DNA from: Xanthomonas sp. F10
Lineage (GTDB): Bacteria; Pseudomonadota; Gammaproteobacteria; Xanthomonadales; Xanthomonadaceae
DNA: 64,000 nt
Direction of reading: 5' to 3'
Assembly: GCF_014206815.1 (NCBI RefSeq)
Contig: NZ_JACHNP010000001.1
Location: 62,001 to 126,000 of the forward strand
Each line of letters starts with the position of its first letter. The stretch's first letter is position 1. The notes beneath the pieces are model-generated. The model made no database searches, was not told the origin of the DNA, and saw only the letters and a list, made by a program, of their open reading frames with translations. Position numbers and translations under genes: made by a program. Below, one piece after another: positions 1 through 64,000 of this stretch.

Positions 1-1163
<1,163 letters not shown>

Positions 1164-1304
1164 CGCAGGGCGCCTGAGACAGTACGGGCTGCGGCCCTCG
1201 CGGCCGCACGCGCCAGCGCGCCGCGTGGGCCAGCGCCGGCCGATCCCGGCGTCTGGTCTCCGCACCGCATCGCTGGTACACCGCGATGAAACGCTCCAGG
1301 CGTC

Positions 1305-1373
1305 CGTAGGAGCGGCTTCAGCCGCGACGGGCCTTACCAGGAACCCAGGGTCGCGGCTGAAGCCGCTCCTACG
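1305..1373. repeat. GTAG-type REP palindrome, copy 1
   Basis: Imperfect inverted repeat between glnS and the AraC gene. The left arm CGTAGGAGCGGCTTCAGCCG runs on into CGA; the right arm TCGCGGCTGAAGCCGCTCCT ends in ACG, with about 23 bases between the arms. The same arms recur at 5805, 9311, 22926 and 25721. The GTAG ends resemble the GTAG-type REP elements mobilised by RAYT transposases in Xanthomonadaceae. The rest of the 291-base gap holds no gene I can support. Confidence 0.85.
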
Positions 1374-1454
1374 ACGACAGCGCGCCATCGGGCTGTCGCG
1401 AATCCCCAATCCCAGCCCTTCCCCCGCCACCACCCGCGCGCTAGCGTAACGGGC

Positions 1455-2231
1455 ATGTCCCCCGCCCCCTCCTTCAGCCTGCGCAGCTACGGCCGCGATG
1501 GCGCTGCCCATCAGCACGGCCATGTGCAGTTGGTGCTGCCGCTGCACGGCACACTGGAACTGGACGTGGACGGGCGCGGTGGCTATCTGGACCGTTTCCG
1601 CGCTGCCGTGGTCGCACCGCAGACCCGGCATGCGCAGTCCGCGCTGGACCCCAACCGCTTCCTCATCGTCGATTGCGCCGCCGATGCTTTCGGCGACGAC
1701 GCGCTGCAGCGCCTGCAACGGCAGCCCTTCCTCGACCTGCCCCCGCCCTTGCAGGATCTGCTCGCCGCGCAGGCACCGCATCCCGACCTTCACCTTGCCC
1801 ATGCCCGGGCCGGCGCCGCGGTGCTGGCCTGGCTGCAGGCGAACACCGCGCCGCGCGGCTGGCAGCGGCTGCAGGCGCTGTGCCGGCGCATCGAAGCCGC
1901 GCCCGGCCAGGACTGGCCGGTGCGACGCATGGCGCAGCTGGCGCACCTGAGCCCGAGCCGCCTGCACGCGCTGTTTCGCGCCGCGCTGGGGCGCACGCCG
2001 CAGGATTGGGTGGCGGCACGGCGGCTGGACTGGCTGCGTCGGCAGCTGGCGCACGGCGACCGACCGATCGCATCGCTGGCCCAGGACAGCGGCTATGCCG
2101 ACCAGAGCGCGCTGACCCGCGCGCTCAAGCGCAGCACCGGGCAAACCCCGGCCGCCTACCGCCGACGCCATCGCCCCGCGGCAGGACAGGAGTCTGGGAC
2201 AAGCCGGCGCCCGCCGCCGGCGGCATGCTGA
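1455..2231 (+). CDS. AraC-family transcriptional regulator
   Basis: A 258-residue transcription factor. The N-terminal part (about residues 15-100) is cupin-like, with a histidine-rich start (AAHQHGHVQLVLPLHGTLEL), the usual effector-binding half of this family. The C-terminal part (about 150-245) is the double helix-turn-helix: RRMAQLAHLSPSRLHALF is the first, ASLAQDSGYADQSALTRALK the second, followed by TGQTPAAYRR. The last 15 residues are low-complexity. The gene ends 30 bases before a same-strand DMT exporter, an arrangement typical of an AraC activator that controls a neighbouring exporter; that link is inference. No good ribosome binding site precedes the ATG. The ligand is unknown. Confidence 0.9.
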   Translation: MSPAPSFSLRSYGRDGAAHQHGHVQLVLPLHGTLELDVDGRGGYLDRFRAAVVAPQTRHAQSALDPNRFLIVDCAADAFGDDALQRLQRQPFLDLPPPLQDLLAAQAPHPDLHLAHARAGAAVLAWLQANTAPRGWQRLQALCRRIEAAPGQDWPVRRMAQLAHLSPSRLHALFRAALGRTPQDWVAARRLDWLRRQLAHGDRPIASLAQDSGYADQSALTRALKRSTGQTPAAYRRRHRPAAGQESGTSRRPPPAAC

Positions 2232-2261
2232 GCCGGAACCGTTGGAACGGAACCGGAACAC

Positions 2262-3221
2262 ATGCGCGAACGTCTATGGGCAGGGGTCGGCAGCGGCATG
2301 GCCGCGGGCGCGCTGTGGGGCCTGGTGTTTCTGGCGCCACAACTGCTGAGCGCGTTTTCGCCGCTGCAGCTGGCGGTCTCGCGCTACCTGGCCTATGGCG
2401 CCATCGCCGCCGTGGTGCTGTTGCCGCGCTGGCGCGCCGCGACCGCGCCGCTGGGCGCCGCCGAATGGTGGGCGCTGCTGCGCCTGAGCCTGCTCGGCAA
2501 CATCGTCTACTACGTGCTGCTGGGCAGCGCGGTGCAGTGGGCCGGCGGCGCCGCCACCGCGCTGATCATCGGCCTGCTGCCGGCGGCGGTCACCGTGATC
2601 GGCTCGCGCGCGGCGGGCGCGGTGCGCTTGCGCCGGCTCGCCGCGCCCTGCGCGCTGTGCGTGCTCGGGGTGGCGCTGGTGGCGGTGCAGACCCTGGCCG
2701 TCGCGCGCCCGCACATTCCGACCAGCCTCGGCCTGCGCGCGGCCGGCCTGGCCTGCGCAGTCGGCGCGCTGGCGTGCTGGACCGCCTACTCGATCAAGAA
2801 CGCACGCTGGCTGCGGCGGCGCGCGGACCTGTCCGGCCGCGACTGGTCGCTGCTCACCGGCGTGGTCACCGGCGCGCTGGCCCTGGTGTTGGCGCTGCCG
2901 GCCTTCGCCCTGCCCGGCACGGCGCATGCCAGCGATGCGTGGGGGCGCTTCTGGGGCATGGCGCTGGTGCTGGCGCTGTTCGCCTCGGTGATCGGCAATG
3001 CCTGCTGGAACCACGCCAGCCGGCTGCTGCCGCTGACCCTGGTCGGGCAGATGATCGTGTTCGAAACCGTCTTCGCGCTGCTGTACGGCTTCCTGTGGGA
3101 ACAGCGCTGGCCGAACGCGCTGGAACTGCTGGCGATCGCCTGCCTGCTCGGCGGCGTGCTGTGGTGCACCCTGGTGCACACGCGGCCGCAGCCCGCAGCG
3201 CACGAAGCCAAGCCCGGTTAA
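2262..3221 (+). CDS. EamA/DMT-family transporter
   Basis: A 319-residue inner-membrane protein with about ten hydrophobic segments in two repeats, as in the drug/metabolite transporter (EamA, formerly DUF6) superfamily. Segments start at GSGMAAGALWGLVFLAPQLL and end with LLAIACLLGGVLWCTLVHT. The second repeat carries the typical GNACWNHASRLLPLTLVGQM sequence. Family length is usually 290-320. It probably exports a small metabolite or amino acid; the substrate cannot be read from the sequence. It lies just downstream of the AraC gene and may be cotranscribed with it or activated by it. Confidence 0.88.
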   Translation: MRERLWAGVGSGMAAGALWGLVFLAPQLLSAFSPLQLAVSRYLAYGAIAAVVLLPRWRAATAPLGAAEWWALLRLSLLGNIVYYVLLGSAVQWAGGAATALIIGLLPAAVTVIGSRAAGAVRLRRLAAPCALCVLGVALVAVQTLAVARPHIPTSLGLRAAGLACAVGALACWTAYSIKNARWLRRRADLSGRDWSLLTGVVTGALALVLALPAFALPGTAHASDAWGRFWGMALVLALFASVIGNACWNHASRLLPLTLVGQMIVFETVFALLYGFLWEQRWPNALELLAIACLLGGVLWCTLVHTRPQPAAHEAKPG

Positions 3222-3268
3222 GCCGCGCCGCCTAGACTGGCGCAGAGTCTCCCCGAGGGAATCGCGCC

Positions 3269-3655
3269 ATGCACATCGTTCTGCGCCGCTGCTGCACCGC
3301 CTTCGCCCTGGCCACCGCACTCGCCGGCTGCGCCGCCTCCACGACGCCTGCCGGCGCTGCGCCGAATGCAGTCGCCAATGCCAACGCCAGCGCAGCGGCG
3401 GCGACCGGCAAGTGCGACGCCATCCCCGACCACGCTTACGCCCTGCCGGCCGGTCGCTTCGATGAGGTCGCGCAGCAACTGGCCCACGCCACCGGCTGCA
3501 TGGTCGTGTATCGCGATCCCGGCCTCGCATCGCTGCCGGTCAACGCGGTGCAGGGGCAGGTCAGCATCCGCCAGGCGCTGCACCAGGCGCTCGACGGCAC
3601 GGCGCTGCGGATCGCCCAGGAGAGCGTGGACACGCTGACGGTCGTGCGCCGCTGA
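3269..3655 (+). CDS. Stand-alone STN-domain lipoprotein
   Basis: A 128-residue predicted lipoprotein. The N-terminus is a signal peptide ending in a lipobox (TALAGC), so Cys22 or so would be lipidated. Residues from about 58 to the end form an STN (secretin/TonB N-terminal) fold: YALPAGRFDEVAQQLAHATG, then YRDPGLASLPVNAVQGQVSI, then ALHQALDGTALRI. STN domains normally sit in front of TonB receptors, FecR-type sensors or secretins; here the domain is alone on a lipid anchor. A TAGACT box at about 3232 may be the -10, giving a leader of about 30 bases. No TonB partner is adjacent. Confidence 0.75.
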   Translation: MHIVLRRCCTAFALATALAGCAASTTPAGAAPNAVANANASAAAATGKCDAIPDHAYALPAGRFDEVAQQLAHATGCMVVYRDPGLASLPVNAVQGQVSIRQALHQALDGTALRIAQESVDTLTVVRR

Positions 3656-3714
3656 GCCGGCGGCGGCACGGCGGATTGCTACCATGGCCGCACTCCACCG
3701 CACGGAAGGTCGCC

Positions 3715-4128
3715 ATGCCCCGCCATTTCGCGTCGTTGCTGTGTTCGCTGTGCCTGCTCGCCGCCATGCTGCTGTCCAGCGCCTGCGCACGCAGCGAAAC
3801 CGCCAAGCCTGCGGTGCCGGCCCCCGCGCCAGCGCCGACGGCGTCAGCACCGGGCCTGCCGATCAAGGTCGACACCAGTTGCCGCACCGATGCCGACTGC
3901 ACGGTCAAGAACGTCGGCAACTGCTGCGGCGCGATGCCGGCCTGCGTCAACCGCGACAGCCCCACCGATCCGCAGGGGGTGATGGCGCAGTGCCAGGCCA
4001 GCGGCCGCATGAGCGTATGCGGCTCGCGCGCGATCGCCGGCTGCTCCTGCGTGTCCGGGCAATGCAGCGCGCGCCCCGCCCAAGCCGATACACTGCGCGC
4101 CCCCCAGCCTGCCGAACCCGTCCGCTGA
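3715..4128 (+). CDS. Cysteine-rich small lipoprotein, unknown function
   Basis: A 137-residue predicted lipoprotein. The start at 3715 is chosen because GGAAGG lies five bases upstream and it begins a clean signal peptide (MPRHFASLLCSLCLLAAMLL) ending in the lipobox SSAC. An Ala/Pro linker follows, then about 75 residues with ten or so cysteines (DTSCRTDADC, NVGNCCGAMPAC, GSRAIAGCSCVSGQC), suggesting a disulfide-bonded periplasmic domain. The stop overlaps the ATG of the next gene (TGATG), implying translational coupling to the deaminase. The function is not recognised. Confidence 0.75.
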   Translation: MPRHFASLLCSLCLLAAMLLSSACARSETAKPAVPAPAPAPTASAPGLPIKVDTSCRTDADCTVKNVGNCCGAMPACVNRDSPTDPQGVMAQCQASGRMSVCGSRAIAGCSCVSGQCSARPAQADTLRAPQPAEPVR

Positions 4129-4688
4129 TGCTCTACGCGCAAGTCCACCTCACTCTGCCCGCCTGGATCCACGAGGCGGTCGATCCGCAGGCCGTCTACG
4201 CCAGCGACGCCGACAAGGTCGCACTGGCGGTGGAACTGTCGCGGCTGAACGTGGACGCCGGCAGCGGCGGTCCGTTCGGCGCGGCGGTGTTCGGCCCGGA
4301 CCACCGCATCATCGCCGTCGGCGTCAACCGCGTGGTGCCGCAGACCACCTCGCTGGCGCACGCCGAGAACATGGCCTACATGCTGGCCCAGCAGCGCCTG
4401 CAGACCCCGCGGCTGAATGCGGTGCTGTCGCCGGTGACCCTGGCCACCTCCTCGCAGCCGTGCTGCCAGTGCTACGGCGCCACCATCTGGGCCGGCATCG
4501 ACCGCCTGCTGATCGGCGCCAGCGCCGAGGACGTGATGGCACTGACTCCGTTCGACGAAGGCCCGCTGCCGGCGGACTGGGTGGGCGAGCTGCAGCGTCG
4601 CGGCATCGAGGTGGTACGCGGCCTGCACCGCGACGCCGCCTGCGCGGTGCTGCGCCGCTACGGCGAACTCGACAGCCCCCGCTACTGA
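4128..4688 (+). CDS. Nucleoside/nucleobase deaminase (CDA superfamily)
   Basis: A 186-residue cytosolic zinc deaminase. It has the hallmark HAE motif (SLAHAENMAYML) with the proton-shuttling glutamate, and the second zinc-binding motif SSQPCCQCYGAT, the PCxxC of the cytidine and deoxycytidylate deaminase superfamily. The GGPFGAAVFGPD strand before HAE resembles guanine deaminase and tRNA-adenosine deaminase relatives. The start ATG overlaps the stop of the preceding lipoprotein gene. Substrate (guanine, cytosine or another base) cannot be decided. Annotation as a nucleoside deaminase is safe. Confidence 0.85.
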   Translation: MLYAQVHLTLPAWIHEAVDPQAVYASDADKVALAVELSRLNVDAGSGGPFGAAVFGPDHRIIAVGVNRVVPQTTSLAHAENMAYMLAQQRLQTPRLNAVLSPVTLATSSQPCCQCYGATIWAGIDRLLIGASAEDVMALTPFDEGPLPADWVGELQRRGIEVVRGLHRDAACAVLRRYGELDSPRY

Positions 4689-4710
4689 AGCCGCCGGCGA
4701 AGGCTTGCCC

Positions 4711-5775
4711 ATGTCCTCCGAGAACGGCGCGCTGGTCCATGGCCTGCTGTGCTACTGCCGGCCCGGCTTCGAACCCGAGCTGGCGGCCGAACTCAACGCC
4801 CGCGCCGGCGAGACCGGGCTGGCCGCCTACGCCCGCACCGAGCGCAACAGCGGCTATGCGTTGCTGCTAAGCGACACCGCGGTGCCGGCGCAGACGCTGC
4901 CCTGGCGCGGGTTGATCTTCGCCCGGCAAAAGCTGCAGCTGCTGGCCGAACTGCGCGAACTGCCGGCCAGCGACCGCATCGCGCCGATCCTGCAGGCGCT
5001 GGCCGGCCAGCCGCGCTTCGGCGACCTGTGGGTCGAACATCCGGACTCGGACGCCGCCAAGCCGCTGTCGGGCCTGGCACGCAGCTTCGGCAACGCGCTG
5101 CGCCCGGCACTGCGCAAGGCCGGCCTGCTCAGCGACAAGCCGCAGGCGCGGCTGCCGCGCCTGCACGTGTGCTTCCTGACCGGCACCCATGCCTTGCTGG
5201 CGGTGGCCGACAGCGAGGACAGCGCGCCGTGGCCGCTGGGCATCCCGCGCCTGAAGCTGCTGCCGGAAGCGCCTTCGCGTTCGGCCCTGAAGCTGGAGGA
5301 AGCGCTGCTGGCGCTGCTGACCCCGCACGAGCGCGAGACGCTGCTGCGCCCGGGCATGCGCGCCGCCGACCTCGGCGCCGCTCCCGGCGGCTGGACCTGG
5401 GTGCTGACCCGCCAGCACCTGCACGTGACCAGCGTGGACAACGGCCCGCTACGCCAGCACGTGCTCGACAGCGGCCTGGTCGACCACCTGCGTGCCGACG
5501 GCTTTCACTGGAAACCGCCGCAGCCGCTGGACTGGATGGTCTGCGACATGGTCGAGCAGCCGCGCCGCGTCGCCGAGCGCATGGCCACCTGGTTCCGCGA
5601 GGGCTGGTGCCGGCACGCGATCTTCAACCTGAAGCTGCCGATGAAGAAGCGCTGGGACGAAACCCGGCTATGCCTGGAGCTGTTCGCCGAGCGCGCCGAA
5701 CGCCCGCTGCAGTTGCGCGCCAAGCAGCTCTACCACGACCGCGAAGAGATCACGGTGCTGGCGATGCCGCGCTGA
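4711..5775 (+). CDS. rlmM: 23S rRNA 2'-O-ribose methyltransferase RlmM
   Basis: SAM-dependent methyltransferase that modifies C2498 of 23S rRNA (E. coli numbering). The ATG at 4711 is preferred over an in-frame TTG at 4705 because CGAAGG lies seven bases before it; this gives 354 residues, close to the family length. The N-terminal THUMP-like part starts LVHGLLCYCRPGFEPELAAE. The Rossmann motif I is MRAADLGAAPGGWTWVL, followed by SVDNGPLRQHVLDSG and DWMVCDMVEQP. NLKLPMKKRWDE holds the late catalytic lysine of the K-D-K-E type. It stands alone after the deaminase gene, with a REP element downstream. Confidence 0.93.
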   Translation: MSSENGALVHGLLCYCRPGFEPELAAELNARAGETGLAAYARTERNSGYALLLSDTAVPAQTLPWRGLIFARQKLQLLAELRELPASDRIAPILQALAGQPRFGDLWVEHPDSDAAKPLSGLARSFGNALRPALRKAGLLSDKPQARLPRLHVCFLTGTHALLAVADSEDSAPWPLGIPRLKLLPEAPSRSALKLEEALLALLTPHERETLLRPGMRAADLGAAPGGWTWVLTRQHLHVTSVDNGPLRQHVLDSGLVDHLRADGFHWKPPQPLDWMVCDMVEQPRRVAERMATWFREGWCRHAIFNLKLPMKKRWDETRLCLELFAERAERPLQLRAKQLYHDREEITVLAMPR

Positions 5776-5804
5776 GCGGCCGCGAGCCTCCATCCCATTT
5801 TTTT

Positions 5805-5872
5805 CGTAGGAGCGGCTTCAGCCGCGACAGGCTGTCCCTGGAACGCCTGTCGCGGCTGAAGCCGCTCCTACG
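5805..5872. repeat. GTAG-type REP palindrome, copy 2
   Basis: Same inverted arms as copy 1 (CGTAGGAGCGGCTTCAGCCG and its complement) with a spacer of about 22 bases. It lies between the convergent ends of rlmM and the oxidoreductase gene, and is preceded by a run of seven T residues (5798-5804), so transcripts crossing it would form a strong hairpin that could act as a terminator. Confidence 0.85.
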
Positions 5873-5897
5873 GAGAGCACATTGCCGCCATCCACCG

Positions 5898-7019
5898 CTA
5901 CAGCACGATCCGCGCCCCGTCCGCGCGCGCCGAGCGCTGGATCGCCTCCACAATGCGGATGTCGCGCAGGCCTTCCTCGCCAGGCACCCGCAGCGGCGTA
6001 CCCTGCAAGATCGCCAGCGCATCCTCGTCCATCTGCAGCGCCTGCTGGTGCCGCACCCGCGCGTCGAACAGGCGGCCATCGCTGGCCCGGCCGCGCACGC
6101 CGTCGTAGGCCTGGAACGGCGCCAGTTCGTACCAGCCGTTCGCGCACTCGGCACGCAGCAGGTTCATGGTGCGGCCGAAGCTGGCCGCGCAGGTGGCGGT
6201 CACCTCGTGCGGGAACTCCAGGGTGAAGTGCGTGTGCTCGTCGACTTCGTCGAACAGCGCCGGCCGCTCCGTGGAACGCCGTGCGCTGACCGCCAGCGGC
6301 TCGGCGCCGATCGTGTAGCGCGCCGCGTTGAGCGGATACACGCCCATGTCGTACATCGCGCCGCCGCCGTACTGCGCGCGCAGCCGCCATGGCCGCTGCG
6401 CGGGGTCGGTGTCGCCATAGCCGGCATAGCCCGCCTCCGCGCGCACGCTGCGCATCGCCCCGAACGGGCGCTCGCCGGCCAGGGCGATGAGGCGCCGGGT
6501 GTTGGGCTCGTGCTGCATGCGGTAGCCGATGCTCAACCGCACCTTGTTGCGCGCGCAGGCCTCGATCATCGCCTGCGCCTGTTCGGCGTGCATCGCCATC
6601 GGCTTCTCGCACCACACGTGCTTGCCGGCGGCCGCGGCGCGGATGCTCAGCGGTGCGTGCAGGTGCGGCGGCGTGACCACGTAGACCACGTCGATGTCCG
6701 GATTGTCGGCGATGCGTTCCAGGTCGTCGTAGCTGTAGACGTTGCGATCCGGGATGCGGTAGCGCGCCTGCCATTGCGGGATCTTCTGCGGCGAGCCGGT
6801 GACGATGCCGGCCAGGCGACAGTGCCTGGTCAGGGCGAGACCCGGGGCCAGGCGATTGCTGGCGTAATCGCCCAGCCCGACCAGGGCCACGCCCAGCGGC
6901 TTGCGGCGATGTGCCGGCGCGGCGGCCCAGGCGGGCGATCCCAACAGGCCGGCGGCACCGGCGGACAGGCCGGCCAGCAGCAGGCGGCGGCGATTCGGCG
7001 AGAACGGCAGCATGCGCAA
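5898..7019 (-). CDS. Exported Gfo/Idh/MocA-family oxidoreductase
   Basis: A 373-residue NAD(P)-dependent oxidoreductase, related to glucose-fructose oxidoreductase. Residues 8-35 look like a Tat signal peptide: NRRRLLLAGLSAGAAGLLGS, ending AWA. The Rossmann motif is GVALVGLGDYASNRLAPGL; the second family motif is AGKHVWCEKPMAM, which carries the conserved EKP lysine, then NKVRLSIGYRMQHEPN. The C-terminal half is the open-faced beta-sheet substrate domain (GGGAMYDMGVYPLNAARY). A twin-arginine signal means it would be exported with cofactor bound. It is convergent with rlmM and divergent from the SMP-30 gene. The sugar substrate is unknown. Confidence 0.9.
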   Translation of the reverse strand: MRMLPFSPNRRRLLLAGLSAGAAGLLGSPAWAAAPAHRRKPLGVALVGLGDYASNRLAPGLALTRHCRLAGIVTGSPQKIPQWQARYRIPDRNVYSYDDLERIADNPDIDVVYVVTPPHLHAPLSIRAAAAGKHVWCEKPMAMHAEQAQAMIEACARNKVRLSIGYRMQHEPNTRRLIALAGERPFGAMRSVRAEAGYAGYGDTDPAQRPWRLRAQYGGGAMYDMGVYPLNAARYTIGAEPLAVSARRSTERPALFDEVDEHTHFTLEFPHEVTATCAASFGRTMNLLRAECANGWYELAPFQAYDGVRGRASDGRLFDARVRHQQALQMDEDALAILQGTPLRVPGEEGLRDIRIVEAIQRSARADGARIVL

Positions 7020-7138
7020 CTCCGACCGGAAAGATTCCTCACCCTAACCGCTCGTGCGGCATCGGCACTGTGAGCGCCATCGCGCGATGCGCCGGGGCCT
7101 CTGGCACACTGCCGCCTCCCCCGCCGTCCGGATATCCG

Positions 7139-8038
7139 ATGCGCTGCCGCCCCTTGCTCGCCGCCCTCGCCCTGCTGCTGGCTGCCCCCGCCGGCGCGCA
7201 GGAGGCCCTGTTCCACGCCCGCGACCTGGTCGGCGACGGCGTGTTCACCGACAAGATCGAAGGCCCTGCGACCGGCCCCGACGGTGCGCTGTACGTGGTC
7301 AACTTCGCCCACGACGGCAGCATCGGCCGGGTCCAGCGCGATGCCGACGGCCGCGGGCAGGCCACTCTGTTCGTCGATCTTCCTGAGGGCAGCATCGGCA
7401 ACGGCATCCGCTTCGACCGCCGCGGGCGCATGTACGTGGCCGACTACGGTCAGCACCGCATCCTGCGCATCGCCCTGCGCAGCAAGCGCATCGAGGTCTA
7501 CGCCACACTGCCGGGCGCCTTCCAGCCCAACGACATCGCGATGGCGCCGGACGGCACCCTGTATGCCAGCGACCCGGACTGGAAGCACGACGGCGGCCAG
7601 CTGTGGCGCATCGACCGCGACCGCAGCGCGCATCTGATCGAGACCGGCATGGGCACCACCAACGGCATCGAGGTCAGCCCCGACGGCAAGCGCCTGTACG
7701 TCAACGAGAGCGTGCAGCGGCGGATCTGGGTCTACGACCGCGCCGCCGACGGCAGCGTGTCCAACAAGCGGCTGTTCGCCAGCTTCGCCGATGCCGGCCT
7801 GGACGGCATGCGCTGCGACGTCGACGGCAACCTGTACGTGGCCCGCTACGACGCCGGCAAGGTGATCGTGCTGGCCCCCGACGGCACGCTGCTGCACGAG
7901 GTCGCGACCAAGGGCCGCAAGCCCACCAACCTGGCCTTCGGCGGCGCCGACGGACGCGATGTCGACGTGACCCTGCAGGACCGCGGCGCGATCGAAACCT
8001 TCCGCAGCGACCGCCCCGGACGCGAGCACGGACGCTGA
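7139..8038 (+). CDS. SMP-30/gluconolactonase-like secreted beta-propeller
   Basis: A 299-residue protein. The ATG at 7139 opens a signal peptide (MRCRPLLAALALLLAAPAGA); longer in-frame starts would only add unrelated residues. The body consists of repeated blades typical of the SMP-30/gluconolactonase/LRE family: EGPATGPDGALYVVNF, GIRFDRRGRMYVADYGQHRI, DIAMAPDGTLYASDPDWK, NGIEVSPDGKRLYVNES and GMRCDVDGNLYVARY. The metal-binding pattern of lactonases is suggested by the early EGP and later NGIE and D residues. It is divergent from the oxidoreductase gene, so the pair may act on the same periplasmic sugar or lactone; that is inference. Confidence 0.85.
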   Translation: MRCRPLLAALALLLAAPAGAQEALFHARDLVGDGVFTDKIEGPATGPDGALYVVNFAHDGSIGRVQRDADGRGQATLFVDLPEGSIGNGIRFDRRGRMYVADYGQHRILRIALRSKRIEVYATLPGAFQPNDIAMAPDGTLYASDPDWKHDGGQLWRIDRDRSAHLIETGMGTTNGIEVSPDGKRLYVNESVQRRIWVYDRAADGSVSNKRLFASFADAGLDGMRCDVDGNLYVARYDAGKVIVLAPDGTLLHEVATKGRKPTNLAFGGADGRDVDVTLQDRGAIETFRSDRPGREHGR

Positions 8039-8119
8039 TGGGATGCGTATCGCAGCGGCGTCTCAGCCCGCGCAATGGCCGCCTGGCATGCTGGCTGCAC
8101 TGACTGGAGGGCCGCGCAC

Positions 8120-8842
8120 ATGCAGCCGATCGAACTGAACAACCCGGCCGGCTTTGCCGACGAATTCCTGCGCCTGACCCTGTTGCAGGGCTTCCAGTCG
8201 CTGACCAAGCGCGACCTGGAACTGCTGATCTTCGTGTTGCTGGAACGCGACGGCGCGATCTCGCGCAGCGACTCCAACAACGCGGTGGCGATGCGCCTGC
8301 GGGTGACCCCGGCCAAGGTCAAGGGCCTGCGCCGCGACGGCTATGCGCGCTGGCGCGCGCTGGTGCCCGAGGACAACGAGGCGGCGCTGCAGCGCATCGT
8401 CGCCAGCGTGCTCACCGAGGACAACCTGCGCGCCGGGGCCAAGCACGTCAGCGAGCGCAGCAAGAAGGACGGCTTCCTGGCGATCCGCATCGAACACCCC
8501 GACGACCAGCAGCGCTTCGAACAGGCCATCGTCGACGTCGGCGCCATGCCCGTGTACGAGCGCAATCGCGACGTGATGGCGGTGCGCTTCGACACGCTGC
8601 TGAAGATCGCCGAGCGCTGGGGCTACCTGCAGCCGGAGCCGGAGAAGGTGACGCACGAGTTGCAGAAGCTGGCGCCCACCGCCGAAGAGGTCGCCGACCT
8701 GTTGAAGAAGGACGTGAGCAAGCTACGCTGGGAGGACGTGCGCCGCGCCCTCAACAGCCTCGGCGCCAAGGCCGTCGCCAGCACCGCCGAGGGCGGGCTG
8801 AAGGGCCTGTTGAAGCTCGCGTTTCCGTTCATCCCCGGCTGA
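8120..8842 (+). CDS. Conserved protein of unknown function (240 aa)
   Basis: Not recognised. The start at 8120 is preferred to the in-frame one at 8075 because CTGGAGGG lies about ten bases upstream and the protein looks complete from MQPIELNNPAGF. It has no signal peptide. Residues 10-70 look like a winged-helix-type domain (LTKRDLELLIFVLLERDGAI, then AVAMRLRVTPAKVKGLRRDG). Residues 110-165 suggest a small alpha/beta unit (GFLAIRIEHPDDQQRFEQAI, RNRDVMAVRFDTLLKI). The tail is charged helices (HELQKLAPTAEEVADLLKKD) ending in a short hydrophobic stretch GLKGLLKLAFPFIPG. It lies alone between the SMP-30 and EF-hand genes. Confidence 0.7.
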   Translation: MQPIELNNPAGFADEFLRLTLLQGFQSLTKRDLELLIFVLLERDGAISRSDSNNAVAMRLRVTPAKVKGLRRDGYARWRALVPEDNEAALQRIVASVLTEDNLRAGAKHVSERSKKDGFLAIRIEHPDDQQRFEQAIVDVGAMPVYERNRDVMAVRFDTLLKIAERWGYLQPEPEKVTHELQKLAPTAEEVADLLKKDVSKLRWEDVRRALNSLGAKAVASTAEGGLKGLLKLAFPFIPG

Positions 8843-8880
8843 GCCGGGGCCGCCATCCATCGCCGTACCGGAGTTTCGTC

Positions 8881-9282
8881 GTGTCCATGTCCTGCCGTTC
8901 CTTCGTCCTGCTCTGCTGCCTGTGCGCCTGCGCCGCGCCGGCCGCGGCGCAGAATCTCAACAGTGCCTCCAGCGCCACCACCGAACCGCTGCGCGACGTG
9001 CCGGTCAACGTGCGCGCGCAGCCGCTCAGCAACGGCGTGGTCACCCACCAGGTGCAGTTGCCGGCGACGCCCGGCGAAGCCCAGGTGACCGTGCGCAGCA
9101 TCCAGCCGGACCGCGTCGCCGGCAGCTACCGCATCGACTTCGAGGCGCTGGATACCGACCACGACGGCTACATCAGCCGCAGCGAAGCGCAGGCCAACCC
9201 GTCGCTGGCCGACGAGTTCGATGCCTTGGACACCGCCCACAGCGGCCGCCTCAGCCGCGCGCAGCTGGCCGGCTGGCTGTAG
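8881..9282 (+). CDS. Exported EF-hand protein 1
   Basis: A 133-residue predicted periplasmic calcium-binding protein. The GTG at 8881 has CCGGAG seven bases upstream; an ATG six bases later is possible. The signal peptide ends at about APAAAQ. One canonical EF-hand loop is clear, DTDHDGYISRSE, with D at positions 1, 3 and 5, G at 6 and E at 12. A second, DTAHSGRLSRAQ, keeps the shape but has lost two acidic ligands and the terminal glutamate. A paralogue follows at 9623 with the same YRIDF-EF-hand core. The role is unknown. Confidence 0.8.
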   Translation: MSMSCRSFVLLCCLCACAAPAAAQNLNSASSATTEPLRDVPVNVRAQPLSNGVVTHQVQLPATPGEAQVTVRSIQPDRVAGSYRIDFEALDTDHDGYISRSEAQANPSLADEFDALDTAHSGRLSRAQLAGWL

Positions 9283-9310
9283 GGCATCTGTCATCACGCC
9301 GGGACGCGTT

Positions 9311-9380
9311 CTGTAGGAGCGGCTTCAGCCGCGACGGAGCGTTACCGGTAAACCGGTCGCGGCTGAAGCCGCTCCTACAG
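9311..9380. repeat. GTAG-type REP palindrome, copy 3
   Basis: Same palindrome family as at 1305, with flanking bases CTGTAG and CTACAG completing the arms. It separates the two EF-hand genes. Confidence 0.85.
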
Positions 9381-9622
9381 GCAAGCTGCATTCGGCTTGC
9401 GTGTGGCGGAAGCAGATCATGCGAAGTGCGCTGTAGCCGCGCCGAGCTGCGTCCGGCACCGCCATGGCGGACGCCGTGGCAGCGTGAGCCGCGTTGGAGC
9501 GCGCATTGGAAACGCTTGCTAAACAGCGCCGGCGCGCAGATGCGAACGCCCGATTTTTTTAGTGTCGATTAATTCGGCCAGGCCTATGTTCTTGACTCCT
9601 TCCCAGCAACAGGAGTCGTGCC
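9381..9622 (+). other. Leader region of EF-hand gene 2
   Basis: No coding sequence is supported here. The stretch 9553-9600 is AT-richer than its surroundings (a run of T, then AGTGTCGATTAATTCGG), the most promoter-like part of the gap. AACAGGAG at 9608-9614 is a good ribosome binding site eight bases before the ATG at 9623. Confidence 0.45.
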
Positions 9623-9943
9623 ATGAACCGCATCGTTCCTCGTCTCGTCCCGTTCGCGTTTGCGCTGCTTGCCGCGCCGGCGCTGGCCATGGCGCAGTCG
9701 GCGCCGGACGAAGTGACCCTGCACCAGAACGGCCAGATCATCAATGTCACCTCGGTCGAACCGAACTCGATCGTCGGCGACTACCGCATCGATTTCGCCA
9801 AGCTCGACCGCAACCATGACGGCTACATCAGCCGCGCCGAGGCCAAGGCCGATCCCACGCTGTACGCCGAATTCGATGCCGTCGACGTGCAACACCACGG
9901 CCGCCTGAGCAAGGCCGACCTGGAAGGCTGGATGTCGACGTGA
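9623..9943 (+). CDS. Exported EF-hand protein 2
   Basis: A 106-residue predicted periplasmic protein, paralogous to the gene at 8881. It has a strong ribosome binding site (AGGAG) and a signal peptide ending ALAMAQ. The core DYRIDFAKLDRNHDGYISRA contains a canonical-looking loop DRNHDGYISRAE. The second hand, DVQHHGRLSKAD, is degenerate in the same way as in the paralogue, so both proteins probably bind one calcium ion. The N-terminal linker is much shorter than in protein 1. A hairpin terminator follows at 9985. Confidence 0.8.
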   Translation: MNRIVPRLVPFAFALLAAPALAMAQSAPDEVTLHQNGQIINVTSVEPNSIVGDYRIDFAKLDRNHDGYISRAEAKADPTLYAEFDAVDVQHHGRLSKADLEGWMST

Positions 9944-9984
9944 CGCGACCCACGCGTCGACCGGCCCGCGTCCTTCCCACCACA

Positions 9985-10020
9985 CGCGCCGCCTGCGGCC
10001 TTCCCGCCGCATGCGGCGCG
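9985..10020 (+). terminator. Hairpin terminator after EF-hand gene 2
   Basis: GC-rich stem: CGCGCCGC and TGCGG pair with CCGCA and GCGGCGCG around a CTTCCC-type loop. ATTGTTTTCT follows, a weak T-rich tract. Confidence 0.6.
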
Positions 10021-10175
10021 ATTGTTTTCTGAAGCGGCAAAACCACAGACACCAACGACACCCAGAGCGTCGCGCGACCACTTCAGCGCAGCGGCCGCCG
10101 CCGCACCGATCGCCGCGCCGCACGCGCCATCCAACACTCCCCGCCTTCCAGCGTCTCCTTCTACGCTGACGCGCG

Positions 10176-10667
10176 CTACAGCATCCCGTCCTGCAGCGGC
10201 GCATCCTGCGCTCCGCCCCAGGGATCGTCCAACAGATAGCGCGCCGCCACCGGCTGCGCCGCCGGTACCAGGGTGAGCCGGCAATACACCTCGTCGCCTT
10301 CGCAGACCTCGTAGTACAGCGCGTAGTCGCCGGGCTGCAGCGGCAAGGTCACATCGAAGGCCTCGGCGGCGGACGCTACCTGCACCCGCGCGTTTGGATT
10401 CACCCGGAATAGCACCTGCATGCGCCGCTGCGCGCGCGGGTCGGGCGCGAACGCCGTGGCCAGTACCACGTGCACCTGCGCGCCGAACGCGTCCTCGGGC
10501 AGCGGAGCGAACACCACGTAGTCGCGGTGCAGGATCGCCCCCTGCTCCAGGTTGCGCGGCCTCCAGCGGCAGGCGGCCTCGTTGAAGTCGCGGGCGCGCA
10601 ACTGCACCTGGCTGTGGGAGATCAGCAGATCCACGGTCTGGGTCTGGGCCGCGTCTTGCATCGTCAT
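10176..10667 (-). CDS. ComJ-like protein
   Basis: A 163-residue soluble protein without a signal peptide. It resembles the competence protein J family: an N-terminal VDLLISHSQVQLRA strand, a conserved W in ACRWRPRNLEQGAILH, then AFDVTLPLQPGDYALYYEVC, comparable to the FDLPKGDYQL of Bacillus ComJ. In Bacillus ComJ inhibits the NucA nuclease; no nuclease gene adjoins here, so the role is open. The similarity is from memory and weak at sequence level. The start could be the M at position 1 or 3. Confidence 0.5.
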   Translation of the reverse strand: MTMQDAAQTQTVDLLISHSQVQLRARDFNEAACRWRPRNLEQGAILHRDYVVFAPLPEDAFGAQVHVVLATAFAPDPRAQRRMQVLFRVNPNARVQVASAAEAFDVTLPLQPGDYALYYEVCEGDEVYCRLTLVPAAQPVAARYLLDDPWGGAQDAPLQDGML

Positions 10668-10712
10668 CCTCCATGGCAGGGACGCGGCCTGCGTGCTGCG
10701 CTTCGCGCCCTA

Positions 10713-10822
10713 CCCTCACCCAACCCCTCTCCCGAGGGGAGAGGGGCTCAAGCAAACCAGCCGAAGCTGGCTCTTCCTTCTCCCTCCGGGAGAAGGTGCC
10801 CCGAAGGGGCGGATGAGGGGAC
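10713..10822. repeat. Dispersed imperfect palindrome (CCCTCACCC...GGATGAGGG)
   Basis: A 110-base intergenic element starting CCCTCACCCAACCCCTCTCC and ending AAGGTGCCCCGAAGGGGCGG then ATGAGGGG, with inner inverted pairs (CCCCTCTCCC/GGGAGAGGGG, AGCCGAAGCTGGCT, CTCCCTCCGGGAG). Elements with these ends are common between genes in Xanthomonas. It lies between the ComJ-like and ubiquinone genes; only one copy is in the window. Confidence 0.65.
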
Positions 10823-10881
10823 GGGCGCCGCTCGGCGCGTGGTCGGATCCTACGGCCGCCGCGTCCGGCTGGAACATGCGC

Positions 10882-12060
10882 CTACACGCCGGAAGCGCGC
10901 TTCCAGAAACCGTGCATCAACAGCGGCAGCTTGCCGGCCAGGCCCAGCAGCGGGCCGCGCAGCAGGGTCAGGTGCAGCTCGTCGTTGGAGAACAGGCGGT
11001 TGATCGCATCGAAGCCATAGGCCGCCACGGTGTTGTCGCTGCGGCGGCCGCGCGCCCAGCGCGCCAGCCGCTGCGGCGCCGCCCAGTCCACGCGCTGCGC
11101 CTGCGCCTGCCGCACCAACCCCGCCAACGCGGCAACGTCGCGCAGGCCGAGATTGACGCCCTGCCCGGCCAGCGGATGCACCACGTGCGCGGCATCGCCC
11201 AGCACCAGCAGGCGACCGCGCTGGTAGGCCTCCACCAGTTGCCGGCGCAACGGGAACCCCAGCCGCGGCGACAGCGCGCGCACCGCGCCCAGGCGCGCGC
11301 CGAAGGCCTGGGTCAGTTCGGCGCCGAACGCCGCATCGTCCAGCGCCAGCACCCGCGTCGCCTCGGCGTCGGGCAGGGTCCAGACGATCGAGCTGCGGCC
11401 ATCGGCGAACGGCAGGAACGCCAGCGGCCCGCCCGGCAGGAAGCGCTGCCAGGCGGTGTCCTGGTGCGGTTGTTCGGTCTGTACGAAGGCGACCACGCCG
11501 CGCTGGCCGTAGTCGTGCGCCGGCGCGTCCAGTCCGGCCAGCCCGCGCAGGGTGGAATCGGCACCGTCGGCGGCGATCGCCAGGCGTGCGTCCAGGCGGC
11601 TGCCGTCGTCCAGGCGCAGGCGCGCACGTTCGGCCGAGGGCTCCAGCGCCTCCACCCGCGCCGGGCAATGCACCTGCACGCCGGCCGCCGGCAGCGCCGC
11701 CCATAGCTGTTCGACCAGCAGGCTGTGTTCGACGATCCAGCCGAGCTGGTCGCGGCCCAGGGTGTCGGCGTCGAAGGCCAGTTCGCCACCGCCACCGGCA
11801 TCCCACACGCGCATGCGCCGGTAGGCGCTGGCGCGGTTGGCGACGACCTGCGGCCACACGCCAAGGCCCTGCAGCAGGGAGGCATTGTCGGGGGCGAAGG
11901 CGTACACGCGCAGGTCCGGCGTGTCGGCCGACCAGCGCGGCGGCTCGCGGCCCTCGACCAGGGCCACCGCCAGGCCTTCGCCGGCCAGGGCCAGCGCGCA
12001 GGCCGCGCCGACCACGCCGCCACCGACCACCACCACATCCAGCACGCCACGCCGACTCAT
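10882..12060 (-). CDS. Ubiquinone biosynthesis FAD-dependent hydroxylase (UbiH/UbiF/COQ6 family)
   Basis: A 392-residue aromatic-ring hydroxylase of ubiquinone biosynthesis. The dinucleotide-binding motif is VVVVGGGVVGAACALALAGE; the second FAD motif is LLVLGDAAHVVHPLAGQGVN and the family signature LGLRDVAAL follows. The middle ATIAADGADS-type motif appears as LAIAADGADSTLRGL. The ATG at 12058-12060 overlaps the stop of the upstream ubiH-like gene (ATGA), so the two are cotranscribed and probably coupled. Position in the pathway (C5 or C6 hydroxylation, UbiI- or UbiF-like) cannot be decided from sequence alone. Confidence 0.88.
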   Translation of the reverse strand: MSRRGVLDVVVVGGGVVGAACALALAGEGLAVALVEGREPPRWSADTPDLRVYAFAPDNASLLQGLGVWPQVVANRASAYRRMRVWDAGGGGELAFDADTLGRDQLGWIVEHSLLVEQLWAALPAAGVQVHCPARVEALEPSAERARLRLDDGSRLDARLAIAADGADSTLRGLAGLDAPAHDYGQRGVVAFVQTEQPHQDTAWQRFLPGGPLAFLPFADGRSSIVWTLPDAEATRVLALDDAAFGAELTQAFGARLGAVRALSPRLGFPLRRQLVEAYQRGRLLVLGDAAHVVHPLAGQGVNLGLRDVAALAGLVRQAQAQRVDWAAPQRLARWARGRRSDNTVAAYGFDAINRLFSNDELHLTLLRGPLLGLAGKLPLLMHGFWKRASGV

Positions 12061-13271
12061 GCGCGCGTCTCCCGGCACAGCTGCGGCACATCGCCGCGGA
12101 AGCCCATCGCGCCGCCGACCAGGAACGACTGCAGCGGCGCGGCCTGCGCTGCCGCCAGCAGGCCCAGGCTGCGCAGCGGGCGCAGCAGCGGGGTCGGATT
12201 GGCGGTCAGCCGCGCCAGCCCGCCGGAGAACGTCACCGTGCGTTGGCGATCCTGCTCGCGGCGCTGCGCGTACTGCTGCAGCAGTGCCGGCGCGCCCGGA
12301 TCGGTGCCGTCGCGCTCGATCAGTTCGGCCAGGGTCAGCGCATCGCGCAGGCCCAGGTTGAAGCCCTGCGCGCCTAGCGGGTGCAGGGTCTGCGCGGCAT
12401 TGCCCAGCAGCACCGCGCGTACGGCGGTCAGCCGCTCGGCCAGTACCTGCACGATCGGGTAGGCGCTGCGCTCGCCGCTGCCCAGCAGGCGGCCGACGCG
12501 CCAACCCAGCGCGTCCTGCAGCCGCTGCAGCCAGGCGCCCTCGTCCAGCGCCGCCACCGCATCCGCGTCCTCGGTGGCGACCGCATGGATCGCGCCGTAA
12601 TGGCGGTCGCCGCGCGGCAGCAGCGCGGTCGGGCCGTCGTCGCGGAAGCGCTCGTAGGCGGTGCCGTCGGGCTGGCGGCTGCCGCGCACCCGCGCCACGA
12701 ACAGGGTCTGCTGGAAATCGTGGCGTGTTGCGGCGATGCCCAGGGCCTCGCGCACCGCGCTGGCGCTGCCGTCGGCACCGACCAGCAGGCGCGTGTGCAG
12801 GACCTGCTCGCTGCCGTCGCGCACGATCCGCAGGCGGCGCACGCCGTCCTCGGGGTCGGCCTCCAGCGCCACGAACTGCGCCGGGCGATAGCGGGTGAGC
12901 CGCGTGGTCGCGGCCAGACTGGCCTCCAGCGCCTCGCCGAAGTCGCGCGCGACCACCACCTGGCCGAAGGCCTCGCGCCCGTAGTCGGCCGCCTCCAGCC
13001 GGACCCGGCCGAAATCCCCCGCGCGGCTGACGTGAATACGGCGGATCGGCCCGGTCGGCGCGCGCAGCCGCTGCATCACCCCGAGCGCGCCCAGCGCGTT
13101 GACCGTGGCGGCGGCGAAGCTGAGGTTGCGCTGGTCGAACACCGGCGGCAGCGCGCCCGGCGGCGCGGCCTCGACCAGGCCCACGTCGATCCCCAGCCGG
13201 TCCAGGGCGATGGCCAGGCTGGCGCCGACCAGGCCGCCGCCGACGATCACTACGTCATGTCGTTTGCTCAT
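12057..13271 (-). CDS. ubiH: 2-octaprenyl-6-methoxyphenol hydroxylase-type monooxygenase
   Basis: A 404-residue FAD-dependent hydroxylase of ubiquinone synthesis. It starts MSKRHDVVIVGGGLVGASLA with the FAD GxGxxG motif. VGADGSASAVREALGI is the mid-protein motif and AVLLGNAAQTLHPLGAQGFN the second FAD motif, where family members usually have GNAAH or GDAAH; N-A-A-Q is the variant typical of UbiH. NLGLRDALTLAELI follows. It is the first gene of a two-gene operon with the overlapping hydroxylase downstream, and is divergent from the membrane protein at 13416. Confidence 0.88.
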   Translation of the reverse strand: MSKRHDVVIVGGGLVGASLAIALDRLGIDVGLVEAAPPGALPPVFDQRNLSFAAATVNALGALGVMQRLRAPTGPIRRIHVSRAGDFGRVRLEAADYGREAFGQVVVARDFGEALEASLAATTRLTRYRPAQFVALEADPEDGVRRLRIVRDGSEQVLHTRLLVGADGSASAVREALGIAATRHDFQQTLFVARVRGSRQPDGTAYERFRDDGPTALLPRGDRHYGAIHAVATEDADAVAALDEGAWLQRLQDALGWRVGRLLGSGERSAYPIVQVLAERLTAVRAVLLGNAAQTLHPLGAQGFNLGLRDALTLAELIERDGTDPGAPALLQQYAQRREQDRQRTVTFSGGLARLTANPTPLLRPLRSLGLLAAAQAAPLQSFLVGGAMGFRGDVPQLCRETRA

Positions 13272-13415
13272 CCGGCCATGATACGACCCGCACCCGTCTG
13301 CCCGGTGAGCGCCGCCGCCCAGCTTGCGCAGCGCGGGCCGCCCCGGCGCGCCGCACTCGCGCGCGCCGCGCTTCCAGTAGAATCCGGGGTCTTACGTGCA
13401 CCGGTGCCCGCCGCC

Positions 13416-14000
13416 ATGACGCCTTCCGCCCACCGTCTCCCCGCCCTGCTGCTGTTGGCCGCGCTGCTGGCCGCGACCCGCATCAACCACTTCGGGGCGA
13501 TCCCGGACGCGTCGTGGGCGGTGTTCTTCGTCGGCGGCTTCTATCTGCGCAGCTGGACCCGCTGGGCGTTCCCGCTGCTGATGGCGCTGGCGGTGCTGGT
13601 CGACTACCTGGTCATCCGCGGCCAGGGCCTGGATTTCTGGCAGCACTACTGCGTGTCGCCGGCCTACTGGTGCCTGATCCCGGCCTACTTCGTGCTGTGG
13701 GCCGGCGGCGCCTGGCTGGCGCGGCGCTACCGCGGCGCCGACTGGCGCACCCTGGGCCTGGCCGCCGCCAGCCTGCTGGTCGCGGTGGCGCTGTGCCACC
13801 TGCTGGCGCAGGGCAGCTTCTACTGGGTCAGCCGCAGCGTGCCGAACCCGACCCTGGCCGGCTGGTGGCAGAACTACAGCGACTGGCTGCTGCCGTACCT
13901 GGGCAGCGCCAGCCTGTACGTGGCGCTGGCCGCGGCGATCCAGGTCGGCGTCGAGCAACTGGCGCGGCTGGGCCAGCGCGGCCAGCCGGTCGGTCACTGA
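13416..14000 (+). CDS. Integral membrane protein next to corrinoid adenosyltransferase
   Basis: A 194-residue protein with five or six hydrophobic segments (RLPALLLLAALLAATRI; WAVFFVGGFYL; WAFPLLMALAVLVDYLVI; LGLAAASLLVAVALCHLLAQ; YLGSASLYVALAAAIQVGV). The N-terminal HFGAIPDASWAVFFVGGFYL resembles the substrate-binding (S) components of ECF vitamin transporters, but I cannot name a family. The ATG is chosen because a TAGAAT -10-like box lies 33 bases upstream and no better start exists. It ends five bases before the PduO-type gene, so a corrinoid or cobalt role is plausible by context only. Confidence 0.7.
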   Translation: MTPSAHRLPALLLLAALLAATRINHFGAIPDASWAVFFVGGFYLRSWTRWAFPLLMALAVLVDYLVIRGQGLDFWQHYCVSPAYWCLIPAYFVLWAGGAWLARRYRGADWRTLGLAAASLLVAVALCHLLAQGSFYWVSRSVPNPTLAGWWQNYSDWLLPYLGSASLYVALAAAIQVGVEQLARLGQRGQPVGH

Positions 14001-14005
14001 CCGGG

Positions 14006-14560
14006 ATGGGCAACCGCCTCTCCAAGATCTACACCCGCACCGGCGACGACGGCAGCACCGGCCTGGGCGACGGCAACCGGGTCGGCAAGGACTCGGCGCG
14101 GGTGGCCGCCTACGGCACCGTGGACGAAGCCAACTCGGCGATCGGCGTGATCCTGGCCTGCCCGCTGGCCGAGGACGTGCGGCAGCTGCTGACCGCGATC
14201 CAGCACCAGTTGTTCGATCTTGGCGGCGAGCTGTGCATCCCCGGCCACGCCGCGATCCAGGCCGCCGACATCGATGCGCTGGAACGGCACCTGGACCGCT
14301 ACAACGACACCCTGCCGGCGCTGCAGGACTTCATCCTGCCCGCCGGCGGCGAAGCCGCGGCGCGCTGCCACCTGGCGCGCACCATCGTGCGCCGCGCCGA
14401 GCGCGAGACGGTGGCGCTGTCGCGCCAGGACGCGGTCCGCCCGGAAGCGGTGCGCTACCTCAACCGCCTCTCCGACCTGCTGTTCGTGCTGGCGCGGGTG
14501 CTGGCGCGGGCCGACGGCCACGGCGAAGTGCTGTGGCGCCACGACCGGCGCCAGGCCTGA
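14006..14560 (+). CDS. pduO: PduO-type cob(I)alamin adenosyltransferase
   Basis: A 184-residue ATP:corrinoid adenosyltransferase that makes adenosylcobalamin. The N-terminal ATP-binding signature is clear: KIYTRTGDDGSTGLGDGNRV. AAYGTVDEANSAIGV follows, and the C-terminal helix has RTIVRRAERETVALSRQ and the YLNRLSDLLFVLAR motif of the human MMAB and PduO group. Family length is about 185, so it is complete. It is in a tight cluster with the upstream membrane protein and the downstream deacetylase-like gene. Confidence 0.92.
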   Translation: MGNRLSKIYTRTGDDGSTGLGDGNRVGKDSARVAAYGTVDEANSAIGVILACPLAEDVRQLLTAIQHQLFDLGGELCIPGHAAIQAADIDALERHLDRYNDTLPALQDFILPAGGEAAARCHLARTIVRRAERETVALSRQDAVRPEAVRYLNRLSDLLFVLARVLARADGHGEVLWRHDRRQA

Positions 14561-14583
14561 GCGACACCCGGGCCGCGGCGCGC

Positions 14584-15489
14584 ATGCTGATCTACACCCA
14601 TCCTGCCTGCCTGGGGCACGCGCCCGGACCGGAACACCCGGAACGGCCGGAGCGCCTGGACGCGGTGACGACGGCACTGCGCGAGGCCTTTCCGGCGCTG
14701 GAGTGGCGCGAGGCACCGCTGGCCAAGCTCGGCGACCTGGCCCGGGTCCATGAGCGCGGCCTGATCGACCGCGTGCTGGCCGACCTCGACGGCCCGCAGA
14801 TGCTCGACGTTGACACGGTGATCTCGCCCGGCTCGCGCGCCGCCGCACTGCGCGCCGCCGGCGCCGGCGTCGCCGCAGTGGATGCGGTGATGCACGGCGC
14901 CAGCGACACCGCGTTCTGTGCGGTGCGCCCGCCCGGCCATCACGCCACCGCCGACACCGCGATGGGCTTCTGCCTGTTCAACAACGTCGCGGTCGCCGCC
15001 GCCCATGCCCGCGATGCGCATGGCCTGGAGCGGATCGCCATCGTCGATTTCGACGTGCATCACGGCAACGGCACGCAGGCGATCTTCGAGCGCGAGTCGA
15101 AGGTGCAGTACCTCAGCACCCACCAGTCCGGGCTGTTCCCGCACACCGGCGGGGTCCACGACCGCGGCGTCGGCAACCTGCACAACGCACTGCTGCCGCC
15201 GGGCAGCGGCGGCTTCCGCTTCCGCAACACCTGGGCCGACCAGATGCTGCCGCTGCTGGACGCCTTCAAGCCGCAGCTGCTGCTGATCTCGGCCGGCTTC
15301 GACGCGCACATGCGCGACCCGCTGGCCGACCTGATGCTGGAGACCGAGGACTTCGGCTGGATCACCGCCGAACTGCGCGCGGTGGCGCAGCGGCACGCGC
15401 GCGGCCGGGTGGTGTCCCTGCTGGAAGGCGGCTACGACCTGCAGGCGCTGCGCGAGGGCAGCGTCGCCCACGTCGACGCGCTGCGCTGA
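14584..15489 (+). CDS. Histone-deacetylase-family amidohydrolase
   Basis: A 301-residue zinc hydrolase of the acetoin utilisation/HDAC superfamily. Catalytic and zinc motifs are complete: VRPPGHHATADTAMGFCLFN (charge-relay histidines), IVDFDVHHGNGTQ (zinc ligands D and H), and ISAGFDAHMRDPLADL (zinc-binding D). STHQSGLFPHTGG also matches the family. It is cytosolic with no signal peptide. The likely substrates are acetylated polyamines or other small N-acetylated compounds; this is family knowledge, not visible here. It starts 23 bases after the pduO stop and may be cotranscribed. Confidence 0.9.
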   Translation: MLIYTHPACLGHAPGPEHPERPERLDAVTTALREAFPALEWREAPLAKLGDLARVHERGLIDRVLADLDGPQMLDVDTVISPGSRAAALRAAGAGVAAVDAVMHGASDTAFCAVRPPGHHATADTAMGFCLFNNVAVAAAHARDAHGLERIAIVDFDVHHGNGTQAIFERESKVQYLSTHQSGLFPHTGGVHDRGVGNLHNALLPPGSGGFRFRNTWADQMLPLLDAFKPQLLLISAGFDAHMRDPLADLMLETEDFGWITAELRAVAQRHARGRVVSLLEGGYDLQALREGSVAHVDALR

Positions 15490-15685
15490 GCGCGGGTCAT
15501 CCAGGCAAAGGAGTGCCACACGGTGAGTGCGCGCCGCCGGCCAGGCCCGGCGGACATGCCCGGAACTGGATGGGCGCCGCCCTGGGCACCGATGAACCCC
15601 GCCCCCCGGCGCCGGGACGCCTTCATTGCCCCTATGCACGGGATGGGGCAAGCTAGCGACCGTTTTAGCCCGATACCTGACGCGC

Positions 15686-18037
15686 GTGCGCCGAACCCTT
15701 CGCCTGCTCCCTCTTCCGTTCAGTATCGCCCTCTGCCTGCCGGCCGTGGCGGCTGAAAAGCCGCCGAACTGGGGCCTGTGCCCGACCCCGGACGTGCTGC
15801 CCAAGTTCGACGACGCGCAGCAGCCGGACCCCAAGCTCGCGCAGAACCGCGACCAGCAGCCGACCAATATCGAAGGCGATCAGCTGTCGGGCACCACCAC
15901 CATCCCGAACTACACCGGCAACGTCGCGCTCAAGCGCGGCGACCAGTTCATGGGCACCGACAGCCTGCGGGTGGACACCGAGACCGGCAACTACATCGCC
16001 GAAGGGCATGTGCGCTACCAGGATTCGTCGATCCGCATGATCGCCGACCGCGCCGAAGGCAACCAGGACACCGACACCCACAAGATCACCAACATCCGCT
16101 ACCAGCTGCTGGCCCGCCGCGGCAACGGCAAGGCGGATTCGGTCGACCTGCAAGGCGCGCTGGGGCAGATGCACCGCTCCACCTACACCACCTGCGACCC
16201 CTCGCAGCGGGTGTGGGAACTGCACGCGCCGGAAATCGACGTCGACAACGACGAGGGCTTCGGCACCGCGCGCAACGCGATCCTGAAGGTTTACAACTTT
16301 CCGGTGCTGTATGCGCCCTGGTTCAAGTTCCCGATCGACGATCGCCGCAGCAGCGGTTTCCTGTTCCCGGCGCTCGGCATGTCCAGCCGCAACGGCTTCG
16401 ACTACACCCAGCCGTACTACCTGAACCTGGCGCCGAACTACGACGCCACCCTGTATCCGCGCTTCATGGCCCGCCGCGGCCTGATGCTGGGCAGCGAATT
16501 CCGCTATCTCTACGAGGGCGGCAAGGGCGAGCTGCAGGCGGCCTACCTGCCCGACGACAAGCTGCGCGACAAGGATCGCGGCCGCTTCAGCTACCAGGGC
16601 TACCACAACATCAATTCGCAGTGGCAGGCGCGCGCCTCGCTGGCTTGGGTCAGCGACGAGCGCTACACCGAGGATTTCTCCAACCGCCTGCTCGGCAACG
16701 CGGTGTCCAACATCCAGAGCACGATCGGCGTCTACGGCACAGGCGAGACCTGGACCGCGGGCCTGATGGCCGACCGCTGGCAACTGACCGACTACACCCT
16801 GACCGAGGACGCGCTGCCGTACAACCGCCAGCCGCGCGCTTTCTTCAACTGGGACCAGTCGTTCGGCAACTACTTCGAAGCCGGCCTGTACAGCGAAGCC
16901 GTGCGCTTCGTGCACGACGACATCCACCAGAAAACCACCGACGGCACCTACGAGCGCACCGGCGTGGTCACCCCGCGCCCCGGCGGCAGCCGCCTGGACC
17001 TCAAGCCCTACATCTCGATGCCGCTGGCCGGCGCCGCCTGGTTCCTCAAGCCGACCCTGGCCTGGCGCTACACCGCCTATCAGCTGGACAAGGATCTGGC
17101 AGCCACGCTCGGCGGCGACACCACGCCCTCGCGCAGCCTGCCGATCGCCACGGTCGATGCGGGCGTGTACTTCGACCGCGATACCAAATGGGGCAACACC
17201 AACTATCTGCAGACCCTGGAACCGCGGCTGTTCTACCTGTACACGCCGTACCGCGACCAGAACGACCTGCCGATCTTCGATACCCGCGAGTTCACCTTCA
17301 GCTGGGGCCAGTTGTTCCGCGATTCGCGCTACACCGGCGCCGACCGCCAGAACGACGCCAACCAGCTGACCATGGCGCTGAGCTCGCGCCTGCTGCGTCA
17401 GGACGACGGCAAGGAGAAGCTCTCGGTCAGCCTCGGCCAGATCCTGTACTTCAGTGATTCCCGGGTCAGCCTGCCCAACAGCGACACCACCATCGAGCAG
17501 GGCAAGTCGGCCTGGGTGGCCGATGCCAACTACATGGTCAACGACCGCTGGACCCTGGGCGCCACCTATCAGTGGGATCCCAAGTACCACCGCAAGGATC
17601 TGGCCAGCTTCCGCGCGCGCTATCTGATGCCCGGCGACGGCATCGTCAACATCGGCTACCGCTATCGCCGCGACCTGCTGGAGCAGGCCGACGTCTCGTT
17701 CCTGTACCCGATCAATCCGACCTGGAGCGTGGTCGGCCGGCACTATTACTCGCTGATGGACAAGAAGCCGCTGGAGAGCATCCTCGGCGTGCAGTGGGAC
17801 AGCTGCTGCCTGGCAGTACGGGCGCTGGCGCGCCGCTACGTGCGCAACCGCACCGGTGCGCTGGATACCGCGTTCCAGATCGAGTTCGTGCTCAAGGGCC
17901 TGTCCTCCCTGGGCCAGGACACGGACCGCGTTCTGCGCCGTGCTATTCTCGGCTACAACCGCGACGACCTGTACTTGGTCCCGCCCAGCAACACCACGAC
18001 CGATCCGGACGCTTACGATCCGAACCAGATTCCATGA
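15686..18037 (+). CDS. lptD: LPS-assembly outer-membrane protein LptD
   Basis: The outer-membrane beta-barrel that, with LptE, inserts LPS into the outer leaflet. The GTG at 15686 is chosen because it opens a normal signal peptide (MRRTLRLLPLPFSIALCLPA); an in-frame TTG at 15626 only adds 20 unlikely residues. The periplasmic OstA jellyroll is at about 50-170 (IEGDQLSGTT to GNGKADSV), followed by the LptD barrel. Cysteines for the essential disulfides are present: WGLCPTPD, TYTTCDPS and the C-terminal pair WDSCCLAVRA. 783 residues fits the family. The stop overlaps the surA start (ATGA). Confidence 0.95.
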   Translation: MRRTLRLLPLPFSIALCLPAVAAEKPPNWGLCPTPDVLPKFDDAQQPDPKLAQNRDQQPTNIEGDQLSGTTTIPNYTGNVALKRGDQFMGTDSLRVDTETGNYIAEGHVRYQDSSIRMIADRAEGNQDTDTHKITNIRYQLLARRGNGKADSVDLQGALGQMHRSTYTTCDPSQRVWELHAPEIDVDNDEGFGTARNAILKVYNFPVLYAPWFKFPIDDRRSSGFLFPALGMSSRNGFDYTQPYYLNLAPNYDATLYPRFMARRGLMLGSEFRYLYEGGKGELQAAYLPDDKLRDKDRGRFSYQGYHNINSQWQARASLAWVSDERYTEDFSNRLLGNAVSNIQSTIGVYGTGETWTAGLMADRWQLTDYTLTEDALPYNRQPRAFFNWDQSFGNYFEAGLYSEAVRFVHDDIHQKTTDGTYERTGVVTPRPGGSRLDLKPYISMPLAGAAWFLKPTLAWRYTAYQLDKDLAATLGGDTTPSRSLPIATVDAGVYFDRDTKWGNTNYLQTLEPRLFYLYTPYRDQNDLPIFDTREFTFSWGQLFRDSRYTGADRQNDANQLTMALSSRLLRQDDGKEKLSVSLGQILYFSDSRVSLPNSDTTIEQGKSAWVADANYMVNDRWTLGATYQWDPKYHRKDLASFRARYLMPGDGIVNIGYRYRRDLLEQADVSFLYPINPTWSVVGRHYYSLMDKKPLESILGVQWDSCCLAVRALARRYVRNRTGALDTAFQIEFVLKGLSSLGQDTDRVLRRAILGYNRDDLYLVPPSNTTTDPDAYDPNQIP

Positions 18038-19395
18038 CCAAGACCCTTTCTGTTTTTCTCGCCGCCCTGATGGCGGTCGCCGGCGTGTCCGCTCCGGCCG
18101 CCGCGCAACAAACCCAACCGCTGGACCGCATCGCCGCGGTGGTCGACGAGGATGTCGTGCTGCAGAGCGAGCTGGATCGTGCCGTGCGCAACGTGAAGGC
18201 GCAGTATGCCGGCCGCGAGGCGCAGCTGCCGCCGGATAACGTACTGCAGCGGCAGGTGCTCGAGCGTCTGATCCTGGTCAAGCTGCAGGTCGCGCGCGCC
18301 AACAGCACCGGCATCCGCGTCGGCGACGACGAGCTGAACCGCGCCATCGCCAGCATCGCCCAGCAGAACGGCACCGACGTGGACGGCCTGCGCAAGAAGC
18401 TGGCCGCCGACGGTATGTCCTACACCGACTTCCGCAACTCGGTGCGCGACGAGATCACCGTGCAGCGCCTGCGCCAGAGCTTCGCGCAGAGCCGCATCAA
18501 CGTCAGCGAGGCCGAAGTCGACGCGGCGCTGGCGCAGCAGGCCACCACCGGCGCCCAGTACCACCTGGCGCACATCCTGGTCGGCCTGCCGGAAGGCGCG
18601 ACCGCCGAGCAGATCAAGACCGCCCAGGGCAAGATCGACGGGGTCAAGAACCTGATCGACAAGGGCGAGATCGACTTCAACGCCGCCGCGGTGCGCTACT
18701 CCGACAGCCCCAATGCGCTGGAAGGCGGCGACCTGGGCTGGCGCAGCCTGGACGAAATCCCCAATGCGTTCGCGCAGCTGATCCGCGACATGAAGCCGGG
18801 CCAGGTGGTCGGCCCGCTGCGCGGCCCCAGCGGCTTCCAGCTGCTGAAGCTGATCGAGGTGCGCGATGCCTCGGCCAATCCGGAAAAGAAGACCGTCACC
18901 GAGTACCACGCCCGCCACATCCTGATCCGGGTCAACGACGCGCAGCCCGACGCGGCCGCCAAGGCCAAGATCGAGACCCTGCGTGCGCGCATCGCCGGCG
19001 GCGCCGACTTCCAGGCCGTGGCCAAGGAAGCCTCCGAAGACACCAACAGCCGCAGCCAGGGCGGCGACCTGGGCTGGTTCCCGGCCGACGCGTTCGGCCC
19101 GGACTTCGGCCAGCACGTGGCGAGCCTGCAGGACGGCCAGATCTCGCAGCCGTTCCGTACCGAGGCCGGCTGGCACATCGTGCAGCGCGTCGGCGAGCGC
19201 CAGACCGACGTGACCAGCGACACCCAGCGCGCCCAGGTCCGCGAAACCATCGGCCGCCGCAAGCTGGAAGAGGAATACAACCGCTTCCTGCAGGAAATGC
19301 GCGGCGAAGCCTACGTCGACATGCGCGTGGGCAACACCGACGCCGCCACCGCGCCGGCGGCCACGCCGGCGCCGGCGCCCGCCGCCAAGCCCTGA
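18034..19395 (+). CDS. surA: Periplasmic peptidyl-prolyl isomerase/chaperone SurA
   Basis: A 453-residue chaperone for outer-membrane proteins such as LptD. A signal peptide (to about residue 25, PAAAQQ) is followed by the N-terminal chaperone domain DRIAAVVDEDVVLQSELDRA. Two parvulin domains follow: about 170-270 (YHLAHILVGLPEGA to SGFQLLKLIEV) and 285-385 (YHARHILIRV to GWHIVQRVGE), each with the GGDLGW motif. The Ala/Pro-rich tail is unusual but common in this genus. The ATG overlaps the lptD stop, and pdxA starts three bases after the surA stop, so lptD-surA-pdxA form an operon. Confidence 0.96.
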   Translation: MTKTLSVFLAALMAVAGVSAPAAAQQTQPLDRIAAVVDEDVVLQSELDRAVRNVKAQYAGREAQLPPDNVLQRQVLERLILVKLQVARANSTGIRVGDDELNRAIASIAQQNGTDVDGLRKKLAADGMSYTDFRNSVRDEITVQRLRQSFAQSRINVSEAEVDAALAQQATTGAQYHLAHILVGLPEGATAEQIKTAQGKIDGVKNLIDKGEIDFNAAAVRYSDSPNALEGGDLGWRSLDEIPNAFAQLIRDMKPGQVVGPLRGPSGFQLLKLIEVRDASANPEKKTVTEYHARHILIRVNDAQPDAAAKAKIETLRARIAGGADFQAVAKEASEDTNSRSQGGDLGWFPADAFGPDFGQHVASLQDGQISQPFRTEAGWHIVQRVGERQTDVTSDTQRAQVRETIGRRKLEEEYNRFLQEMRGEAYVDMRVGNTDAATAPAATPAPAPAAKP

Positions 19396-19398
19396 TCC

Positions 19399-20376
19399 AT
19401 GCGTCCCTCGCTCGCGCTGGTGCCGGGCGAGCCGGGCGGGATCGGCCCGGAGCTGTGCGTGCGGCTGGCGCAACAGCCGCGTCACGATTGCCAGCTCCTG
19501 GCCTTCGCCGATCCCGACACCTTGCGCGCCGCCGCCGCGGCGCTGGCGCTGCCGCTGCAGTTGCTGCCCGAATCCAGTCCCGCCCTCGCCCCTGGCGACC
19601 TGCGCCTGCGCACGGTCGCCAATGCCGTGCCCAGCCGCTTCGGCGCGACCGAGCCGGCCAATGCCGCGGCAGTGATCGCCGCGCTGACCCAGGCCGCCGA
19701 CGCCTGCCTGAGCGGCGAACTGGCCGGCATGGTCACCGGCCCGGTGCACAAGGCCGCGATCAACGCCGGCGGCATCGCCTACACCGGCACTACTGAACTG
19801 TTAGCCCAGCACGCCGGCCGCGAGGTGGTGATGATGCTGGCCAACGCCATCGTGCGCGTGGCCCTGGTCACCACCCATCTACCGCTGCGCGCGGTCGCCG
19901 ATGCGCTCACGCCGGCGCTGCTGGAACGCAGCCTGCGCATCACCGAGGCCGCCCTGCGCCGCGAGTTCGGCATCGCCACCCCGACCATCGCGGTGTTGGG
20001 GCTGAACCCGCATGCCGGCGAAGATGGTCACCTGGGCCTCGAGGAGATCCAGGTGATGCAACCGGTGCTGGACGCATTGCGCGCGGAGGGCATGCGCCTG
20101 CTCGGTCCGCTGCCGGCCGATACCGCGTTCCTGCCGCAGAAGCTGGCGAGCGTGGACGCGGTGCTGGCGATGTACCACGACCAGGGCCTGCCGGTGCTCA
20201 AGTACAGCGGATTCGAGCAGGCGGTGAACCTGACCCTGGGCCTGCCCTACCCGCGCGTCGCGGTCGATCACGGCACCGCGCTGGAGTTGGCCGGCCGCGG
20301 CGTGGCCGACCCGTCCAGCCTGTTCGCCGCCACCGCGCTGTGTGCGCAACTGGCCGCACGACGCGCGCAGTCCTAG
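19399..20376 (+). CDS. pdxA: 4-hydroxythreonine-4-phosphate dehydrogenase
   Basis: A 325-residue NAD-dependent enzyme of pyridoxal 5'-phosphate synthesis that oxidises 4-phosphohydroxythreonine. It starts SLALVPGEPGGIGPELCVRL. Metal and substrate motifs are visible: TGPVHKAAINAGGI, LVTTHLPLRAV (metal-binding His), GLNPHAGEDGHLG, and MYHDQGLPVLKYSGFEQAVN (metal-binding His). The C-terminal VDHGTALELAGRGVADPSS is also typical. It follows surA by three bases in the usual surA-pdxA-rsmA order. Confidence 0.96.
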   Translation: MRPSLALVPGEPGGIGPELCVRLAQQPRHDCQLLAFADPDTLRAAAAALALPLQLLPESSPALAPGDLRLRTVANAVPSRFGATEPANAAAVIAALTQAADACLSGELAGMVTGPVHKAAINAGGIAYTGTTELLAQHAGREVVMMLANAIVRVALVTTHLPLRAVADALTPALLERSLRITEAALRREFGIATPTIAVLGLNPHAGEDGHLGLEEIQVMQPVLDALRAEGMRLLGPLPADTAFLPQKLASVDAVLAMYHDQGLPVLKYSGFEQAVNLTLGLPYPRVAVDHGTALELAGRGVADPSSLFAATALCAQLAARRAQS

Positions 20377-20486
20377 GCCCGAACGGCGTTCGCCGATCTG
20401 CCGCAACCCGACGTTCCCGGTGATGCCGGTCGCGGCCAACGCCGCTGCTACGTGGCCGCATGCGCGCGCCACCCCGTGCATGCCGA

Positions 20487-20492
20487 TAAAAT
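20487..20492 (+). promoter_or_regulatory. -10-like box of rsmA, leaderless start
   Basis: TAAAAT lies eight bases before the ATG at 20500, with no Shine-Dalgarno sequence in between and no convincing -35. This spacing would put the transcription start on the start codon, so rsmA is probably read from a leaderless mRNA. The 123-base gap after pdxA shows that rsmA has room for its own promoter. Confidence 0.5.
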
Positions 20493-20499
20493 GCCACGC

Positions 20500-21294
20500 A
20501 TGACTTCCTCTCCCGGCTTCGGCGCCCCGGCCAAGAAATCCCTTGGCCAGCACTTCCTCAGCGACCGCCACTACATCGACAGCATCGTGCGCGCGGTCGA
20601 CCCCAAGCTGGGCGACCGGCTGGTCGAGATCGGCCCCGGCCAGGGCGCGATCACCTTCCCGCTGCTGCGCCGGCACGGCCAGCTGACCGTGATCGAGTTC
20701 GATCGCGACCTGATCGCGCCGCTGACCGCGGCGGCGGCCGGCGTCGGCGAACTGACCATCCTCAACCGCGATGTGCTGTCGGTGGATTTCGCCGCCCTGG
20801 CCGAGGGCGCGCCCATCCGCCTGGTCGGCAACCTGCCGTACAACATTTCCTCGCCGATCCTGTTCCATGCGCTGGACCACGCCGCGGCGATCGCCGACAT
20901 GCACTTCATGCTGCAGAAGGAAGTGGTCGACCGCATGGCCGCCGATCCCGGCAGCAAGGTCTACGGCCGGCTCAGCGTGATGCTGCAGGCCTACTGCGAG
21001 GTGACCTCGCTGTTCGTGGTGCCGCCGGGCGCGTTCCGGCCGCCGCCGAAGGTGGATTCGGCCGTGGTACGGCTGGTGCCGCGGCCGCCGCAGACGGTGG
21101 GCATCGCCGATCCCAAGCGCTTCGCCGATGTGGTCCGTGCCGCATTCGGCCAGCGCCGCAAGACCCTGCGCAACGCCTTGAACGGCGTCTGCGATGCCGC
21201 GCAGTTCGAGGCCGCGGGCGTGCGCCCGGACGCGCGTGCCGAGCAGCTCGAGGTCGCCGACTTCGTGCGCCTGGCCAATAGCGCACAAGCCTGA
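20500..21294 (+). CDS. rsmA: 16S rRNA dimethyladenosine transferase (KsgA)
   Basis: Dimethylates A1518 and A1519 of 16S rRNA. Of several in-frame starts (20452, 20491, 20500), the last is chosen because it gives MTSSPGFGAPAKKSLGQHFL, the usual N-terminus of the family, and fits the -10 box just upstream. Motifs: RLVEIGPGQGAITFPLLRRH (SAM site), LTVIEFDRDL, and the catalytic IRLVGNLPYNISSPILF (N-L-P-Y). PPGAFRPPPKVDSAVVRL is the C-terminal signature. 264 residues is normal. It lies between pdxA and apaG as in other gammaproteobacteria. Confidence 0.95.
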   Translation: MTSSPGFGAPAKKSLGQHFLSDRHYIDSIVRAVDPKLGDRLVEIGPGQGAITFPLLRRHGQLTVIEFDRDLIAPLTAAAAGVGELTILNRDVLSVDFAALAEGAPIRLVGNLPYNISSPILFHALDHAAAIADMHFMLQKEVVDRMAADPGSKVYGRLSVMLQAYCEVTSLFVVPPGAFRPPPKVDSAVVRLVPRPPQTVGIADPKRFADVVRAAFGQRRKTLRNALNGVCDAAQFEAAGVRPDARAEQLEVADFVRLANSAQA

Positions 21295-21567
21295 GCAGAC
21301 GTCCCGCGCGGCCCGCGCATGCATGCGTGGTGCGAAGGTCTGCGCGCGCGTTGCTCTGCTTCTTGCATGCTGGCCCAGGCATCGCCGACCGCGCCGTAGT
21401 CGGCGCCGCAGCATGGCGAGCCGCCCAACACGGATCGCCGCTCCAACGCCCCTCCTGCACACTGCCCGCGGCAACAACAGGCCCGCACGGGCGACTCGCG
21501 CAGGCGGCAGCCAGGGCCGCTGCCGCGCGCCAGCCGCCTCGCAGTGACAACCGTTGACGCATCTCGC
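21295..21567. other. Gap between rsmA and apaG, no gene supported
   Basis: About 270 bases. Short open frames exist, but their composition (Arg/Ala-rich, no ribosome binding sites) suggests chance. I see no palindrome or tRNA. A TTGACG at 21554 is too far (29 bases) from the apaG -10 to pair with it. Confidence 0.5.
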
Positions 21568-21594
21568 CTCAAACGGCAAAACACACTCTAAACT
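21568..21594 (+). promoter_or_regulatory. 27-bp promoter-like element before apaG
   Basis: The element starts CTCAAA and ends CTCTAAACT, with GCA and AACAC between. The same 27 bases recur at 53775 before dusB with 23 identities. TAAACT (21589-21594) looks like a -10 box, and the ATG of apaG begins exactly seven bases after it, so transcription should begin at the start codon. No Shine-Dalgarno sequence is present. Sigma factor not identified. Confidence 0.65.
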
Positions 21595-21600
21595 GTGGGG

Positions 21601-21984
21601 ATGAACGATGACGCCCCCTATCGGATCGAGGTCGAAGTGTCGCCCCGATTCCTCGACGACCAATCGGCGCCGGAGGACGGACGCTACACGTTCGCCTACA
21701 CGATCCGCATCCACAACCGCGGCCGCGTCGCCGCGCGCCTGATCGCCCGCCACTGGGAGATCACCGACGGCAACGGCCGCATCGAGCGCGTGGACGGCGA
21801 TGGCGTGGTCGGCGAACAGCCGCGGCTGCGCCCGGGCGAGGATTTCCGCTACACCTCTGGGCTGGTGCTGGAGACCGAGCACGGCACGATGCGCGGCCAC
21901 TACGACATGGAGGCTGACGACGGCACCCACTTCATCGCCGCGATCGCGCCGTTCGTGCTGTCCGTGCCGCGGACCTTGCACTGA
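21601..21984 (+). CDS. apaG: ApaG/Co2+-Mg2+ efflux-associated protein
   Basis: A 127-residue single-domain protein with a fibronectin type III-like fold; the function is unclear, with reported links to ApaH and to divalent metal resistance in enterics. It starts [20 protein letters not shown] and has the family motifs [30 protein letters not shown] and [20 protein letters not shown]. The ATG at 21601 matches the family N-terminus and the upstream element; a GTG six bases earlier is less likely. Its stop overlaps the apaH ATG by one base, the usual apaG-apaH coupling. Confidence 0.95.
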
Positions 21985-22901
21985 TGGCGGTCTGGGCGAT
22001 CGGCGACCTGCAGGGTTGCTACGACATCACCCAGCAACTGCTGGAGAAGATCCGCTTCGATCCGGCGGTGGACCGGCTGTGGTTCTGCGGCGACCTGGTC
22101 AACCGCGGCGGGCAGTCGCTGGAAACCCTGCGCCTGGTGCACTCGCTGCGCGAACACAGCGTGGTGGTGCTGGGCAACCACAACCTGTCGCTGCTGGCGA
22201 TCGGCGAGCGCAGCCCGGACGAACAGCGCAAGGTCAATCCGGACCTGCAGCGCATCGTGCTGGCCGAGGACCGCGACGAACTGCTGACCTGGCTGCGCAT
22301 GCAGAAGCTGCTGCACGCCGACCGCGAGCTCGGCTGGATGATGATCCACGCCGGCCTGGCGCCGAAGTGGACCACCGCGCTGGCCGAGAAGCACGCGCGC
22401 GAGGTCGAGCAGCAGTTGCACGGCAACGGCTACCGCAAGCTGTTCCGCAACATGTATGGCGACCGCCCGGCATGGTCGCCGGGCCTCACCGGCTACGACC
22501 GCTCGCGCGCGATCATCAACCTGTTCACCCGTGCCCGCTACTGCACCCCGCGCGGGCGCATCGCGATCGAGGAAAAGGGCACACCCGGCACCCAGGCGCA
22601 AGGCCTGTACCCCTGGTTCGAGGTGCCGGGACGGGTCGAGCGCGACCTGAAGATCGTCTGCGGACACTGGTCGACGCTGGGCCTGACCATCACCCAGGGC
22701 GTGCACGCGATCGACACCGGCGCGGTCTGGGGCGGCAAGCTCACCGCCCTGCGCCTGGACAGCGAGGACCTGCAGGTCGTGCAGGTCCCCGGCCGCCCGG
22801 TACAGGGACCACCGCCGGCGGCGCGCAGCGGCACGCCGCGACGGCGCGGCGCACCAAACCGTGGCCAGGCACCGGCTGCCTCTGCGCCCGCGCAGGAGTG
22901 A
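21984..22901 (+). CDS. apaH: Symmetrical bis(5'-nucleosyl)-tetraphosphatase
   Basis: Hydrolyses Ap4A to two ADP. A 305-residue PPP-family metallophosphatase with the metal motifs WAIGDLQGCYD, LWFCGDLVNRGG, VVVLGNHNLSLLAIG and MMIHAGLAPKW, then VCGHWSTLG and IDTGAVWGGKLTALRLD. The C-terminal 35 residues (from about GRPVQGPPPAARS) are a low-complexity Pro/Ala/Arg tail not found in E. coli. The start overlaps apaG by one base. A REP element follows 24 bases after the stop. Confidence 0.95.
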   Translation: MAVWAIGDLQGCYDITQQLLEKIRFDPAVDRLWFCGDLVNRGGQSLETLRLVHSLREHSVVVLGNHNLSLLAIGERSPDEQRKVNPDLQRIVLAEDRDELLTWLRMQKLLHADRELGWMMIHAGLAPKWTTALAEKHAREVEQQLHGNGYRKLFRNMYGDRPAWSPGLTGYDRSRAIINLFTRARYCTPRGRIAIEEKGTPGTQAQGLYPWFEVPGRVERDLKIVCGHWSTLGLTITQGVHAIDTGAVWGGKLTALRLDSEDLQVVQVPGRPVQGPPPAARSGTPRRRGAPNRGQAPAASAPAQE

Positions 22902-22925
22902 GTTTCACGCGCTCCGTTGCGCTCT

Positions 22926-22993
22926 CGTAGGAGCGGCTTCAGCCGCGACAGACGTTCCCTGGAATGCCCGTCGCGGCTGAAGCCGCTCCTACG
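22926..22993. repeat. GTAG-type REP palindrome, copy 4
   Basis: Same arms as the other copies (CGTAGGAGCGGCTTCAGCCG and complement) with about 22 bases between. It lies between the convergent ends of apaH and folA and could serve as a bidirectional transcription stop. Confidence 0.85.
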
Positions 22994-23008
22994 AAAGCCT
23001 GGCGGCGC

Positions 23009-23620
23009 CTACACCGCGCCAGACCGGCGCCGGTAGTCCACGAATTCGAAGGCCAGCGCATGCCGCGCATCGGCCGGGTGCGCCTGCCGCGCCACCACTT
23101 CCCACTGCGCCGGATCGAACGCGGGGAAATGCGCATCGGCACCGTCGACCACGGTGTCGACATGGGTCAGGTACAGCACCTCGGCCAACGGCAGGGCCAG
23201 GGCGAAGATGTCGCCGCCGCCGATCACCGCCAGTTCCGTGGCGCCGGCTTCGCGCGCGGCGTCGATCGCCGCCGGCAGCGATGCCACCGCCTGCATGTCC
23301 GCGAACGGCACCTGCCCGGAACGGGTCATCACCAGGTTCAAGCGCCCGGGCAGCGCGCGCCCCAGCGACTGTGCGGTCTTGCGCCCCATCAGCACCGGCT
23401 TGCCCAGCGTCAGCGCCTTGAACCGCTTGAGATCGTCCGGCAGGCGCCACGGCAGATCGTTGTCGCGGCCGATCGCATTGGCCCGATCCAGCGCCGCAAT
23501 CAGGGAAATCCGGGGCCCAGGCCCCGGGACCCGGGACTCGTCGCTCCGCATCTGCCCCGATGTCGCCGCTTGCGCTTTTGCCGGGTCCCGGGCCCCGGGT
23601 CCCGAGTCCCGGCTGCTCAT
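23009..23620 (-). CDS. folA: Dihydrofolate reductase with repeat-encoded N-terminal extension
   Basis: Reduces dihydrofolate with NADPH, regenerating the cofactor used by ThyA. The DHFR core begins [20 protein letters not shown] and contains [32 protein letters not shown] and [11 protein letters not shown]; it ends FVDYRRRS. About 36 residues precede the core ([15 protein letters not shown]...SRVPGPGP), coded by a GC-rich inverted repeat. The ATG at 23620 overlaps the thyA stop (ATGA), which favours this start; an ATG at 23551 inside the repeat would give a 13-residue extension. No start codon lies directly at the core, so some extension is unavoidable. Third gene of lgt-thyA-folA. Confidence 0.9.
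23510..23612. repeat. GC-rich inverted repeat inside the folA start region
   Basis: Two arms built from GGGACCCGGGACTCG-type units: 23510-23540 and, inverted, 23581-23612 (CCGGGTCCCGGGCCCCGGGT, then CCCGAGTCCCGG). The 40 bases between are ordinary. Repeats made of such units are common between genes in Xanthomonas; here one sits between thyA and the DHFR core and is translated. Confidence 0.7.
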
Positions 23621-24411
23621 ACGGCCACCGGCGCCTTGATCGCCGGATGCGGGTCGTAGCCCTCGATGGCGATGTCTTCGTAGGTGAAAGCGAACAGATC
23701 GGTGACCTCAGGATTCAGCCGCAGCCGCGGCAACGGCCGCGGCGTGCGCGCCAGTTGTTCGCGCGCCTGTTCGAAATGGTTGGAGTACAGGTGCGCATCG
23801 CCCAGTGTGTGCACGAAATCGCCCACGCCCAGACCGGTGGCCTGCGCCACCATGTGGGTCAGCAGCGCATAGCTGGCGATGTTGAACGGCACGCCGAGGA
23901 AGATGTCGCCGCTGCGCTGGTACAGCTGGCAACTGAGCTTGCCGTCGACCACATAGAACTGGAACAGGCTGTGGCACGGCATCAGCGCCATCTGCGGCAA
24001 TTCGGCCACGTTCCAGGCGCTGATCACCAGCCGCCGCGAATCCGGATTGCGCTTGATCTCGTCCACCAGCCACTGCATCTGGTCGATCTCGCGGCCGTCG
24101 GCGCCGGTCCAGCGCCGCCACTGCTTGCCGTACACCGGGCCGAGTTCGCCCTGCGCATCGGCCCACTCGTCCCAGATGCTGACCTTGTTGTCCTTGAGAT
24201 AGGCGATGTTGGTCTCGCCCTTCAGGAACCACAGCAACTCGTGCACGATCGAGCGCAGGTGCAGCTTCTTGGTGGTGACCAGGGGGAAGCCGTCGTTGAG
24301 GTCGAAACGCATCTGCCAGCCGAACACGCTGCGCGTGCCGGTGCCGGTGCGGTCGGATTTCTCCGCGCCATGCTCCAGCACGTGCTGCAGCAGGTCCAGG
24401 TACTGCTTCAC
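23617..24411 (-). CDS. thyA: Thymidylate synthase
   Basis: Converts dUMP to dTMP using methylene-tetrahydrofolate. 264 residues, exactly the E. coli length. The start is GTG at 24411, overlapping the lgt stop (GTGA); it gives [20 protein letters not shown]. Key motifs: [31 protein letters not shown], the catalytic cysteine in [12 protein letters not shown], and [20 protein letters not shown]. The C-terminal PAIKAPVAV is intact. It is coupled to lgt upstream and to folA downstream through 4-base overlaps. Confidence 0.97.
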
Positions 24412-25316
24412 TTGGTCACCTCCGGCGGCGGCACCGGCTGCAGCACGGGCGCGCTTCGCGAGCGCCACAACAGGAACACGCCCAACAGGATCAGCGGAAT
24501 GCTCAGCTGCTGCCCGCGGGTCAGCCAATGGAACGCCAGGTAGCCGAGCTGCGCATCCGGCACGCGCACGAATTCCACGGCGAAGCGGAACACGCCGTAC
24601 AGCAGCGCGAACAGGCCGGACACCGCATAGCGCGCGCGCGGCTTCATCGAGAACGTCCACAGCACCACGAACATCACCAGCCCTTCCAGCGCCGCTTCGT
24701 ACAGCTGCGACGGATGACGGGCGTAGCGGTCCAGCAGGCCCGCGGCGTACTGCTGCTGCAGTTGCGCGGCGCTCATCAGGCTCTCCAGCGCCGGTGCGTT
24801 GGCCACTCCATCCGTCGCTGGCGCGTGCGGGAAGATCACGCCCCAGCCGGCGTGGGTCAACTTGCCCCACAACTCGCCGCCGACGAAATTGCCGATGCGG
24901 CCGAAGCCCAGGCCCAGCGGCACCAGCGGCGCGATGAAATCGACGGTGTCGAAGAAATGCAGGCGCGCCTTGCGCGTCCACCACAGGCAGGCCGCCAGCA
25001 CGCCCAGCAGGCCGCCGTGGAAGCTCATGCCGCCGTCCCACACCTTGAAGATCAGCAGCGGATTGGCCAGGAAATCGGACAGCGCGTAGAAGAGCATGTA
25101 GCCGATGCGCCCGCCCAGCACCACGCCGAGCATCGCGTAGAACAGCAGATCGGAAAAGCCGTCCTCGTTCACCCCGGGCAGGCGACCGGCGCGGATGCGG
25201 CGGCGGCCCAGCCACCAGGCCGAGATGAAGCCGGCCAGATACATCAGCCCGTACCAATGCACCTTCACCGGACCGAACGAGAAGGCGATGGGATCGATCT
25301 GGTGGAGATAGGTCAT
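24408..25316 (-). CDS. lgt: Prolipoprotein diacylglyceryl transferase
   Basis: Transfers diacylglycerol to the lipobox cysteine of prolipoproteins in the inner membrane, for example those encoded at 3269, 3715 and 28105. 302 residues with seven hydrophobic segments. [16 protein letters not shown] has the conserved histidine region, and [18 protein letters not shown] is the Lgt signature. [13 protein letters not shown] and [20 protein letters not shown] are further family motifs. First gene of lgt-thyA-folA. Confidence 0.96.
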
Positions 25317-25350
25317 GCGCAGGCGTCGGCCGGGGGCAAAGAGCGCCTAT

Positions 25351-25669
25351 TCTGCCACCGACTCCGCTACTTGCCGCGATTTGCGGACGGCACAGTGGGG
25401 TGGCGCTTCATCTGCCGGCAGGCGCACGCGTCTGCCACCGACTCCGCTGCTTGCCGCCATTTGCGGACAGTACAGCGGGGTAGCGCTTCATCTGCCGGCA
25501 GGCGCACGCGTCTGCCACCGACTCCGCTGCTTGCCGCCATTTGCGGACAGTACAGCGGGGTATCGCTTCATCTGCCGGCAGGCGCAGACGTCTGCCAAGG
25601 AATTCGCTGCTTGCCGCGATTGCGCACGGCACAGCGGGGTGGCGCTTCATCTGCCGGCAGGCGCATACG
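25351..25669. repeat. Four tandem copies of an 80-bp unit
   Basis: Head-to-tail units begin at 25351, 25431, 25511 and 25591 with TCTGCCACCGACTCCGCTGC or close variants. Copies 2 and 3 are almost identical, copies 1 and 4 diverged, and copy 4 is one base shorter; a decayed fifth start (TCCACCGCCGACTGCGC) follows at 25670. Each unit contains the perfect palindrome CTGCCGGCAG. The repeat lies directly upstream of lgt and is oriented so that lgt transcription would start from or cross it. All frames through it look non-coding. Confidence 0.85.
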
Positions 25670-25720
25670 TCCACCGCCGACTGCGCGTGTCACCGCTGCA
25701 CAGTCAGACACGTTGCGCAC

Positions 25721-25794
25721 TCCCGTAGGAGCGGCTTCAGCCGCGACGGGATTTATCGGGAAGGCCCGTCGCGGCTGAAGCCGCTCCTACGGGA
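25721..25794. repeat. GTAG-type REP palindrome, copy 5
   Basis: Same family as at 1305. Here the outer bases also pair (TCCCGTAGG with CCTACGGGA), giving the longest stem of the five copies. Confidence 0.85.
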
Positions 25795-25976
25795 GGGATG
25801 CATCGGCGGCAAGTCCGGTGCGGAAACCCAGACCAAGCAAATGGCTTGGATCGACCGCATGTGGGCGGCATCCGCACTCGCCGCATACCTGCCGGAAGCC
25901 AGCCTCCTTGTCCGCCACATCGACGCCAAAACGCCGCGTGTCATCTGGCGGCAGAACACACCCAGACTCCAGGCGC
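25795..25976. other. Gap before the TPM operon end, no gene supported
   Basis: About 180 bases of more balanced composition downstream of the operon at 25977-28105. No hairpin with a T-run or plausible coding frame was seen. Confidence 0.4.
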
Positions 25977-26468
25977 TCAGTCCAGCACGTGCGGCAGGTT
26001 CGGCAGCTCGTTCTCGCCCTGCTGGCCCGGCTGCGCCGGGAAGTGCGCGGCCAGCAGCGCCGAGACTGCGCCGACGCCGGCGATCACCGCCTGCTCCGGC
26101 TGGCCGGCGCGCATGTCGCGCTCGATCAGCGCGCAGACCTGGCGCCACTGCGCCGCGTCCACCCGCCCACGCAGGCCGCGGTCGGCGACGATCTCGATGT
26201 GGTGGTCGGCCAGCAGCAGGTAGATCAGCACGCCGTTGTTGGCCTCGGTATCCCAGGTGCGCAACTGCGCGAAGGCCTGCTCGGCGCGCAGCCGCGGCGC
26301 CACGCCGCGCAGCACCTGCGCCGGCGCCAGGCCCGACTCCACCGCGAACATCACCTGCCCGCTGTGCAGCCGCTCGCCGTCTGCAATCGCCGCGCCGATG
26401 CGCTCCAGGCTGGCCGCCGGGAACAGGCGCTGCGCGGATGGCGCGAACAGGTGCCGGAGCAGGCGCAT
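25977..26468 (-). CDS. TPM-domain protein, second copy
   Basis: A 163-residue protein related to the TPM (TLP18.3/Psb32/MOLO-1) family: ERIGAAIADGERLHSGQVMF, then FAQLRTWDTEANNGVLIYLL, LADHHIEIVADRGL and WRQVCALIERDMRAGQPEQA. No signal peptide is evident; it starts MRLLRHLFAPSAQRLFPAAS. Its ATG overlaps the stop of the upstream TPM gene (ATGA), so it is the third gene of a lemA-TPM-TPM operon. Such proteins often accompany LemA; their biochemical role is not established. Confidence 0.8.
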   Translation of the reverse strand: MRLLRHLFAPSAQRLFPAASLERIGAAIADGERLHSGQVMFAVESGLAPAQVLRGVAPRLRAEQAFAQLRTWDTEANNGVLIYLLLADHHIEIVADRGLRGRVDAAQWRQVCALIERDMRAGQPEQAVIAGVGAVSALLAAHFPAQPGQQGENELPNLPHVLD

Positions 26469-27388
26469 CACCAGCTCCCCGAGGCGCCACCGCCTCCGGA
26501 ACTGCCCCCGCCGCCACCCCAGCCGCCTCCGCCGCCGCCCCAACTTCCTCCGCCACCGCCGCCCCAGCCACCGCCGAAGCCGCCGCCTCCCCAACCTCCG
26601 CCGCCCCAGCCGCCCCAACCGCCGCCGCCAGCCGAGCGGCCCGGCGCGATCCCGACGAACAGGCCCAGCAACAGGCCGATCGCCCCAGTCAGCGCACCGA
26701 CGAACAGCGACAGGCTCAACACCAGGCCGACGCCACCGCCGACCACGCCGCTCAGCACACCGCGCACAGGCCGCGACAGCCGCGCGAACAGCACCTGCGC
26801 GACCAGCGCCGCGAACAGGCCGGCGAAGAACCCGAATCCCAGGCCGCCGCCGCGCGAGGCCGAGGCATGCGCACTCACCGGCGCCGGTAACGCCTCGCCG
26901 TCGATCAGCTTGACCAGCATCGCGGTCGCTTCGGCAATCCCGCCGCTGTAGTCGCCGGCGCGGAAGCGCGGCACCAGGTACTCCTGGATGATGCGGTTGG
27001 CGGTAGCGTCGGGAATCGCGCCCTCCAGGCCATAGCCGGGCTGGATGCGCACGCGCCGGTCGTTCTTGGCCACCACCAGCAGTACGCCGTCGTCCACGCC
27101 CTTGCGGCCGAGCTTCCACTGGTCGAACACGCGCTGGGTGTATTGCTCGATGCTTTCCGGGGCGGTGCTGGGCACCACCAGCACCTGCAACTGGCTGCCT
27201 TTGCGCTGCTGCAGCTGCACCGCCTGCCGGTCCAGCTCCAGGCGCTGGTTCGGCGTCAGCGTGCCGGTGGTGTCCACCACCGGCGCATCCAGCGGCGGGA
27301 TCGGCGCCTGCGCCTGCGCCCAGGCCACGCACGGCAGCAGCGCCAGCAGCAGCACCAGCCAGACGCAGGCGCGGCGATGGCCGGGCAT
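26468..27388 (-). CDS. YgcG-type TPM-domain membrane protein with Gly/Trp-rich tail
   Basis: A 306-residue protein. The start at 27388 is chosen because it opens a signal peptide (MPGHRRACVWLVLLLALLPC, ending AWA); an in-frame GTG at 27448 would add 20 residues. The TPM domain covers about 30-150: PVVDTTGTLTPNQRLELDRQ, VDDGVLLVVAKNDRRVRIQP and GYGLEGAIPDATANRII. Two hydrophobic segments follow (GFGFFAGLFAALVAQVLF; GVVGGGVGLVLSLSLFVGAL). The last 60 residues are almost only glycine with spaced tryptophans (GGGGWGGWGGGGWGGG), as in YgcG relatives. Second gene of the lemA operon. Confidence 0.85.
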   Translation of the reverse strand: MPGHRRACVWLVLLLALLPCVAWAQAQAPIPPLDAPVVDTTGTLTPNQRLELDRQAVQLQQRKGSQLQVLVVPSTAPESIEQYTQRVFDQWKLGRKGVDDGVLLVVAKNDRRVRIQPGYGLEGAIPDATANRIIQEYLVPRFRAGDYSGGIAEATAMLVKLIDGEALPAPVSAHASASRGGGLGFGFFAGLFAALVAQVLFARLSRPVRGVLSGVVGGGVGLVLSLSLFVGALTGAIGLLLGLFVGIAPGRSAGGGGWGGWGGGGWGGGGFGGGWGGGGGGSWGGGGGGWGGGGGSSGGGGASGSW

Positions 27389-27472
27389 GCGGTGGATGGC
27401 GCCGCGCAACGCCGCCGCACGCTCAGCCGACACGGATGTGGAACACACGCTCGGGCCCGCCCGCGGCGGCGC

Positions 27473-28105
27473 TTACTGCGCCGGCGCCGGCTGCTGCGGC
27501 TGCTGCGGCGCGGACGCCGGCTGGCCGCCGAAGTTCACCGCTGGCGCCTCGGAGATCTGCGCCTCGTTCTCCACCGAGAAGTTGGGCTTTTCCTTGTAGC
27601 CGAACAGCTTGGCGGTGATCACCTGCGGGAACGACAGGATGTAGGTGTTGTAGTCCTGCACCGCCTGGATGTAGCGGCCGCGCGCCACGGTGATGCGATT
27701 CTCGGTGCCTTCCAGTTGCGCCTGCAGGTCGCGGAAGGCCTGGTCGGATTTCAGGTTCGGGTAATTCTCGCTGACCACCAGCAGCCGCGACAGCGCGCTG
27801 GACAACTGGCCCTGCGCCTGCTGGAACTGCTGCAGCGAGGCGGCGTCGTCGGCGTTGACCTGCACCTGGCCGACGCGGGCGCGGGCGTTGGTCACGTCGG
27901 TCAGCACCTGCCGCTCCTGGTCGGCATAGCCCTTGACCGTGTTGACCAGGTTCGGCACCAGGTCGGCGCGGCGCTTGTACTGGTTCAGCACTTCCGACCA
28001 GCCGGCCTTGACCGCCTGGTCCTTCTGCTGGATCGCGTTGTAGCCGCAGCCGGACAGCAATACCGCCAGCGCGGCCAGGAACAGGGAGCGGGACAACAGG
28101 CGCAT
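27473..28105 (-). CDS. LemA-family lipoprotein
   Basis: A 210-residue predicted lipoprotein, with lipobox LLSGC at residues 15-20. The LemA core is clear: YNAIQQKDQAVKAGWSEVLN, YKRRADLVPNLVNTVKGYA, then the coiled-coil region and ENYPNLKSDQAFRDLQAQLE, followed by TENRITVARGRYIQAVQDYN and FGYKEKPNFSVE. The tail is Gln/Pro-rich. First gene of an operon with two TPM proteins. The molecular function of LemA is not established. Confidence 0.9.
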   Translation of the reverse strand: MRLLSRSLFLAALAVLLSGCGYNAIQQKDQAVKAGWSEVLNQYKRRADLVPNLVNTVKGYADQERQVLTDVTNARARVGQVQVNADDAASLQQFQQAQGQLSSALSRLLVVSENYPNLKSDQAFRDLQAQLEGTENRITVARGRYIQAVQDYNTYILSFPQVITAKLFGYKEKPNFSVENEAQISEAPAVNFGGQPASAPQQPQQPAPAQ

Positions 28106-28179
28106 GCGATGACTCCGGCAGATGACTGCGCGCAGCTTGCCACGCCGCCGGTGAAAACGCAGCCGACCTCAGCCGTGGC

Positions 28180-28929
28180 TCACCACTTGCCGGCGCCGGG
28201 CACCTGGTGCGCCGCGGCGCGCCGGCGCATCAGCAGGTTCAGCCACTCCACCAGCACCGAGAAGCCCATCGCCGCGTAGATGTAGGGCTTGGGCACGTGC
28301 ACGTCCAGGCCATCCAGGATCAGCACCACGCCGATCATCAGGATGAAGGCCAGCGCCAGCATCTTCACCGTCGGGTTGGCGTCGATGAAACGGCCCAGCG
28401 GGTTGGCCGCCAGCAGCATCACCGCCACCGCCAGCAGTACCGCCGCGATCATCACCGGGATGTGCTGGGCCATGCCCACCGCGGTGATCACCGAATCCAG
28501 CGAGAACACGATGTCGATCACCGCGATCTGCGCGATCACCATCCAGAACACGCCCGAGGCCTTGCTGGTGGTGGGGTCTTCGTCCTCGCCGCCGGTGATC
28601 AGTTCGCGGATCTCCATGGTGCCCTTCACCAGCAGGAACAGGCCGCCGATGATCAGCACCAGGTCGCGGATCGAGATCCCCATGCCGGCGACGCTGAACA
28701 GCTCGCCCTGCATGCGCGCCAGGAACGCCAGCGATACCAGCAGCGCGATGCGGGTCAGGCAGGCCACGGCGATGCCGAACTTGCGCGCGGCCGGGCGCTG
28801 CGCCTCCGGCAGCTTGCCCACCGCGATGGAGATGAACACCAGGTTGTCGATGCCCAGCACGATCTCCAACGCGCTCAGCGTCAACAGCGTCAGCCAGGTG
28901 TTGGGGTCGGCGAGAAACTCGAGGGCCAT
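28180..28929 (-). CDS. TerC-family integral membrane protein
   Basis: A 249-residue inner-membrane protein with seven to eight hydrophobic segments. The TerC signatures are present: LEIVLGIDNLVFISIAVGKL near the N-terminus and AVIDIVFSLDSVITAVGMAQ in the middle, each with the conserved acidic residues in the membrane. Members are linked to metal ion (manganese) export or tellurite resistance; which applies here is not visible. AAAGGAC lies about eight bases before the ATG. Confidence 0.9.
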   Translation of the reverse strand: MALEFLADPNTWLTLLTLSALEIVLGIDNLVFISIAVGKLPEAQRPAARKFGIAVACLTRIALLVSLAFLARMQGELFSVAGMGISIRDLVLIIGGLFLLVKGTMEIRELITGGEDEDPTTSKASGVFWMVIAQIAVIDIVFSLDSVITAVGMAQHIPVMIAAVLLAVAVMLLAANPLGRFIDANPTVKMLALAFILMIGVVLILDGLDVHVPKPYIYAAMGFSVLVEWLNLLMRRRAAAHQVPGAGKW

Positions 28930-28968
28930 GGCGTCGGGTCCTTTAACAGAAGAAGAAACGGGCGGCGA

Positions 28969-29349
28969 TCACAGCAGGCGCGGCAGCAGGATCAAGCCCC
29001 AGCACAGCACCACGTTGGCCAGCATCACGAAGACCGCGGCCGAGCCCATGTCCTTGGCGCGGCCGGCCAGCTCGTGATGCTCGGGGCCGTAGCGCTCGAT
29101 CACCGCCTCGATCGCGGAATTGAGCAGTTCCACCGCCAGCACCAGCAGCAGCGAGCCGATCATCAGCACCTGCTGCACCGGCCCCTGCCCCAGCCACAGC
29201 GCCAACGGCGCCAGGATCAGGCACAGGCACACCTCCAGGCGGAACGAGGACTCGTGCAGCCAGGCTGCGCGCAGCCCCTGCCAGGACCAGCGTGCCGCCA
29301 TCAGCATGCGGCGCGGCCCGCGCGGCAGATGCCCGAACTGGTCGGCCAC
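28969..29349 (-). CDS. dgkA: Diacylglycerol kinase
   Basis: A 126-residue inner-membrane kinase that recycles diacylglycerol to phosphatidic acid. It has the family core: LHESSFRLEVCLCLILAPLA, the active-site VELLNSAIEAVIERYGPEHH and ELAGRAKDMGSAAVFVMLAN. Three transmembrane helices are evident. The start is GTG at 29349; an internal ATG at 29307 would also keep the core. Confidence 0.93.
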   Translation of the reverse strand: MADQFGHLPRGPRRMLMAARWSWQGLRAAWLHESSFRLEVCLCLILAPLALWLGQGPVQQVLMIGSLLLVLAVELLNSAIEAVIERYGPEHHELAGRAKDMGSAAVFVMLANVVLCWGLILLPRLL

Positions 29350-29539
29350 GGCTCAGCCCCGTCCCAGGCAACGGGGACGCGACGACGACGGCCGGAAGGA
29401 ATCGGTCATGGGCAAGGGCGCAGCGGGATAGGCCGCAATTTTGCCACAAGCCCCGCGGCGGCGCCCGGCATCGCCGTGGATTTGCCTGCATGCGGCGCCT
29501 GCGGCACCATCGCCGATCCCCTAGCTTCGAGGAGGCGTC

Positions 29540-30256
29540 ATGCCCCGTTCGCCGCTGCGCGCACCGCTGCTCGCCCTGAGTCTGTTCAGCCTGTCCCTGC
29601 TGGGCCTGTCGCCGGCACGGGCGCTCACCCCGCCTGCGCCGCCCAGCGTGCCCGACCAGGTCTCCAATGCCGCCTGGGAAGAGGACATGGCGCGGTTCGC
29701 CAAGGACGATGCCGCACATCCGGTCAAACCCGGCGGCGTGCTGTTCGTCGGCAGCTCCTCGATCCGCTTCTGGACCTCGCTGGCCACGGACTTCCCCGGC
29801 GTGCAGACGCTCAACCGCGGCTTCGGCGGCTCGGAGATTCGCGACAGCACCTGGTACGCCGACCGCATCGTGGTGCCGTACAAGCCGCGCCTGATCGTGT
29901 TCTACGCCGGCGACAACGACCTCAACAGCGGCCGCAGCCCGCAACAGGTGCGCGACGACTTCGTGGCCTTCGTGACCCGGGTGCACCGCGACCTGCCCAA
30001 GACCCGCATCGTCTACCTGTCGATCAAGCCCAGCCCCTCGCGCGCGGCGCTGATGCCGAAGATGGCCGAGGCCAACGCGCTGATCCGCAAGGCCGCGGCC
30101 GGCCTGAAGCAGGTCCAGTTCGTCGACGTCTACACGCCGATGCTGGGCGCCGACGGGCAGCCCAGTGCCGAGCTGTTCGGACCGGACAAGCTGCACATGA
30201 ACGCCGCCGGCTACGCGCTGTGGCGCGACACGCTGCGGCCGTACCTGGCTCCCTGA
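29540..30256 (+). CDS. Exported SGNH/GDSL hydrolase
   Basis: A 238-residue secreted hydrolase of the SGNH superfamily. AGGAGG precedes the ATG by five bases. The signal peptide ends at about SPARA-L. Block I serine is in GGVLFVGSSSIRFWTSL, block II glycine in LNRGFGGSEIRDSTW, block III asparagine in IVFYAGDNDLNSGRSP, and block V is DKLHMNAAGYALW, where the catalytic D and H lie (D-x-x-H). It is probably a periplasmic esterase or lipase; the substrate is unknown. It stands alone. Confidence 0.88.
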   Translation: MPRSPLRAPLLALSLFSLSLLGLSPARALTPPAPPSVPDQVSNAAWEEDMARFAKDDAAHPVKPGGVLFVGSSSIRFWTSLATDFPGVQTLNRGFGGSEIRDSTWYADRIVVPYKPRLIVFYAGDNDLNSGRSPQQVRDDFVAFVTRVHRDLPKTRIVYLSIKPSPSRAALMPKMAEANALIRKAAAGLKQVQFVDVYTPMLGADGQPSAELFGPDKLHMNAAGYALWRDTLRPYLAP

Positions 30257-30364
30257 CAGGCGGTGAACGGCCTCGCGCAGACGGCGCAATGGCGGCTGCC
30301 GGCCGGCACGGTCGGCGGCGTCCGCCGAGGGTTTTCCGCTGGCCACGGCACGGAGTAAGCCAGG

Positions 30365-31051
30365 ATGCCCAGAGCCCTGGTCATCGAAGACGACGAAGTG
30401 ACCGCCCGCGACATCGTCGCCGAACTCGGCGCGCATGGCTTCAGCGCCGACTGGATCGCCGACGGGCGCGACGGCCTGCAGCGCGCGCTGGCCGATGGCT
30501 ACGACATCATCACCCTCGACCGCCTGCTGCCCGGCATGGACGGCATCGACGTGGTCTCCGAACTGCGCAAGCGCGCGGTGCAGACGCCGGTGCTGATGAT
30601 CAGCGCGCTCTCGGAGGTGGACGAGCGCGTGCGCGGCCTGCGCGCGGGCGGCGACGACTACCTGACCAAGCCGTTCTCGCCCGACGAACTGGTGGCACGC
30701 GCCGAAGTGCTGGTACGCCGCCATCGCAACGCGGCGGCCACGCCCGAGACCCGCCTGCGCGTGGCCGACCTCGAACTCGACCTGGTCCGCCACAACGCAC
30801 TGCGCGCCGGCCAGCCGCTCGCGCTGCTGCCCACCGAGTTCCGCCTGCTCGAGTTCCTGATGCGCAACGCAGGCCAGGTGGTGACGCGGCAGATGATCTT
30901 CGAACACGTCTGGGGCTTCCATTTCGACCCGGGCACCAACGTGATCGACGTGCATATCGGCCGCCTCCGCCGCAAGATCGACGGCAACGGCCAACCACCG
31001 CTCATCCGCACGATGCGCGGCTCGGGGTATGTCCTTGCCCCCGCTGAGTGA
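30365..31051 (+). CDS. OmpR-family response regulator
   Basis: A 228-residue two-component regulator. The receiver domain has the acidic pocket LVIEDDEVTARDIVAEL, the phosphoacceptor aspartate in DIITLDRLLPGMDG, and the lysine in DDYLTKPFSPDELVAR. The C-terminal winged helix (about 135-225) has LLPTEFRLLEFLMRNAGQVV and VIDVHIGRLRRKIDG. It overlaps the kinase gene by 23 bases, so they are cotranscribed. The RND pump 190 bases downstream is the obvious candidate target. Confidence 0.95.
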   Translation: MPRALVIEDDEVTARDIVAELGAHGFSADWIADGRDGLQRALADGYDIITLDRLLPGMDGIDVVSELRKRAVQTPVLMISALSEVDERVRGLRAGGDDYLTKPFSPDELVARAEVLVRRHRNAAATPETRLRVADLELDLVRHNALRAGQPLALLPTEFRLLEFLMRNAGQVVTRQMIFEHVWGFHFDPGTNVIDVHIGRLRRKIDGNGQPPLIRTMRGSGYVLAPAE

Positions 31052-32438
31052 CGCCTGGCGCTCGGCCACGACGCGGCTGATCCTGATCTACGGGGCGCTG
31101 TTCGCGATCTGGTGCATCGTGCTGCTGGGCATCGTGCAATGGGAGTCCACGCGCTACCTGTCGCACGTGATCGACCAGATGCTGGTCGCGCGCATCCATT
31201 ACCTGGAGAACACCGACCCCAGGCGCCTGGCCGACACGGTGGGCGAAGCCAACGCCATCGACATCCAGGGCTTCATGTGGGTCGGTCTGTTCGACCCGCA
31301 GGGACACCGCATCGCCGGCAATATCGCCGAGATCCCCAAGGACGTGGCCACCGATGGCAGCGTCGGCCTGGTCAGCGCCAGGCTGATCGGTGCCGGCAAC
31401 GACCGCCTGACCCAGGCCCGAGGCATCGCCAGGGAGCTGCCGGACGGGCGGCGTCTGGTCGTGGCCAAGGCGAGCACCGTGATCGACGGGCTGACCACCA
31501 TCATCTACCGGGGGCTGTTGTGGGGACTGTCCCTGACCCTACTGCCGGGGCTGCTCGGCGGCATCCTCCTCGCGCGCGGCCCGGCGCGGCGCATCCGCGC
31601 CATCCAGCAAGCCATGCAGCCCATCCACCGCGGCGACCTCAGCGTGCGCCTGCCGGTGTCGCGGCGCGGCGACGAGGTGGACCTGCTGGCGGCCACGGTG
31701 AACCGGACCCTGGACGAGGTCGAGCGCCTGCTCGGCGAGGTGAAGGGCGTCACCGACAACATCGCCCACGACCTGCGCACCCCGCTGACGCGCATGCGCA
31801 CGCGCCTGCACCGGCTGCAGCAGCAGTTCGAGGAGCGCCCGGAAGGCGCGCAACTGGACGCCTGCGTGAGCGAGATCGACACCGTGCTGACCCGATTCCG
31901 CGCGCTGCTGCGCGTGTCGGAACTGGAAGACCGCCAGCGCAGCGCCTGCTTCTCGACGATCGACCTGGACGCGCTGCTGCACGACGTCCATGCGTTCTAC
32001 GCGCCCTTGGCCGAGGACCGCGGGCAGGTCTTCGACCTCGCGCTGCGGCCGCTGCCCGCCGTGCACGGCGATCCGCACCTGCTGTTCGAGGCACTGGCCA
32101 ACCTGGTCGGCAATGCGATCAAGTTCACTCCCGATGGCGGGACGATCCGCCTGCTGGCAGGGACCGACCAGCACGGCAACGCCCGCATCGATGTCGCCGA
32201 TACCGGACCCGGCATCGCCCCCGACGAACGCGAGACGATCTTCCGCCGCTTCTATCGCGCCGACCAGACCCGCTCCCAGCCCGGGTGCGGCCTGGGGCTG
32301 GCGATCGTCAGCGCCATCGTCCGCCTGCATGGCTACGACCTGCAGGTGGGCGGCGACACGGGCGGCGCGGTGTTCTCGCTGCTCTGCCCGCCCGCCACGT
32401 CGGCGCAGCACGCACGCGGCGCGCCCGGCCCGGCCTGA
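31029..32438 (+). CDS. Sensor histidine kinase
   Basis: A 469-residue membrane kinase. The first transmembrane helix is LILIYGALFAIWCIVLLGIV, a periplasmic sensor of about 130 residues follows, and the second helix is at about 160-180 (GLLWGLSLTLLPGLLGGILL). The HAMP domain follows (RRIRAIQQAMQPIHRGDLSV), then the phosphoacceptor H box NIAHDLRTPLTRMRTRL, N box LANLVGNAIKFTPDGG, and G boxes DTGPGIAPDERE and GCGLGLAIVSAIV. It is paired with the overlapping response regulator. The signal is unknown. Confidence 0.95.
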   Translation: MSLPPLSDAWRSATTRLILIYGALFAIWCIVLLGIVQWESTRYLSHVIDQMLVARIHYLENTDPRRLADTVGEANAIDIQGFMWVGLFDPQGHRIAGNIAEIPKDVATDGSVGLVSARLIGAGNDRLTQARGIARELPDGRRLVVAKASTVIDGLTTIIYRGLLWGLSLTLLPGLLGGILLARGPARRIRAIQQAMQPIHRGDLSVRLPVSRRGDEVDLLAATVNRTLDEVERLLGEVKGVTDNIAHDLRTPLTRMRTRLHRLQQQFEERPEGAQLDACVSEIDTVLTRFRALLRVSELEDRQRSACFSTIDLDALLHDVHAFYAPLAEDRGQVFDLALRPLPAVHGDPHLLFEALANLVGNAIKFTPDGGTIRLLAGTDQHGNARIDVADTGPGIAPDERETIFRRFYRADQTRSQPGCGLGLAIVSAIVRLHGYDLQVGGDTGGAVFSLLCPPATSAQHARGAPGPA

Positions 32439-32627
32439 CACACGGGCCGCCCGTGCCGGCAGGGCACCGATCCGCCCGGCGTGCCCGCCACTGGCGCCCA
32501 AGCCATTGAACCAGCGCGCGTTTGCGCCCAGGGCCGGGCTATCTAAATAAATCTTCATGACGCCGAGGAAAGGTCCGCAGGCAAAATCCGCCGCGACGCA
32601 ACATTCGCGCAGGGAAACCGCTCCTCC

Positions 32628-35600
32628 ATGATTGGCCTCGTCCGGATCGCACTGACGCGTCCGTATACCTTCGTCGTCCTGGCCCTGCTGATCCTGATCG
32701 TGGGCCCGCTCGCCGCGCTGCGCACGCCCACCGACATCTTTCCGGACATCAAGATCCCGGTGATCGCCGTGGTGTGGCAGTACAACGGCCTGCCGCCCGA
32801 CCAGATGGCCGGCCGCGTCACCTCGCCGTTCGAACGCGTGCTCACCACCACCGTGAACGATGTCGAGCACATCGAAGCCAATTCGATCCAGGGCTTCGGC
32901 ATCGTCAAGATCTTCTTCCAGCCCAACGTCGACATCCGCACCGCCAACGCGCAGGTCACCGCCGTCGCGCAGACCATGCTGCGGCAGCTGCCGCAAGGCA
33001 CCACGCCGCCGCTGATCCTCAACTACAACGCCTCCACGGTGCCGATCATCCAGTTGGCGCTGTCCGGCAAAGGGCTCACCGAACAGAACCTGGCCGACCT
33101 CGGCCTCAACATCATCCGCCCGCAGTTGACCTCGGTGGCCGGTGCGGCGATCCCGTACCCGTTCGGCGGCAAGACCCGCCAGGTCCAGATCGACATCGAT
33201 CCGCCGGCGCTGCAGGCGCGCGGCCTGTCGGCGCAGGACGTGGCCAACGCGCTGGCGGCGCAGAACCTCATCACCCCGGTGGGCACGCAGAAGATCGGCA
33301 AGTACGAATACACGCTTCAGCTCAACAACGCGCCGTCGGACATCGCCGAACTGGGCAATCTGCCGGTGAAGACCGTCGACGGCGCCACGGTGTTCATCCG
33401 CGACGTGGCGCATGTCCGCGACGGCGCGCCGCCGCAGACCAACATCGTGCACGTCAACGGCAATCGCTCGGTGCTGATGACGGTGATGAAGAACGGCTCG
33501 GCCTCGACGCTGGCGATCATCGCCGGCATCAAGGACCGGGTGGCGGCGATGAAGGATGCCCTGCCGCCGGACCTGCGGATCGTGCCCATCGGCGACCAGT
33601 CGCTGTTCGTCAGCGGCGCGATCGAGGGCGTGGCGCGCGAAGGCGTGATCGCCGCGGCGCTCACCAGCCTGATGATCCTGCTGTTCCTCGGCAGCTGGCG
33701 CTCGACGCTGATCATCGCCATCTCGATCCCGCTGGCGATCCTCGGCTCGATCGCCGCGCTGTCGGCGATCGGCGAAACGCTGAACATCATGACCCTGGGC
33801 GGCCTGGCGCTCGCCGTGGGCATCCTGGTGGACGATGCCACGGTGACCATCGAGAACATCAACTGGCACCTGGAGCAGGGCAAGTCGGTGGAAACGGCGA
33901 TCATGGACGGCGCCTCGCAGATCGTGACGCCGGCCTTCGTCTCGCTGCTGTGCATCTGCATCGTGTTCGTGCCGATGTTCTTTCTGGAAGGCGTGGCGCG
34001 CTTCCTGTTCGTGCCGATGGCCGAGGCGGTGATGTTCGCGATGATCGCGTCCTTCCTGCTGTCGCGCACGCTGGTGCCGACCATGGCCAAGTACCTGCTG
34101 CGTCCGCATGCGCCGCATACCGACATGCACGGCGACGGCCATGGCCAGCCGCCGTCGCGCAATCCGCTGGTGCGCTTCCAGCGCGGTTTCGAAAAACGCT
34201 TCGAACGGGTGCGCGCCGGCTACTACGCCCTGCTCGAAACCGCGCTGCTGCGCCGCAGGGCGTTCGTGCCCGGCTTCCTGCTGTGCGTGGCGCTGTCGTT
34301 CCTGCTGCTGCCGATGCTCGGCCGCAACTTCTTCCCGTCGGTGGACTCGGGCCAGATCCTGATGCACGTGCGCGCCCCGGTCGGTACCCGCGTGGAGGAG
34401 ACCGCGCACCTGTTCGCCGACGTGACCGGCGCGGTGCGCAGACTCATTCCGCCACACGATCTGGCCAGCGTGGTCGACAACATCGGGCTGTCGTCCTCGG
34501 GCATCAACAACACCTACAACAACACCGGCACCATCGGCTCGCAGGACGGCGACATCCAGATCGCGCTGAGCGAAGGCCACGCGCCCACGGCCGACTACGT
34601 GCGGATGCTGCGCCAGACCTTGCCGCGGCAGTTCCCGTCGGTGGTCTTCTCGTTCCCACCGGCCGACATCATCAGTCAGATCCTGAACTTCGGTGCGCCG
34701 GCGCCGGTGGACCTGCAGATCCGCGGCCCCAACCTCGCCGCCAACTTCGCCTATGCCAATCGGCTGCTGCGCGAGATCCGCCGCGTCCCCGGCGTGGCCG
34801 ACGCGCGCATCCAGCAGTCGCAGGCCAGCCCCGGGTTCGCGGTGAACGTGGACCGCAGCCTTGCGCAACAGGTCGGCATCACCGAGCGCGACGTCAGCAG
34901 CAGCCTGGGCGTGAACCTCGCCGGCTCCAGCCAGATCGCCCCGACGTTCTGGCTGAACCCGCAGAACGGCGTGTCCTATCCCATCGTGATGCAGACACCG
35001 CAGTACAGCCTCGACAGCCTGCCCGACCTGCAGAACGTGCCGATCAGCCCCAGTGCCGGCCAGGGCGGCGCGCAGCGCCTGGGCGGGCTGGCGACGCTGT
35101 CGCGGACCGCGACCAATGCGGTGGTCAGCCAGTACAACATCAATGCGACCGTGGACATCTTCGCCTCCCCGCAGGACCGCGACTTGGGCGCGGTAGCCGC
35201 CGACATCCAGAAGATCCTCGACGCCGACCAGAAGTTCCTGCCCAAGGGCTCCAGCACGGTCCTGCTCGGCCAGGTGCAGACGATGAACAAGGCGTTCTCC
35301 GGCCTGATCTTCGGCCTGCTCGGCGCGATCGTGCTGATCTACCTGTTGATCGTGGTGAACTTCCAGTCGTGGAGCGATCCGTTCGTGATCGTGAGCGCCT
35401 TGCCCGCAGCGATCGCCGGCATCGTCTGGATGCTGTTCGCCACGCACACCACGCTGTCGGTCCCTGCGCTCACCGGCGCGATCATGTGCATGGGCGTGGC
35501 CACCGCCAACTCGATTCTGGTGGTCAGCTTCTGCCGCGAGCGCCTCGCCGCGCACGGCGACGCGGCGAAGGCGGCGCTGGAAGGCGGCTTCGTGCGCTTC

Positions 35601-35840
35601 CGCCCGGTGCTGATGACCGCGCTGGCGATGATCATCGGCATGGCGCCGATGGCCTTGGGCATGGGCGAAGGCGGCGAACAGAACGCACCGCTGGGCCGCG
35701 CCGTCATCGGCGGCCTGATCTTCGCCACCGTCAGCACGCTGTTCTTCGTGCCGATCGTCTTCAGCCTCATCCACCGTCGTGCCTCCCAGCCGTCCTCGCC
35801 CACGGCGCACGCCCCCGGAGCGTCCCCGCATGTCGCCTGA
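32628..35840 (+). CDS. RND-family efflux transporter permease
   Basis: A 1070-residue inner-membrane proton antiporter of the AcrB/MdtB (HAE1-like) class. It begins IRIALTRP-like (GLVRIALTRPYTFVVLALLI) with the first membrane helix and RTPTDIFPDIKIPVIAVVWQ. Twelve helices are expected; the proton-relay pair is in GGLALAVGILVDDATVTIEN. The region GMAPMALGMGEGGEQNAPLG before the last helix is typical. The upstream gap (32439-32627) holds an AT-rich stretch CTATCTAAATAAATCTTCAT, probably the promoter. The adaptor gene follows and overlaps by 11 bases; permease before adaptor is the reverse of the usual order. Substrate unknown. Confidence 0.93.
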   Translation: MIGLVRIALTRPYTFVVLALLILIVGPLAALRTPTDIFPDIKIPVIAVVWQYNGLPPDQMAGRVTSPFERVLTTTVNDVEHIEANSIQGFGIVKIFFQPNVDIRTANAQVTAVAQTMLRQLPQGTTPPLILNYNASTVPIIQLALSGKGLTEQNLADLGLNIIRPQLTSVAGAAIPYPFGGKTRQVQIDIDPPALQARGLSAQDVANALAAQNLITPVGTQKIGKYEYTLQLNNAPSDIAELGNLPVKTVDGATVFIRDVAHVRDGAPPQTNIVHVNGNRSVLMTVMKNGSASTLAIIAGIKDRVAAMKDALPPDLRIVPIGDQSLFVSGAIEGVAREGVIAAALTSLMILLFLGSWRSTLIIAISIPLAILGSIAALSAIGETLNIMTLGGLALAVGILVDDATVTIENINWHLEQGKSVETAIMDGASQIVTPAFVSLLCICIVFVPMFFLEGVARFLFVPMAEAVMFAMIASFLLSRTLVPTMAKYLLRPHAPHTDMHGDGHGQPPSRNPLVRFQRGFEKRFERVRAGYYALLETALLRRRAFVPGFLLCVALSFLLLPMLGRNFFPSVDSGQILMHVRAPVGTRVEETAHLFADVTGAVRRLIPPHDLASVVDNIGLSSSGINNTYNNTGTIGSQDGDIQIALSEGHAPTADYVRMLRQTLPRQFPSVVFSFPPADIISQILNFGAPAPVDLQIRGPNLAANFAYANRLLREIRRVPGVADARIQQSQASPGFAVNVDRSLAQQVGITERDVSSSLGVNLAGSSQIAPTFWLNPQNGVSYPIVMQTPQYSLDSLPDLQNVPISPSAGQGGAQRLGGLATLSRTATNAVVSQYNINATVDIFASPQDRDLGAVAADIQKILDADQKFLPKGSSTVLLGQVQTMNKAFSGLIFGLLGAIVLIYLLIVVNFQSWSDPFVIVSALPAAIAGIVWMLFATHTTLSVPALTGAIMCMGVATANSILVVSFCRERLAAHGDAAKAALEGGFVRFRPVLMTALAMIIGMAPMALGMGEGGEQNAPLGRAVIGGLIFATVSTLFFVPIVFSLIHRRASQPSSPTAHAPGASPHVA

Positions 35841-36999
35841 TCAGTCCTCCCCCGTCCCGCCGCGCCGGCTGCGCCTGGCCGCGCTCATCGCCGCGATCGT
35901 GGTCCTGGCCATCGTCGTCGCCGGGGTCGCCACGCGCGCCGGCGACGCGCGCCGGCTGCGCACCTGGACCGCGGACCAGGCGGTGCCGACGGTGGCCGTG
36001 GTGGCCCCGCACACCGCCCAGGGCGACGGTGTCCTCAATCTCCCCGGTCGCCTGGAGGCGTATGCGCGCGCGCCGATCTTCGCCCGTGCCAGCGGCTACC
36101 TGAAATGGTGGAAGACCGACATCGGCGCCAAGGTGAAGGCCGGCGATGTGCTCGCCGAGATCGAGACGCCCGACCTGGACCAGCAGTTGCTCCAGGCCAA
36201 GGCCGACCTCGCCAACGCGCGCGTCAACGCCGCGCTGGCGCAGACCACCGCCAAACGCTGGCAAACCATGGGCCAGACCGAGGTGGTGTCCAAGCAGGCC
36301 GTGGACGAGAAGACCGGCGACTACGACGCCAAGCGCGCCCTCGCCCAGTCCGCACAGGCCAATCTCGACCACCTCCAAGCGCTGAAACGCTTCGCCACCC
36401 TGGTGGCGCCGTTCGACGGCACCGTCACCGCCCGCAACACCGATGTGGGCGCACTGATCAACGCCGGCGGCGGCCAGGAACTGTTCGTGGTGTCGGACAC
36501 CCGCAAGCTGCGCATGTACGTGAACGTGCCGCAGAGCGATGCGCCATCGGTGCGCACGGGCAGCCGGGTGACGCTGACGGTGCCCGAATACCCGGGGCAG
36601 ACCTTCAATGGCGTCGTCGACAGCGCATCGGGGGCCGTCAATGCCGCCTCCGGCACCACGCTGGTCCAGGTCGCCGTGGACAACCAGGACGGCAAGCTGC
36701 TGCCGGGCGGCTATGCCAGTGTCCGTCTCGATCTCCCGGCCGACGCCGCGCGGCTGCGGGTGCCGGCCAGCGCGCTGGTGTTCGACGACAAGGGCCTGCG
36801 CGTGGCAGTGGTCGACGCGCACGACACGGTCGCCTTCAAGCCGGTGACGATCGCGCGCGACTTCGGCAAGACCGTGGAACTGGGGTCCGGCGTGGCTGCC
36901 GGCGACCGCCTGATCGAAAGCCCGCCGGACGGCCTGGCCGACGGCGACAAGGTGCGCATCAGCGCGTCGAAGGCGGAAGGCGCACACGCCAAGGCGTGA
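35830..36999 (+). CDS. RND periplasmic adaptor (membrane fusion protein)
   Basis: A 389-residue HlyD/AcrA-type adaptor linking the permease to an outer-membrane channel. An N-terminal anchor helix (LRLAALIAAIVVLAIVVAGV) is followed by the lipoyl half-motif FARASGYLKWWKTDIGAKVK and AGDVLAEIETPDLDQQL, a helical hairpin (about 120-180), the second lipoyl half FATLVAPFDGTVTARNTDVG, and the beta-barrel domain VRTGSRVTLTVPEYPGQTFN. The start overlaps the permease 3' end. No outer-membrane TolC-like gene follows, so the channel must be encoded elsewhere. Confidence 0.92.
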   Translation: MSPDQSSPVPPRRLRLAALIAAIVVLAIVVAGVATRAGDARRLRTWTADQAVPTVAVVAPHTAQGDGVLNLPGRLEAYARAPIFARASGYLKWWKTDIGAKVKAGDVLAEIETPDLDQQLLQAKADLANARVNAALAQTTAKRWQTMGQTEVVSKQAVDEKTGDYDAKRALAQSAQANLDHLQALKRFATLVAPFDGTVTARNTDVGALINAGGGQELFVVSDTRKLRMYVNVPQSDAPSVRTGSRVTLTVPEYPGQTFNGVVDSASGAVNAASGTTLVQVAVDNQDGKLLPGGYASVRLDLPADAARLRVPASALVFDDKGLRVAVVDAHDTVAFKPVTIARDFGKTVELGSGVAAGDRLIESPPDGLADGDKVRISASKAEGAHAKA

Positions 37000-37125
37000 C
37001 CCTCGCGAAACCCCGCCGAGGCATGGCGGGAAACCTCCGGCGCGGCGCGGATGCTCGGCCGGCAACGGCGATCGCACGGCCACCGGCGCCAGGACGCAGC
37101 GCCCGCCCGGCGCCGGCGCCGGCGC

Positions 37126-38406
37126 TCAGGTTGCCGGAGCGAACCGTACCGTAGCGAGGATGCCGCCGCCTTCGGCGCTCTCCAGCGCGACCTGCCAGCC
37201 GAAGCGCTCGCACAACCGGCGCACGATCGACAGGCCCAGCCCGGCGCCCTGCGGGCGCTCCGGCTCGGCGCGGAAGAACGGTTCGAAGGCGTGCCGCAAG
37301 GCGTCCTCGGACATGCCGATGCCGGTATCGCGGATGCGGATGCGGTCGGCCTCGACCTCGACCTCGACACGCCCGGTATCGGTGTAGCTGCAGGCGTTGC
37401 GCAGCAGGTTGCTGACCACCACGTGCAGCACCCGCGGCGGCGCGTGCAGCGTCGCCGAGCCCAGCACGCGCACGCTCAGCGTCACCGGCTTGTCCGCCAG
37501 CAGCTCGCGCGCGTTCTCGGCCTCGTACTCGACCACGTCGGCCACGTCGAAGGTCTCGCTCTGCGGCACCACGTCCGCTTCGCGCGCCAGGATCAGGAAG
37601 GCGTCGATCACCGCCTCCATGTCGCGGCCAGCGCGCTGGATCCGCTGCAGGCTGCGGTGCAGGCGCGGCTGCAGCTCCTGCTCGGTCATCGCGATGTCGG
37701 TGGCGACGCGGATCACGGTCAGCGGCGTGCGCAGTTCGTGGCTGGCGTCGCGGGTGAAGTTGCGTTCGCGGGCGACGTGGTCGGTGACGCGCTGGGCCAG
37801 CGCATGCAGGGCCGCCGCCAGCTGCCGCGCCTCGCCCTGCACGTCGGCGGGCAGGTTTTCCGGGGCCAGTTCGGCGGCGACCGGATGCCGCGGATCCCAA
37901 CGCGAGACGCGCCGCGCCAGCCAGTTCATCGGCGACAGCAAGCGCCGCGACACCCGCCAGGTCAGCCAGGCCACCACCAGCACCGCGATAAGGGTCAACA
38001 ACGTGGGCACCACGCCGAACCAGAACGCCAGGCGCTGCGCCGGCGCGCGCAGGAACACCAGGTACAGGCGACCGGCCGGGTTCTGATCGACCAGCACGAT
38101 CTCGCCACCGGGGCGGTCCTCGTGCAGGCCGGGCGCCAGCCCGCGCAGGTCGACGGGCACCGCGGCATCGGATTGGCCGCGCCCCACCAGATAGCCGCGC
38201 AGGCTGTGGGTGTTGGGCGGAGGCTGCTGCGGCTGTTGCGCATGCACGCGCCAGTAGTAGCGCGCCTCCTGCTTCAGGATCGACCCCACCAGCGAGTGCT
38301 GCACGATCGCCACCACCAGATAACTGGCAAGCGTGACCACGCAGCCCGCAAACACGATGCGGGCAATCAGGGCGAGGCGAAGTTTGCGCGGCAACCCGTG
38401 CGGCAT
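37126..38406 (-). CDS. Sensor histidine kinase (ColS-like)
   Basis: A 426-residue membrane kinase. Transmembrane helices are at about 10-35 (LIARIVFAGCVVTLASYLVV) and 135-155 (GVVPTLLTLIAVLVVAWLTW), with a periplasmic loop of about 100 residues between. H box: FTRDASHELRTPLTVIRVAT; N box: HVVVSNLLRNACSYTDTG; G boxes: IRIRDTGIGMSEDALRH and AGLGLSIVRRLCERFG. It is separated by 108 bases from its response regulator gene, with a hairpin between. Resemblance to ColS-type kinases is general and from memory; the signal is unknown. Confidence 0.9.
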   Translation of the reverse strand: MPHGLPRKLRLALIARIVFAGCVVTLASYLVVAIVQHSLVGSILKQEARYYWRVHAQQPQQPPPNTHSLRGYLVGRGQSDAAVPVDLRGLAPGLHEDRPGGEIVLVDQNPAGRLYLVFLRAPAQRLAFWFGVVPTLLTLIAVLVVAWLTWRVSRRLLSPMNWLARRVSRWDPRHPVAAELAPENLPADVQGEARQLAAALHALAQRVTDHVARERNFTRDASHELRTPLTVIRVATDIAMTEQELQPRLHRSLQRIQRAGRDMEAVIDAFLILAREADVVPQSETFDVADVVEYEAENARELLADKPVTLSVRVLGSATLHAPPRVLHVVVSNLLRNACSYTDTGRVEVEVEADRIRIRDTGIGMSEDALRHAFEPFFRAEPERPQGAGLGLSIVRRLCERFGWQVALESAEGGGILATVRFAPAT

Positions 38407-38464
38407 ACGGCATCCGTGATCGTTGCCGCGATTATAGGAAGGGCGATCGTGAGCCTTTCGTGCA

Positions 38465-38489
38465 AGCGGCCCCGTTCACCGGGGCCGCT
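38465..38489 (-). terminator. Hairpin between response regulator and kinase genes
   Basis: A perfect 9-bp stem (AGCGGCCCC / GGGGCCGCT) with a 7-base loop. There is no T-run after it on the minus strand, so it is more likely an attenuator or mRNA-processing/stability element than a full terminator. A second inverted pair, CGATCGTG and CACGATCG, encloses it. Confidence 0.45.
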
Positions 38490-38514
38490 GCGGATTCCAC
38501 GATCGGGCGCCGCC

Positions 38515-39228
38515 TCAGCTCATCGGCTGGGCGATGTCGGCGATGCGGTAACCGGCGCTCTGCACGGTGTGCAGCAGCGGGCGGTCGAACGGCTTGTCGA
38601 TGATCTTGCGCAGGTTGTACAGATGGCTGCGCAGGGTGTCCGAGTCCGGCAGGCCGTTGCCCCAGATCTCGCGCTCGATTTCCTGGCGGGTGACCACGCG
38701 CGGCGATTCGCGCATCAGGATGGTCAGCAGGCGCAGGCCGATCGGCGACAGCTGCAGTTCGGTGCCGGCGCGGGTGGCACGCATGCTCACCGGGTCCAGC
38801 ACCAGGTCGGCCACCTTCAGCACTTCCGAGCCGACCTGGCGGCGCTCGCGGCGGATCAGTGCGCGCAGGCGTGCTTCCAGTTCCTGGATCGCGAACGGCT
38901 TGGTCAGGTAGTCGTCGGCGCCGAAGCCCAGACCGGTGAGCTTGTCGTCGAGGGTGTCGCGCGCGGTCAGCATCAGCACCGGGGTCGACTTGCGCGCATC
39001 GTTGCGCAGGCGGCGGCACACTTCGATGCCGTCCAGCCGCGGCAGCATCAGGTCCAGCACCACCACGTCGTAGCTGTTCTCCGCCGCCAGGCGGTAGCCG
39101 TCCAGGCCGTCGCAGGCGTAATCCACTTCGAACCCGCGGCCTTCCAGATACTCGCCGATCATCTCGGAAATATTGCGGTTGTCTTCCACCACCAGCACGA
39201 GCCCGGATGTTTCCTTGGTCTGACGCAT
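38515..39228 (-). CDS. OmpR-family response regulator (ColR-like)
   Basis: A 237-residue two-component regulator. Receiver: LVLVVEDNRNISEMIGEYLE, phosphoacceptor in DVVVLDLMLPRLDGIEVCRR, lysine in DDYLTKPFAIQELEARL. The DNA-binding winged helix has LQLSPIGLRLLTILMRESPR and DTLRSHLYNLRKIID. The start is well supported by GAGGAAG five bases upstream. It precedes the kinase gene on the same strand. The N-terminal receiver resembles the ColR group; this is an impression, not a match to a named regulator. Confidence 0.93.
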   Translation of the reverse strand: MRQTKETSGLVLVVEDNRNISEMIGEYLEGRGFEVDYACDGLDGYRLAAENSYDVVVLDLMLPRLDGIEVCRRLRNDARKSTPVLMLTARDTLDDKLTGLGFGADDYLTKPFAIQELEARLRALIRRERRQVGSEVLKVADLVLDPVSMRATRAGTELQLSPIGLRLLTILMRESPRVVTRQEIEREIWGNGLPDSDTLRSHLYNLRKIIDKPFDRPLLHTVQSAGYRIADIAQPMS

Positions 39229-39320
39229 AACGCTTCCTCAGTCTTCAGCTTTGTGAAACATGCCGGATGGGCGGTGGTGGCGGCGTGAAGACCGCTTCAT
39301 CTGCCTGAGCCGGAAAAAAC

Positions 39321-39980
39321 TTATTGCGCAATCAATGGCTTGAGTTGCGGCCACACGTTGTCCAGCACCTTGGGCTGGGCCGCGGCGGTGGGATGCAAGC
39401 CATCGCCCTGCATCAGCGCCGGGTTCAGCGCCACGCCTTCCAGCAGGAACGGCAGCAGGCCGGTCCGGTACTGCTTCGCCAGGTCGGCATAGACCGCGCG
39501 CAGGCGCTGCCGGTAACCCGGCCCGTAGTTCGGCGGCACGTCGATGCCCAGCAACAGCACCTTCGCGCCCGCGTCACGGCTGAGCACGATCATCTTCTCC
39601 AGGTTGCCGCGCAATTCGGCCGGGCTCAGCCCGCGCAAGGCGTCGTTACCGCCCAATTCGATGACCACCACAGATGGCCTGTGCTTCTGCAGCAGCGCCG
39701 GCAGGCGGGTCAGCGCGCCGGAGGAGGTCTCGCCGCTGATGCTGGCATTGACCACGGCCGGCGGCGTCCGCATCTGTTGCTGCAGGCGCTTGTCCAGCAA
39801 GGCCACCCAGCCGGACTGCAGCGGGATGTTGTGCGCTGCGCTGAGGCTGTCGCCGAGCACCAGCACCGGGCCCGTCGCACCTTTGGCACAGGCGATGACG
39901 GGCAGCAGCACCCACCATGCCAGCAACAGCCAGGCGCGGTGCGTCCAGGCCCGCTTGCTTCTCGTCTCATCACCACGCAT
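39321..39980 (-). CDS. tesA: Periplasmic arylesterase/acyl-CoA thioesterase I-like
   Basis: A 219-residue SGNH esterase/thioesterase. The start at 39980 has GGGAA six bases upstream; the ATG 15 bases earlier has none. The signal peptide ends at about VIACAKG. SGNH blocks: VLVLGDSLSAAHNIP (nucleophile serine), NASISGETSSGAL, VVIELGGNDALRGL, and DGLHPTAAAQPKV (catalytic D and H). It is divergent from the ybbA-ybbP pair, exactly as in E. coli (tesA / ybbA-ybbP). It may act on lysophospholipids or acyl esters. Confidence 0.92.
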   Translation of the reverse strand: MRGDETRSKRAWTHRAWLLLAWWVLLPVIACAKGATGPVLVLGDSLSAAHNIPLQSGWVALLDKRLQQQMRTPPAVVNASISGETSSGALTRLPALLQKHRPSVVVIELGGNDALRGLSPAELRGNLEKMIVLSRDAGAKVLLLGIDVPPNYGPGYRQRLRAVYADLAKQYRTGLLPFLLEGVALNPALMQGDGLHPTAAAQPKVLDNVWPQLKPLIAQ

Positions 39981-40707
39981 CGGAGATTCCCTCATCGACA
40001 GTCAGGCCCCCACGCTTCGCGCCGGCATCGCCATCGACGTGCGCGATGTCGGCAAATCCGTCAGCGGACCGGAGGGTACGGTCCACATTCTCGACAAGGT
40101 CGGATTGACCATCGGTGAAGGCGACAGCGTCGCCATCGTCGGCGCCTCCGGCTCCGGCAAGACCACCCTGCTCGGCTTGCTGGCCGGCCTCGACCTGCCC
40201 ACGCGCGGCGAGATCGTGCTGGCCGGGCAGTCGCTCAATGCGCTGGACGAGGAAGCTCGCGCCGCGTTGCGTGCACGCGAGGTCGGCTTCGTGTTCCAGA
40301 GTTTCCACTTGTTGCCCTCGCTGACCGCGGCCGAGAACATCGCCCTGCCGCTGGAACTGGCCGGACGCGAGGATCCGGCGCGGGTACGCGAAGTGCTGGA
40401 GGCGGTCGGACTGAGCGCGCGGGCGCGGCACTACCCACGGCAACTGTCCGGCGGCGAGCAGCAGCGCGTGGCGCTGGCGCGCGCGTTCGTGGCGCGGCCG
40501 CGCATCCTGTTCGCCGACGAGCCCACCGGCAGCCTCGACCAGGCCACCGGACAACAGATCAGCGACCTGCTGTTCGCGCTCAACGCCGGCAGCGACACCA
40601 CCCTGGTGCTGGTCACCCACGACATGCGCCTGGCGCAGCGCTGCGAGCACCGCTACCGCCTCGACGGCGGCCGCCTGCGCGCCGCCGACGCGGCGGATGC
40701 CGCATGA
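39955..40707 (+). CDS. ybbA: ABC transporter ATP-binding protein YbbA
   Basis: ATPase partner of the YbbP permease. Walker A is IVGASGSGKTTLLGLLAGLD, the Q-loop lies in GFVFQSFHLLPSLTAAENIA, the signature is LSGGEQQRVALARAFVARPR, Walker B is ILFADEPTGSLD and the switch LVTHDMRLAQRC. LDEEARAALRAREVGFVFQS matches E. coli YbbA very closely. The start is uncertain: no ATG is available in frame, only TTG at 39955 (used here, overlapping the tesA start region) and GTG at 40039, which would clip the first strand. The stop overlaps the ybbP ATG. Confidence 0.85.
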   Translation: MLLVSSPRIGDSLIDSQAPTLRAGIAIDVRDVGKSVSGPEGTVHILDKVGLTIGEGDSVAIVGASGSGKTTLLGLLAGLDLPTRGEIVLAGQSLNALDEEARAALRAREVGFVFQSFHLLPSLTAAENIALPLELAGREDPARVREVLEAVGLSARARHYPRQLSGGEQQRVALARAFVARPRILFADEPTGSLDQATGQQISDLLFALNAGSDTTLVLVTHDMRLAQRCEHRYRLDGGRLRAADAADAA

Positions 40708-43187
40708 ACGTGCTGCGCCACGCCGCGCGCGCGCTGCGCCGCGAGCTGTTCGCCGGCGACCTGCTGACCGTGTTCGCCGCGCTGGTGCTGGGCGTGGCGG
40801 TGATGACCGCGGTCGGCACCCTGGTCGACCGGGTGACGCTGGCACTGACCGGCAGCGCCGCCGAGGTGATCGGCGGCGATCTCGGCGTCAGCGGACGCCA
40901 GGACATCCCGGCCGCCTTCGCCGAGGAGGCGCAGCGGCGCGGGCTGCGCAGCACGCGCCTGGTCAGTTTCCCCAGCGTACTGTTCCACGGCGACGCCAGC
41001 CAGATGGCCAACATCAAGGCGGTGGGCGCCGGTTATCCGCTGCGCGGCGAGCTGCTGGTGGCGCGCGATACCGTCGGCGCCGGCAGCGAACGCGCCGGGC
41101 CGCCGCCGCGCGGCGAGGCCTATGCCGATCCGCGCCTGCTCGAGGCCTTGGGCCTGAAGCTCGGCGACGCGCTGGAGTTCGGCGCCGGCACGCTGCGCGT
41201 GACCCGGGTGCTGCGCGCCGAGCCGGATGCCTCCGGCGAACTGATGCAGTTGTCGCCGCCGCTGCTGGTCAACCGCGCCGACGTCGATGCCGCCGGCCTG
41301 CTCGGCCCCGGCAGCCGTGCCTCCTACCGGCTGATGTTCGCCGGCGCGCCCGGCGAGATCGCCGCCCTGCGCGAATGGCTGGCGCCGCGCGCCAAGGCGT
41401 TCCGCCTGGTCGGCATCGAGGACACCCAGCGCGGCGTGCGCGGCGCCTTCGACCGCGCCGGGCGCTTCCTGGCGCTGGCCGCATTGCTGGCGGTGCTGCT
41501 GGCCGGCGTCGCCACCGCATTGGCCGCCAACCGCTTCGCCCTGCGTCGCATCGATCAGGTTGCCGTGCTGCGCTGCCTGGGTGCGCGCCAGCGCGACATC
41601 CTCGGCGCGCTGGCGCTGCAGTTGCTGCTGCTGGCGATCCCCGCCTGCGCGCTCGGCGTGGGCCTGGGCATGCTGGCCCAGGTCGGCCTGGTCGAAGCGC
41701 TGGGCAGCCTGATCCCCAACCGCCTGCCGCTGCCGCAGGCGACCCCGGCGCTGGCCGGCGCCGGCATCGGCCTGTTGCTGCTGCTCGGCTTCGGCCTGCC
41801 GCCGCTGCTGCGCCTGCGCGACGTACCGCCGATGCGCGTGCTCAACCGCAGTTTCGCCGCGCTGCCGCCGACCTCGCTGCTGGTCTACGCCGCGGCGCTG
41901 GTCGCCACCGTGGTGCTGGCGGTCTACGCCACCGGCGACGGCGTGCTGGCGGCCTGGGTGCTGGGTGGCCTGACCCTGCTGGCGGCGCTGGCCGCGGCGG
42001 TGGGCGGCGTGCTGCTGGCGGTGCTGCGGCGGCTGCAGGGACGCCTGCGCGGGCCATGGAAACTGGGCCTGGCCGCGCTGACCCGGCGCCGCGCGCTGAG
42101 CGTGGTGCAACTCGTGGGATTGTCGCTGTCGCTATGCGCGCTGTTGTTGCTGGCGGTGATCGGCCCCGGCCTGCTGGGACAATGGCGCGACCGACTGCCG
42201 GCGGACACGCCGAACTACTTCCTGATGAACATCCAGCCCGACCAGGCCGAGCAGGTGCTGAGCACCCTGCGCACGCTGGGCGTGGCCGACGCGGCAGTGG
42301 AACCGTTCAGCACCGGCAAGCTGGTGGCGATCAACGGCAAGCCGCCGCAGCGCCGCGAGCAGGGTCCGGACGACGACGGCGACGGCAGCGACCGGCCGAT
42401 CAACTTCTCCTGGCGGCGAGAGTTCCCCGCCGCCAACCGGCTGCTGTCCGGACGCTTCTGGGCCGCCGACAGCACCGCCGCCGAGGCCTCGGTGGAGGAA
42501 GGCTGGGCGCAGCGCTACGGGCTCAAGCTCGGCGACCGCATCACCCTGCTGCTCGGCGACCAGCAGCGCAGCTTCACCGTGACCAGCCTGCGCAAGGCCG
42601 ACTGGGATTCGTTCCGGGTCAACTTCTTCCTGCTGCTCAACGCCGGCGCGGTGCAGGATGCGCCGTACAACCTGATCTCCGCCTTCCACCTGCCGCGCGC
42701 CTCGGCCACGCAACTGAGCGGGCTCAGCCGCGCCTATCCGAACGTGTCGCTGCTGGATATCGACGCGATCCTGCAGCGCGTGCGCGAGGTCATCGACCGC
42801 GTCGCCCAGGCGGTGCAACTGGTGATGGGCTTCAGCCTGCTGGCCGGTGCATTGGTGTTGCTGGCTGCCTTGCAGGCCACCGCCGGCGAGCGCCGCTACG
42901 ACAGCGCGGTGCTGCGCACGCTGGGCGCACGCCGTGGGCAGTTGCGCGGTGCGGTGCTGATCGAGTTCGGCGCGCTCGGCCTGCTCGCGGCACTCCTTGC
43001 GGTCGGCGCGGCCGCGATCATCGGCGTGGTGGTGGCCAGGCAGGCCTTCGACCTCGCGCTGTCGCCGCCGTGGCCGGCGCTGCTGCTCGGCGGCCTGGGC
43101 GGCGTGGCGCTGAGCCTGCTCGCCGGCTGGTCGGGCACCCGCCGCATTCTGCGCACGCCACCGGCACTGGCGCTGCGTGAGCAGTGA
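40704..43187 (+). CDS. ybbP: ABC transporter permease YbbP (FtsX superfamily)
   Basis: An 827-residue inner-membrane permease with about ten hydrophobic segments arranged as N-terminal anchor, periplasmic domain, helices 2-4, a central bundle, a second periplasmic domain and the last three helices. DQVAVLRCLGARQRDILGAL is the cytoplasmic coupling loop of the FtsX fold; DSAVLRTLGARRGQLRGAVL is its second copy. The periplasmic loop contains a Gly/Asp-rich linker PDDDGDGSDR. It overlaps ybbA by four bases. Substrate unknown; YbbAP systems are often linked with lipid or toxin handling near tesA. Confidence 0.92.
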   Translation: MNVLRHAARALRRELFAGDLLTVFAALVLGVAVMTAVGTLVDRVTLALTGSAAEVIGGDLGVSGRQDIPAAFAEEAQRRGLRSTRLVSFPSVLFHGDASQMANIKAVGAGYPLRGELLVARDTVGAGSERAGPPPRGEAYADPRLLEALGLKLGDALEFGAGTLRVTRVLRAEPDASGELMQLSPPLLVNRADVDAAGLLGPGSRASYRLMFAGAPGEIAALREWLAPRAKAFRLVGIEDTQRGVRGAFDRAGRFLALAALLAVLLAGVATALAANRFALRRIDQVAVLRCLGARQRDILGALALQLLLLAIPACALGVGLGMLAQVGLVEALGSLIPNRLPLPQATPALAGAGIGLLLLLGFGLPPLLRLRDVPPMRVLNRSFAALPPTSLLVYAAALVATVVLAVYATGDGVLAAWVLGGLTLLAALAAAVGGVLLAVLRRLQGRLRGPWKLGLAALTRRRALSVVQLVGLSLSLCALLLLAVIGPGLLGQWRDRLPADTPNYFLMNIQPDQAEQVLSTLRTLGVADAAVEPFSTGKLVAINGKPPQRREQGPDDDGDGSDRPINFSWRREFPAANRLLSGRFWAADSTAAEASVEEGWAQRYGLKLGDRITLLLGDQQRSFTVTSLRKADWDSFRVNFFLLLNAGAVQDAPYNLISAFHLPRASATQLSGLSRAYPNVSLLDIDAILQRVREVIDRVAQAVQLVMGFSLLAGALVLLAALQATAGERRYDSAVLRTLGARRGQLRGAVLIEFGALGLLAALLAVGAAAIIGVVVARQAFDLALSPPWPALLLGGLGGVALSLLAGWSGTRRILRTPPALALREQ

Positions 43188-43340
43188 GTAGAGCCGGGAG
43201 CAGGGAATCGGGATTGGGGGGATTGGAGAAGTGCGACATGTGATGCTGTCGCCGCCGGCGCTCGACGGCAGTCCGTGGCAACGATAGTCGCAACGCGTGT
43301 CGCGCCTCGGAAAGGTGTATCGAAAGGACGCGAGACACGC

Positions 43341-43378
43341 AAAAAAAAGGGGAAGGCGCCATCCCGGCCGCCTTCCCC
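43341..43378 (-). terminator. Rho-independent terminator of the haem uptake operon
   Basis: On the minus strand GGGGAAGGCG pairs with CGCCTTCCCC around a 10-base loop and is followed by eight T residues (eight A on the plus strand, 43341-43348). It ends transcription 27 bases after the last gene of the operon, whose stop is at 43405. Confidence 0.9.
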
Positions 43379-43404
43379 ACCCTGGCTGATTGCCGACGCG
43401 GTCC

Positions 43405-44343
43405 TCAGCGCGCGGCCGGCGCCGGCGCCGTCCATTGCGCGAACACTGCATCGAGCTGCGCATCGCTGACCGGCTTGCCCTGTTGCACCGCCTCGGCCTG
43501 GCCGAACAGCGGCACGATGATCGCCATGCCATCGACCTTGGTCTTCAGGTGCACGCCCGGCGGCTTGCCGAGCAGGCCGTCCCAGCGCGCACGCACCCTG
43601 GCCCAGTAGCCCTGGGTCGCGTTCCAGTAGGTGAGCGCCGGGGTGAAGTCGACGGTCGTGGTCTTGACGTAGTCGTTGAAGCCGAACTCGCGCGCGATGG
43701 CCTGCTGGCTGCCGTCGGGCTTGCGCAGTACCTTGGTGTTGAACTGCTCGTGGGTCCAGCCGGCCGGGGTCAGCGTGTGCCGGTTGATCACTGCCAGCGC
43801 GTTGTAGTCGCTGCGCTTGGTGTACTCGCGACGCGGCAGTGGGCGCCAGCTCAGGTCGCTGGTCCAGGTCGGATGGCCATCGGCGTAGTCCCAGCGCCCG
43901 GTGCCGCAGTAGCGCGGGGCGTCGCTGACCTCGTACACGCACTGGGTCCAGGCGCCGCGGGTGACCGCCGCATCGAGCGGGCGCACCTGCCAGGTCTGGT
44001 CGGCGCTGAACTCGAAGCGCTGCGGCGCCTCGTAGATCCAGTCCTGGCGCCAGTGCTTGGTCACGTGACCGCTCTTGGGCTCCACCAGCAGATGCTGCAG
44101 CACCACCTTGCGCGGGCTGTCCTCGACCACGATCACCACCTCGTTACCACCGCTGCGCATTGGCGCGGCGCGGGTGTAGCCGGATTGCAGCAGCACCGTC
44201 TCGTCGAAGGCGAAGGCCACCGTGTACTCGCCCTGCATCGCCAGGATGCTGGCGCGGTCGCGCGCCGGATCGGCGTTCTCGGCATGGACGGGAAGGCTGC
44301 CGGCAAGCAGCAGGGCGCAGAACAGAGGCGGAGCTTTCATCAT
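43405..44343 (-). CDS. DUF6607-type exported protein of haem uptake operon
   Basis: A 312-residue protein with a signal peptide ending PVHAEN. I recall this family as DUF6607, often found beside iron and haem receptors. Recognisable stretches: RDRASILAMQGEYTVAFAFD, HLLVEPKSGHVTKHWRQDWI, RPLDAAVTRGAWTQCVYEVS, RWDYADGHPTWTSDLSWRPL and RREYTKRSDYNALAVINRHT. Two ATG codons in a row (44343, 44340) may serve as start. It is the last gene of the Fur-controlled operon. Function unknown. Confidence 0.8.
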   Translation of the reverse strand: MMKAPPLFCALLLAGSLPVHAENADPARDRASILAMQGEYTVAFAFDETVLLQSGYTRAAPMRSGGNEVVIVVEDSPRKVVLQHLLVEPKSGHVTKHWRQDWIYEAPQRFEFSADQTWQVRPLDAAVTRGAWTQCVYEVSDAPRYCGTGRWDYADGHPTWTSDLSWRPLPRREYTKRSDYNALAVINRHTLTPAGWTHEQFNTKVLRKPDGSQQAIAREFGFNDYVKTTTVDFTPALTYWNATQGYWARVRARWDGLLGKPPGVHLKTKVDGMAIIVPLFGQAEAVQQGKPVSDAQLDAVFAQWTAPAPAAR

Positions 44344-44390
44344 CGAGAGAGGTGTCTTGGGTGATGGGAACAAGGAAACGTATCGGCCGC

Positions 44391-44981
44391 TCACAACCGC
44401 AGCAGCGGCCACGGCCGCTCGGGATCGGGACGCGGCGCAGGGCGGCCGGCGCGGGCGCAACAGCAGTCGTCGACCAGCACGTCGCCCTCGGCCGCCTCCA
44501 GGCGCGCGATGCGCCGGGCGATGCTGGCGCCGAGCGGCGACACGCCGGCCACGCTGGCCGCCAGCACGCCATCGGCCGCGTGCAGGCGCAGCGCCCGCGC
44601 CTGCCAGCCATCGCCGCGCAGGCGCCCGGCGACGCGCCGCCACAGCCGCTCGGCGACGCCGCCGTCGGCGGCATCCTGCGCCGCGGGCAACGCCGACAGC
44701 AGCATGTCCCAGGCGACGAAGTCGCTGTCGGGCAGCAGGTACAGGCGCCAGCAGCACTGCTGCTGGCGGTCGTAGAAGCGCAGGCTCTCCAGCACGCCAT
44801 CGCTGTCCACGTCCAGGTGCGCGGCCACGCCGCGGGCGTGGCGCCAGCCGATCAATTCGGCGCCGGTGCGGGCACGGTACAGGCACAACACGGTGCCCAG
44901 TGCGGCCAGTTGCGCCGGGCGCGGCAGCGGCGCAGCGGCGATCCGCTCCGATCCGGTACGCGCTGGCGCGGCCGTGCGCAT
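44391..44981 (-). CDS. Haem-locus protein of unknown function
   Basis: A 196-residue cytosolic protein between the receptor and the DUF6607 gene; it starts six bases after the receptor stop, so it is cotranscribed. It contains LAALGTVLCLYRARTGAELI, LRFYDRQQQCCWRLYLLPDS and RLEAAEGDVLVDDCCCARAG, with five cysteines including a CC and a CCC cluster. Position suggests a haem-handling role (such as a cytoplasmic haem carrier), but it does not show the clear signatures of HutX, ChuX or HmuS. The start M may also lie further in. Confidence 0.65.
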   Translation of the reverse strand: MRTAAPARTGSERIAAAPLPRPAQLAALGTVLCLYRARTGAELIGWRHARGVAAHLDVDSDGVLESLRFYDRQQQCCWRLYLLPDSDFVAWDMLLSALPAAQDAADGGVAERLWRRVAGRLRGDGWQARALRLHAADGVLAASVAGVSPLGASIARRIARLEAAEGDVLVDDCCCARAGRPAPRPDPERPWPLLRL

Positions 44982-44987
44982 CCGCGG

Positions 44988-47228
44988 CTACCAATCCAGC
45001 GCCAGGCTGACCGAGACGTTGCGCCCGGCGCCGGTATAGCGATCGAGCACCGCGCTGCTGGCCAGGGTCGCGCCGGGCAGCATGTTCCAGTCGATATAGC
45101 GGCGGTCGGCCAGGTTGAACACGCCCACGTCCAGCCGCGCGCCTTCGGTGAAGTGCCAGTGCGCGAGCAGGTCCAGGGTCGCGTAGCCGGCCGGCGTGTA
45201 GTAGGTGGCCAGTTCCGGTCGGCGCTTCTTCGCCACCGCGGTGGCGACCAGTTGCGTGCCCCAGGTGCTGCGGTCGTAGCCCAGGCCGAGCACGCCGCGC
45301 AGCGGATCCACCGAATTGAGCGGCGTGCCGTCGGTGCGGTTGTCGCCGCGCGCATAAGCGGCGCTGGCCTGCAGCGACCAGCCGGCCCAGCGCGCATCGA
45401 GTGCACCGAAGTCGATGCCGGCCTTGGCCTCCACGCCGCGGATGGTCACCCGGTCGACGTTGCGCGACTGATACAGCATCAGGCCGTCGGCGTTGAAGCC
45501 AACGAAGCGATAGGACTCGATGAAGTCGCGGTAGGCGTTGCGGTAGGCGCTCAGGCCGGCGTAGATCGCGGTACCGGCGTAGCGCACGCCCAGCTCGGCG
45601 CCGCGGCTGGTCTCCGGCTTCAGGTCGGGATTGGCGATCGCGGTGTAGCCGATCAGCAGATTGGTGAAGCCGATATTGACGTCGTTGTACGGCGGGGCGC
45701 GGAAGCCGTGCGCATAGTTGGCGTACAGCGACCAGGCGTCGTCCAGGCGCCAGATCACGCCGAGCTTGGGCGAGACGTTGCGGTCGCTGATCTTCTTCGC
45801 CGTCACGCCGGGATTGTCGGTGGCGAAGATCGCATCGACCTGCGGCGACAGCCGGTAGTAGTCGGCACGTAGCGCCGGCGTCAGGCTGAAGCGGCCGTCG
45901 GCCAGGGCGATCTCGTCCTGGAGGTAGGCACCGGCCTTGATCGTCTCGGTGATCGGGAAATCACGGACCGGGAAGGTCTCCATGCCCACGGTCTTGCTGA
46001 TCGCCCCGGTGCGCAGGTTCAACGTGTGGCCGTCGCGCTTCTCGTGGGTATCGGTGTGCGACAGATCGATGCCGTAGCTGATGTCGTGCACGACGCGGCC
46101 CTGGTCCACCCGCTTGTGCAGGTTGGCCTGCAGCCCGTACAGGCGCTGGTCGAAGTCGTGCTCCATGTGCCGCAGCGTCGCGTTGCTGCGGCGCTCGTCG
46201 GTGCGCTGCAGGCTCTGGCTGTCCTGGCGGTACAACTGCCACTGCAGGTCGTCGGCGAGCCACGTGGCGAGTTGGTCCACCTCGTGGCCCAGCGACACGC
46301 GGGCGCGGGTCTGGTGGTCGCGGCCACGCTGCGACAGGATGCTGGCGGTGACGTTGCTCAGCGCATCGATGCGGGAATAGTCCTCGTTGCCTTCCACCGT
46401 AAGCTTCCAGCGCTGGTTGGCGCTGGGCGCGTAGACCAGCTTGCTGAGCAGGCTGCGGCCATCGCTGTTGAGCGGATTGGGCGCGGTGCGGGCGGCGCCG
46501 ATGCTGCGGTTGTCGCCCTGGGTCTCGCTTTCCTGGCCCTGGCGATGGCTGACCGCGGCCATGCCGCTCCAGCGGTCGCCGCCGAAGGCGACCAGCGCGC
46601 CGGCGAACAGGCCCTTCCACTCGCTCTCGTAGCCGAACTTCAGGCCGACGTAGCTGTCCTTTCCCGGCGCCAGGTAGTCGGCCGGATCCTTGGTGACGTA
46701 GGCCACCACGCCGCCGAGCGCATCGGAGCCATACAGCGCGCTGGCCGGGCCGCGCACGATCTCCACGCGCTTGAGCGTGTCCATGTCGACGAAGTTACGG
46801 TTGGCGTTGAGGTAGCTGCCGAAGCTGAAGTTGTCCGAGACCGGGATGCCGTCGGTCTGGATCAGCACGCGGTTGCCGTCCAGGCCACGGATGCGGATGC
46901 CGGAGATGCCGCTGAAGCGGCCGCTGTTGCCGGTGGCGGACACGCCCGGCGTGTAGCGCAACAGGTCCTTCAGGTCGTGGACCAGGGCGCGATCCATCTG
47001 TTCGCGGTCGATCACATCGACGCTGCCGGGCACATCGACGATGGCGCGTTGGGTGCGGGTGGCAGTGACCTGCAGGCGATCGAAATCGCGGACGGCGGAC
47101 GCCGCACTGGCGTCGGCGTCAGCGTTGGAGGACGAGACAGGGGCGGATGCGGGAGCGGCATGCGCGCAGGAGGCCAGGGCCAGCCACAGCGCGCCGGTCA
47201 GCGGAGTGGTACGGAACATGGAGAGCAT
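44988..47228 (-). CDS. TonB-dependent haem/haemoglobin-type receptor
   Basis: A 746-residue outer-membrane receptor. Signal peptide: FRTTPLTGALWLALASCAHA. Plug domain: QMDRALVHDLKDLLRYTPGV, then FSGISGIRIRGLDGNRVLIQ and EIVRGPASALYGSDALGGVV. The barrel ends in a typical aromatic C-terminus (VSLALDW). It has the haem-receptor boxes HGFRAPPYND and ANPDLKPETSRGAELG, but no histidine between them. Candidate starts are 47258 (GTG), 47228 and 47219. It follows hemP, is under the Fur box at 47629 and precedes two accessory genes. Confidence 0.88.
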   Translation of the reverse strand: MLSMFRTTPLTGALWLALASCAHAAPASAPVSSSNADADASAASAVRDFDRLQVTATRTQRAIVDVPGSVDVIDREQMDRALVHDLKDLLRYTPGVSATGNSGRFSGISGIRIRGLDGNRVLIQTDGIPVSDNFSFGSYLNANRNFVDMDTLKRVEIVRGPASALYGSDALGGVVAYVTKDPADYLAPGKDSYVGLKFGYESEWKGLFAGALVAFGGDRWSGMAAVSHRQGQESETQGDNRSIGAARTAPNPLNSDGRSLLSKLVYAPSANQRWKLTVEGNEDYSRIDALSNVTASILSQRGRDHQTRARVSLGHEVDQLATWLADDLQWQLYRQDSQSLQRTDERRSNATLRHMEHDFDQRLYGLQANLHKRVDQGRVVHDISYGIDLSHTDTHEKRDGHTLNLRTGAISKTVGMETFPVRDFPITETIKAGAYLQDEIALADGRFSLTPALRADYYRLSPQVDAIFATDNPGVTAKKISDRNVSPKLGVIWRLDDAWSLYANYAHGFRAPPYNDVNIGFTNLLIGYTAIANPDLKPETSRGAELGVRYAGTAIYAGLSAYRNAYRDFIESYRFVGFNADGLMLYQSRNVDRVTIRGVEAKAGIDFGALDARWAGWSLQASAAYARGDNRTDGTPLNSVDPLRGVLGLGYDRSTWGTQLVATAVAKKRRPELATYYTPAGYATLDLLAHWHFTEGARLDVGVFNLADRRYIDWNMLPGATLASSAVLDRYTGAGRNVSVSLALDW

Positions 47229-47396
47229 CGGTGGTCGCGGAAGACCCTCGACCGGCACGGCGCGGGGTCCGCGCCTGGCCGAGGGGGAGAGAGAAGGATC
47301 GCGACTGCGAGGCGGCCGCGGCCGACGCGCAGGGGCGTCGGCCAGGTGGCGGCAGATCGAGCGGGGAGGCCGGCCGCGCGCGGCGGCCGGACGGCG

Positions 47397-47597
47397 TTAC
47401 TTGGTCAGGATCAGCTTGTCGTTGCTGGTGTGGCGCAGGCGATAGACACGGTCGCCGTGCTGGATCAGCACTTCGCGGCGACCCTTGAGCAGCGCCTGGC
47501 TGCTGATGGTTTCTTCGGCCGGCACCGCGCGCGGCACGGTGCGCTCGCGCAGGCTCAGGGTTTCGGGGTGACGCAACAGCACGGGTTGAGCGGTCAT
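47397..47597 (-). CDS. hemP: Hemin uptake protein HemP
   Basis: A 66-residue small protein typical of haem uptake loci and used as a haem-responsive activator in some bacteria. The diagnostic C-terminus is KGRREVLIQHGDRVYRLRHT followed by SNDKLILTK. First gene of the operon running down to the terminator at 43341; a near-perfect Fur box lies 32 bases upstream of the ATG. Confidence 0.92.
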   Translation of the reverse strand: MTAQPVLLRHPETLSLRERTVPRAVPAEETISSQALLKGRREVLIQHGDRVYRLRHTSNDKLILTK

Positions 47598-47628
47598 GGT
47601 CGGACTCCATCCACGGGGTGCATCGAGA

Positions 47629-47643
47629 TGATAATGATTCTCA
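47629..47643 (-). promoter_or_regulatory. Fur box upstream of hemP
   Basis: Read on the minus strand TGAGAATCATTATCA, matching the 7-1-7 Fur consensus TGATAATNATTATCA at 14 of 15 positions. It lies 32 bases before the hemP start in an AT-rich patch, so Fur-iron should repress the hemP operon. Confidence 0.9.
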
Positions 47644-47770
47644 ATACTTAATCAAGACCCATTCTCGACCATTTCGATTCGCGATCACGATCGGAACCGC
47701 AAAAACCAAAGACACGGAAAATCGAAGGCGCGCCAGCGACGGCCGGCGCGGCGACGCCGGCCCGCAGTGG

Positions 47771-48742
47771 CTACGCCAGCGCGGACTCGACCCTGCCCCA
47801 CCACGCCGGATCGTCGCGCTCGGCCAGGTCTAGCGCGGCCAGGTTTTCCAGCAACTGCGCGACCCGGCTGGCGCCCAGGATCACCGTGGACACATGCGGG
47901 TTGCGCAGGCACCAGGCGATCGCCAGCGCCGCCGGCGCCACGCCCTCGGCCGCAGCCAGCGCGGTGAAGGCGCGCGCGCGCTCGACCCGGCGCTGCGCCG
48001 GCGGCCCGATCACCTCCTGCTGCAGCCAGGCGTTGCGCTCCTGGCCCAGCCGCGAGGCCGGATCGATGCCGTCGTTGTACTTGCCGGTGAGCAGGCCCGA
48101 GGCCAGCGGCGACCAGATGGTGGTGCCCAGGCCGAGTTCGGCGTACAGCGGCGCGTACTCCTGCTCCACGCGCTGGCGATGCAGCAGGTTGTACTGGGGC
48201 TGTTCCATCGACGGCCCGTGCAGACCCAGCGCACGCGCCACCTGCGCCGCCTCGCGAATGCGCTCGGCCGGCCACTCGGAGGTGCCCCAGTACAGCACCT
48301 TGCCCTGGCGGATCAGCGCGTCCATCGCGCGCACGGTTTCCTCCAACGGCGTGTCCGGGTCGGGGCGATGGCAGTAGTACAGATCCAGGTAGTCCACCCG
48401 CAAGCGCTTGAGTGCGGCATGGCAGGCATCGGTGACGTGCTTGCGCGAGAGCCCGCGCTGGGTCGGGCGCGGCGACTCCACGGCGCCGAAGTAGACCTTG
48501 CTGGACACGCAGAAGCCGTCGCGCGGCAGCCGCAGGTCGGCGATCACATCGCCCATCACCTGCTCGGCGCGGCCGTGCGCATAGACCTCGGCGTTGTCGA
48601 AGAAGTTGATGCCGTGGTCCCAGGCGGCGGCGATCAGGTTGCGCGCTTCGTCGCGGCCGGTCTGCCCGCCGAAGTTGATCCAGGCGCCGAACGACAGCGC
48701 CGACAGTTGCAGCCCGGTGGCACCGAGGCGACGGTAATGCAT
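47771..48742 (-). CDS. Aldo/keto reductase (potassium-channel beta-subunit-like)
   Basis: A 323-residue NADPH-dependent reductase. AGGAGG precedes the ATG by eight bases. It starts MHYRRLGATGLQLSALSFGA; the tetrad residues are in INFFDNAEVYAHGRAEQVMG (D and Y), VSSKVYFGAVESPR (K) and DLYYCHRPDPDTPLEETVRA (H). EQPQYNLLHRQRVEQEYAPL and GTTIWSPLASGLLTGKYNDG are hallmarks of the Shaker beta-subunit-like group. It stands alone with its stop about 130 bases from the hemP upstream region. Physiological substrate unknown. Confidence 0.92.
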   Translation of the reverse strand: MHYRRLGATGLQLSALSFGAWINFGGQTGRDEARNLIAAAWDHGINFFDNAEVYAHGRAEQVMGDVIADLRLPRDGFCVSSKVYFGAVESPRPTQRGLSRKHVTDACHAALKRLRVDYLDLYYCHRPDPDTPLEETVRAMDALIRQGKVLYWGTSEWPAERIREAAQVARALGLHGPSMEQPQYNLLHRQRVEQEYAPLYAELGLGTTIWSPLASGLLTGKYNDGIDPASRLGQERNAWLQQEVIGPPAQRRVERARAFTALAAAEGVAPAALAIAWCLRNPHVSTVILGASRVAQLLENLAALDLAERDDPAWWGRVESALA

Positions 48743-48971
48743 GGCAACTCCTCCTGCTGAGCGAACCCGCGGCACGGCCGCGGTCGGCCGCACAGTGTAG
48801 CGGTCCTGCCGCGAGGCCCCGTCGGCATCGCCGCACCTGCGGCAGCGGGGCGCCCTGCTCTTCCGAATCCCCACTCCCCACTCCCGAACCCCCGACTGAA
48901 CACCGCTCGCCTTGCCGGCCGTCACCCCCTGCACTAGGCTTCCCCTCTTTGGTCGGGGACCGGGGACGCAG

Positions 48972-50270
48972 ATGGTCGAGGGATTGGGAAGGATCGGCTT
49001 CGGCCTGTTCGGTTTGGCGGTGTTGATCGGGATCACCTGGCTGTTCTCCAACAACCGCCGAGCGGTGGACTGGAAGCTGGTCGCGACCGGCCTCGTGCTG
49101 CAGATCGGTTTCGCCTCGCTGGTGCTGCTGGTCCCGGGCGGGCGCGAGGTGTTCGACTGGCTCGGCCAGGTGTTCGTGAAGGTGCTGAGCTTCGTCAACG
49201 AAGGCTCCAGCTTCATCTTCGGCAGCCTGCTCGACACCAAGACCTACGGCTTCATCTTCGCCTTCCAGGTGCTGCCGACCATCATCTTCTTCTCCGCGCT
49301 GATGGGCGTGCTGTACCACCTGGGGGTGATGCAGGCGGTGGTGCGGGTGATGGCCTGGGCGATCACCAAGGTGATGCGCGTGTCCGGCGCCGAGACCACC
49401 AGCGTCTGCGCCAGCGTGTTCATCGGCCAGACCGAGGCGCCGCTGACGGTGCGCCCCTACATCCCGCGCATGACCGAGTCCGAGCTGCTGACGATGATGA
49501 TCGGCGGCATGGCGCACATCGCCGGCGGCGTGCTGGCGGCCTACGTGGGCATGCTCGGCGGCGGCGACCCGGCGCAGCAGGCGTTCTACGCCAAGCATCT
49601 GCTGGCGGCCAGCATCATGGCCGCGCCGGCGACGCTGGTGGTGGCCAAGCTGCTGATCCCGGAGACCGGCACGCCGCTGACCCGTGGCACGGTCAAGATG
49701 GAAGTGGAGAAGACCACCAGCAACGTGATCGACGCCGCCGCCGCCGGTGCTGGCGACGGCCTGCGCCTGGCGCTGAACATCGGCGCGATGCTGCTGGCGT
49801 TCATCGCCCTGATCGCGCTGGTCAACGCGCCGCTGACCTGGCTCGGCGACGTCACCGGCCTGGCCAGCGCGCTGGGCCGCCCGACCAACCTGTCCACCAT
49901 CTTCGGCTACGTGCTGGCGCCGGTGGCCTGGGTGATCGGCACGCCGTGGCCGGATGCGACCACGGTCGGTTCGCTGATCGGCCAGAAGGTGGTCATCAAC
50001 GAATTCGTCGCGTATACCGAGCTGTCGCGTATCGTCCAGGGCCAGGTGCCGGGCGTGAGCCTGAGCGCGGAAGGCCGGCTGGTCGCCACCTATGCGCTGT
50101 GCGGCTTCGCCAACTTCAGCTCGATCGCGATCCAGATCGGCGGCATTGGCGGCCTGGCCCCCGAGCGCCGCCACGACCTGGCCCGCTTCGGCCTGCGTGC
50201 GGTGCTGGGCGGCTCGATCGCCACGTTCATGACCGCGACCATCGCCGGGGTGCTGTCGCACTTCGCCTGA
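48972..50270 (+). CDS. nupC: NupC-family concentrative nucleoside transporter
   Basis: A 432-residue inner-membrane nucleoside:cation symporter. The start at 48972 follows the family N-terminus (MVEGLGRIGFGLFGLAVLIG). CNT-family motifs: FAFQVLPTIIFFSALMGVLY, SGAETTSVCASVFIGQTEAP and LTVRPYIPRMTESELLTMM, then KVVINEFVAYTELSR and YALCGFANFSSIAIQIGGIG. The next gene, a ribokinase, starts 60 bases on, suggesting a nucleoside uptake and ribose phosphorylation unit. Confidence 0.94.
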   Translation: MVEGLGRIGFGLFGLAVLIGITWLFSNNRRAVDWKLVATGLVLQIGFASLVLLVPGGREVFDWLGQVFVKVLSFVNEGSSFIFGSLLDTKTYGFIFAFQVLPTIIFFSALMGVLYHLGVMQAVVRVMAWAITKVMRVSGAETTSVCASVFIGQTEAPLTVRPYIPRMTESELLTMMIGGMAHIAGGVLAAYVGMLGGGDPAQQAFYAKHLLAASIMAAPATLVVAKLLIPETGTPLTRGTVKMEVEKTTSNVIDAAAAGAGDGLRLALNIGAMLLAFIALIALVNAPLTWLGDVTGLASALGRPTNLSTIFGYVLAPVAWVIGTPWPDATTVGSLIGQKVVINEFVAYTELSRIVQGQVPGVSLSAEGRLVATYALCGFANFSSIAIQIGGIGGLAPERRHDLARFGLRAVLGGSIATFMTATIAGVLSHFA

Positions 50271-50330
50271 TCCGGCCGCAGCATCCGCTACATCGTTTTC
50301 CTTTTTTCAGTTCCAGTCGAGAAGCAGTAC

Positions 50331-51293
50331 ATGCCTATGAGTTCGGTCATCGTCGTCGGTTCGTTCAATGTCGACCATGTGTGGCGTTGCGAGAATCTGC
50401 CCGCACCGGGGGCGACCATCGCCGGCCGCTACAGCACCGGCCCCGGCGGCAAGGGCTTCAACCAGGCGGTGGCGGCGGCCCGCGCTGGCGCGCGCACCAG
50501 CTTCGTCTGCGCGCTCGGCGACGATGCCGGCGGCGCGATGGCGCGCGGCCTGGCGGCGCAGGACGGCATCGCCCTGGTCGCCGAGGCCAGCACCGAGCCG
50601 ACCGGCACCGGCGGCATCTACGTCGACGGCCACGGCCGCAACACCATCGTCATCGGCGCCGGCGCCAACGCCGCGCTGAGCCTGGACTTCGTGCAGGCGC
50701 AGCGCGCGCTGCTGGGCTCGGCGCGGGTGCTGCTGGCGCAGCTGGAGTCGCCGATCGAGACCATCGAGGCCACCCTGGCGCTGGCGCGCGAGGCCGGCCT
50801 GACCACGGTGCTCAATGCCGCCCCGGCCAACGCGCAAACCAGCATCGGCCTGCTCAAGCTGGCCGACGTGCTGACTCCCAACGAAACCGAGTTCGCCGCC
50901 CTGCTCGCGCGCCACGTCGGCGTGCGCGTGGACGCCGACGATGTCGCCGCCACCGATGGCGGCAGCCTGCATGCGCTGTGCCGCAAGCTGCTGCCGGGCG
51001 GCACCGTGGTGGTGACGCTGGGCGCGGTCGGCGCGTTCATCTCGCACCCCGAGGATCGCCTGCTCGGCGACACCCAGCCCTATTACCGGATCGGCGCCGA
51101 AGCCGCGCACACCGTGGACACCACCGGTGCCGGCGATGCCTTCAACGGCGCCCTGGTGGCCTCGCTGGCGCAATCGCCGAACGCCGCGTTCGCCACCCAC
51201 GTGCGCTTCGCCAACCACTACGCGGCGCGCTCCACCGAAGCCGAGGGCGCGGCGGCGTCGATGCCCAAGCTGACCCCGGACAGCGCCGGCTGA
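50331..51293 (+). CDS. rbsK: Ribokinase-family sugar kinase
   Basis: A 320-residue PfkB-family kinase that would phosphorylate ribose released from nucleosides. GAGAAG precedes the ATG. Motifs: VVGSFNVDHVWRCENLPAPG, the substrate-binding GPGGKGFNQAVAAARAGA, DVLTPNETEFAALLAR, and the ATP/anion-hole signature HTVDTTGAGDAFNGALVASL with the catalytic D. It follows nupC. Other PfkB substrates cannot be excluded. Confidence 0.9.
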   Translation: MPMSSVIVVGSFNVDHVWRCENLPAPGATIAGRYSTGPGGKGFNQAVAAARAGARTSFVCALGDDAGGAMARGLAAQDGIALVAEASTEPTGTGGIYVDGHGRNTIVIGAGANAALSLDFVQAQRALLGSARVLLAQLESPIETIEATLALAREAGLTTVLNAAPANAQTSIGLLKLADVLTPNETEFAALLARHVGVRVDADDVAATDGGSLHALCRKLLPGGTVVVTLGAVGAFISHPEDRLLGDTQPYYRIGAEAAHTVDTTGAGDAFNGALVASLAQSPNAAFATHVRFANHYAARSTEAEGAAASMPKLTPDSAG

Positions 51294-51374
51294 CGTGTCA
51301 TTGTCCGGCAGCCGCTGGGCTGCCGGTGCGTCCTGTCACGCGGTGTAGCGTGACGCGGCACGCTTTGCCGCCGG

Positions 51375-51402
51375 TTGACATAAGAATAATTCTCACTAAC
51401 AT
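51375..51402 (+). promoter_or_regulatory. Fur-regulated promoter of the TonB receptor
   Basis: TTGACA (51375-51380) and TAACAT (51397-51402) are separated by 16 bases. Between them TAAGAATAATTCTCA (51381-51395) matches the Fur 7-1-7 consensus at 11 of 14 fixed positions, so bound Fur would cover the spacer and block RNA polymerase. The predicted transcript starts about 13 bases before the ATG at 51422. Confidence 0.85.
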
Positions 51403-51421
51403 CCGCAGCCACTTTCGTCAC

Positions 51422-53557
51422 ATGGCTGAACCGATCATGTCTTTGCACCCACGCCCGGCGGCGCTCGTGACGGCACTGCTTGCCGCCTCTTCCCTACCCG
51501 TCGCACAAGCCGAGGACGTGGTCCAACTCGACCGGGTCAATGTCTCGGCCAGCACCAGCCGCCTGCCGGATTCGGCGGCGGCACTACCCAACACCATCAC
51601 CGTGATCGACCAGGCGCAACTGCGCGAGCAACTGGCGCTGACTCAGGACGTGTCGCAAGTGCTGGCCAACCTGATTCCCTCGTTCTCGCCCTCGCGGCAG
51701 AAACTCACCACCTCGGGGGAGACGCTGCGCGGACGCAAGCCGCTGTACCTAGTCGACGGGGTGCCGCAGTCCACGCCGCTGCGCGAAGGCGGCCGCGACG
51801 GGCACACCATCGATCCGGCGATGATCGAGCGCATCGAGGTGATCCACGGCGCCAATGCGCTGCAGGGCCTGGGCGCATCCGGCGGCATCATCAACATCAT
51901 CACCAAGCGCGCACCGCGCCAGGATGGGCAGAGCTTTCAGGAGATCGGCGTGGCCGGCAGCAGTGCGCTGCCGCACCGCGACGACAGCACGGGCTACCGT
52001 GCTTCCTATCTGTTCGGCACGCGCCGGGGCGCGTTCGACGCGGTGGCCGGCGCGTCATATGCACGCGAGGGCCTGTACTACGACGGCAACGGCCAGGCCG
52101 TCGGCGTGCAGGACACTCAGGGCGACCTGATGGATGCCAGCAGCCACGACCTGTTCGCCAAGCTGGGCTGGAACATCGATGCGCAGCGTCGGCTGCAATT
52201 GAATGCCAACCGCTACCAACTGCAGGGCGACAACGACTACCTCACCGTCCCCGGCAACATCGCCACGGGCCAACTGGCCACTTCGCGCCGTGGCCACAAG
52301 GACACCGCGGCGCCGCGTAATCGCTCCACGTCGCTGAGCCTGGACTACAGCGACAACGCACTGGCCGGTGGCTACCTGCAGGCGCAGGCCTACTGGGTGG
52401 ATTTCGCCGGCCTCTATGGCGGCAGCAACTTCGCCAACCTTCTCAACGATGGCCGCAGCGTGTTCGACCAGTCGCAGAACACCTCGCGCAAGCTCGGCGC
52501 CAAGACCAGTTGGTCGCGCGGCGACCTGTTCGGGCTGCCGCTACGGGTCACGCTCGGCCTGGACCTGGCCCGCGACCGCACTTACCAGGAACTGGTCCGC
52601 AGCGGCCTGAAGTGGGTGCCGGCGACCACCTACAGTTCGCTGTCGCCGTTCCTGCAGACCGAGTACCGCATCGCCTCGCACTGGCTGCTGAGCGCCGGCG
52701 TGCGCTACGAGCGCGGCACGCTGGAAGTGCGCGACTTCACCACGATCCCCAGCAACAACGGCGGCCAGTTCGTGCGCGGCGGCAAGCCCACCACCACCGA
52801 GACCCTGCCCAACGTCGGCCTGGTCTGGGAGGCCACCGACGCGCTGAAGCTGTACGCGTCGTACTCGGAGGGCTACACCGTGGCCGACATCGGCCGCGTG
52901 CTGCGCTCCATCGACGTGCCGAACCAGCGCGTGGACACCCTGGTCGACCTGCGCCCGGTGATCTCCGACAATCGCGAGATTGGCGTGGACTACGAGGATG
53001 GCCGCTGGCTGATCCACGGCGCCTATTACTGGTCCGACGCCAAGCGCGGCACCCGTCTGGACTACGACACCGCCACCGAAAGCTACCGCGTGGCGCGCGA
53101 GCGCACCGAGATCCAGGGATTCGAGGGCACCGTCACCTGGCAAGCCAGCGACAGCACGCGCCTTGGCATGGGCTACGCCACCGCCGATGCTCGCTACGAC
53201 AGCGACCGCGACGGCCGCGTCGACAGCGATATGCCCGGTGCCAGCGTCAGCCCGGACCGCATCACCGCCTTCTGGCAGCAGCAGTGGACCCCGGGCATTT
53301 CCACCCGCCTGCAGGGCAGCCACGCAGTCAGCCGCCGCTTCGACCTGCGCGGGCGGGAGGTGGCGCACTTCGGCGGCTACACCACGCTGGACCTGCAGAC
53401 CAGTATCGCGCTGTCGCGGGGACAGTTGAGCGTGGGCGTGGAGAACCTGCTCGATCGCCAGTACGTGAGCTATTACGCGCAGACCACCCCGCGCAACGAC
53501 ACCTACACCGCCGGCCGCGGTCGGGTACTGACCCTGGGCTGGAACGTGCGTTTCTGA
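51422..53557 (+). CDS. TonB-dependent siderophore-type receptor
   Basis: A 711-residue outer-membrane receptor. The start may be 51422 or 51437; the signal peptide ends VAQAED. Possible TonB box and plug: VVQLDRVNVSASTSRLPDSA, TSGETLRGRKPLYLVDGVPQ, and AMIERIEVIHGANALQGLGA then SGGIINIIT. The barrel ends in GRVLTLGWNVRF, a normal C-terminal aromatic. The plug is closest in feel to hydroxamate/carboxylate siderophore receptors, but the ligand is not certain. A Fur-controlled promoter precedes it; no transport genes follow, so it depends on shared TonB and ABC systems. Confidence 0.88.
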   Translation: MAEPIMSLHPRPAALVTALLAASSLPVAQAEDVVQLDRVNVSASTSRLPDSAAALPNTITVIDQAQLREQLALTQDVSQVLANLIPSFSPSRQKLTTSGETLRGRKPLYLVDGVPQSTPLREGGRDGHTIDPAMIERIEVIHGANALQGLGASGGIINIITKRAPRQDGQSFQEIGVAGSSALPHRDDSTGYRASYLFGTRRGAFDAVAGASYAREGLYYDGNGQAVGVQDTQGDLMDASSHDLFAKLGWNIDAQRRLQLNANRYQLQGDNDYLTVPGNIATGQLATSRRGHKDTAAPRNRSTSLSLDYSDNALAGGYLQAQAYWVDFAGLYGGSNFANLLNDGRSVFDQSQNTSRKLGAKTSWSRGDLFGLPLRVTLGLDLARDRTYQELVRSGLKWVPATTYSSLSPFLQTEYRIASHWLLSAGVRYERGTLEVRDFTTIPSNNGGQFVRGGKPTTTETLPNVGLVWEATDALKLYASYSEGYTVADIGRVLRSIDVPNQRVDTLVDLRPVISDNREIGVDYEDGRWLIHGAYYWSDAKRGTRLDYDTATESYRVARERTEIQGFEGTVTWQASDSTRLGMGYATADARYDSDRDGRVDSDMPGASVSPDRITAFWQQQWTPGISTRLQGSHAVSRRFDLRGREVAHFGGYTTLDLQTSIALSRGQLSVGVENLLDRQYVSYYAQTTPRNDTYTAGRGRVLTLGWNVRF

Positions 53558-53774
53558 CACGTCGAGCGGCGGGGCACGGCTATCGGCCTGCCCCGTCAGC
53601 GCGTGTGATGCACGCTGAAACCAGATGCGTCGGCCATTCGCAGTGCGGAGCCAACGCCGCGGACGCCCCCCCGGCAGAGAAGCGGCCCGTGACACGCTGA
53701 AAGGCGGCGTTGCGCCTCGCCCAGACGCCAGCGCGCGCCGCCTCTCAACGCGCCACAGGCCGCGTCGCACGCGT

Positions 53775-53801
53775 CTCAAAGTGCACAACACGCTCTAAAC
53801 T
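53775..53801 (+). promoter_or_regulatory. 27-bp promoter-like element before dusB
   Basis: Nearly the same as the element before apaG (23 of 27 bases, differing at positions 7, 8, 12 and 18). The -10-like TAAACT at 53796-53801 lies exactly seven bases before the dusB ATG, again implying a leaderless mRNA. Confidence 0.65.
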
Positions 53802-53807
53802 AGGCGC

Positions 53808-54806
53808 ATGCGTATCGGCCCCTACACGATCGAACCGAAGGTGATCCTGGCACCGATGGCCGGGGTCACCGACAAGCCGTTCCGGCTGCTGTGCAAGCGC
53901 CTGGGCGCCGGCCTGGCGGTGTCGGAGATGACCATCTCCGATCCGCGCTTCTGGCAGACCCGCAAGTCGCTGCAGCGCATGGACCACGCCGGCGAGCCGG
54001 ACCCGGTCAGCGTGCAGATCGCCGGCACCGAACCGCAGCAACTGGCCGAGGCCGCGCGCTACAACGCCGACCACGGCGCGCAACTGATCGACATCAATAT
54101 GGGCTGCCCGGCGAAGAAGGTGTGCAACGCCTGGGCCGGTTCGGCGCTGATGCGCGACGAGGCGCTGGTGGCGCGCATCCTCAGCGCGGTGGTGAAGGCC
54201 TCGCCGGTGCCGGTGACGCTGAAGATCCGTACCGGCTGGGACTGCGACCATCGCAACGGCCCGACCATCGCGCGCATCGCCGAGGACTGCGGCATCACCG
54301 CGCTGGCGGTGCACGGGCGCACCCGCGACCAGCATTACAGCGGCCAGGCCGAGTATGCCACCATCGCGCAGATCAAGGCGATGCTGCGCATTCCGGTGAT
54401 CGCCAACGGCGACATCGATTCGCCGCAGAAGGCAGCGCAGGTGCTGGCCGCGACCGGCGCCGATGCGGTGATGGTCGGGCGCGCGGCGCAGGGCCGGCCG
54501 TGGATCTTCGGCGAGATCGCGCACTACCTGGCCACCGGCGAACTGCAGCCGGCGCCGTCGCTGGCGTTCGTGCGCGACACCCTGCTCGGCCACCTGCAGG
54601 CCCTGCACGATTTCTACGGCGAGGCGCAGGGCGTGCGCATCGCGCGCAAGCACCTGGGCTGGTACGCCAAGGACCGGCCGGAAAACGCCGCGTTCCGTGC
54701 CGTGGTCAACCGCGCCGAGAGCGCGCAGGCGCAACTGGCGCTGACCGCGGAGTACTTCGACGCGCTGATCGCCGGGGTGCCGCCGGCCTTGTCCGCTGCC
54801 GCCTGA
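53808..54806 (+). CDS. dusB: tRNA-dihydrouridine synthase B
   Basis: A 332-residue FMN enzyme that reduces specific uridines in the tRNA D-loop. It starts MRIGPYTIEPKVILAPMAGV, as E. coli DusB. FMN and catalytic motifs: VTDKPFRLLCKRLGAGLAVS, DINMGCPAKKVCNAWAGSAL with the catalytic Cys, LKIRTGWDCDHRNG, LAVHGRTRDQHYSGQAEY, PVIANGDIDSP and MVGRAAQGRPWIFGEI. It has no Fis gene downstream, unlike E. coli; a methyltransferase gene follows by 27 bases. Confidence 0.93.
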   Translation: MRIGPYTIEPKVILAPMAGVTDKPFRLLCKRLGAGLAVSEMTISDPRFWQTRKSLQRMDHAGEPDPVSVQIAGTEPQQLAEAARYNADHGAQLIDINMGCPAKKVCNAWAGSALMRDEALVARILSAVVKASPVPVTLKIRTGWDCDHRNGPTIARIAEDCGITALAVHGRTRDQHYSGQAEYATIAQIKAMLRIPVIANGDIDSPQKAAQVLAATGADAVMVGRAAQGRPWIFGEIAHYLATGELQPAPSLAFVRDTLLGHLQALHDFYGEAQGVRIARKHLGWYAKDRPENAAFRAVVNRAESAQAQLALTAEYFDALIAGVPPALSAAA

Positions 54807-54833
54807 CGTTTTCTTCTCCCCTGGAGCACCGCC

Positions 54834-55661
54834 ATGGGCACGTCTCCCGAAACCCCGACCTATCTGCACGGCTATTCCGACACCGAACAGGCGCGCCTGC
54901 TGAAACAGGCGCGCTTGCTGGAAGCCACCCTGTTCAACCAGATCGACTACACCGGCGCGCGGCGCCTGCTGGAAGTGGGCAGCGGCGTCGGCGCGCAGAC
55001 CGAAGTGCTGCTGCGGCGCTTTCCCGACCTGCATGTCACCGGCATCGACCTGAGCGTGGCGCAACTGCAGGCCGCACGCGACAACCTGCAGCGCATGCCC
55101 TGGTGCCAGGACCGCTACACCCTGCAGCAGGCCGATGCCGGCGACCTGCCGTTCCAGCCGCGCAGCTTCGATGCGGCGTTCCTGTGCTGGGTGCTCGAGC
55201 ACGTGCCGTCACCGGCGCGGGTGCTCAGCGAAGTGCGGCGGGTGCTGGCGCCGGGCTCGCCGGTGTACGTGACCGAGGTGATGAACGCCTCGTTCCTGCT
55301 GCATCCGTATTCGCCGAACGTGTGGCGCTACTGGATGGCGTTCAACGACTTCCAGTACGACCACGGCGGCGACCCGTTCGTCGGCGCCAAGCTCGGCAAC
55401 CTGCTGCTGGCCGGCGGTTATCGCGACGTCAGCACCGAGATCAAGACCCTGCACCTGGACAACCGCGAGCCGGCGCGGCGCAAGACCATGATCGGGTTCT
55501 GGGAGGAACTGCTGCTGTCGGCGGCCGAACGGCTGCTGCAGGCCGGCGCGGTGGATGAGGAGACCGTGGCCGGCATGCGCCGGGAGATGGCGCAGGTGCA
55601 GAGCGACCCGGACGCGGTGTTCTTCTATTCGTTCGTGCAGGCGCATGCCACGGTGTATTGA
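54834..55661 (+). CDS. SAM-dependent methyltransferase
   Basis: A 275-residue class I methyltransferase. Motif I is RRLLEVGSGVGAQTEVLLRR, motif II HVTGIDLSVAQLQAARDNLQ, motif III-like DAAFLCWVLEHVPSPARVL and VRRVLAPGSPVYVTEVMN. The extended C-terminal half (about 150-275) may bind substrate. It is probably cotranscribed with dusB. The substrate is unknown. Confidence 0.88.
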   Translation: MGTSPETPTYLHGYSDTEQARLLKQARLLEATLFNQIDYTGARRLLEVGSGVGAQTEVLLRRFPDLHVTGIDLSVAQLQAARDNLQRMPWCQDRYTLQQADAGDLPFQPRSFDAAFLCWVLEHVPSPARVLSEVRRVLAPGSPVYVTEVMNASFLLHPYSPNVWRYWMAFNDFQYDHGGDPFVGAKLGNLLLAGGYRDVSTEIKTLHLDNREPARRKTMIGFWEELLLSAAERLLQAGAVDEETVAGMRREMAQVQSDPDAVFFYSFVQAHATVY

Positions 55662-55866
55662 GCGCGCTCGTGGCGCCGCTGGCGCCTGCGCGCTTATCGG
55701 CGTAGGCGATGCAGGCTCGACCCAAATCCGTCGCCACATCCGGGCCAGCGCCGCGCGGACGTGCCCGCGTGCTACCGGCGCCCGATACGCCGCCTGCAGC
55801 TGCCTCAGGGCGATTGCTTGCCAGCCGTCGCCCTGCTGCCGCGCCACCGCGACGTTGAAGTTGTCG
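55662..55866 (-). pseudogene. C-terminal remnant of a duplicated YdjM-like hydrolase gene
   Basis: On the minus strand these bases still encode NFNVAVARQQGDGWQAIALR, then QLQAAYRAPVARGHVRAALA and RMWRRIWVEPASPTP, matching the last 65 codons of the hydrolase gene at 57388-58461 (NFNFAVARQHGASWEAM and so on) at more than half of positions. Everything upstream is missing, and the stop has been lost. It is the relic of a tandem duplication. Confidence 0.8.
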
Positions 55867-55987
55867 CAGGCAGCTACTTTGCTGGCAATGCGGAGAAGGC
55901 TTGGCTCAGCCACCTCCAGAAGCCCGGATCAGCGCTGCGCCTGCACACCAGAATAGTGACGACATGTCCGCATTCTCGGTGTGTCTC

Positions 55988-56022
55988 AAACAAAGACGTC
56001 CCCGGCGGGAACGCCTTTGTTT
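55988..56022 (-). terminator. Hairpin terminator downstream of secreted protein A1
   Basis: AAACAAAG pairs with CTTTGTTT, and CGTCCC with GGGAACG inside, around a short GC loop. The T-rich ends on both strands make it probably bidirectional. It ends the A1 transcript and may also stop readthrough from the methyltransferase gene. Confidence 0.75.
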
Positions 56023-56063
56023 ATTTCGTCTGCGCTGCCTGCAGCAAGATCATGGGGCGATTT

Positions 56064-56750
56064 TTAGTTTGCGTAGAGTGGGAAATATCCTTGCGAAACG
56101 AGTATGTTGAAGGCTGAATGGGAGGTAGAGGCGGCCAATTCGCTGTTGCCATTAAAGAAAAGGAGGCCTCCCACATCGCACGCTGTGACAATCAACCAGC
56201 CCTTTTTCGGGTCTGGAGACCCGGCGTATTTCGCTGTGATGCCGGCCGCAAATTTGGACCAGTAGCGCGCGGAGTGTCTTGCCACGCTCAACGCGCCCAG
56301 AACCAGCGCCCCATTCTTCGACTTGGGATCGAGCCGCGCGATGCCTTCCCGTTCCAATTCCTCGAATTGCACCGCCGCAGCGTCAAGGTCACCGGCGTTC
56401 TGCACAACCTGGTCCATTCGCACGATGAACGAGAACTCGTAGGCACTGAGCTGTTGGCGCAGCCCGGCCAGGGTTTCGGCCATCGGCCGGGCCGGGTCGA
56501 TTGCATCAATCATGGGCTGGTGCGTGGCGATGAAGCGCTCCAGCGGCATGCCGGGGTTGTAGCCGCACTTCTCGACCAGGACGGCGAGCGCCTCCTCGCG
56601 CGAGGCCTTGGTCTCCATCAGGCAACCCAGGTACATGTTGTGCTGGATGCCCGCTTGGTCGATCGGGTTCTCGGCCGCCAGCGCCGGGGGGGCGCCGAAG
56701 GCATTGCCGATCAGGAGGATGGCGGTTGCAGCAAAGAGCTTCTTATTCAT
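56064..56750 (-). CDS. Secreted protein A1 of unknown family
   Basis: A 228-residue predicted exported protein. MNKKLFAATAILLIGNAFGA opens a signal peptide ending ALA-A at about 26. Mature N-terminus ENPIDQAGIQHNMYLGCLM has two cysteines (43 and 62). Residues 87-167 form helices: LAGLRQQLSAYEFSFIVRMD, EELEREGIARLDPKSKNGAL, LGALSVARHSARYWSKF. This part is near identical to A2 (58772). From about residue 168 the tail (TACDVGGLLFFNGNSELAAS and beyond) is unrelated to A2 and its DNA is clearly richer in A and T. A Gly-x-x-His-Asn start and a VARxSxxYW motif remind me of small secreted families seen in other phyla, without known function. Confidence 0.8.
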   Translation of the reverse strand: MNKKLFAATAILLIGNAFGAPPALAAENPIDQAGIQHNMYLGCLMETKASREEALAVLVEKCGYNPGMPLERFIATHQPMIDAIDPARPMAETLAGLRQQLSAYEFSFIVRMDQVVQNAGDLDAAAVQFEELEREGIARLDPKSKNGALVLGALSVARHSARYWSKFAAGITAKYAGSPDPKKGWLIVTACDVGGLLFFNGNSELAASTSHSAFNILVSQGYFPLYAN

Positions 56751-57109
56751 GCGTGTTCCCATGCAATGGATAGAGGGTGGCCAGGTCTTCCGATGTTCCT
56801 GCGGAGGATCCAGGCGAAGCGATCACCACCGCACCGGCACAAGGCGCGATGCGACGGTTTCAGGCTAGGCGGGTCGGCAACGACGCACGAGGGCGAAACC
56901 GGGTCGCCAAGGGAACGAACCGGGTCGAATTGGCGAATCCGTGGCACCACCGCCGCATCGCGGAAACGCGGCCCTGGTTGCGGCTGTGTGTCACGACCGA
57001 AGAATCAATCCCTTACGTCGACTCAATCCCGATCCATACCCGCGGCTGCGCTGGAATCTGCATCGCCGCTGCAACTAGGCTGGTGCGAGCTCTTCTGTTT
57101 AGGAAGCTC
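56751..57109. promoter_or_regulatory. Duplicated intergenic region between A1 and B1
   Basis: Non-coding, but clearly homologous to 59426-59789: shared stretches include TTTCAGGCTAGGC, CACGAGGGCGAA and GGAACGAACCGGG, ATACCCGCGG and TAGGCTG just before gene B. Conservation between copies suggests divergent promoters for A and B. Confidence 0.6.
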
Positions 57110-57369
57110 ACTGCCTGCCAGCACCCCGTCGTCCATGCCGCCGTCGTCGCGGCCCTCCTGACACAGCCCTGGGCCCTCCACGCCCACGACACCCTGCTGC
57201 CGGACCGCTGCCTGGAGCAGGACCACAAGCAGCAGGTGGTGATGAAGTTCGATTTCGACGGGGAACAATTGCGGCAGGTGATGGCCACGTGCGGGGTAGC
57301 CGACCACAAGCAGTCCCACTCGAATACCCCCGCAACATCGCCGTTTACTGCAACTTGCCTCGGCAATGA
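57110..57369 (+). pseudogene. Decayed copy of small secreted protein B
   Basis: Homologous to the gene at 59790-60176. The start codon has become ACT (57110-57112). The frame then encodes VVHAAVVAALLTQPWALHAH, DTLLPDRCLEQDHKQQVVMK and FDFDGEQLRQVMATCGVAD. A one-base deletion after codons for SNT shifts the frame; restored, it reads R-N-I-A-V-Y-C-N and stops at 57367-57369, well short of the intact length. A nonfunctional relic. Confidence 0.8.
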
Positions 57370-57387
57370 AGCTGCATCACGCCGCGC

Positions 57388-58461
57388 TCAACGCGCCGCT
57401 GTCGGCACCGGCGCACCGACCGGCACGGGCGACGCCGGTTCGACCCAGATCCGTTGCCACATCCGCACCAGCGCAGCCCGAATCTGCCCACGTGCCGCCG
57501 GCGCCCGGTAGGTGGCCTGCAACTGCCGCGGCGGCATCGCCTCCCAGCTGGCGCCGTGCTGCCGCGCCACCGCGAAATTGAAGTTGTAGTCCGGCTCCAG
57601 GCCCATGCGCAGGTCGCTGAGCACCAGTTCGCCATCTTTGACCTGCGCGCGCATGAAACCGCGGTTGAACCAGCTCAGCCGCTGCACCGCCGGCAGCGCA
57701 CGCACTTGCGCCAGCGCCTGCGTGTTGGAGGGATAGCCCTGGAAGCGCATCGGCCCGCGATCGGCGACCAGCGAGCGCTCGCCGATCACATAGCCGTTCG
57801 GGGTCATCGCCACCACCCGCCACAACACCGTGTTGAACGGCATCGGCACCGAAAAGCGCGGCGCCTGCGCCAGGCCCATCGCCGCCAGCGCGCGGTCGGC
57901 CTCGCGATCGACCAGGTGCTTGGCCAGCAGCGACCAGCCCAGGTAGGTGCTGCTCAGCAGCAACCCGGCCAGCAAGGCCTGCTGCGCCGCGCGGCGCGCG
58001 CGGGCGAACCAGGCGATGGCGTAGGCGAGCAGCAGCCACAGCGTGTAGGCGGGATCGATGATGAACACGCTCGACCACATCGTCGGCGGCGGCCGCAGCG
58101 GCCACCACAGCTGCGTGCCGTAGACAGTGAACGCATCCAGCAACGGATGGGTGATCAGCGCCAGTTGGATCGCCCAGAACCAGCGGCGCGGCGCCTCGGC
58201 GACCCGCCCGTGGCCGAAGCGGCGGAACAGCCACCAGACCAGCCAGCCGAGCAGCGGCATCACGAACAGCGAATGGCTGAAGCTGCGATGCACCGTCATC
58301 AACGTGACTGGGTCGCGGGTCAGCGGCAGCAGGATCAGCGAGTCGAGATCGGGCACGGTGCCGAGTACGGCACCGGCGAGCAGTGCCGCACGCCGATGTG
58401 CAGCCGGCGCGATGGCCGCGGCAATGGCGCCGCCGAGGACGATCTGAGTAAGGGAATCCAT
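57388..58461 (-). CDS. YdjM-like membrane-bound metal-dependent hydrolase
   Basis: A 357-residue inner-membrane protein of the YdjM/DUF457 family. It starts MDSLTQIVLGGAIAAAIAPA; metal-binding-like motifs are GTVPDLDSLILL, VHRSFSHSLFVMPLLGWLVW and ITHPLLDAFTVYGTQ. Four to five transmembrane helices are in the first 170 residues. The C-terminal half is soluble (NGYVIGERSLVADRGPMRFQ and the WVEPASPVP end). The family is thought to hydrolyse a lipid- or phospho-substrate; the reaction is not established. A truncated second copy of its 3' end lies at 55662. The downstream neighbour B1 is a pseudogene. Confidence 0.88.
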   Translation of the reverse strand: MDSLTQIVLGGAIAAAIAPAAHRRAALLAGAVLGTVPDLDSLILLPLTRDPVTLMTVHRSFSHSLFVMPLLGWLVWWLFRRFGHGRVAEAPRRWFWAIQLALITHPLLDAFTVYGTQLWWPLRPPPTMWSSVFIIDPAYTLWLLLAYAIAWFARARRAAQQALLAGLLLSSTYLGWSLLAKHLVDREADRALAAMGLAQAPRFSVPMPFNTVLWRVVAMTPNGYVIGERSLVADRGPMRFQGYPSNTQALAQVRALPAVQRLSWFNRGFMRAQVKDGELVLSDLRMGLEPDYNFNFAVARQHGASWEAMPPRQLQATYRAPAARGQIRAALVRMWQRIWVEPASPVPVGAPVPTAAR

Positions 58462-58711
58462 CGGCCGATGCTAGCAGCGATGCGGCGCGAGGCGCGCCGC
58501 GGCGGCAGCGTTCGTCGTGACTGTCCGCTGGCTTCCCTGGAGAGCGTGGGCACGCCAATCCGCGGAAGCACCGTGGCGCGCCTCGCGCGGCGCGCATCAG
58601 CAGCCAGTGCCGCGGCTGAAACCGTTCCTGCACAGCTCGCACAGCATGTCGGGCCGGACGGCTGCCGGGTCAGGCAGGCACCATCCCCGCACGCCCGACA
58701 ACGCCGCACAA

Positions 58712-58739
58712 GCAAGGCGCCCCTTCCGGGACGCCTTGC
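58712..58739 (+). terminator. Hairpin terminator between hydrolase and A2 genes
   Basis: GCAAGGCG and CCC pair with GGG and CGCCTTGC around TTCC. CATTTTTGC follows on the plus strand. It sits 33 bases beyond the A2 stop and corresponds in position to the hairpin at 55988 in the first module. The rest of 58462-58771 holds no gene; 58605-58625 resembles half a worn-out REP arm. Confidence 0.65.
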
Positions 58740-58771
58740 CATTTTTGCTGTACGCCGCTGGGATCAACCGC

Positions 58772-59425
58772 TCACTTGAACCAGCCGTGGACGACGTTGG
58801 AGACGGTCGCCGCCGTGCCGATGTTGTGCGAGGCGAGATAGCCGACCACGTCCGAACCGATGGTGGCCAGCCATTTCCAGAATCCCTTCTTCGCGGTGGC
58901 GCCAGCCGGGGACTCCCCCTGCTCTGCCGCATACTTGGACCAGTACTGGGTGGAGTGCCTGGCCACGCTCAGTCCGCCCAGGATCAGCGCACCATTCTGC
59001 GATTTCGGATCGAGCCGCGCGATGGCCTCCCGCTCCAGTTCCTCGAACTGCACCGCCGCCGCGTCCAGGTCCTCGGCGTTCTGCACGATCTGGTCCATCC
59101 GCTCGATGAACGAGTATTCGTAGGCACTGAGCTGCTGGCGCAGCCCGGCCAGGTTCTCGGTCATCGGCCGGGTCGGATCGACGCCATCGACGATGGGCTG
59201 CTGCGTGGCGACGAACCGCTCCAGCGGCACGCCGGGGGCATAGCCGCACTTCTTGACCAGCAGGGTCAGCGCGCCCTCGGCCGTGGCATTCAGGTCCATC
59301 AGGCAGCCCAGGTACATGTTGTGCTGGATACCGGCCTGGTCCACCGGGTTTTCGGCGGCCAGCGCAGGGGCGCCGACGACACTGCCCGCCAGCAGAGCGG
59401 TGGCGACAAGGAACTTCTTCTTCAT
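58772..59425 (-). CDS. Secreted protein A2 of unknown family
   Basis: A 217-residue predicted exported protein. The start at 59425 gives MKKKFLVATALLAGSVVGAP, a signal peptide ending ALA-A; GAGAG lies seven bases upstream. The mature protein begins ENPVDQAGIQHNMYLGCLMD with cysteines at 41 and 60, and runs through RPMTENLAGLRQQLSAYEYS, FEELEREAIARLDPKSQNGA and GLSVARHSTQYWSKYA, close to A1. The C-terminal tail differs from A1: TAKKGFWKWLATIGSDVVGY and a glycine/alanine-rich end NIGTAATVSNVVHGWFK, which could be membrane-active. Divergent from gene B2. Function unknown. Confidence 0.82.
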   Translation of the reverse strand: MKKKFLVATALLAGSVVGAPALAAENPVDQAGIQHNMYLGCLMDLNATAEGALTLLVKKCGYAPGVPLERFVATQQPIVDGVDPTRPMTENLAGLRQQLSAYEYSFIERMDQIVQNAEDLDAAAVQFEELEREAIARLDPKSQNGALILGGLSVARHSTQYWSKYAAEQGESPAGATAKKGFWKWLATIGSDVVGYLASHNIGTAATVSNVVHGWFK

Positions 59426-59789
59426 GAGCGTTCTCTCGCTATTGGAAGGGATTGGAGATGGCTGGGTGCATGGATCGCCCCCGGGGGATATGGCCACCGC
59501 CGCATCGGCAGACGCTGCGATCCGGCGATTTCAGGCTAGGCAAGCCGCCACCGGGACACGAGGGCGAAGCCGGGCCGTGCGTGGAACGAACCGGGCCAGA
59601 TCGGCGAGCCGAGCGCGGTGGCGTGGCTGCACGGCGCGGCGTGCCGCGTCTGCGGCGCGGATGCTCCGACCGTCAAGAATCAAGGCGTTAGGCGGATTTA
59701 TTCCCGGTCTATACCCGCGGAGGCGCTGGCATCCGTCGCAGCGCCGCTCTTAGGCTGCGGGTCCGCTTTCCGCGCATTGCGAGGTTCCG
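59426..59789. promoter_or_regulatory. Divergent promoter region between A2 and B2
   Basis: About 360 bases without a supported gene, homologous to 56751-57109. Shared blocks: TTTCAGGCTAGGC (59528-59540), GGAACGAACCGGG (59582-59594), TATACCCGCGG and TAGGCTGCGGG close to B2. GCGAGGTTCCG precedes the B2 ATG. Confidence 0.6.
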
Positions 59790-60176
59790 ATGTCTGCTTA
59801 CCGCTCCGTCTTCCATGCCGCCGTCGTCGCGTTGCTGTTTGCCCTACCCTTGGCCGCCCACGGCCACGACACCTTGCCACCGGACTGGTGCCTGGAGCAG
59901 GACCAGGAACCGGAGGTCGTGGTGAAGTTCGATTTCGACGGCGAGCAGTTGCGGCAGACGATGGACAAGTGCGGGGTGGTCGATAGCCACGAGCCGTACA
60001 CGAATACGCTGAACACCATTGCGGCCTATTGCGAGGTGGTGGCGCCGTCGCGATCGGCCAAGCCCATCGTGCTCGGTCCCACGACGTTCCTGGCCCGCGA
60101 CCACCACAGCAGCTATCGCATGGAACACGGCTTGAAAGGCGCGTGCGTGGTCTGCCCGGCCAAGCGCGGGCGCTGA
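59790..60176 (+). CDS. Small cysteine-rich secreted protein B2
   Basis: A 128-residue predicted exported protein, not recognised. The signal peptide (MSAYRSVFHAAVVALLFALP) ends at LAAHG-H. The mature part has five cysteines (34, 61, 81, 119, 122), suggesting disulfides: DTLPPDWCLEQDQEPEVVVK, FDFDGEQLRQTMDKCGVVDS, TIAAYCEVVAP and LKGACVVCPAKRGR. It is divergent from A2, and a decayed copy lies at 57110 next to A1, so A and B seem to belong together. Confidence 0.78.
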   Translation: MSAYRSVFHAAVVALLFALPLAAHGHDTLPPDWCLEQDQEPEVVVKFDFDGEQLRQTMDKCGVVDSHEPYTNTLNTIAAYCEVVAPSRSAKPIVLGPTTFLARDHHSSYRMEHGLKGACVVCPAKRGR

Positions 60177-60242
60177 CGCACCGTGCAGGCGCGCGCGCTC
60201 CTCAATGTGGCCAACGATCGCCAGCAGGAATGCCGGGCACGC

Positions 60243-62441
60243 TCAGCCCAGCGCGTCCCGGCGGGTGTAGGCCAGCACCGTGTCGATCCTGCACTGCAAG
60301 GCGGCGCGCGCCTCTGCCGACAGCCCCTCGCACTGCGCGAGCACGAAATAGGCCGAGCGCAGCACGTCCCGCCAGCGCGGGTTGCGCGGCAGCTTGGCGA
60401 CCGCCAAATAGCGCTCCATCGCCCGCGCGCGCAGGCGCCCGTCGTCGATGTTCACGCGCCAGATCCGGCTGCGCTCGGCCAACTCCAGCCGGCCGGTCGC
60501 CGTGGCGCGCTCCCAGGTATCGATGACCGCCAGCATCAAGTCGACCAGCGCACGCCGGAAGGCATCGCGCAACGCAGGCGCGGCGGCCTCGGCTTGCGCG
60601 TGCTCGGCCTGCACGATGTCCGACGCCGCGCCACTGTCGCGTTCCTGCAGGGCGAGCACGACCAGGCCATCGCCGCCCTGCCAGGGCGCGAGGGTGGCGG
60701 CGAGCGGCGTGCCGTGCCGCGCCTCGACCTCAAGCCGCTGTGCGGCACTGTCCTCCATCCGTTCCAGCGCCGCCTGCAAGGCCGGTCGGTCGCTCTCGGC
60801 AACGCAGGCGAACACCGCCTGCCCGACCGGTTCGGCGGCGTCCGCGCCGCCAAGCAGCAGGCGGCCGGCACGATTGGTGGCCAGCACCTGGCCTTCGGCA
60901 TCGAGCAGGCACAGCGCATCCTCGCGACTGTCGAGCAGGGTCTGCAGCAGGCTGCGATCCTCGGCCAGCGCATCGGCCTCTCGGCGATAGCGCGCGAGTT
61001 GCTCCTCGTGGCGGACCTGCTGCGCGGCTTGCAGCACGTGCTCGCGCTGCCGGCGACGCTGCAGCCACAGCCAGACGCCGAGCACCGCGGCGACGCCCGA
61101 CACCAGCGCCAGCCACAGCAGCAAGGTGCGCTGGCGCAGCTGGACCTGGCGCAGGCGGTTTTCGCTCTGCAGGGCATCGATAGTGCGCTGCTTTTCGGCG
61201 GTATCGAAGCGGACCCGCAGCCAGTCCAACTGGCGATCGTGCTGCGCGCGCACCAGTGCGGCGGCTTCCGTGTTCGCACGCCGCAGCGTGGCGATGGCCG
61301 CGCCCGGATCGCCACTGCTTTCCTGCAGCCGTGCCAGTTCTTCCAGCAATGGCACCCGCACCGGATCGCCGCCGGCCGCCGCCGCCAACGCCGCGCGCAA
61401 GCGTGCCGCGGCGGCGGCGGCATTGCCTTGAAGCCGGGCCGTCCGCGCCAGTTGCAGCTGCAACGCGGACGGCAACGGCAGCGCCCATGCCTCGGCCAGC
61501 GCGAGCGCACTGGAGCTCCAGCGCTGCGCCTGCGCCACGTCGCCAAGCGCCAGTGCCGCGCGGATCAGGCCATCGTGCACACGCAGTTCGTACACCCGGC
61601 GGCCCTGCGCGCGGTACACGGCCAGCGCTTCCTGCAACCAGGCCAGCGCCTGCGCCGTGTCGCCACTGTCGAGCGCCAGCTCGGCCATGGTTTCCTGCAC
61701 ATGCGCGGCCTCGATGGCGTCGCCCTGCGCGCGGTTGGCGGCCAGCGCCTCGCGGTAGTAGCGCATCGCGGTGTCGGGCTCGCGCAGTTCGCGATACACG
61801 TCGGCGATATTGGTGAGCACGGACGCCGACGCCGCGCCGCGCGCGCGCTGCAGGTCCAGGCTCAGCGTCAGGTGGCGCAAGGCGCCGCGGAAATCGCCGA
61901 GCCGGCGCAGCGCCGCACCCACATTGTTCAGATCGCGCGCCTCGCCCGCACGGTCGTGCAGCGACCGGGACAGCGTGGCTGCACATTCGAAGCGCGCCAG
62001 CGCCTGCGGCAGGCGTTCGCGGCGGAAATCGAGAATGCCGCGGCGGCGGGTGAGTTCGTAGCGCAGGCGGGTATCGCCGGCATCGCCGATGTTGGCCGCG
62101 GCACAGTCCAGCGCCTGTTCGGCAGCGTCGAGGCGGCCGCCGTCGAGCTGCTCCTTGGCACGCGCAAACAATGCCGCGACCCGCGCTTCGCCCGCCGTGT
62201 GCGGCGTCGATACGCCCGCCTGCTGCACGCACAGCAACGGATCGGGAAGCGGACGCGGCGCCGCCGGCTCCGCGCAGCCATACACCGTGTTCTGCGCCAT
62301 CGAGTCCGCACTTGCCGCGAGCAGCACGCCCAGGCACGCCAAGCGCAGGCATGTCCGCGGCCGCGCACCAGGCGCGGTGACATGCGCCTGGACAAGATCG
62401 CCGGAAACGGCAGACCAGGCCAAGCCGCGCCACGTCCCCAT
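60243..62441 (-). CDS. TPR-repeat membrane protein with PAS-like domain
   Basis: A 732-residue protein. The start is uncertain: ATG 62441 gives about 30 residues before a signal-like segment (LRLACLGVLLAASADSMAQ). Residues 80-390 are tetratricopeptide repeats (RLDAAEQALDCAAANIGDAG, GEARDLNNVGAALRRLGDFR, DVYRELREPDTAMRYYREAL). A coiled coil and one transmembrane helix follow (LLLWLALVSGVAAVLGVWLW), then a PAS-like domain at about 490-590 (DALCLLDAEGQVLATNRAGR). The last 110 residues are a conserved helical domain (SRIWRVNIDDGRLRARAMER, NPRWRDVLRSAYFVLAQC). There are no kinase, GGDEF or HTH motifs. Probably a periplasmic sensor with a cytoplasmic output of unknown type. Confidence 0.8.
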   Translation of the reverse strand: MGTWRGLAWSAVSGDLVQAHVTAPGARPRTCLRLACLGVLLAASADSMAQNTVYGCAEPAAPRPLPDPLLCVQQAGVSTPHTAGEARVAALFARAKEQLDGGRLDAAEQALDCAAANIGDAGDTRLRYELTRRRGILDFRRERLPQALARFECAATLSRSLHDRAGEARDLNNVGAALRRLGDFRGALRHLTLSLDLQRARGAASASVLTNIADVYRELREPDTAMRYYREALAANRAQGDAIEAAHVQETMAELALDSGDTAQALAWLQEALAVYRAQGRRVYELRVHDGLIRAALALGDVAQAQRWSSSALALAEAWALPLPSALQLQLARTARLQGNAAAAAARLRAALAAAAGGDPVRVPLLEELARLQESSGDPGAAIATLRRANTEAAALVRAQHDRQLDWLRVRFDTAEKQRTIDALQSENRLRQVQLRQRTLLLWLALVSGVAAVLGVWLWLQRRRQREHVLQAAQQVRHEEQLARYRREADALAEDRSLLQTLLDSREDALCLLDAEGQVLATNRAGRLLLGGADAAEPVGQAVFACVAESDRPALQAALERMEDSAAQRLEVEARHGTPLAATLAPWQGGDGLVVLALQERDSGAASDIVQAEHAQAEAAAPALRDAFRRALVDLMLAVIDTWERATATGRLELAERSRIWRVNIDDGRLRARAMERYLAVAKLPRNPRWRDVLRSAYFVLAQCEGLSAEARAALQCRIDTVLAYTRRDALG

Positions 62442-62850
62442 GGATCGGCGCGACCGGCCGCACAACGCCTTCCCTGGTTTCACGGTCTCCACAACTCCAG
62501 AACTGATCGGGATGCGGCGCACGCGCGCCGCCGCGCCATGGATCAGCGCGACGCCCGGACGCGAACGTGGGTTCCTGCCCGGGCATGCCGCGCCGACGCA
62601 CCGCAGTAGACCCGATGCCACGGAAGCCGGGCAAGCATGCGCGGTGGTGATGCACACCCCACACGGGCAATCGTGGAATGGCGGTCACGCCAGGTTCTAC
62701 GCTTCCGTCCAGTGCAGGGGCGCGGCGCCACGACCGGGGCGATCGCGATCGGGACAACGGCACGGCACGCAGACGCGGCAGCAGTCGAACGCAGCAATCT
62801 CCGGTCACGTGCCAGGCGGTTGCAGCGCCGCCTGGCAACGATCGCCTGAC
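62442..62850. other. Gap between TPR gene and LpxH-like gene
   Basis: About 410 bases. The minus-strand frame of the TPR gene stays open through much of it, so part could be coding if a farther start is used, but there is no support for that. No repeat, hairpin terminator or other gene was seen. Confidence 0.4.
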
Positions 62851-63669
62851 TCAGGCCGCGCGCGGCCAGGCGTTCTCCTGCACCAGCCGCAGGCGTGGCG
62901 GCAGTTCGCGCAGCACCTCGCCGCGGTGCGAGAGCAGGCGCAGCGTGCCGTCGGCGTCCTCGGCGAGCGCGGTGAGGCTTTCCACCCAGTCGCCGTCGTT
63001 GGCGTAGACCAGGCCGTCGCGCGCGAACAGCCCGGCGCGGTGCACGTGGCCACAGATCACTCCATCCAGGCCGCGACGGCGCGCGTCGTCCAGGCCGGCG
63101 GCGACGAAACGCTCGATGTAGCGCTCGGCGGCGCTGCTCTGCCGCTTCAGATAGTCGGCCAGCGACCAGTAGCGCATGCCCAGGCGGCGCCGCACGCGGT
63201 TGGTCAGCTGGTTGCCGGTGAGAATGCGGTAGTACAGCCAGTCGCCGAACTTCTCCTGCAGGCCGCCGAACTGGGTCACGCTGTCGTAGTCGTCGCCGTG
63301 CACCACCAGCAGGCGGCGTCCATCGGCGGTCGTGTGCACCGCGCGCCGGCGCACCTGCATGGCCGGCAGCGCCAGTCCGCAGAAGCGGCGGATCGGCCGG
63401 TCGTGGTTGCCGGGCACGTAGATCAGCTCGGTGCCGCCGCGGGCCAGCGCGTGCAGCGCATCGATCACGCGCTGGTGCGCCGCACTCCAGACCGCGCGGC
63501 GCTGCGCCATCCACCAGAAGTCGACGATGTCGCCGACCAGGTACAGCTGTTCGCAGCGCAGGCCGCCGAGGAAGTCGGCCAGTTCACGCGCATGGCAATG
63601 CGGCGCCCCCAGGTGCACATCGGAAACGAACACCGCGCGGCGCGGCGCCAGGCTGTTGAGAGGACTCAT
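62851..63669 (-). CDS. LpxH-like UDP-2,3-diacylglucosamine diphosphatase family protein
   Basis: A 272-residue calcineurin-like phosphoesterase. Metal motifs in order: AVFVSDVHLGAPHCHA, YLVGDIVDFWWMAQ, ELIYVPGNHDRPIRRF, LLVVHGDDYDSVTQFG and GVICGHVHRAGLF. LEYANDGDWVESLT-type motif is VYANDGDWVESLTAL. This is the second LpxH-like subgroup common in Xanthomonadaceae and Proteobacteria; true LpxH activity in lipid A synthesis is not certain. The ATG overlaps the stop of the acyltransferase gene (ATGA), linking it to lipid metabolism. Confidence 0.88.
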   Translation of the reverse strand: MSPLNSLAPRRAVFVSDVHLGAPHCHARELADFLGGLRCEQLYLVGDIVDFWWMAQRRAVWSAAHQRVIDALHALARGGTELIYVPGNHDRPIRRFCGLALPAMQVRRRAVHTTADGRRLLVVHGDDYDSVTQFGGLQEKFGDWLYYRILTGNQLTNRVRRRLGMRYWSLADYLKRQSSAAERYIERFVAAGLDDARRRGLDGVICGHVHRAGLFARDGLVYANDGDWVESLTALAEDADGTLRLLSHRGEVLRELPPRLRLVQENAWPRAA

Positions 63670-64000
63670 GCCACCACCTCTGCTTCGTTGCGGGGACGTT
63701 CGAGGTAGCGCGCGCGCTTCTTGCTGCGGATGCGCTGCAGGTCCAGCTCGATCAGGCCGTCGACGGCGTCGTTGAACGCGGGATCCACGCCGAAGGCGAG
63801 GAAGCGCGCACCGCCGGGCTCGCACAGATCGGTGTACTGCTTGTAGAGCATCGGCACCGCCGCGCCCAGCGCGTCGAGGTTGCCCTTGAGCACCTTGAAG
63901 GCGGTGTCGGCATCCAGTTCGTCGAACGCCGGCGGCGCTTCCGGATACGGGAACGGCCGCGCCGAGGCGGCTTCGCCGCTGGCGTCGCCGTAGTAGCGCG
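63666..64000 (-). CDS. Hemolysin-like GNAT/OlsB-type N-acyltransferase, C-terminal part
   Basis: The gene enters from beyond the window end; about 110 C-terminal residues are visible. The sequence RYYGDASGEAASARPFPYPE, AFKVLKGNLDALGAAVPML and YKQYTDLCEPGGARFLAFG, VDPAFNDAVDGLIELDL, SKKRARYLE matches the C-terminus of proteins annotated as putative hemolysin or GNAT-type lysophospholipid/ornithine-lipid acyltransferase. A GTG within the visible part is an internal valine, not the start. Its stop overlaps the LpxH-like gene start. Confidence 0.75.
   Translation of the reverse strand, partial: RYYGDASGEAASARPFPYPEAPPAFDELDADTAFKVLKGNLDALGAAVPMLYKQYTDLCEPGGARFLAFGVDPAFNDAVDGLIELDLQRIRSKKRARYLERPRNEAEVVA

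What the first reader, a model, noticed from the sequence alone, without database searches (positions are those of the whole stretch)
55662..60176. Tandem duplication of an unknown hydrolase-A-B module, with decay of one copy
Two units lie head to tail: [hydrolase remnant 55662-55866, A1, B1 pseudogene] and [hydrolase 57388-58461, A2, B2]. The hydrolase 3' end, gene A, the A-B intergenic region, gene B and even the terminator hairpins (55988 and 58712) correspond in order and orientation. That linkage through duplication suggests the YdjM-like membrane hydrolase, secreted A and secreted Cys-rich B are one functional unit. I know of no described system with this composition.
Basis: partly seen in the sequence, partly recalled or inferred. 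Interest (0 to 1): 0.75.

Follow-up and report, generated by a model that had tools for sequence, protein, structure and literature searches.

The report
Secreted protein pair with transmembrane regulator
A doubled stretch of a probable Xanthomonas genome holds two unnamed exported proteins that belong with a neighbouring membrane-anchored gene regulator rather than with the hydrolase beside them, and a matching short DNA site, probably where that regulator binds, precedes its partner gene in many related bacteria.

Summary
The tandem duplication is real: the A-B block (56245-57327 vs 58926-60007) is 74% identical over 1101 columns, the hydrolase 3' end 77% over 195. B1 is truncated, A1 intact. 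The proposed unit has one wrong member and lacks another. The YdjM hydrolase is a fixed neighbour: intact in 16 of 20 genus genomes, 6 of them without A (beyond two relics), B and regulator; five of the six show hydrolase next to lpxH. The missing member is T (60243-62570, minus): TPR, TM, PAS and a C-terminal ChiS-family DNA-binding domain (PDB 7KPO, E 4.5e-17). Family-wide B is in 41 of 297 genomes, T in 42, both in 40; 34 of 35 T genes examined have a convergent B. A site, TTCCCGtTTTnTnCCCGC, lies at -100..-78 from B in 32 of 36 loci by leave-one-out (shuffles: mean 1.9, max 6), most without a neighbouring A; A has a variant of it. Best reading: a local transmembrane transcription module in which T, with periplasmic B, drives A and B. 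Extra A copies are kept and their tails diverge; extra B and hydrolase copies decay. Biochemistry of A and B is unknown.

The parts
55669..55864 (-). remnant of the hydrolase 3' end (copy 1), bystander
   Evidence: (77% to 57393-57587; 67% aa identity, hydrolase residues 292-357)
55987..56023 (-). hairpin downstream of A1
   Evidence: -23.4 kcal/mol, z -4.0; no T-tract terminator called
56064..56750 (-). A1, exported all-helical protein, intact paralogue (A1 type)
   Evidence: A1-type clade 100/100; median pN/pS of the A1-type core 0.25
56894..56926 (-). A-side operator copy 1, two CCCGG half-sites 21 nt apart, kept
   Evidence: (0 mismatches; with the A2 copy the only matches up to 3 mismatches in the genome)
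57026..57043 (+). decayed B-side operator of B1
   Evidence: 3 mismatches; 7.8 bits against 18.8 for B2, model trained without the window and L093
57126..57327 (+). B1 remnant, 5' part of B only
57388..58461 (-). YdjM-family membrane hydrolase, conserved neighbour and not part of the module
   Evidence: Pfam YdjM 2.4e-30; distribution
58711..58740 (-). hairpin between A2 and the hydrolase start
   Evidence: -32.9 kcal/mol, z -4.6
58772..59425 (-). A2, exported all-helical protein with a variable C-terminal tail
59565..59597 (-). A-side operator of A2
59701..59718 (+). B-side operator TTCCCGGTCTATACCCGC, -89 from the B2 start codon
   Evidence: 18.8 bits held out; only site of 13 bits or more in the 64-kb window; only match under 3 mismatches in the genome
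59790..60176 (+). B2, exported protein with five conserved Cys, an HHxxY motif and a likely N-terminal His after signal cleavage
60243..62570 (-). T, TPR - TM - PAS - ChiS-family DNA-binding domain; start codon not settled (frame open to 62657)

Best explanation
A, B and T form one locally acting, membrane-anchored transcription module; the hydrolase is a bystander caught in the duplication. T is read as an inner-membrane regulator: TPR sensor part (periplasmic by inference), one clear TM helix (481-504), PAS, and a C-terminal ChiS-family DNA-binding domain. It recognises tandem CCCG half-sites 10-11 bp apart (TTCCCGtTTTnTnCCCGC) about 85 nt before B, with a variant in front of the divergent secreted gene, and so switches both from the membrane. 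B is exported, Cys- and His-rich, and convergent to T; it most likely works as T's periplasmic co-sensor, as CBP does for ChiS in Vibrio cholerae, perhaps by binding a metal or redox cue. A is one of several secreted outputs that such B-T pairs control. In Xanthomonas, tandem duplication repeatedly multiplied A: extra A copies stayed intact, their core under purifying selection, while their C-terminal tails diverged; extra B and hydrolase copies decayed, and in the window the A-side operator of copy 1 is kept while its B-side operator has decayed. SHOWN by computation: linkage, co-presence and absence, homology of the T C-terminus to ChiS, the positioned motif, fates of the copies. INFERRED: that T binds the motif, that it activates, T's topology, that B signals to T, that A acts outside the cell.
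For: Unit: in 20 genus genomes full-length A and B are in the same 10, T in the same 10 (for 8, for G002 and G018) and, at E <= 1e-60, in none of the other 10. Five genomes without them read dusC-(MT)-hydrolase-lpxH. Family: B 41 (E <= 1e-3), T 42 (E <= 1e-60), both 40 of 297 (hypergeometric 5.5e-46, not corrected for kinship); 34 of 35 T genes have a convergent B within 700 nt. Of 28 A-positive genomes all 26 with more than a 35-aa relic have T. T: C-terminus against PDB 7KPO E 4.5e-17; of the ChiS-critical positions R1074 is R and K1078 is R in 36 of 36 T proteins, R1090 R in 35 of 36, R1092 R in 36 of 36 (chosen without a motif filter). Operator: leave-one-out 32 of 36 B upstreams at -100..-78 (shuffle mean 1.9, max 6); 0 of 2776 random windows reach the median score; half-site spacing peaks at 10 and 11 nt. 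A genes away from B: 5 of 13 have a site of at least 9 bits at -185..-150, against 0.18% of 4000 random windows. Own genome: A-side motif only at A1 and A2. Copy fate: A1-type core pN/pS 0.25, tails about 0.7.
Against: No binding or expression data. The motif model was seeded by eye from the same regions, though the shuffles used the same seed. R1068 of ChiS is D (35) or A (1) in 36 T proteins. 8 of 13 A genes away from B lack a site of 9 bits at the expected distance, and one of the 5 with a site lies in the same locus as a B-T pair, about 6 kb from B. Some extra A copies in the genus have no site at their front (second A of L083, L084, L085, L086). One of 35 T lacks an adjacent B; two T genomes have no B (G106, G152) and one B genome no T (G058). 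Several T frames are split in two (L096, L131, L132, L135, L138) and were counted as T. No second hydrophobic helix above my threshold marks the N-terminus of T (best 19-mer 1.53 at residue 74), so a periplasmic TPR part is not shown. The B fold is low confidence (pLDDT 68) and matches nothing, so the co-sensor role is analogy. The A-side sites score lower (5.8-7.7 bits in the window).
Confidence: 0.67

Rival explanations
1. One reading: the YdjM-like hydrolase, A and B form one functional unit that was duplicated as a unit.
For: All three lie in both copies; the hydrolase is beside A-B in all 10 genus genomes with A-B and in Luteimonas aquatica.
Against: The hydrolase is intact in 6 genomes without B or T and without full-length A, gives no hit beside A-B in L094-L097, is separated from A2 by a hairpin, and its second copies in G000, G006, G010 and G011 are fragments.
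Confidence: 0.04
2. A is an antibacterial exported effector with a polymorphic toxic tail and B its matching immunity protein.
For: A has a conserved core and a fast-diverging tail (core pN/pS 0.25-0.35, tail about 0.7), paralogues up to four per genome, and B is divergent beside it.
Against: B does not follow A copies: the extra B matches at the locus are fragments; 11 of 19 A genes in the other-genus loci have no B within 3 kb (9 of 17 without a repeat), and only 8 of 36 B genes have a divergent A within 1.5 kb. B is paired with T instead.
Confidence: 0.1
3. The conserved CCCG operator belongs to some other regulator, and T is only a neighbour.
For: No direct binding evidence exists; the motif was found by position, not by experiment.
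Against: In the own genome the motif is confined to this locus at up to 2 mismatches (B side) and 3 mismatches (A side), whereas a global regulator would have many sites; B and T co-occur in 40 genomes; T has a DNA-binding domain of a known kind.
Confidence: 0.15
4. A-B-T is a recently mobile cargo inserted next to the hydrolase, and the presence/absence pattern reflects insertion.
For: Absence as a block in several genomes; one A homologue lies among phage-like genes (L101).
Against: The same site holds A-B-T in another genus (L093; named Luteimonas aquatica through), so presence may be ancestral with repeated loss; no A match on the plasmid or phage records at the limits used and no viral-contig relative.
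Confidence: 0.08

Closest known systems
ChiS with periplasmic CBP (Vibrio cholerae chitin response)
   Same: Regulator with a PAS domain and the same kind of C-terminal DNA-binding domain (PMC8092284, passages; membrane anchoring recalled, and seen only in a search listing). ChiS is repressed by periplasmic CBP without chitin and activated by chitin-bound CBP (PMC10208484, passages); it binds two sites in Pchb (PMC8092284, passages).
   Different: T has TPR repeats and no histidine kinase or receiver match in Pfam; B is 128 aa without a Pfam match; in the own genome the candidate operator is found at this locus only.
TPR proteins with a ChiS-family DNA-binding domain (Klancher et al. 2021)
   Same: TPR is listed among the domains combined with the ChiS-family domain in the legend of their Fig. 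5A (PMC8092284, section 10). T fits that kind of architecture.
   Different: The text seen names no partner gene, operator or target for the TPR type. The supplement was not read.
YdjM (PF04307) membrane hydrolases
   Same: The neighbouring hydrolase at 57388-58461 is a plain member.
   Different: Not part of the module.

Membership tests
ChiS-family DNA-binding domain proteins | sequence homology to the ChiS DNA-binding domain (7KPO) | tested here: met
   phmmer E 4.5e-17 over 86 residues
ChiS-family DNA-binding domain proteins | domain at the extreme C terminus, sensory domains before it | tested here: met
   TPR (best stretch 249-321) and PAS 546-635 by Pfam; the ChiS-like stretch follows near the end
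ChiS-family DNA-binding domain proteins | basic residues critical for DNA binding (R1068, R1074, K1078, R1090, R1092) | tested here: met
   R1074, K1078 (as R) and R1092 basic in 36 of 36 T proteins, R1090 in 35 of 36 (one H); R1068 replaced by D (35) or A (1), a position the paper calls poorly conserved
ChiS-family DNA-binding domain proteins | sequence-specific DNA binding | not testable with these tools
   a positioned candidate operator was found; binding needs EMSA
ChiS orthologue (hybrid sensor kinase) | histidine kinase and receiver domains | tested here: not met
   none among the Pfam matches of T at E <= 0.1
CBP-like periplasmic partner | membership of a known periplasmic binding-protein family | tested here: not met
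   B has no Pfam, NCBIfam, PADLOC or PDB match at a useful E-value; only the working analogy is claimed
YdjM hydrolase (PF04307) | Pfam gathering score | tested here: met
   105.8 bits against a cut-off of 29
Effector-immunity pair (A-B) | cognate partner accompanies each effector copy | tested here: not met
   extra A copies without an intact extra B; 11 of 19 A genes have no B within 3 kb
Known anti-phage defence systems | match to a PADLOC model | tested here: not met
   0 families for A1, A2, B2 and the hydrolase; T was not scanned

The most novel reading that the evidence does not exclude
Xanthomonadaceae carry a modular regulatory cassette, B-T: a TPR-PAS-ChiS transmembrane transcription factor with a private periplasmic His/Cys-rich co-sensor and a positioned operator. 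It is plugged into different secreted cargo genes (A here; elsewhere unnamed small exported proteins, an F5/8C-domain protein, a subtilase) and is tandemly arrayed in some genomes, so each copy links one envelope cue to one secreted product; A is a cargo family that diversifies its tail by repeated duplication.
Probability: 0.4. Interest if true: 0.75.

Novelty: new variant of a known kind. Interest (0 to 1): 0.6.

Why it matters
It turns three genes without a described role into a testable signalling module and gives a candidate binding site for TPR-type ChiS-family regulators, whose published catalogue (as far as read) lists the architecture without targets. Regulators that stay in the membrane while binding DNA are hard to study; a family with a partner gene, an 18-bp positioned site and natural tandem copies makes the questions of what is sensed, how the signal crosses the membrane, and how specificity is kept between neighbouring copies directly approachable. 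It also corrects an inference drawn from a duplication alone: linkage through duplication drew in a bystander.

Tried and rejected
Named family for A or B: none in Pfam, NCBIfam, PADLOC, PHROGs or PDB at a useful E-value; the A2 signal peptide region has a sub-threshold NCBIfam match, and the B profile's best PDB rows are copper oxidases at E 1.3-1.6, which is chance. Fold searches: B (pLDDT 68) matches nothing in PDB with E <= 0.001, nor does A (pLDDT 86) in PDB or in the viral library. Plasmids, phages, viral contigs: no A relative at the limits used. Class-wide profiles: A in 1 of 369 genomes (the own one), B in 2 of 369 (the own one and one of the same order); these profiles may miss distant kin. 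A guess from memory that A resembles exported Bacteroidota proteins was not tested. Sigma-70 and terminator scans found nothing. Papers: ChiS + Xanthomonas + tetratricopeptide 0; transmembrane transcriptional regulator + tetratricopeptide + Lysobacter 0; ChiS + TPR + PAS domain + periplasmic + one-component 0; a five-term search 0; ChiS + transmembrane transcriptional regulator + chitin binding protein + periplasmic 0; ChiS-family + DNA-binding domain 5 papers, of which I opened two. The library holds open-licence papers only, so this does not show that nothing is in print.

Corrected on checking: the count of conserved T residues had chosen its rows by a motif that contains two of those residues, so it was redone without that filter. 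One search had also counted one A gene (L032) as away from B although it is the A of L136; one search drops it (13 instead of 14). The null had not left out B upstreams and is not used.

Dropped rows: one near-identical upstream (L095) before the leave-one-out; L104 and L149, repeats of L095 and L105, (L106, a repeat of L099, was left); B hits starting beyond profile position 20; A proteins identical over their first 120 residues. Rows kept that weaken the case: 4 of 36 loci outside the positional window. In one search the A of L136 counts as divergent to B although another gene lies between.
Full report
WHAT IS THERE. The window lies in a 4.78-Mb genome. Its genus is probably Xanthomonas: G002, in the same genus, carries a contig of 97,393 bases, the length of the X. 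bonasiae contig found with the same gene. On the map, left to right: nupC, rbsK, dusC, a methyltransferase, [hydrolase remnant, A1, B1 remnant], [hydrolase, A2, B2], T, an LpxH-like metallophosphatase gene (a TonB-receptor-like frame lies between rbsK and dusC by eye; names such as dusC, rbsK, nupC and lpxH are my labels from Pfam matches and recall). A runs leftwards and B rightwards from a shared region of about 360 nt; T converges on B.

THE HYDROLASE IS A BYSTANDER. Of 20 genus genomes, 18 have a hydrolase match and 16 an intact-length one. Full-length A is in 10, and 2 more hold only a 27-35 residue relic. B is in 10, the same ten. Six genomes (G009, G013, G014, G015, G017, G019) have an intact hydrolase without full-length A, B or T. 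In five of them the next of the searched genes is lpxH, 240-680 nt away; in G019 no lpxH was found in the stretch. In L094-L097, other genera, A, B and T stand without a hydrolase hit. A hairpin lies between A2 and the hydrolase.

THE MISSING MEMBER. The gene right of B, T, has TPR repeats and a PAS domain by Pfam, one clear hydrophobic helix at 481-504 and a weaker hydrophobic stretch at 74-92 that may be a signal. Pfam finds nothing at its C-terminus. Against PDB sequences the C-terminus matches 7KPO, the DNA-binding domain of ChiS, with E 4.5e-17. I read the outline, passages and sections 9 and 10 of the describing paper (PMC8092284). TPR is among the listed companions of this domain. Four of five ChiS residues critical for binding are kept or replaced R for K in nearly all of 36 T proteins (R1090 in 35, the other three in 36); R1068 is not. 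T is in 42 of 297 family genomes at E <= 1e-60, B in 41 at E <= 1e-3, both in 40. In the loci fetched, 34 of 35 T genes have B convergent within 700 nt (split T frames were merged). A is the looser partner: 8 of 36 B genes have a divergent A within 1.5 kb, and 11 of 19 A genes have no B within 3 kb, 9 of 17 without a repeat. These loci were chosen from the genomes with hits and are not all of them. Elsewhere the gene beside B is often a different exported protein: small families without Pfam match, about 730-aa proteins of which two match F5/8C-type domains (one below the cut-off), a subtilase in L146 (that they are exported is my reading of their N-termini). In several genomes B-T pairs form tandem arrays.

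A SHARED, POSITIONED SITE. The A-B intergenic region has blocks conserved in both window copies, nine other genus genomes and L093. Their core, CCCGG, recurs upstream of B genes that have no A. In 37 B upstreams (450 nt), 34 hold an exact CCCGG with a second half-site of at least 4 of 5 matches 10-11 nt away, against 10.3 (max 18) in dinucleotide shuffles and 17% of random windows of the same loci. Spacings of 10 and 11 (25 and 26 regions) stand out over all others from 6 to 30 (at most 15). A one-site model gives TTCCCGtTTTnTnCCCGC; leaving each locus out in turn, the best site falls at -100..-78 in 32 of 36, against a mean of 1.9 (max 6) for 50 shuffled sets run with the same seed, and 0 of 2776 random windows reach the median score. 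The seed was chosen after looking at these regions, which the shuffles control only in part. A model trained without the window and L093 scores the B2 site 18.8 bits and the B1 relic 7.8. The genome has no other match with fewer than 3 mismatches; three unrelated places match with 3, against one for the reversed control. The A-side form occurs twice in the genome, at A1 and A2, without mismatch. Of 13 A genes with no B within 3 kb, 5 carry a site of 9 bits or more at -185..-150, where linked A genes have theirs; 0.18% of 4000 random windows do. The other 8 do not, and one of the 5 lies in the same stretch as a B-T pair.

COPY FATES. A is present up to four times in a genome (G006), while intact B and T stay single in the genus genomes with extra A. 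The A1 type is one clade (8 rows from 7 genomes, 100/100). Its core is under purifying selection (median pN/pS 0.25) and its tail much less so (0.71); the A2 type shows 0.35 and 0.70. WIN_A1 and WIN_A2 share 78% of core residues and 29% of aligned tail residues. In the window the A-side operator is intact in copy 1 while the B-side operator has decayed. In some genomes an extra A has no such site at its front (second A of L083, L084, L085, L086). What is kept is A, and in the window also its switch.

A AND B THEMSELVES. A is predicted all-helical with high confidence (pLDDT 86, pTM 0.83) from a 7-row alignment, with a C-terminal helical pair after a loose linker; it has two Cys invariant in 9 aligned members and no fold match. 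B has five Cys, an HH pair and one more His (H26) invariant in 7 aligned members. Among 34 full-length B proteins (two places counted twice) HHxxY/F is in 34, a C-x-[VIA]-C in 27, CG[IV] in 28, and in 30 a pattern fits a His right after the likely signal cleavage (the cleavage is my reading, no predictor was run). That would suit metal binding; it is not shown. The B model is poor.

HOW IT MOST LIKELY WORKS. By analogy with ChiS, which periplasmic CBP holds inactive until chitin binds (PMC10208484, passages), T would read an envelope cue, with B as co-sensor, and bind the site near B and the divergent secreted gene while staying in the membrane. About 85 nt before the start codon, with a TAnnnT-like element between (my reading), the site is placed as for an activator; repression is not excluded. 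A would be the output.

COMPARED WITH WHAT IS KNOWN. T meets the tested features of ChiS-family proteins and fails those of ChiS itself (no kinase or receiver). B and A belong to no family in the libraries searched. Literature searches for this combination returned nothing, in an open-licence library only.

Noticed in passing
L091 6973-7041 (minus), L092 8090-8170 (plus): Two genus genomes without A-B-T keep a 27-35 residue relic of A at another place, beside genes that look like creC and creD (names recalled).
   Followed up: partly
L101 6755-7393: An A homologue (G106) lies among phage-like genes, including a primase-like and a RuvC-like protein by eye.
   Followed up: no
L131, L132, L134, L135, L138-L140: Tandem arrays of B-T pairs alternate with small exported protein families, several of which have no Pfam match.
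   Followed up: partly
L099 6368-8780, L100 6915-9707: Two Lysobacter-like genomes have two A paralogues flanking one or two other conserved small genes, away from B and T.
   Followed up: no
window 59426-59540: The A transcript would have a leader of about 100 nt if the conserved GCCTAGCCTGAAA block is its -10 region.
   Followed up: no
L162, L163: In two genus genomes the hydrolase itself is broken into pieces (G005, G004), so it may be dispensable there.
   Followed up: no
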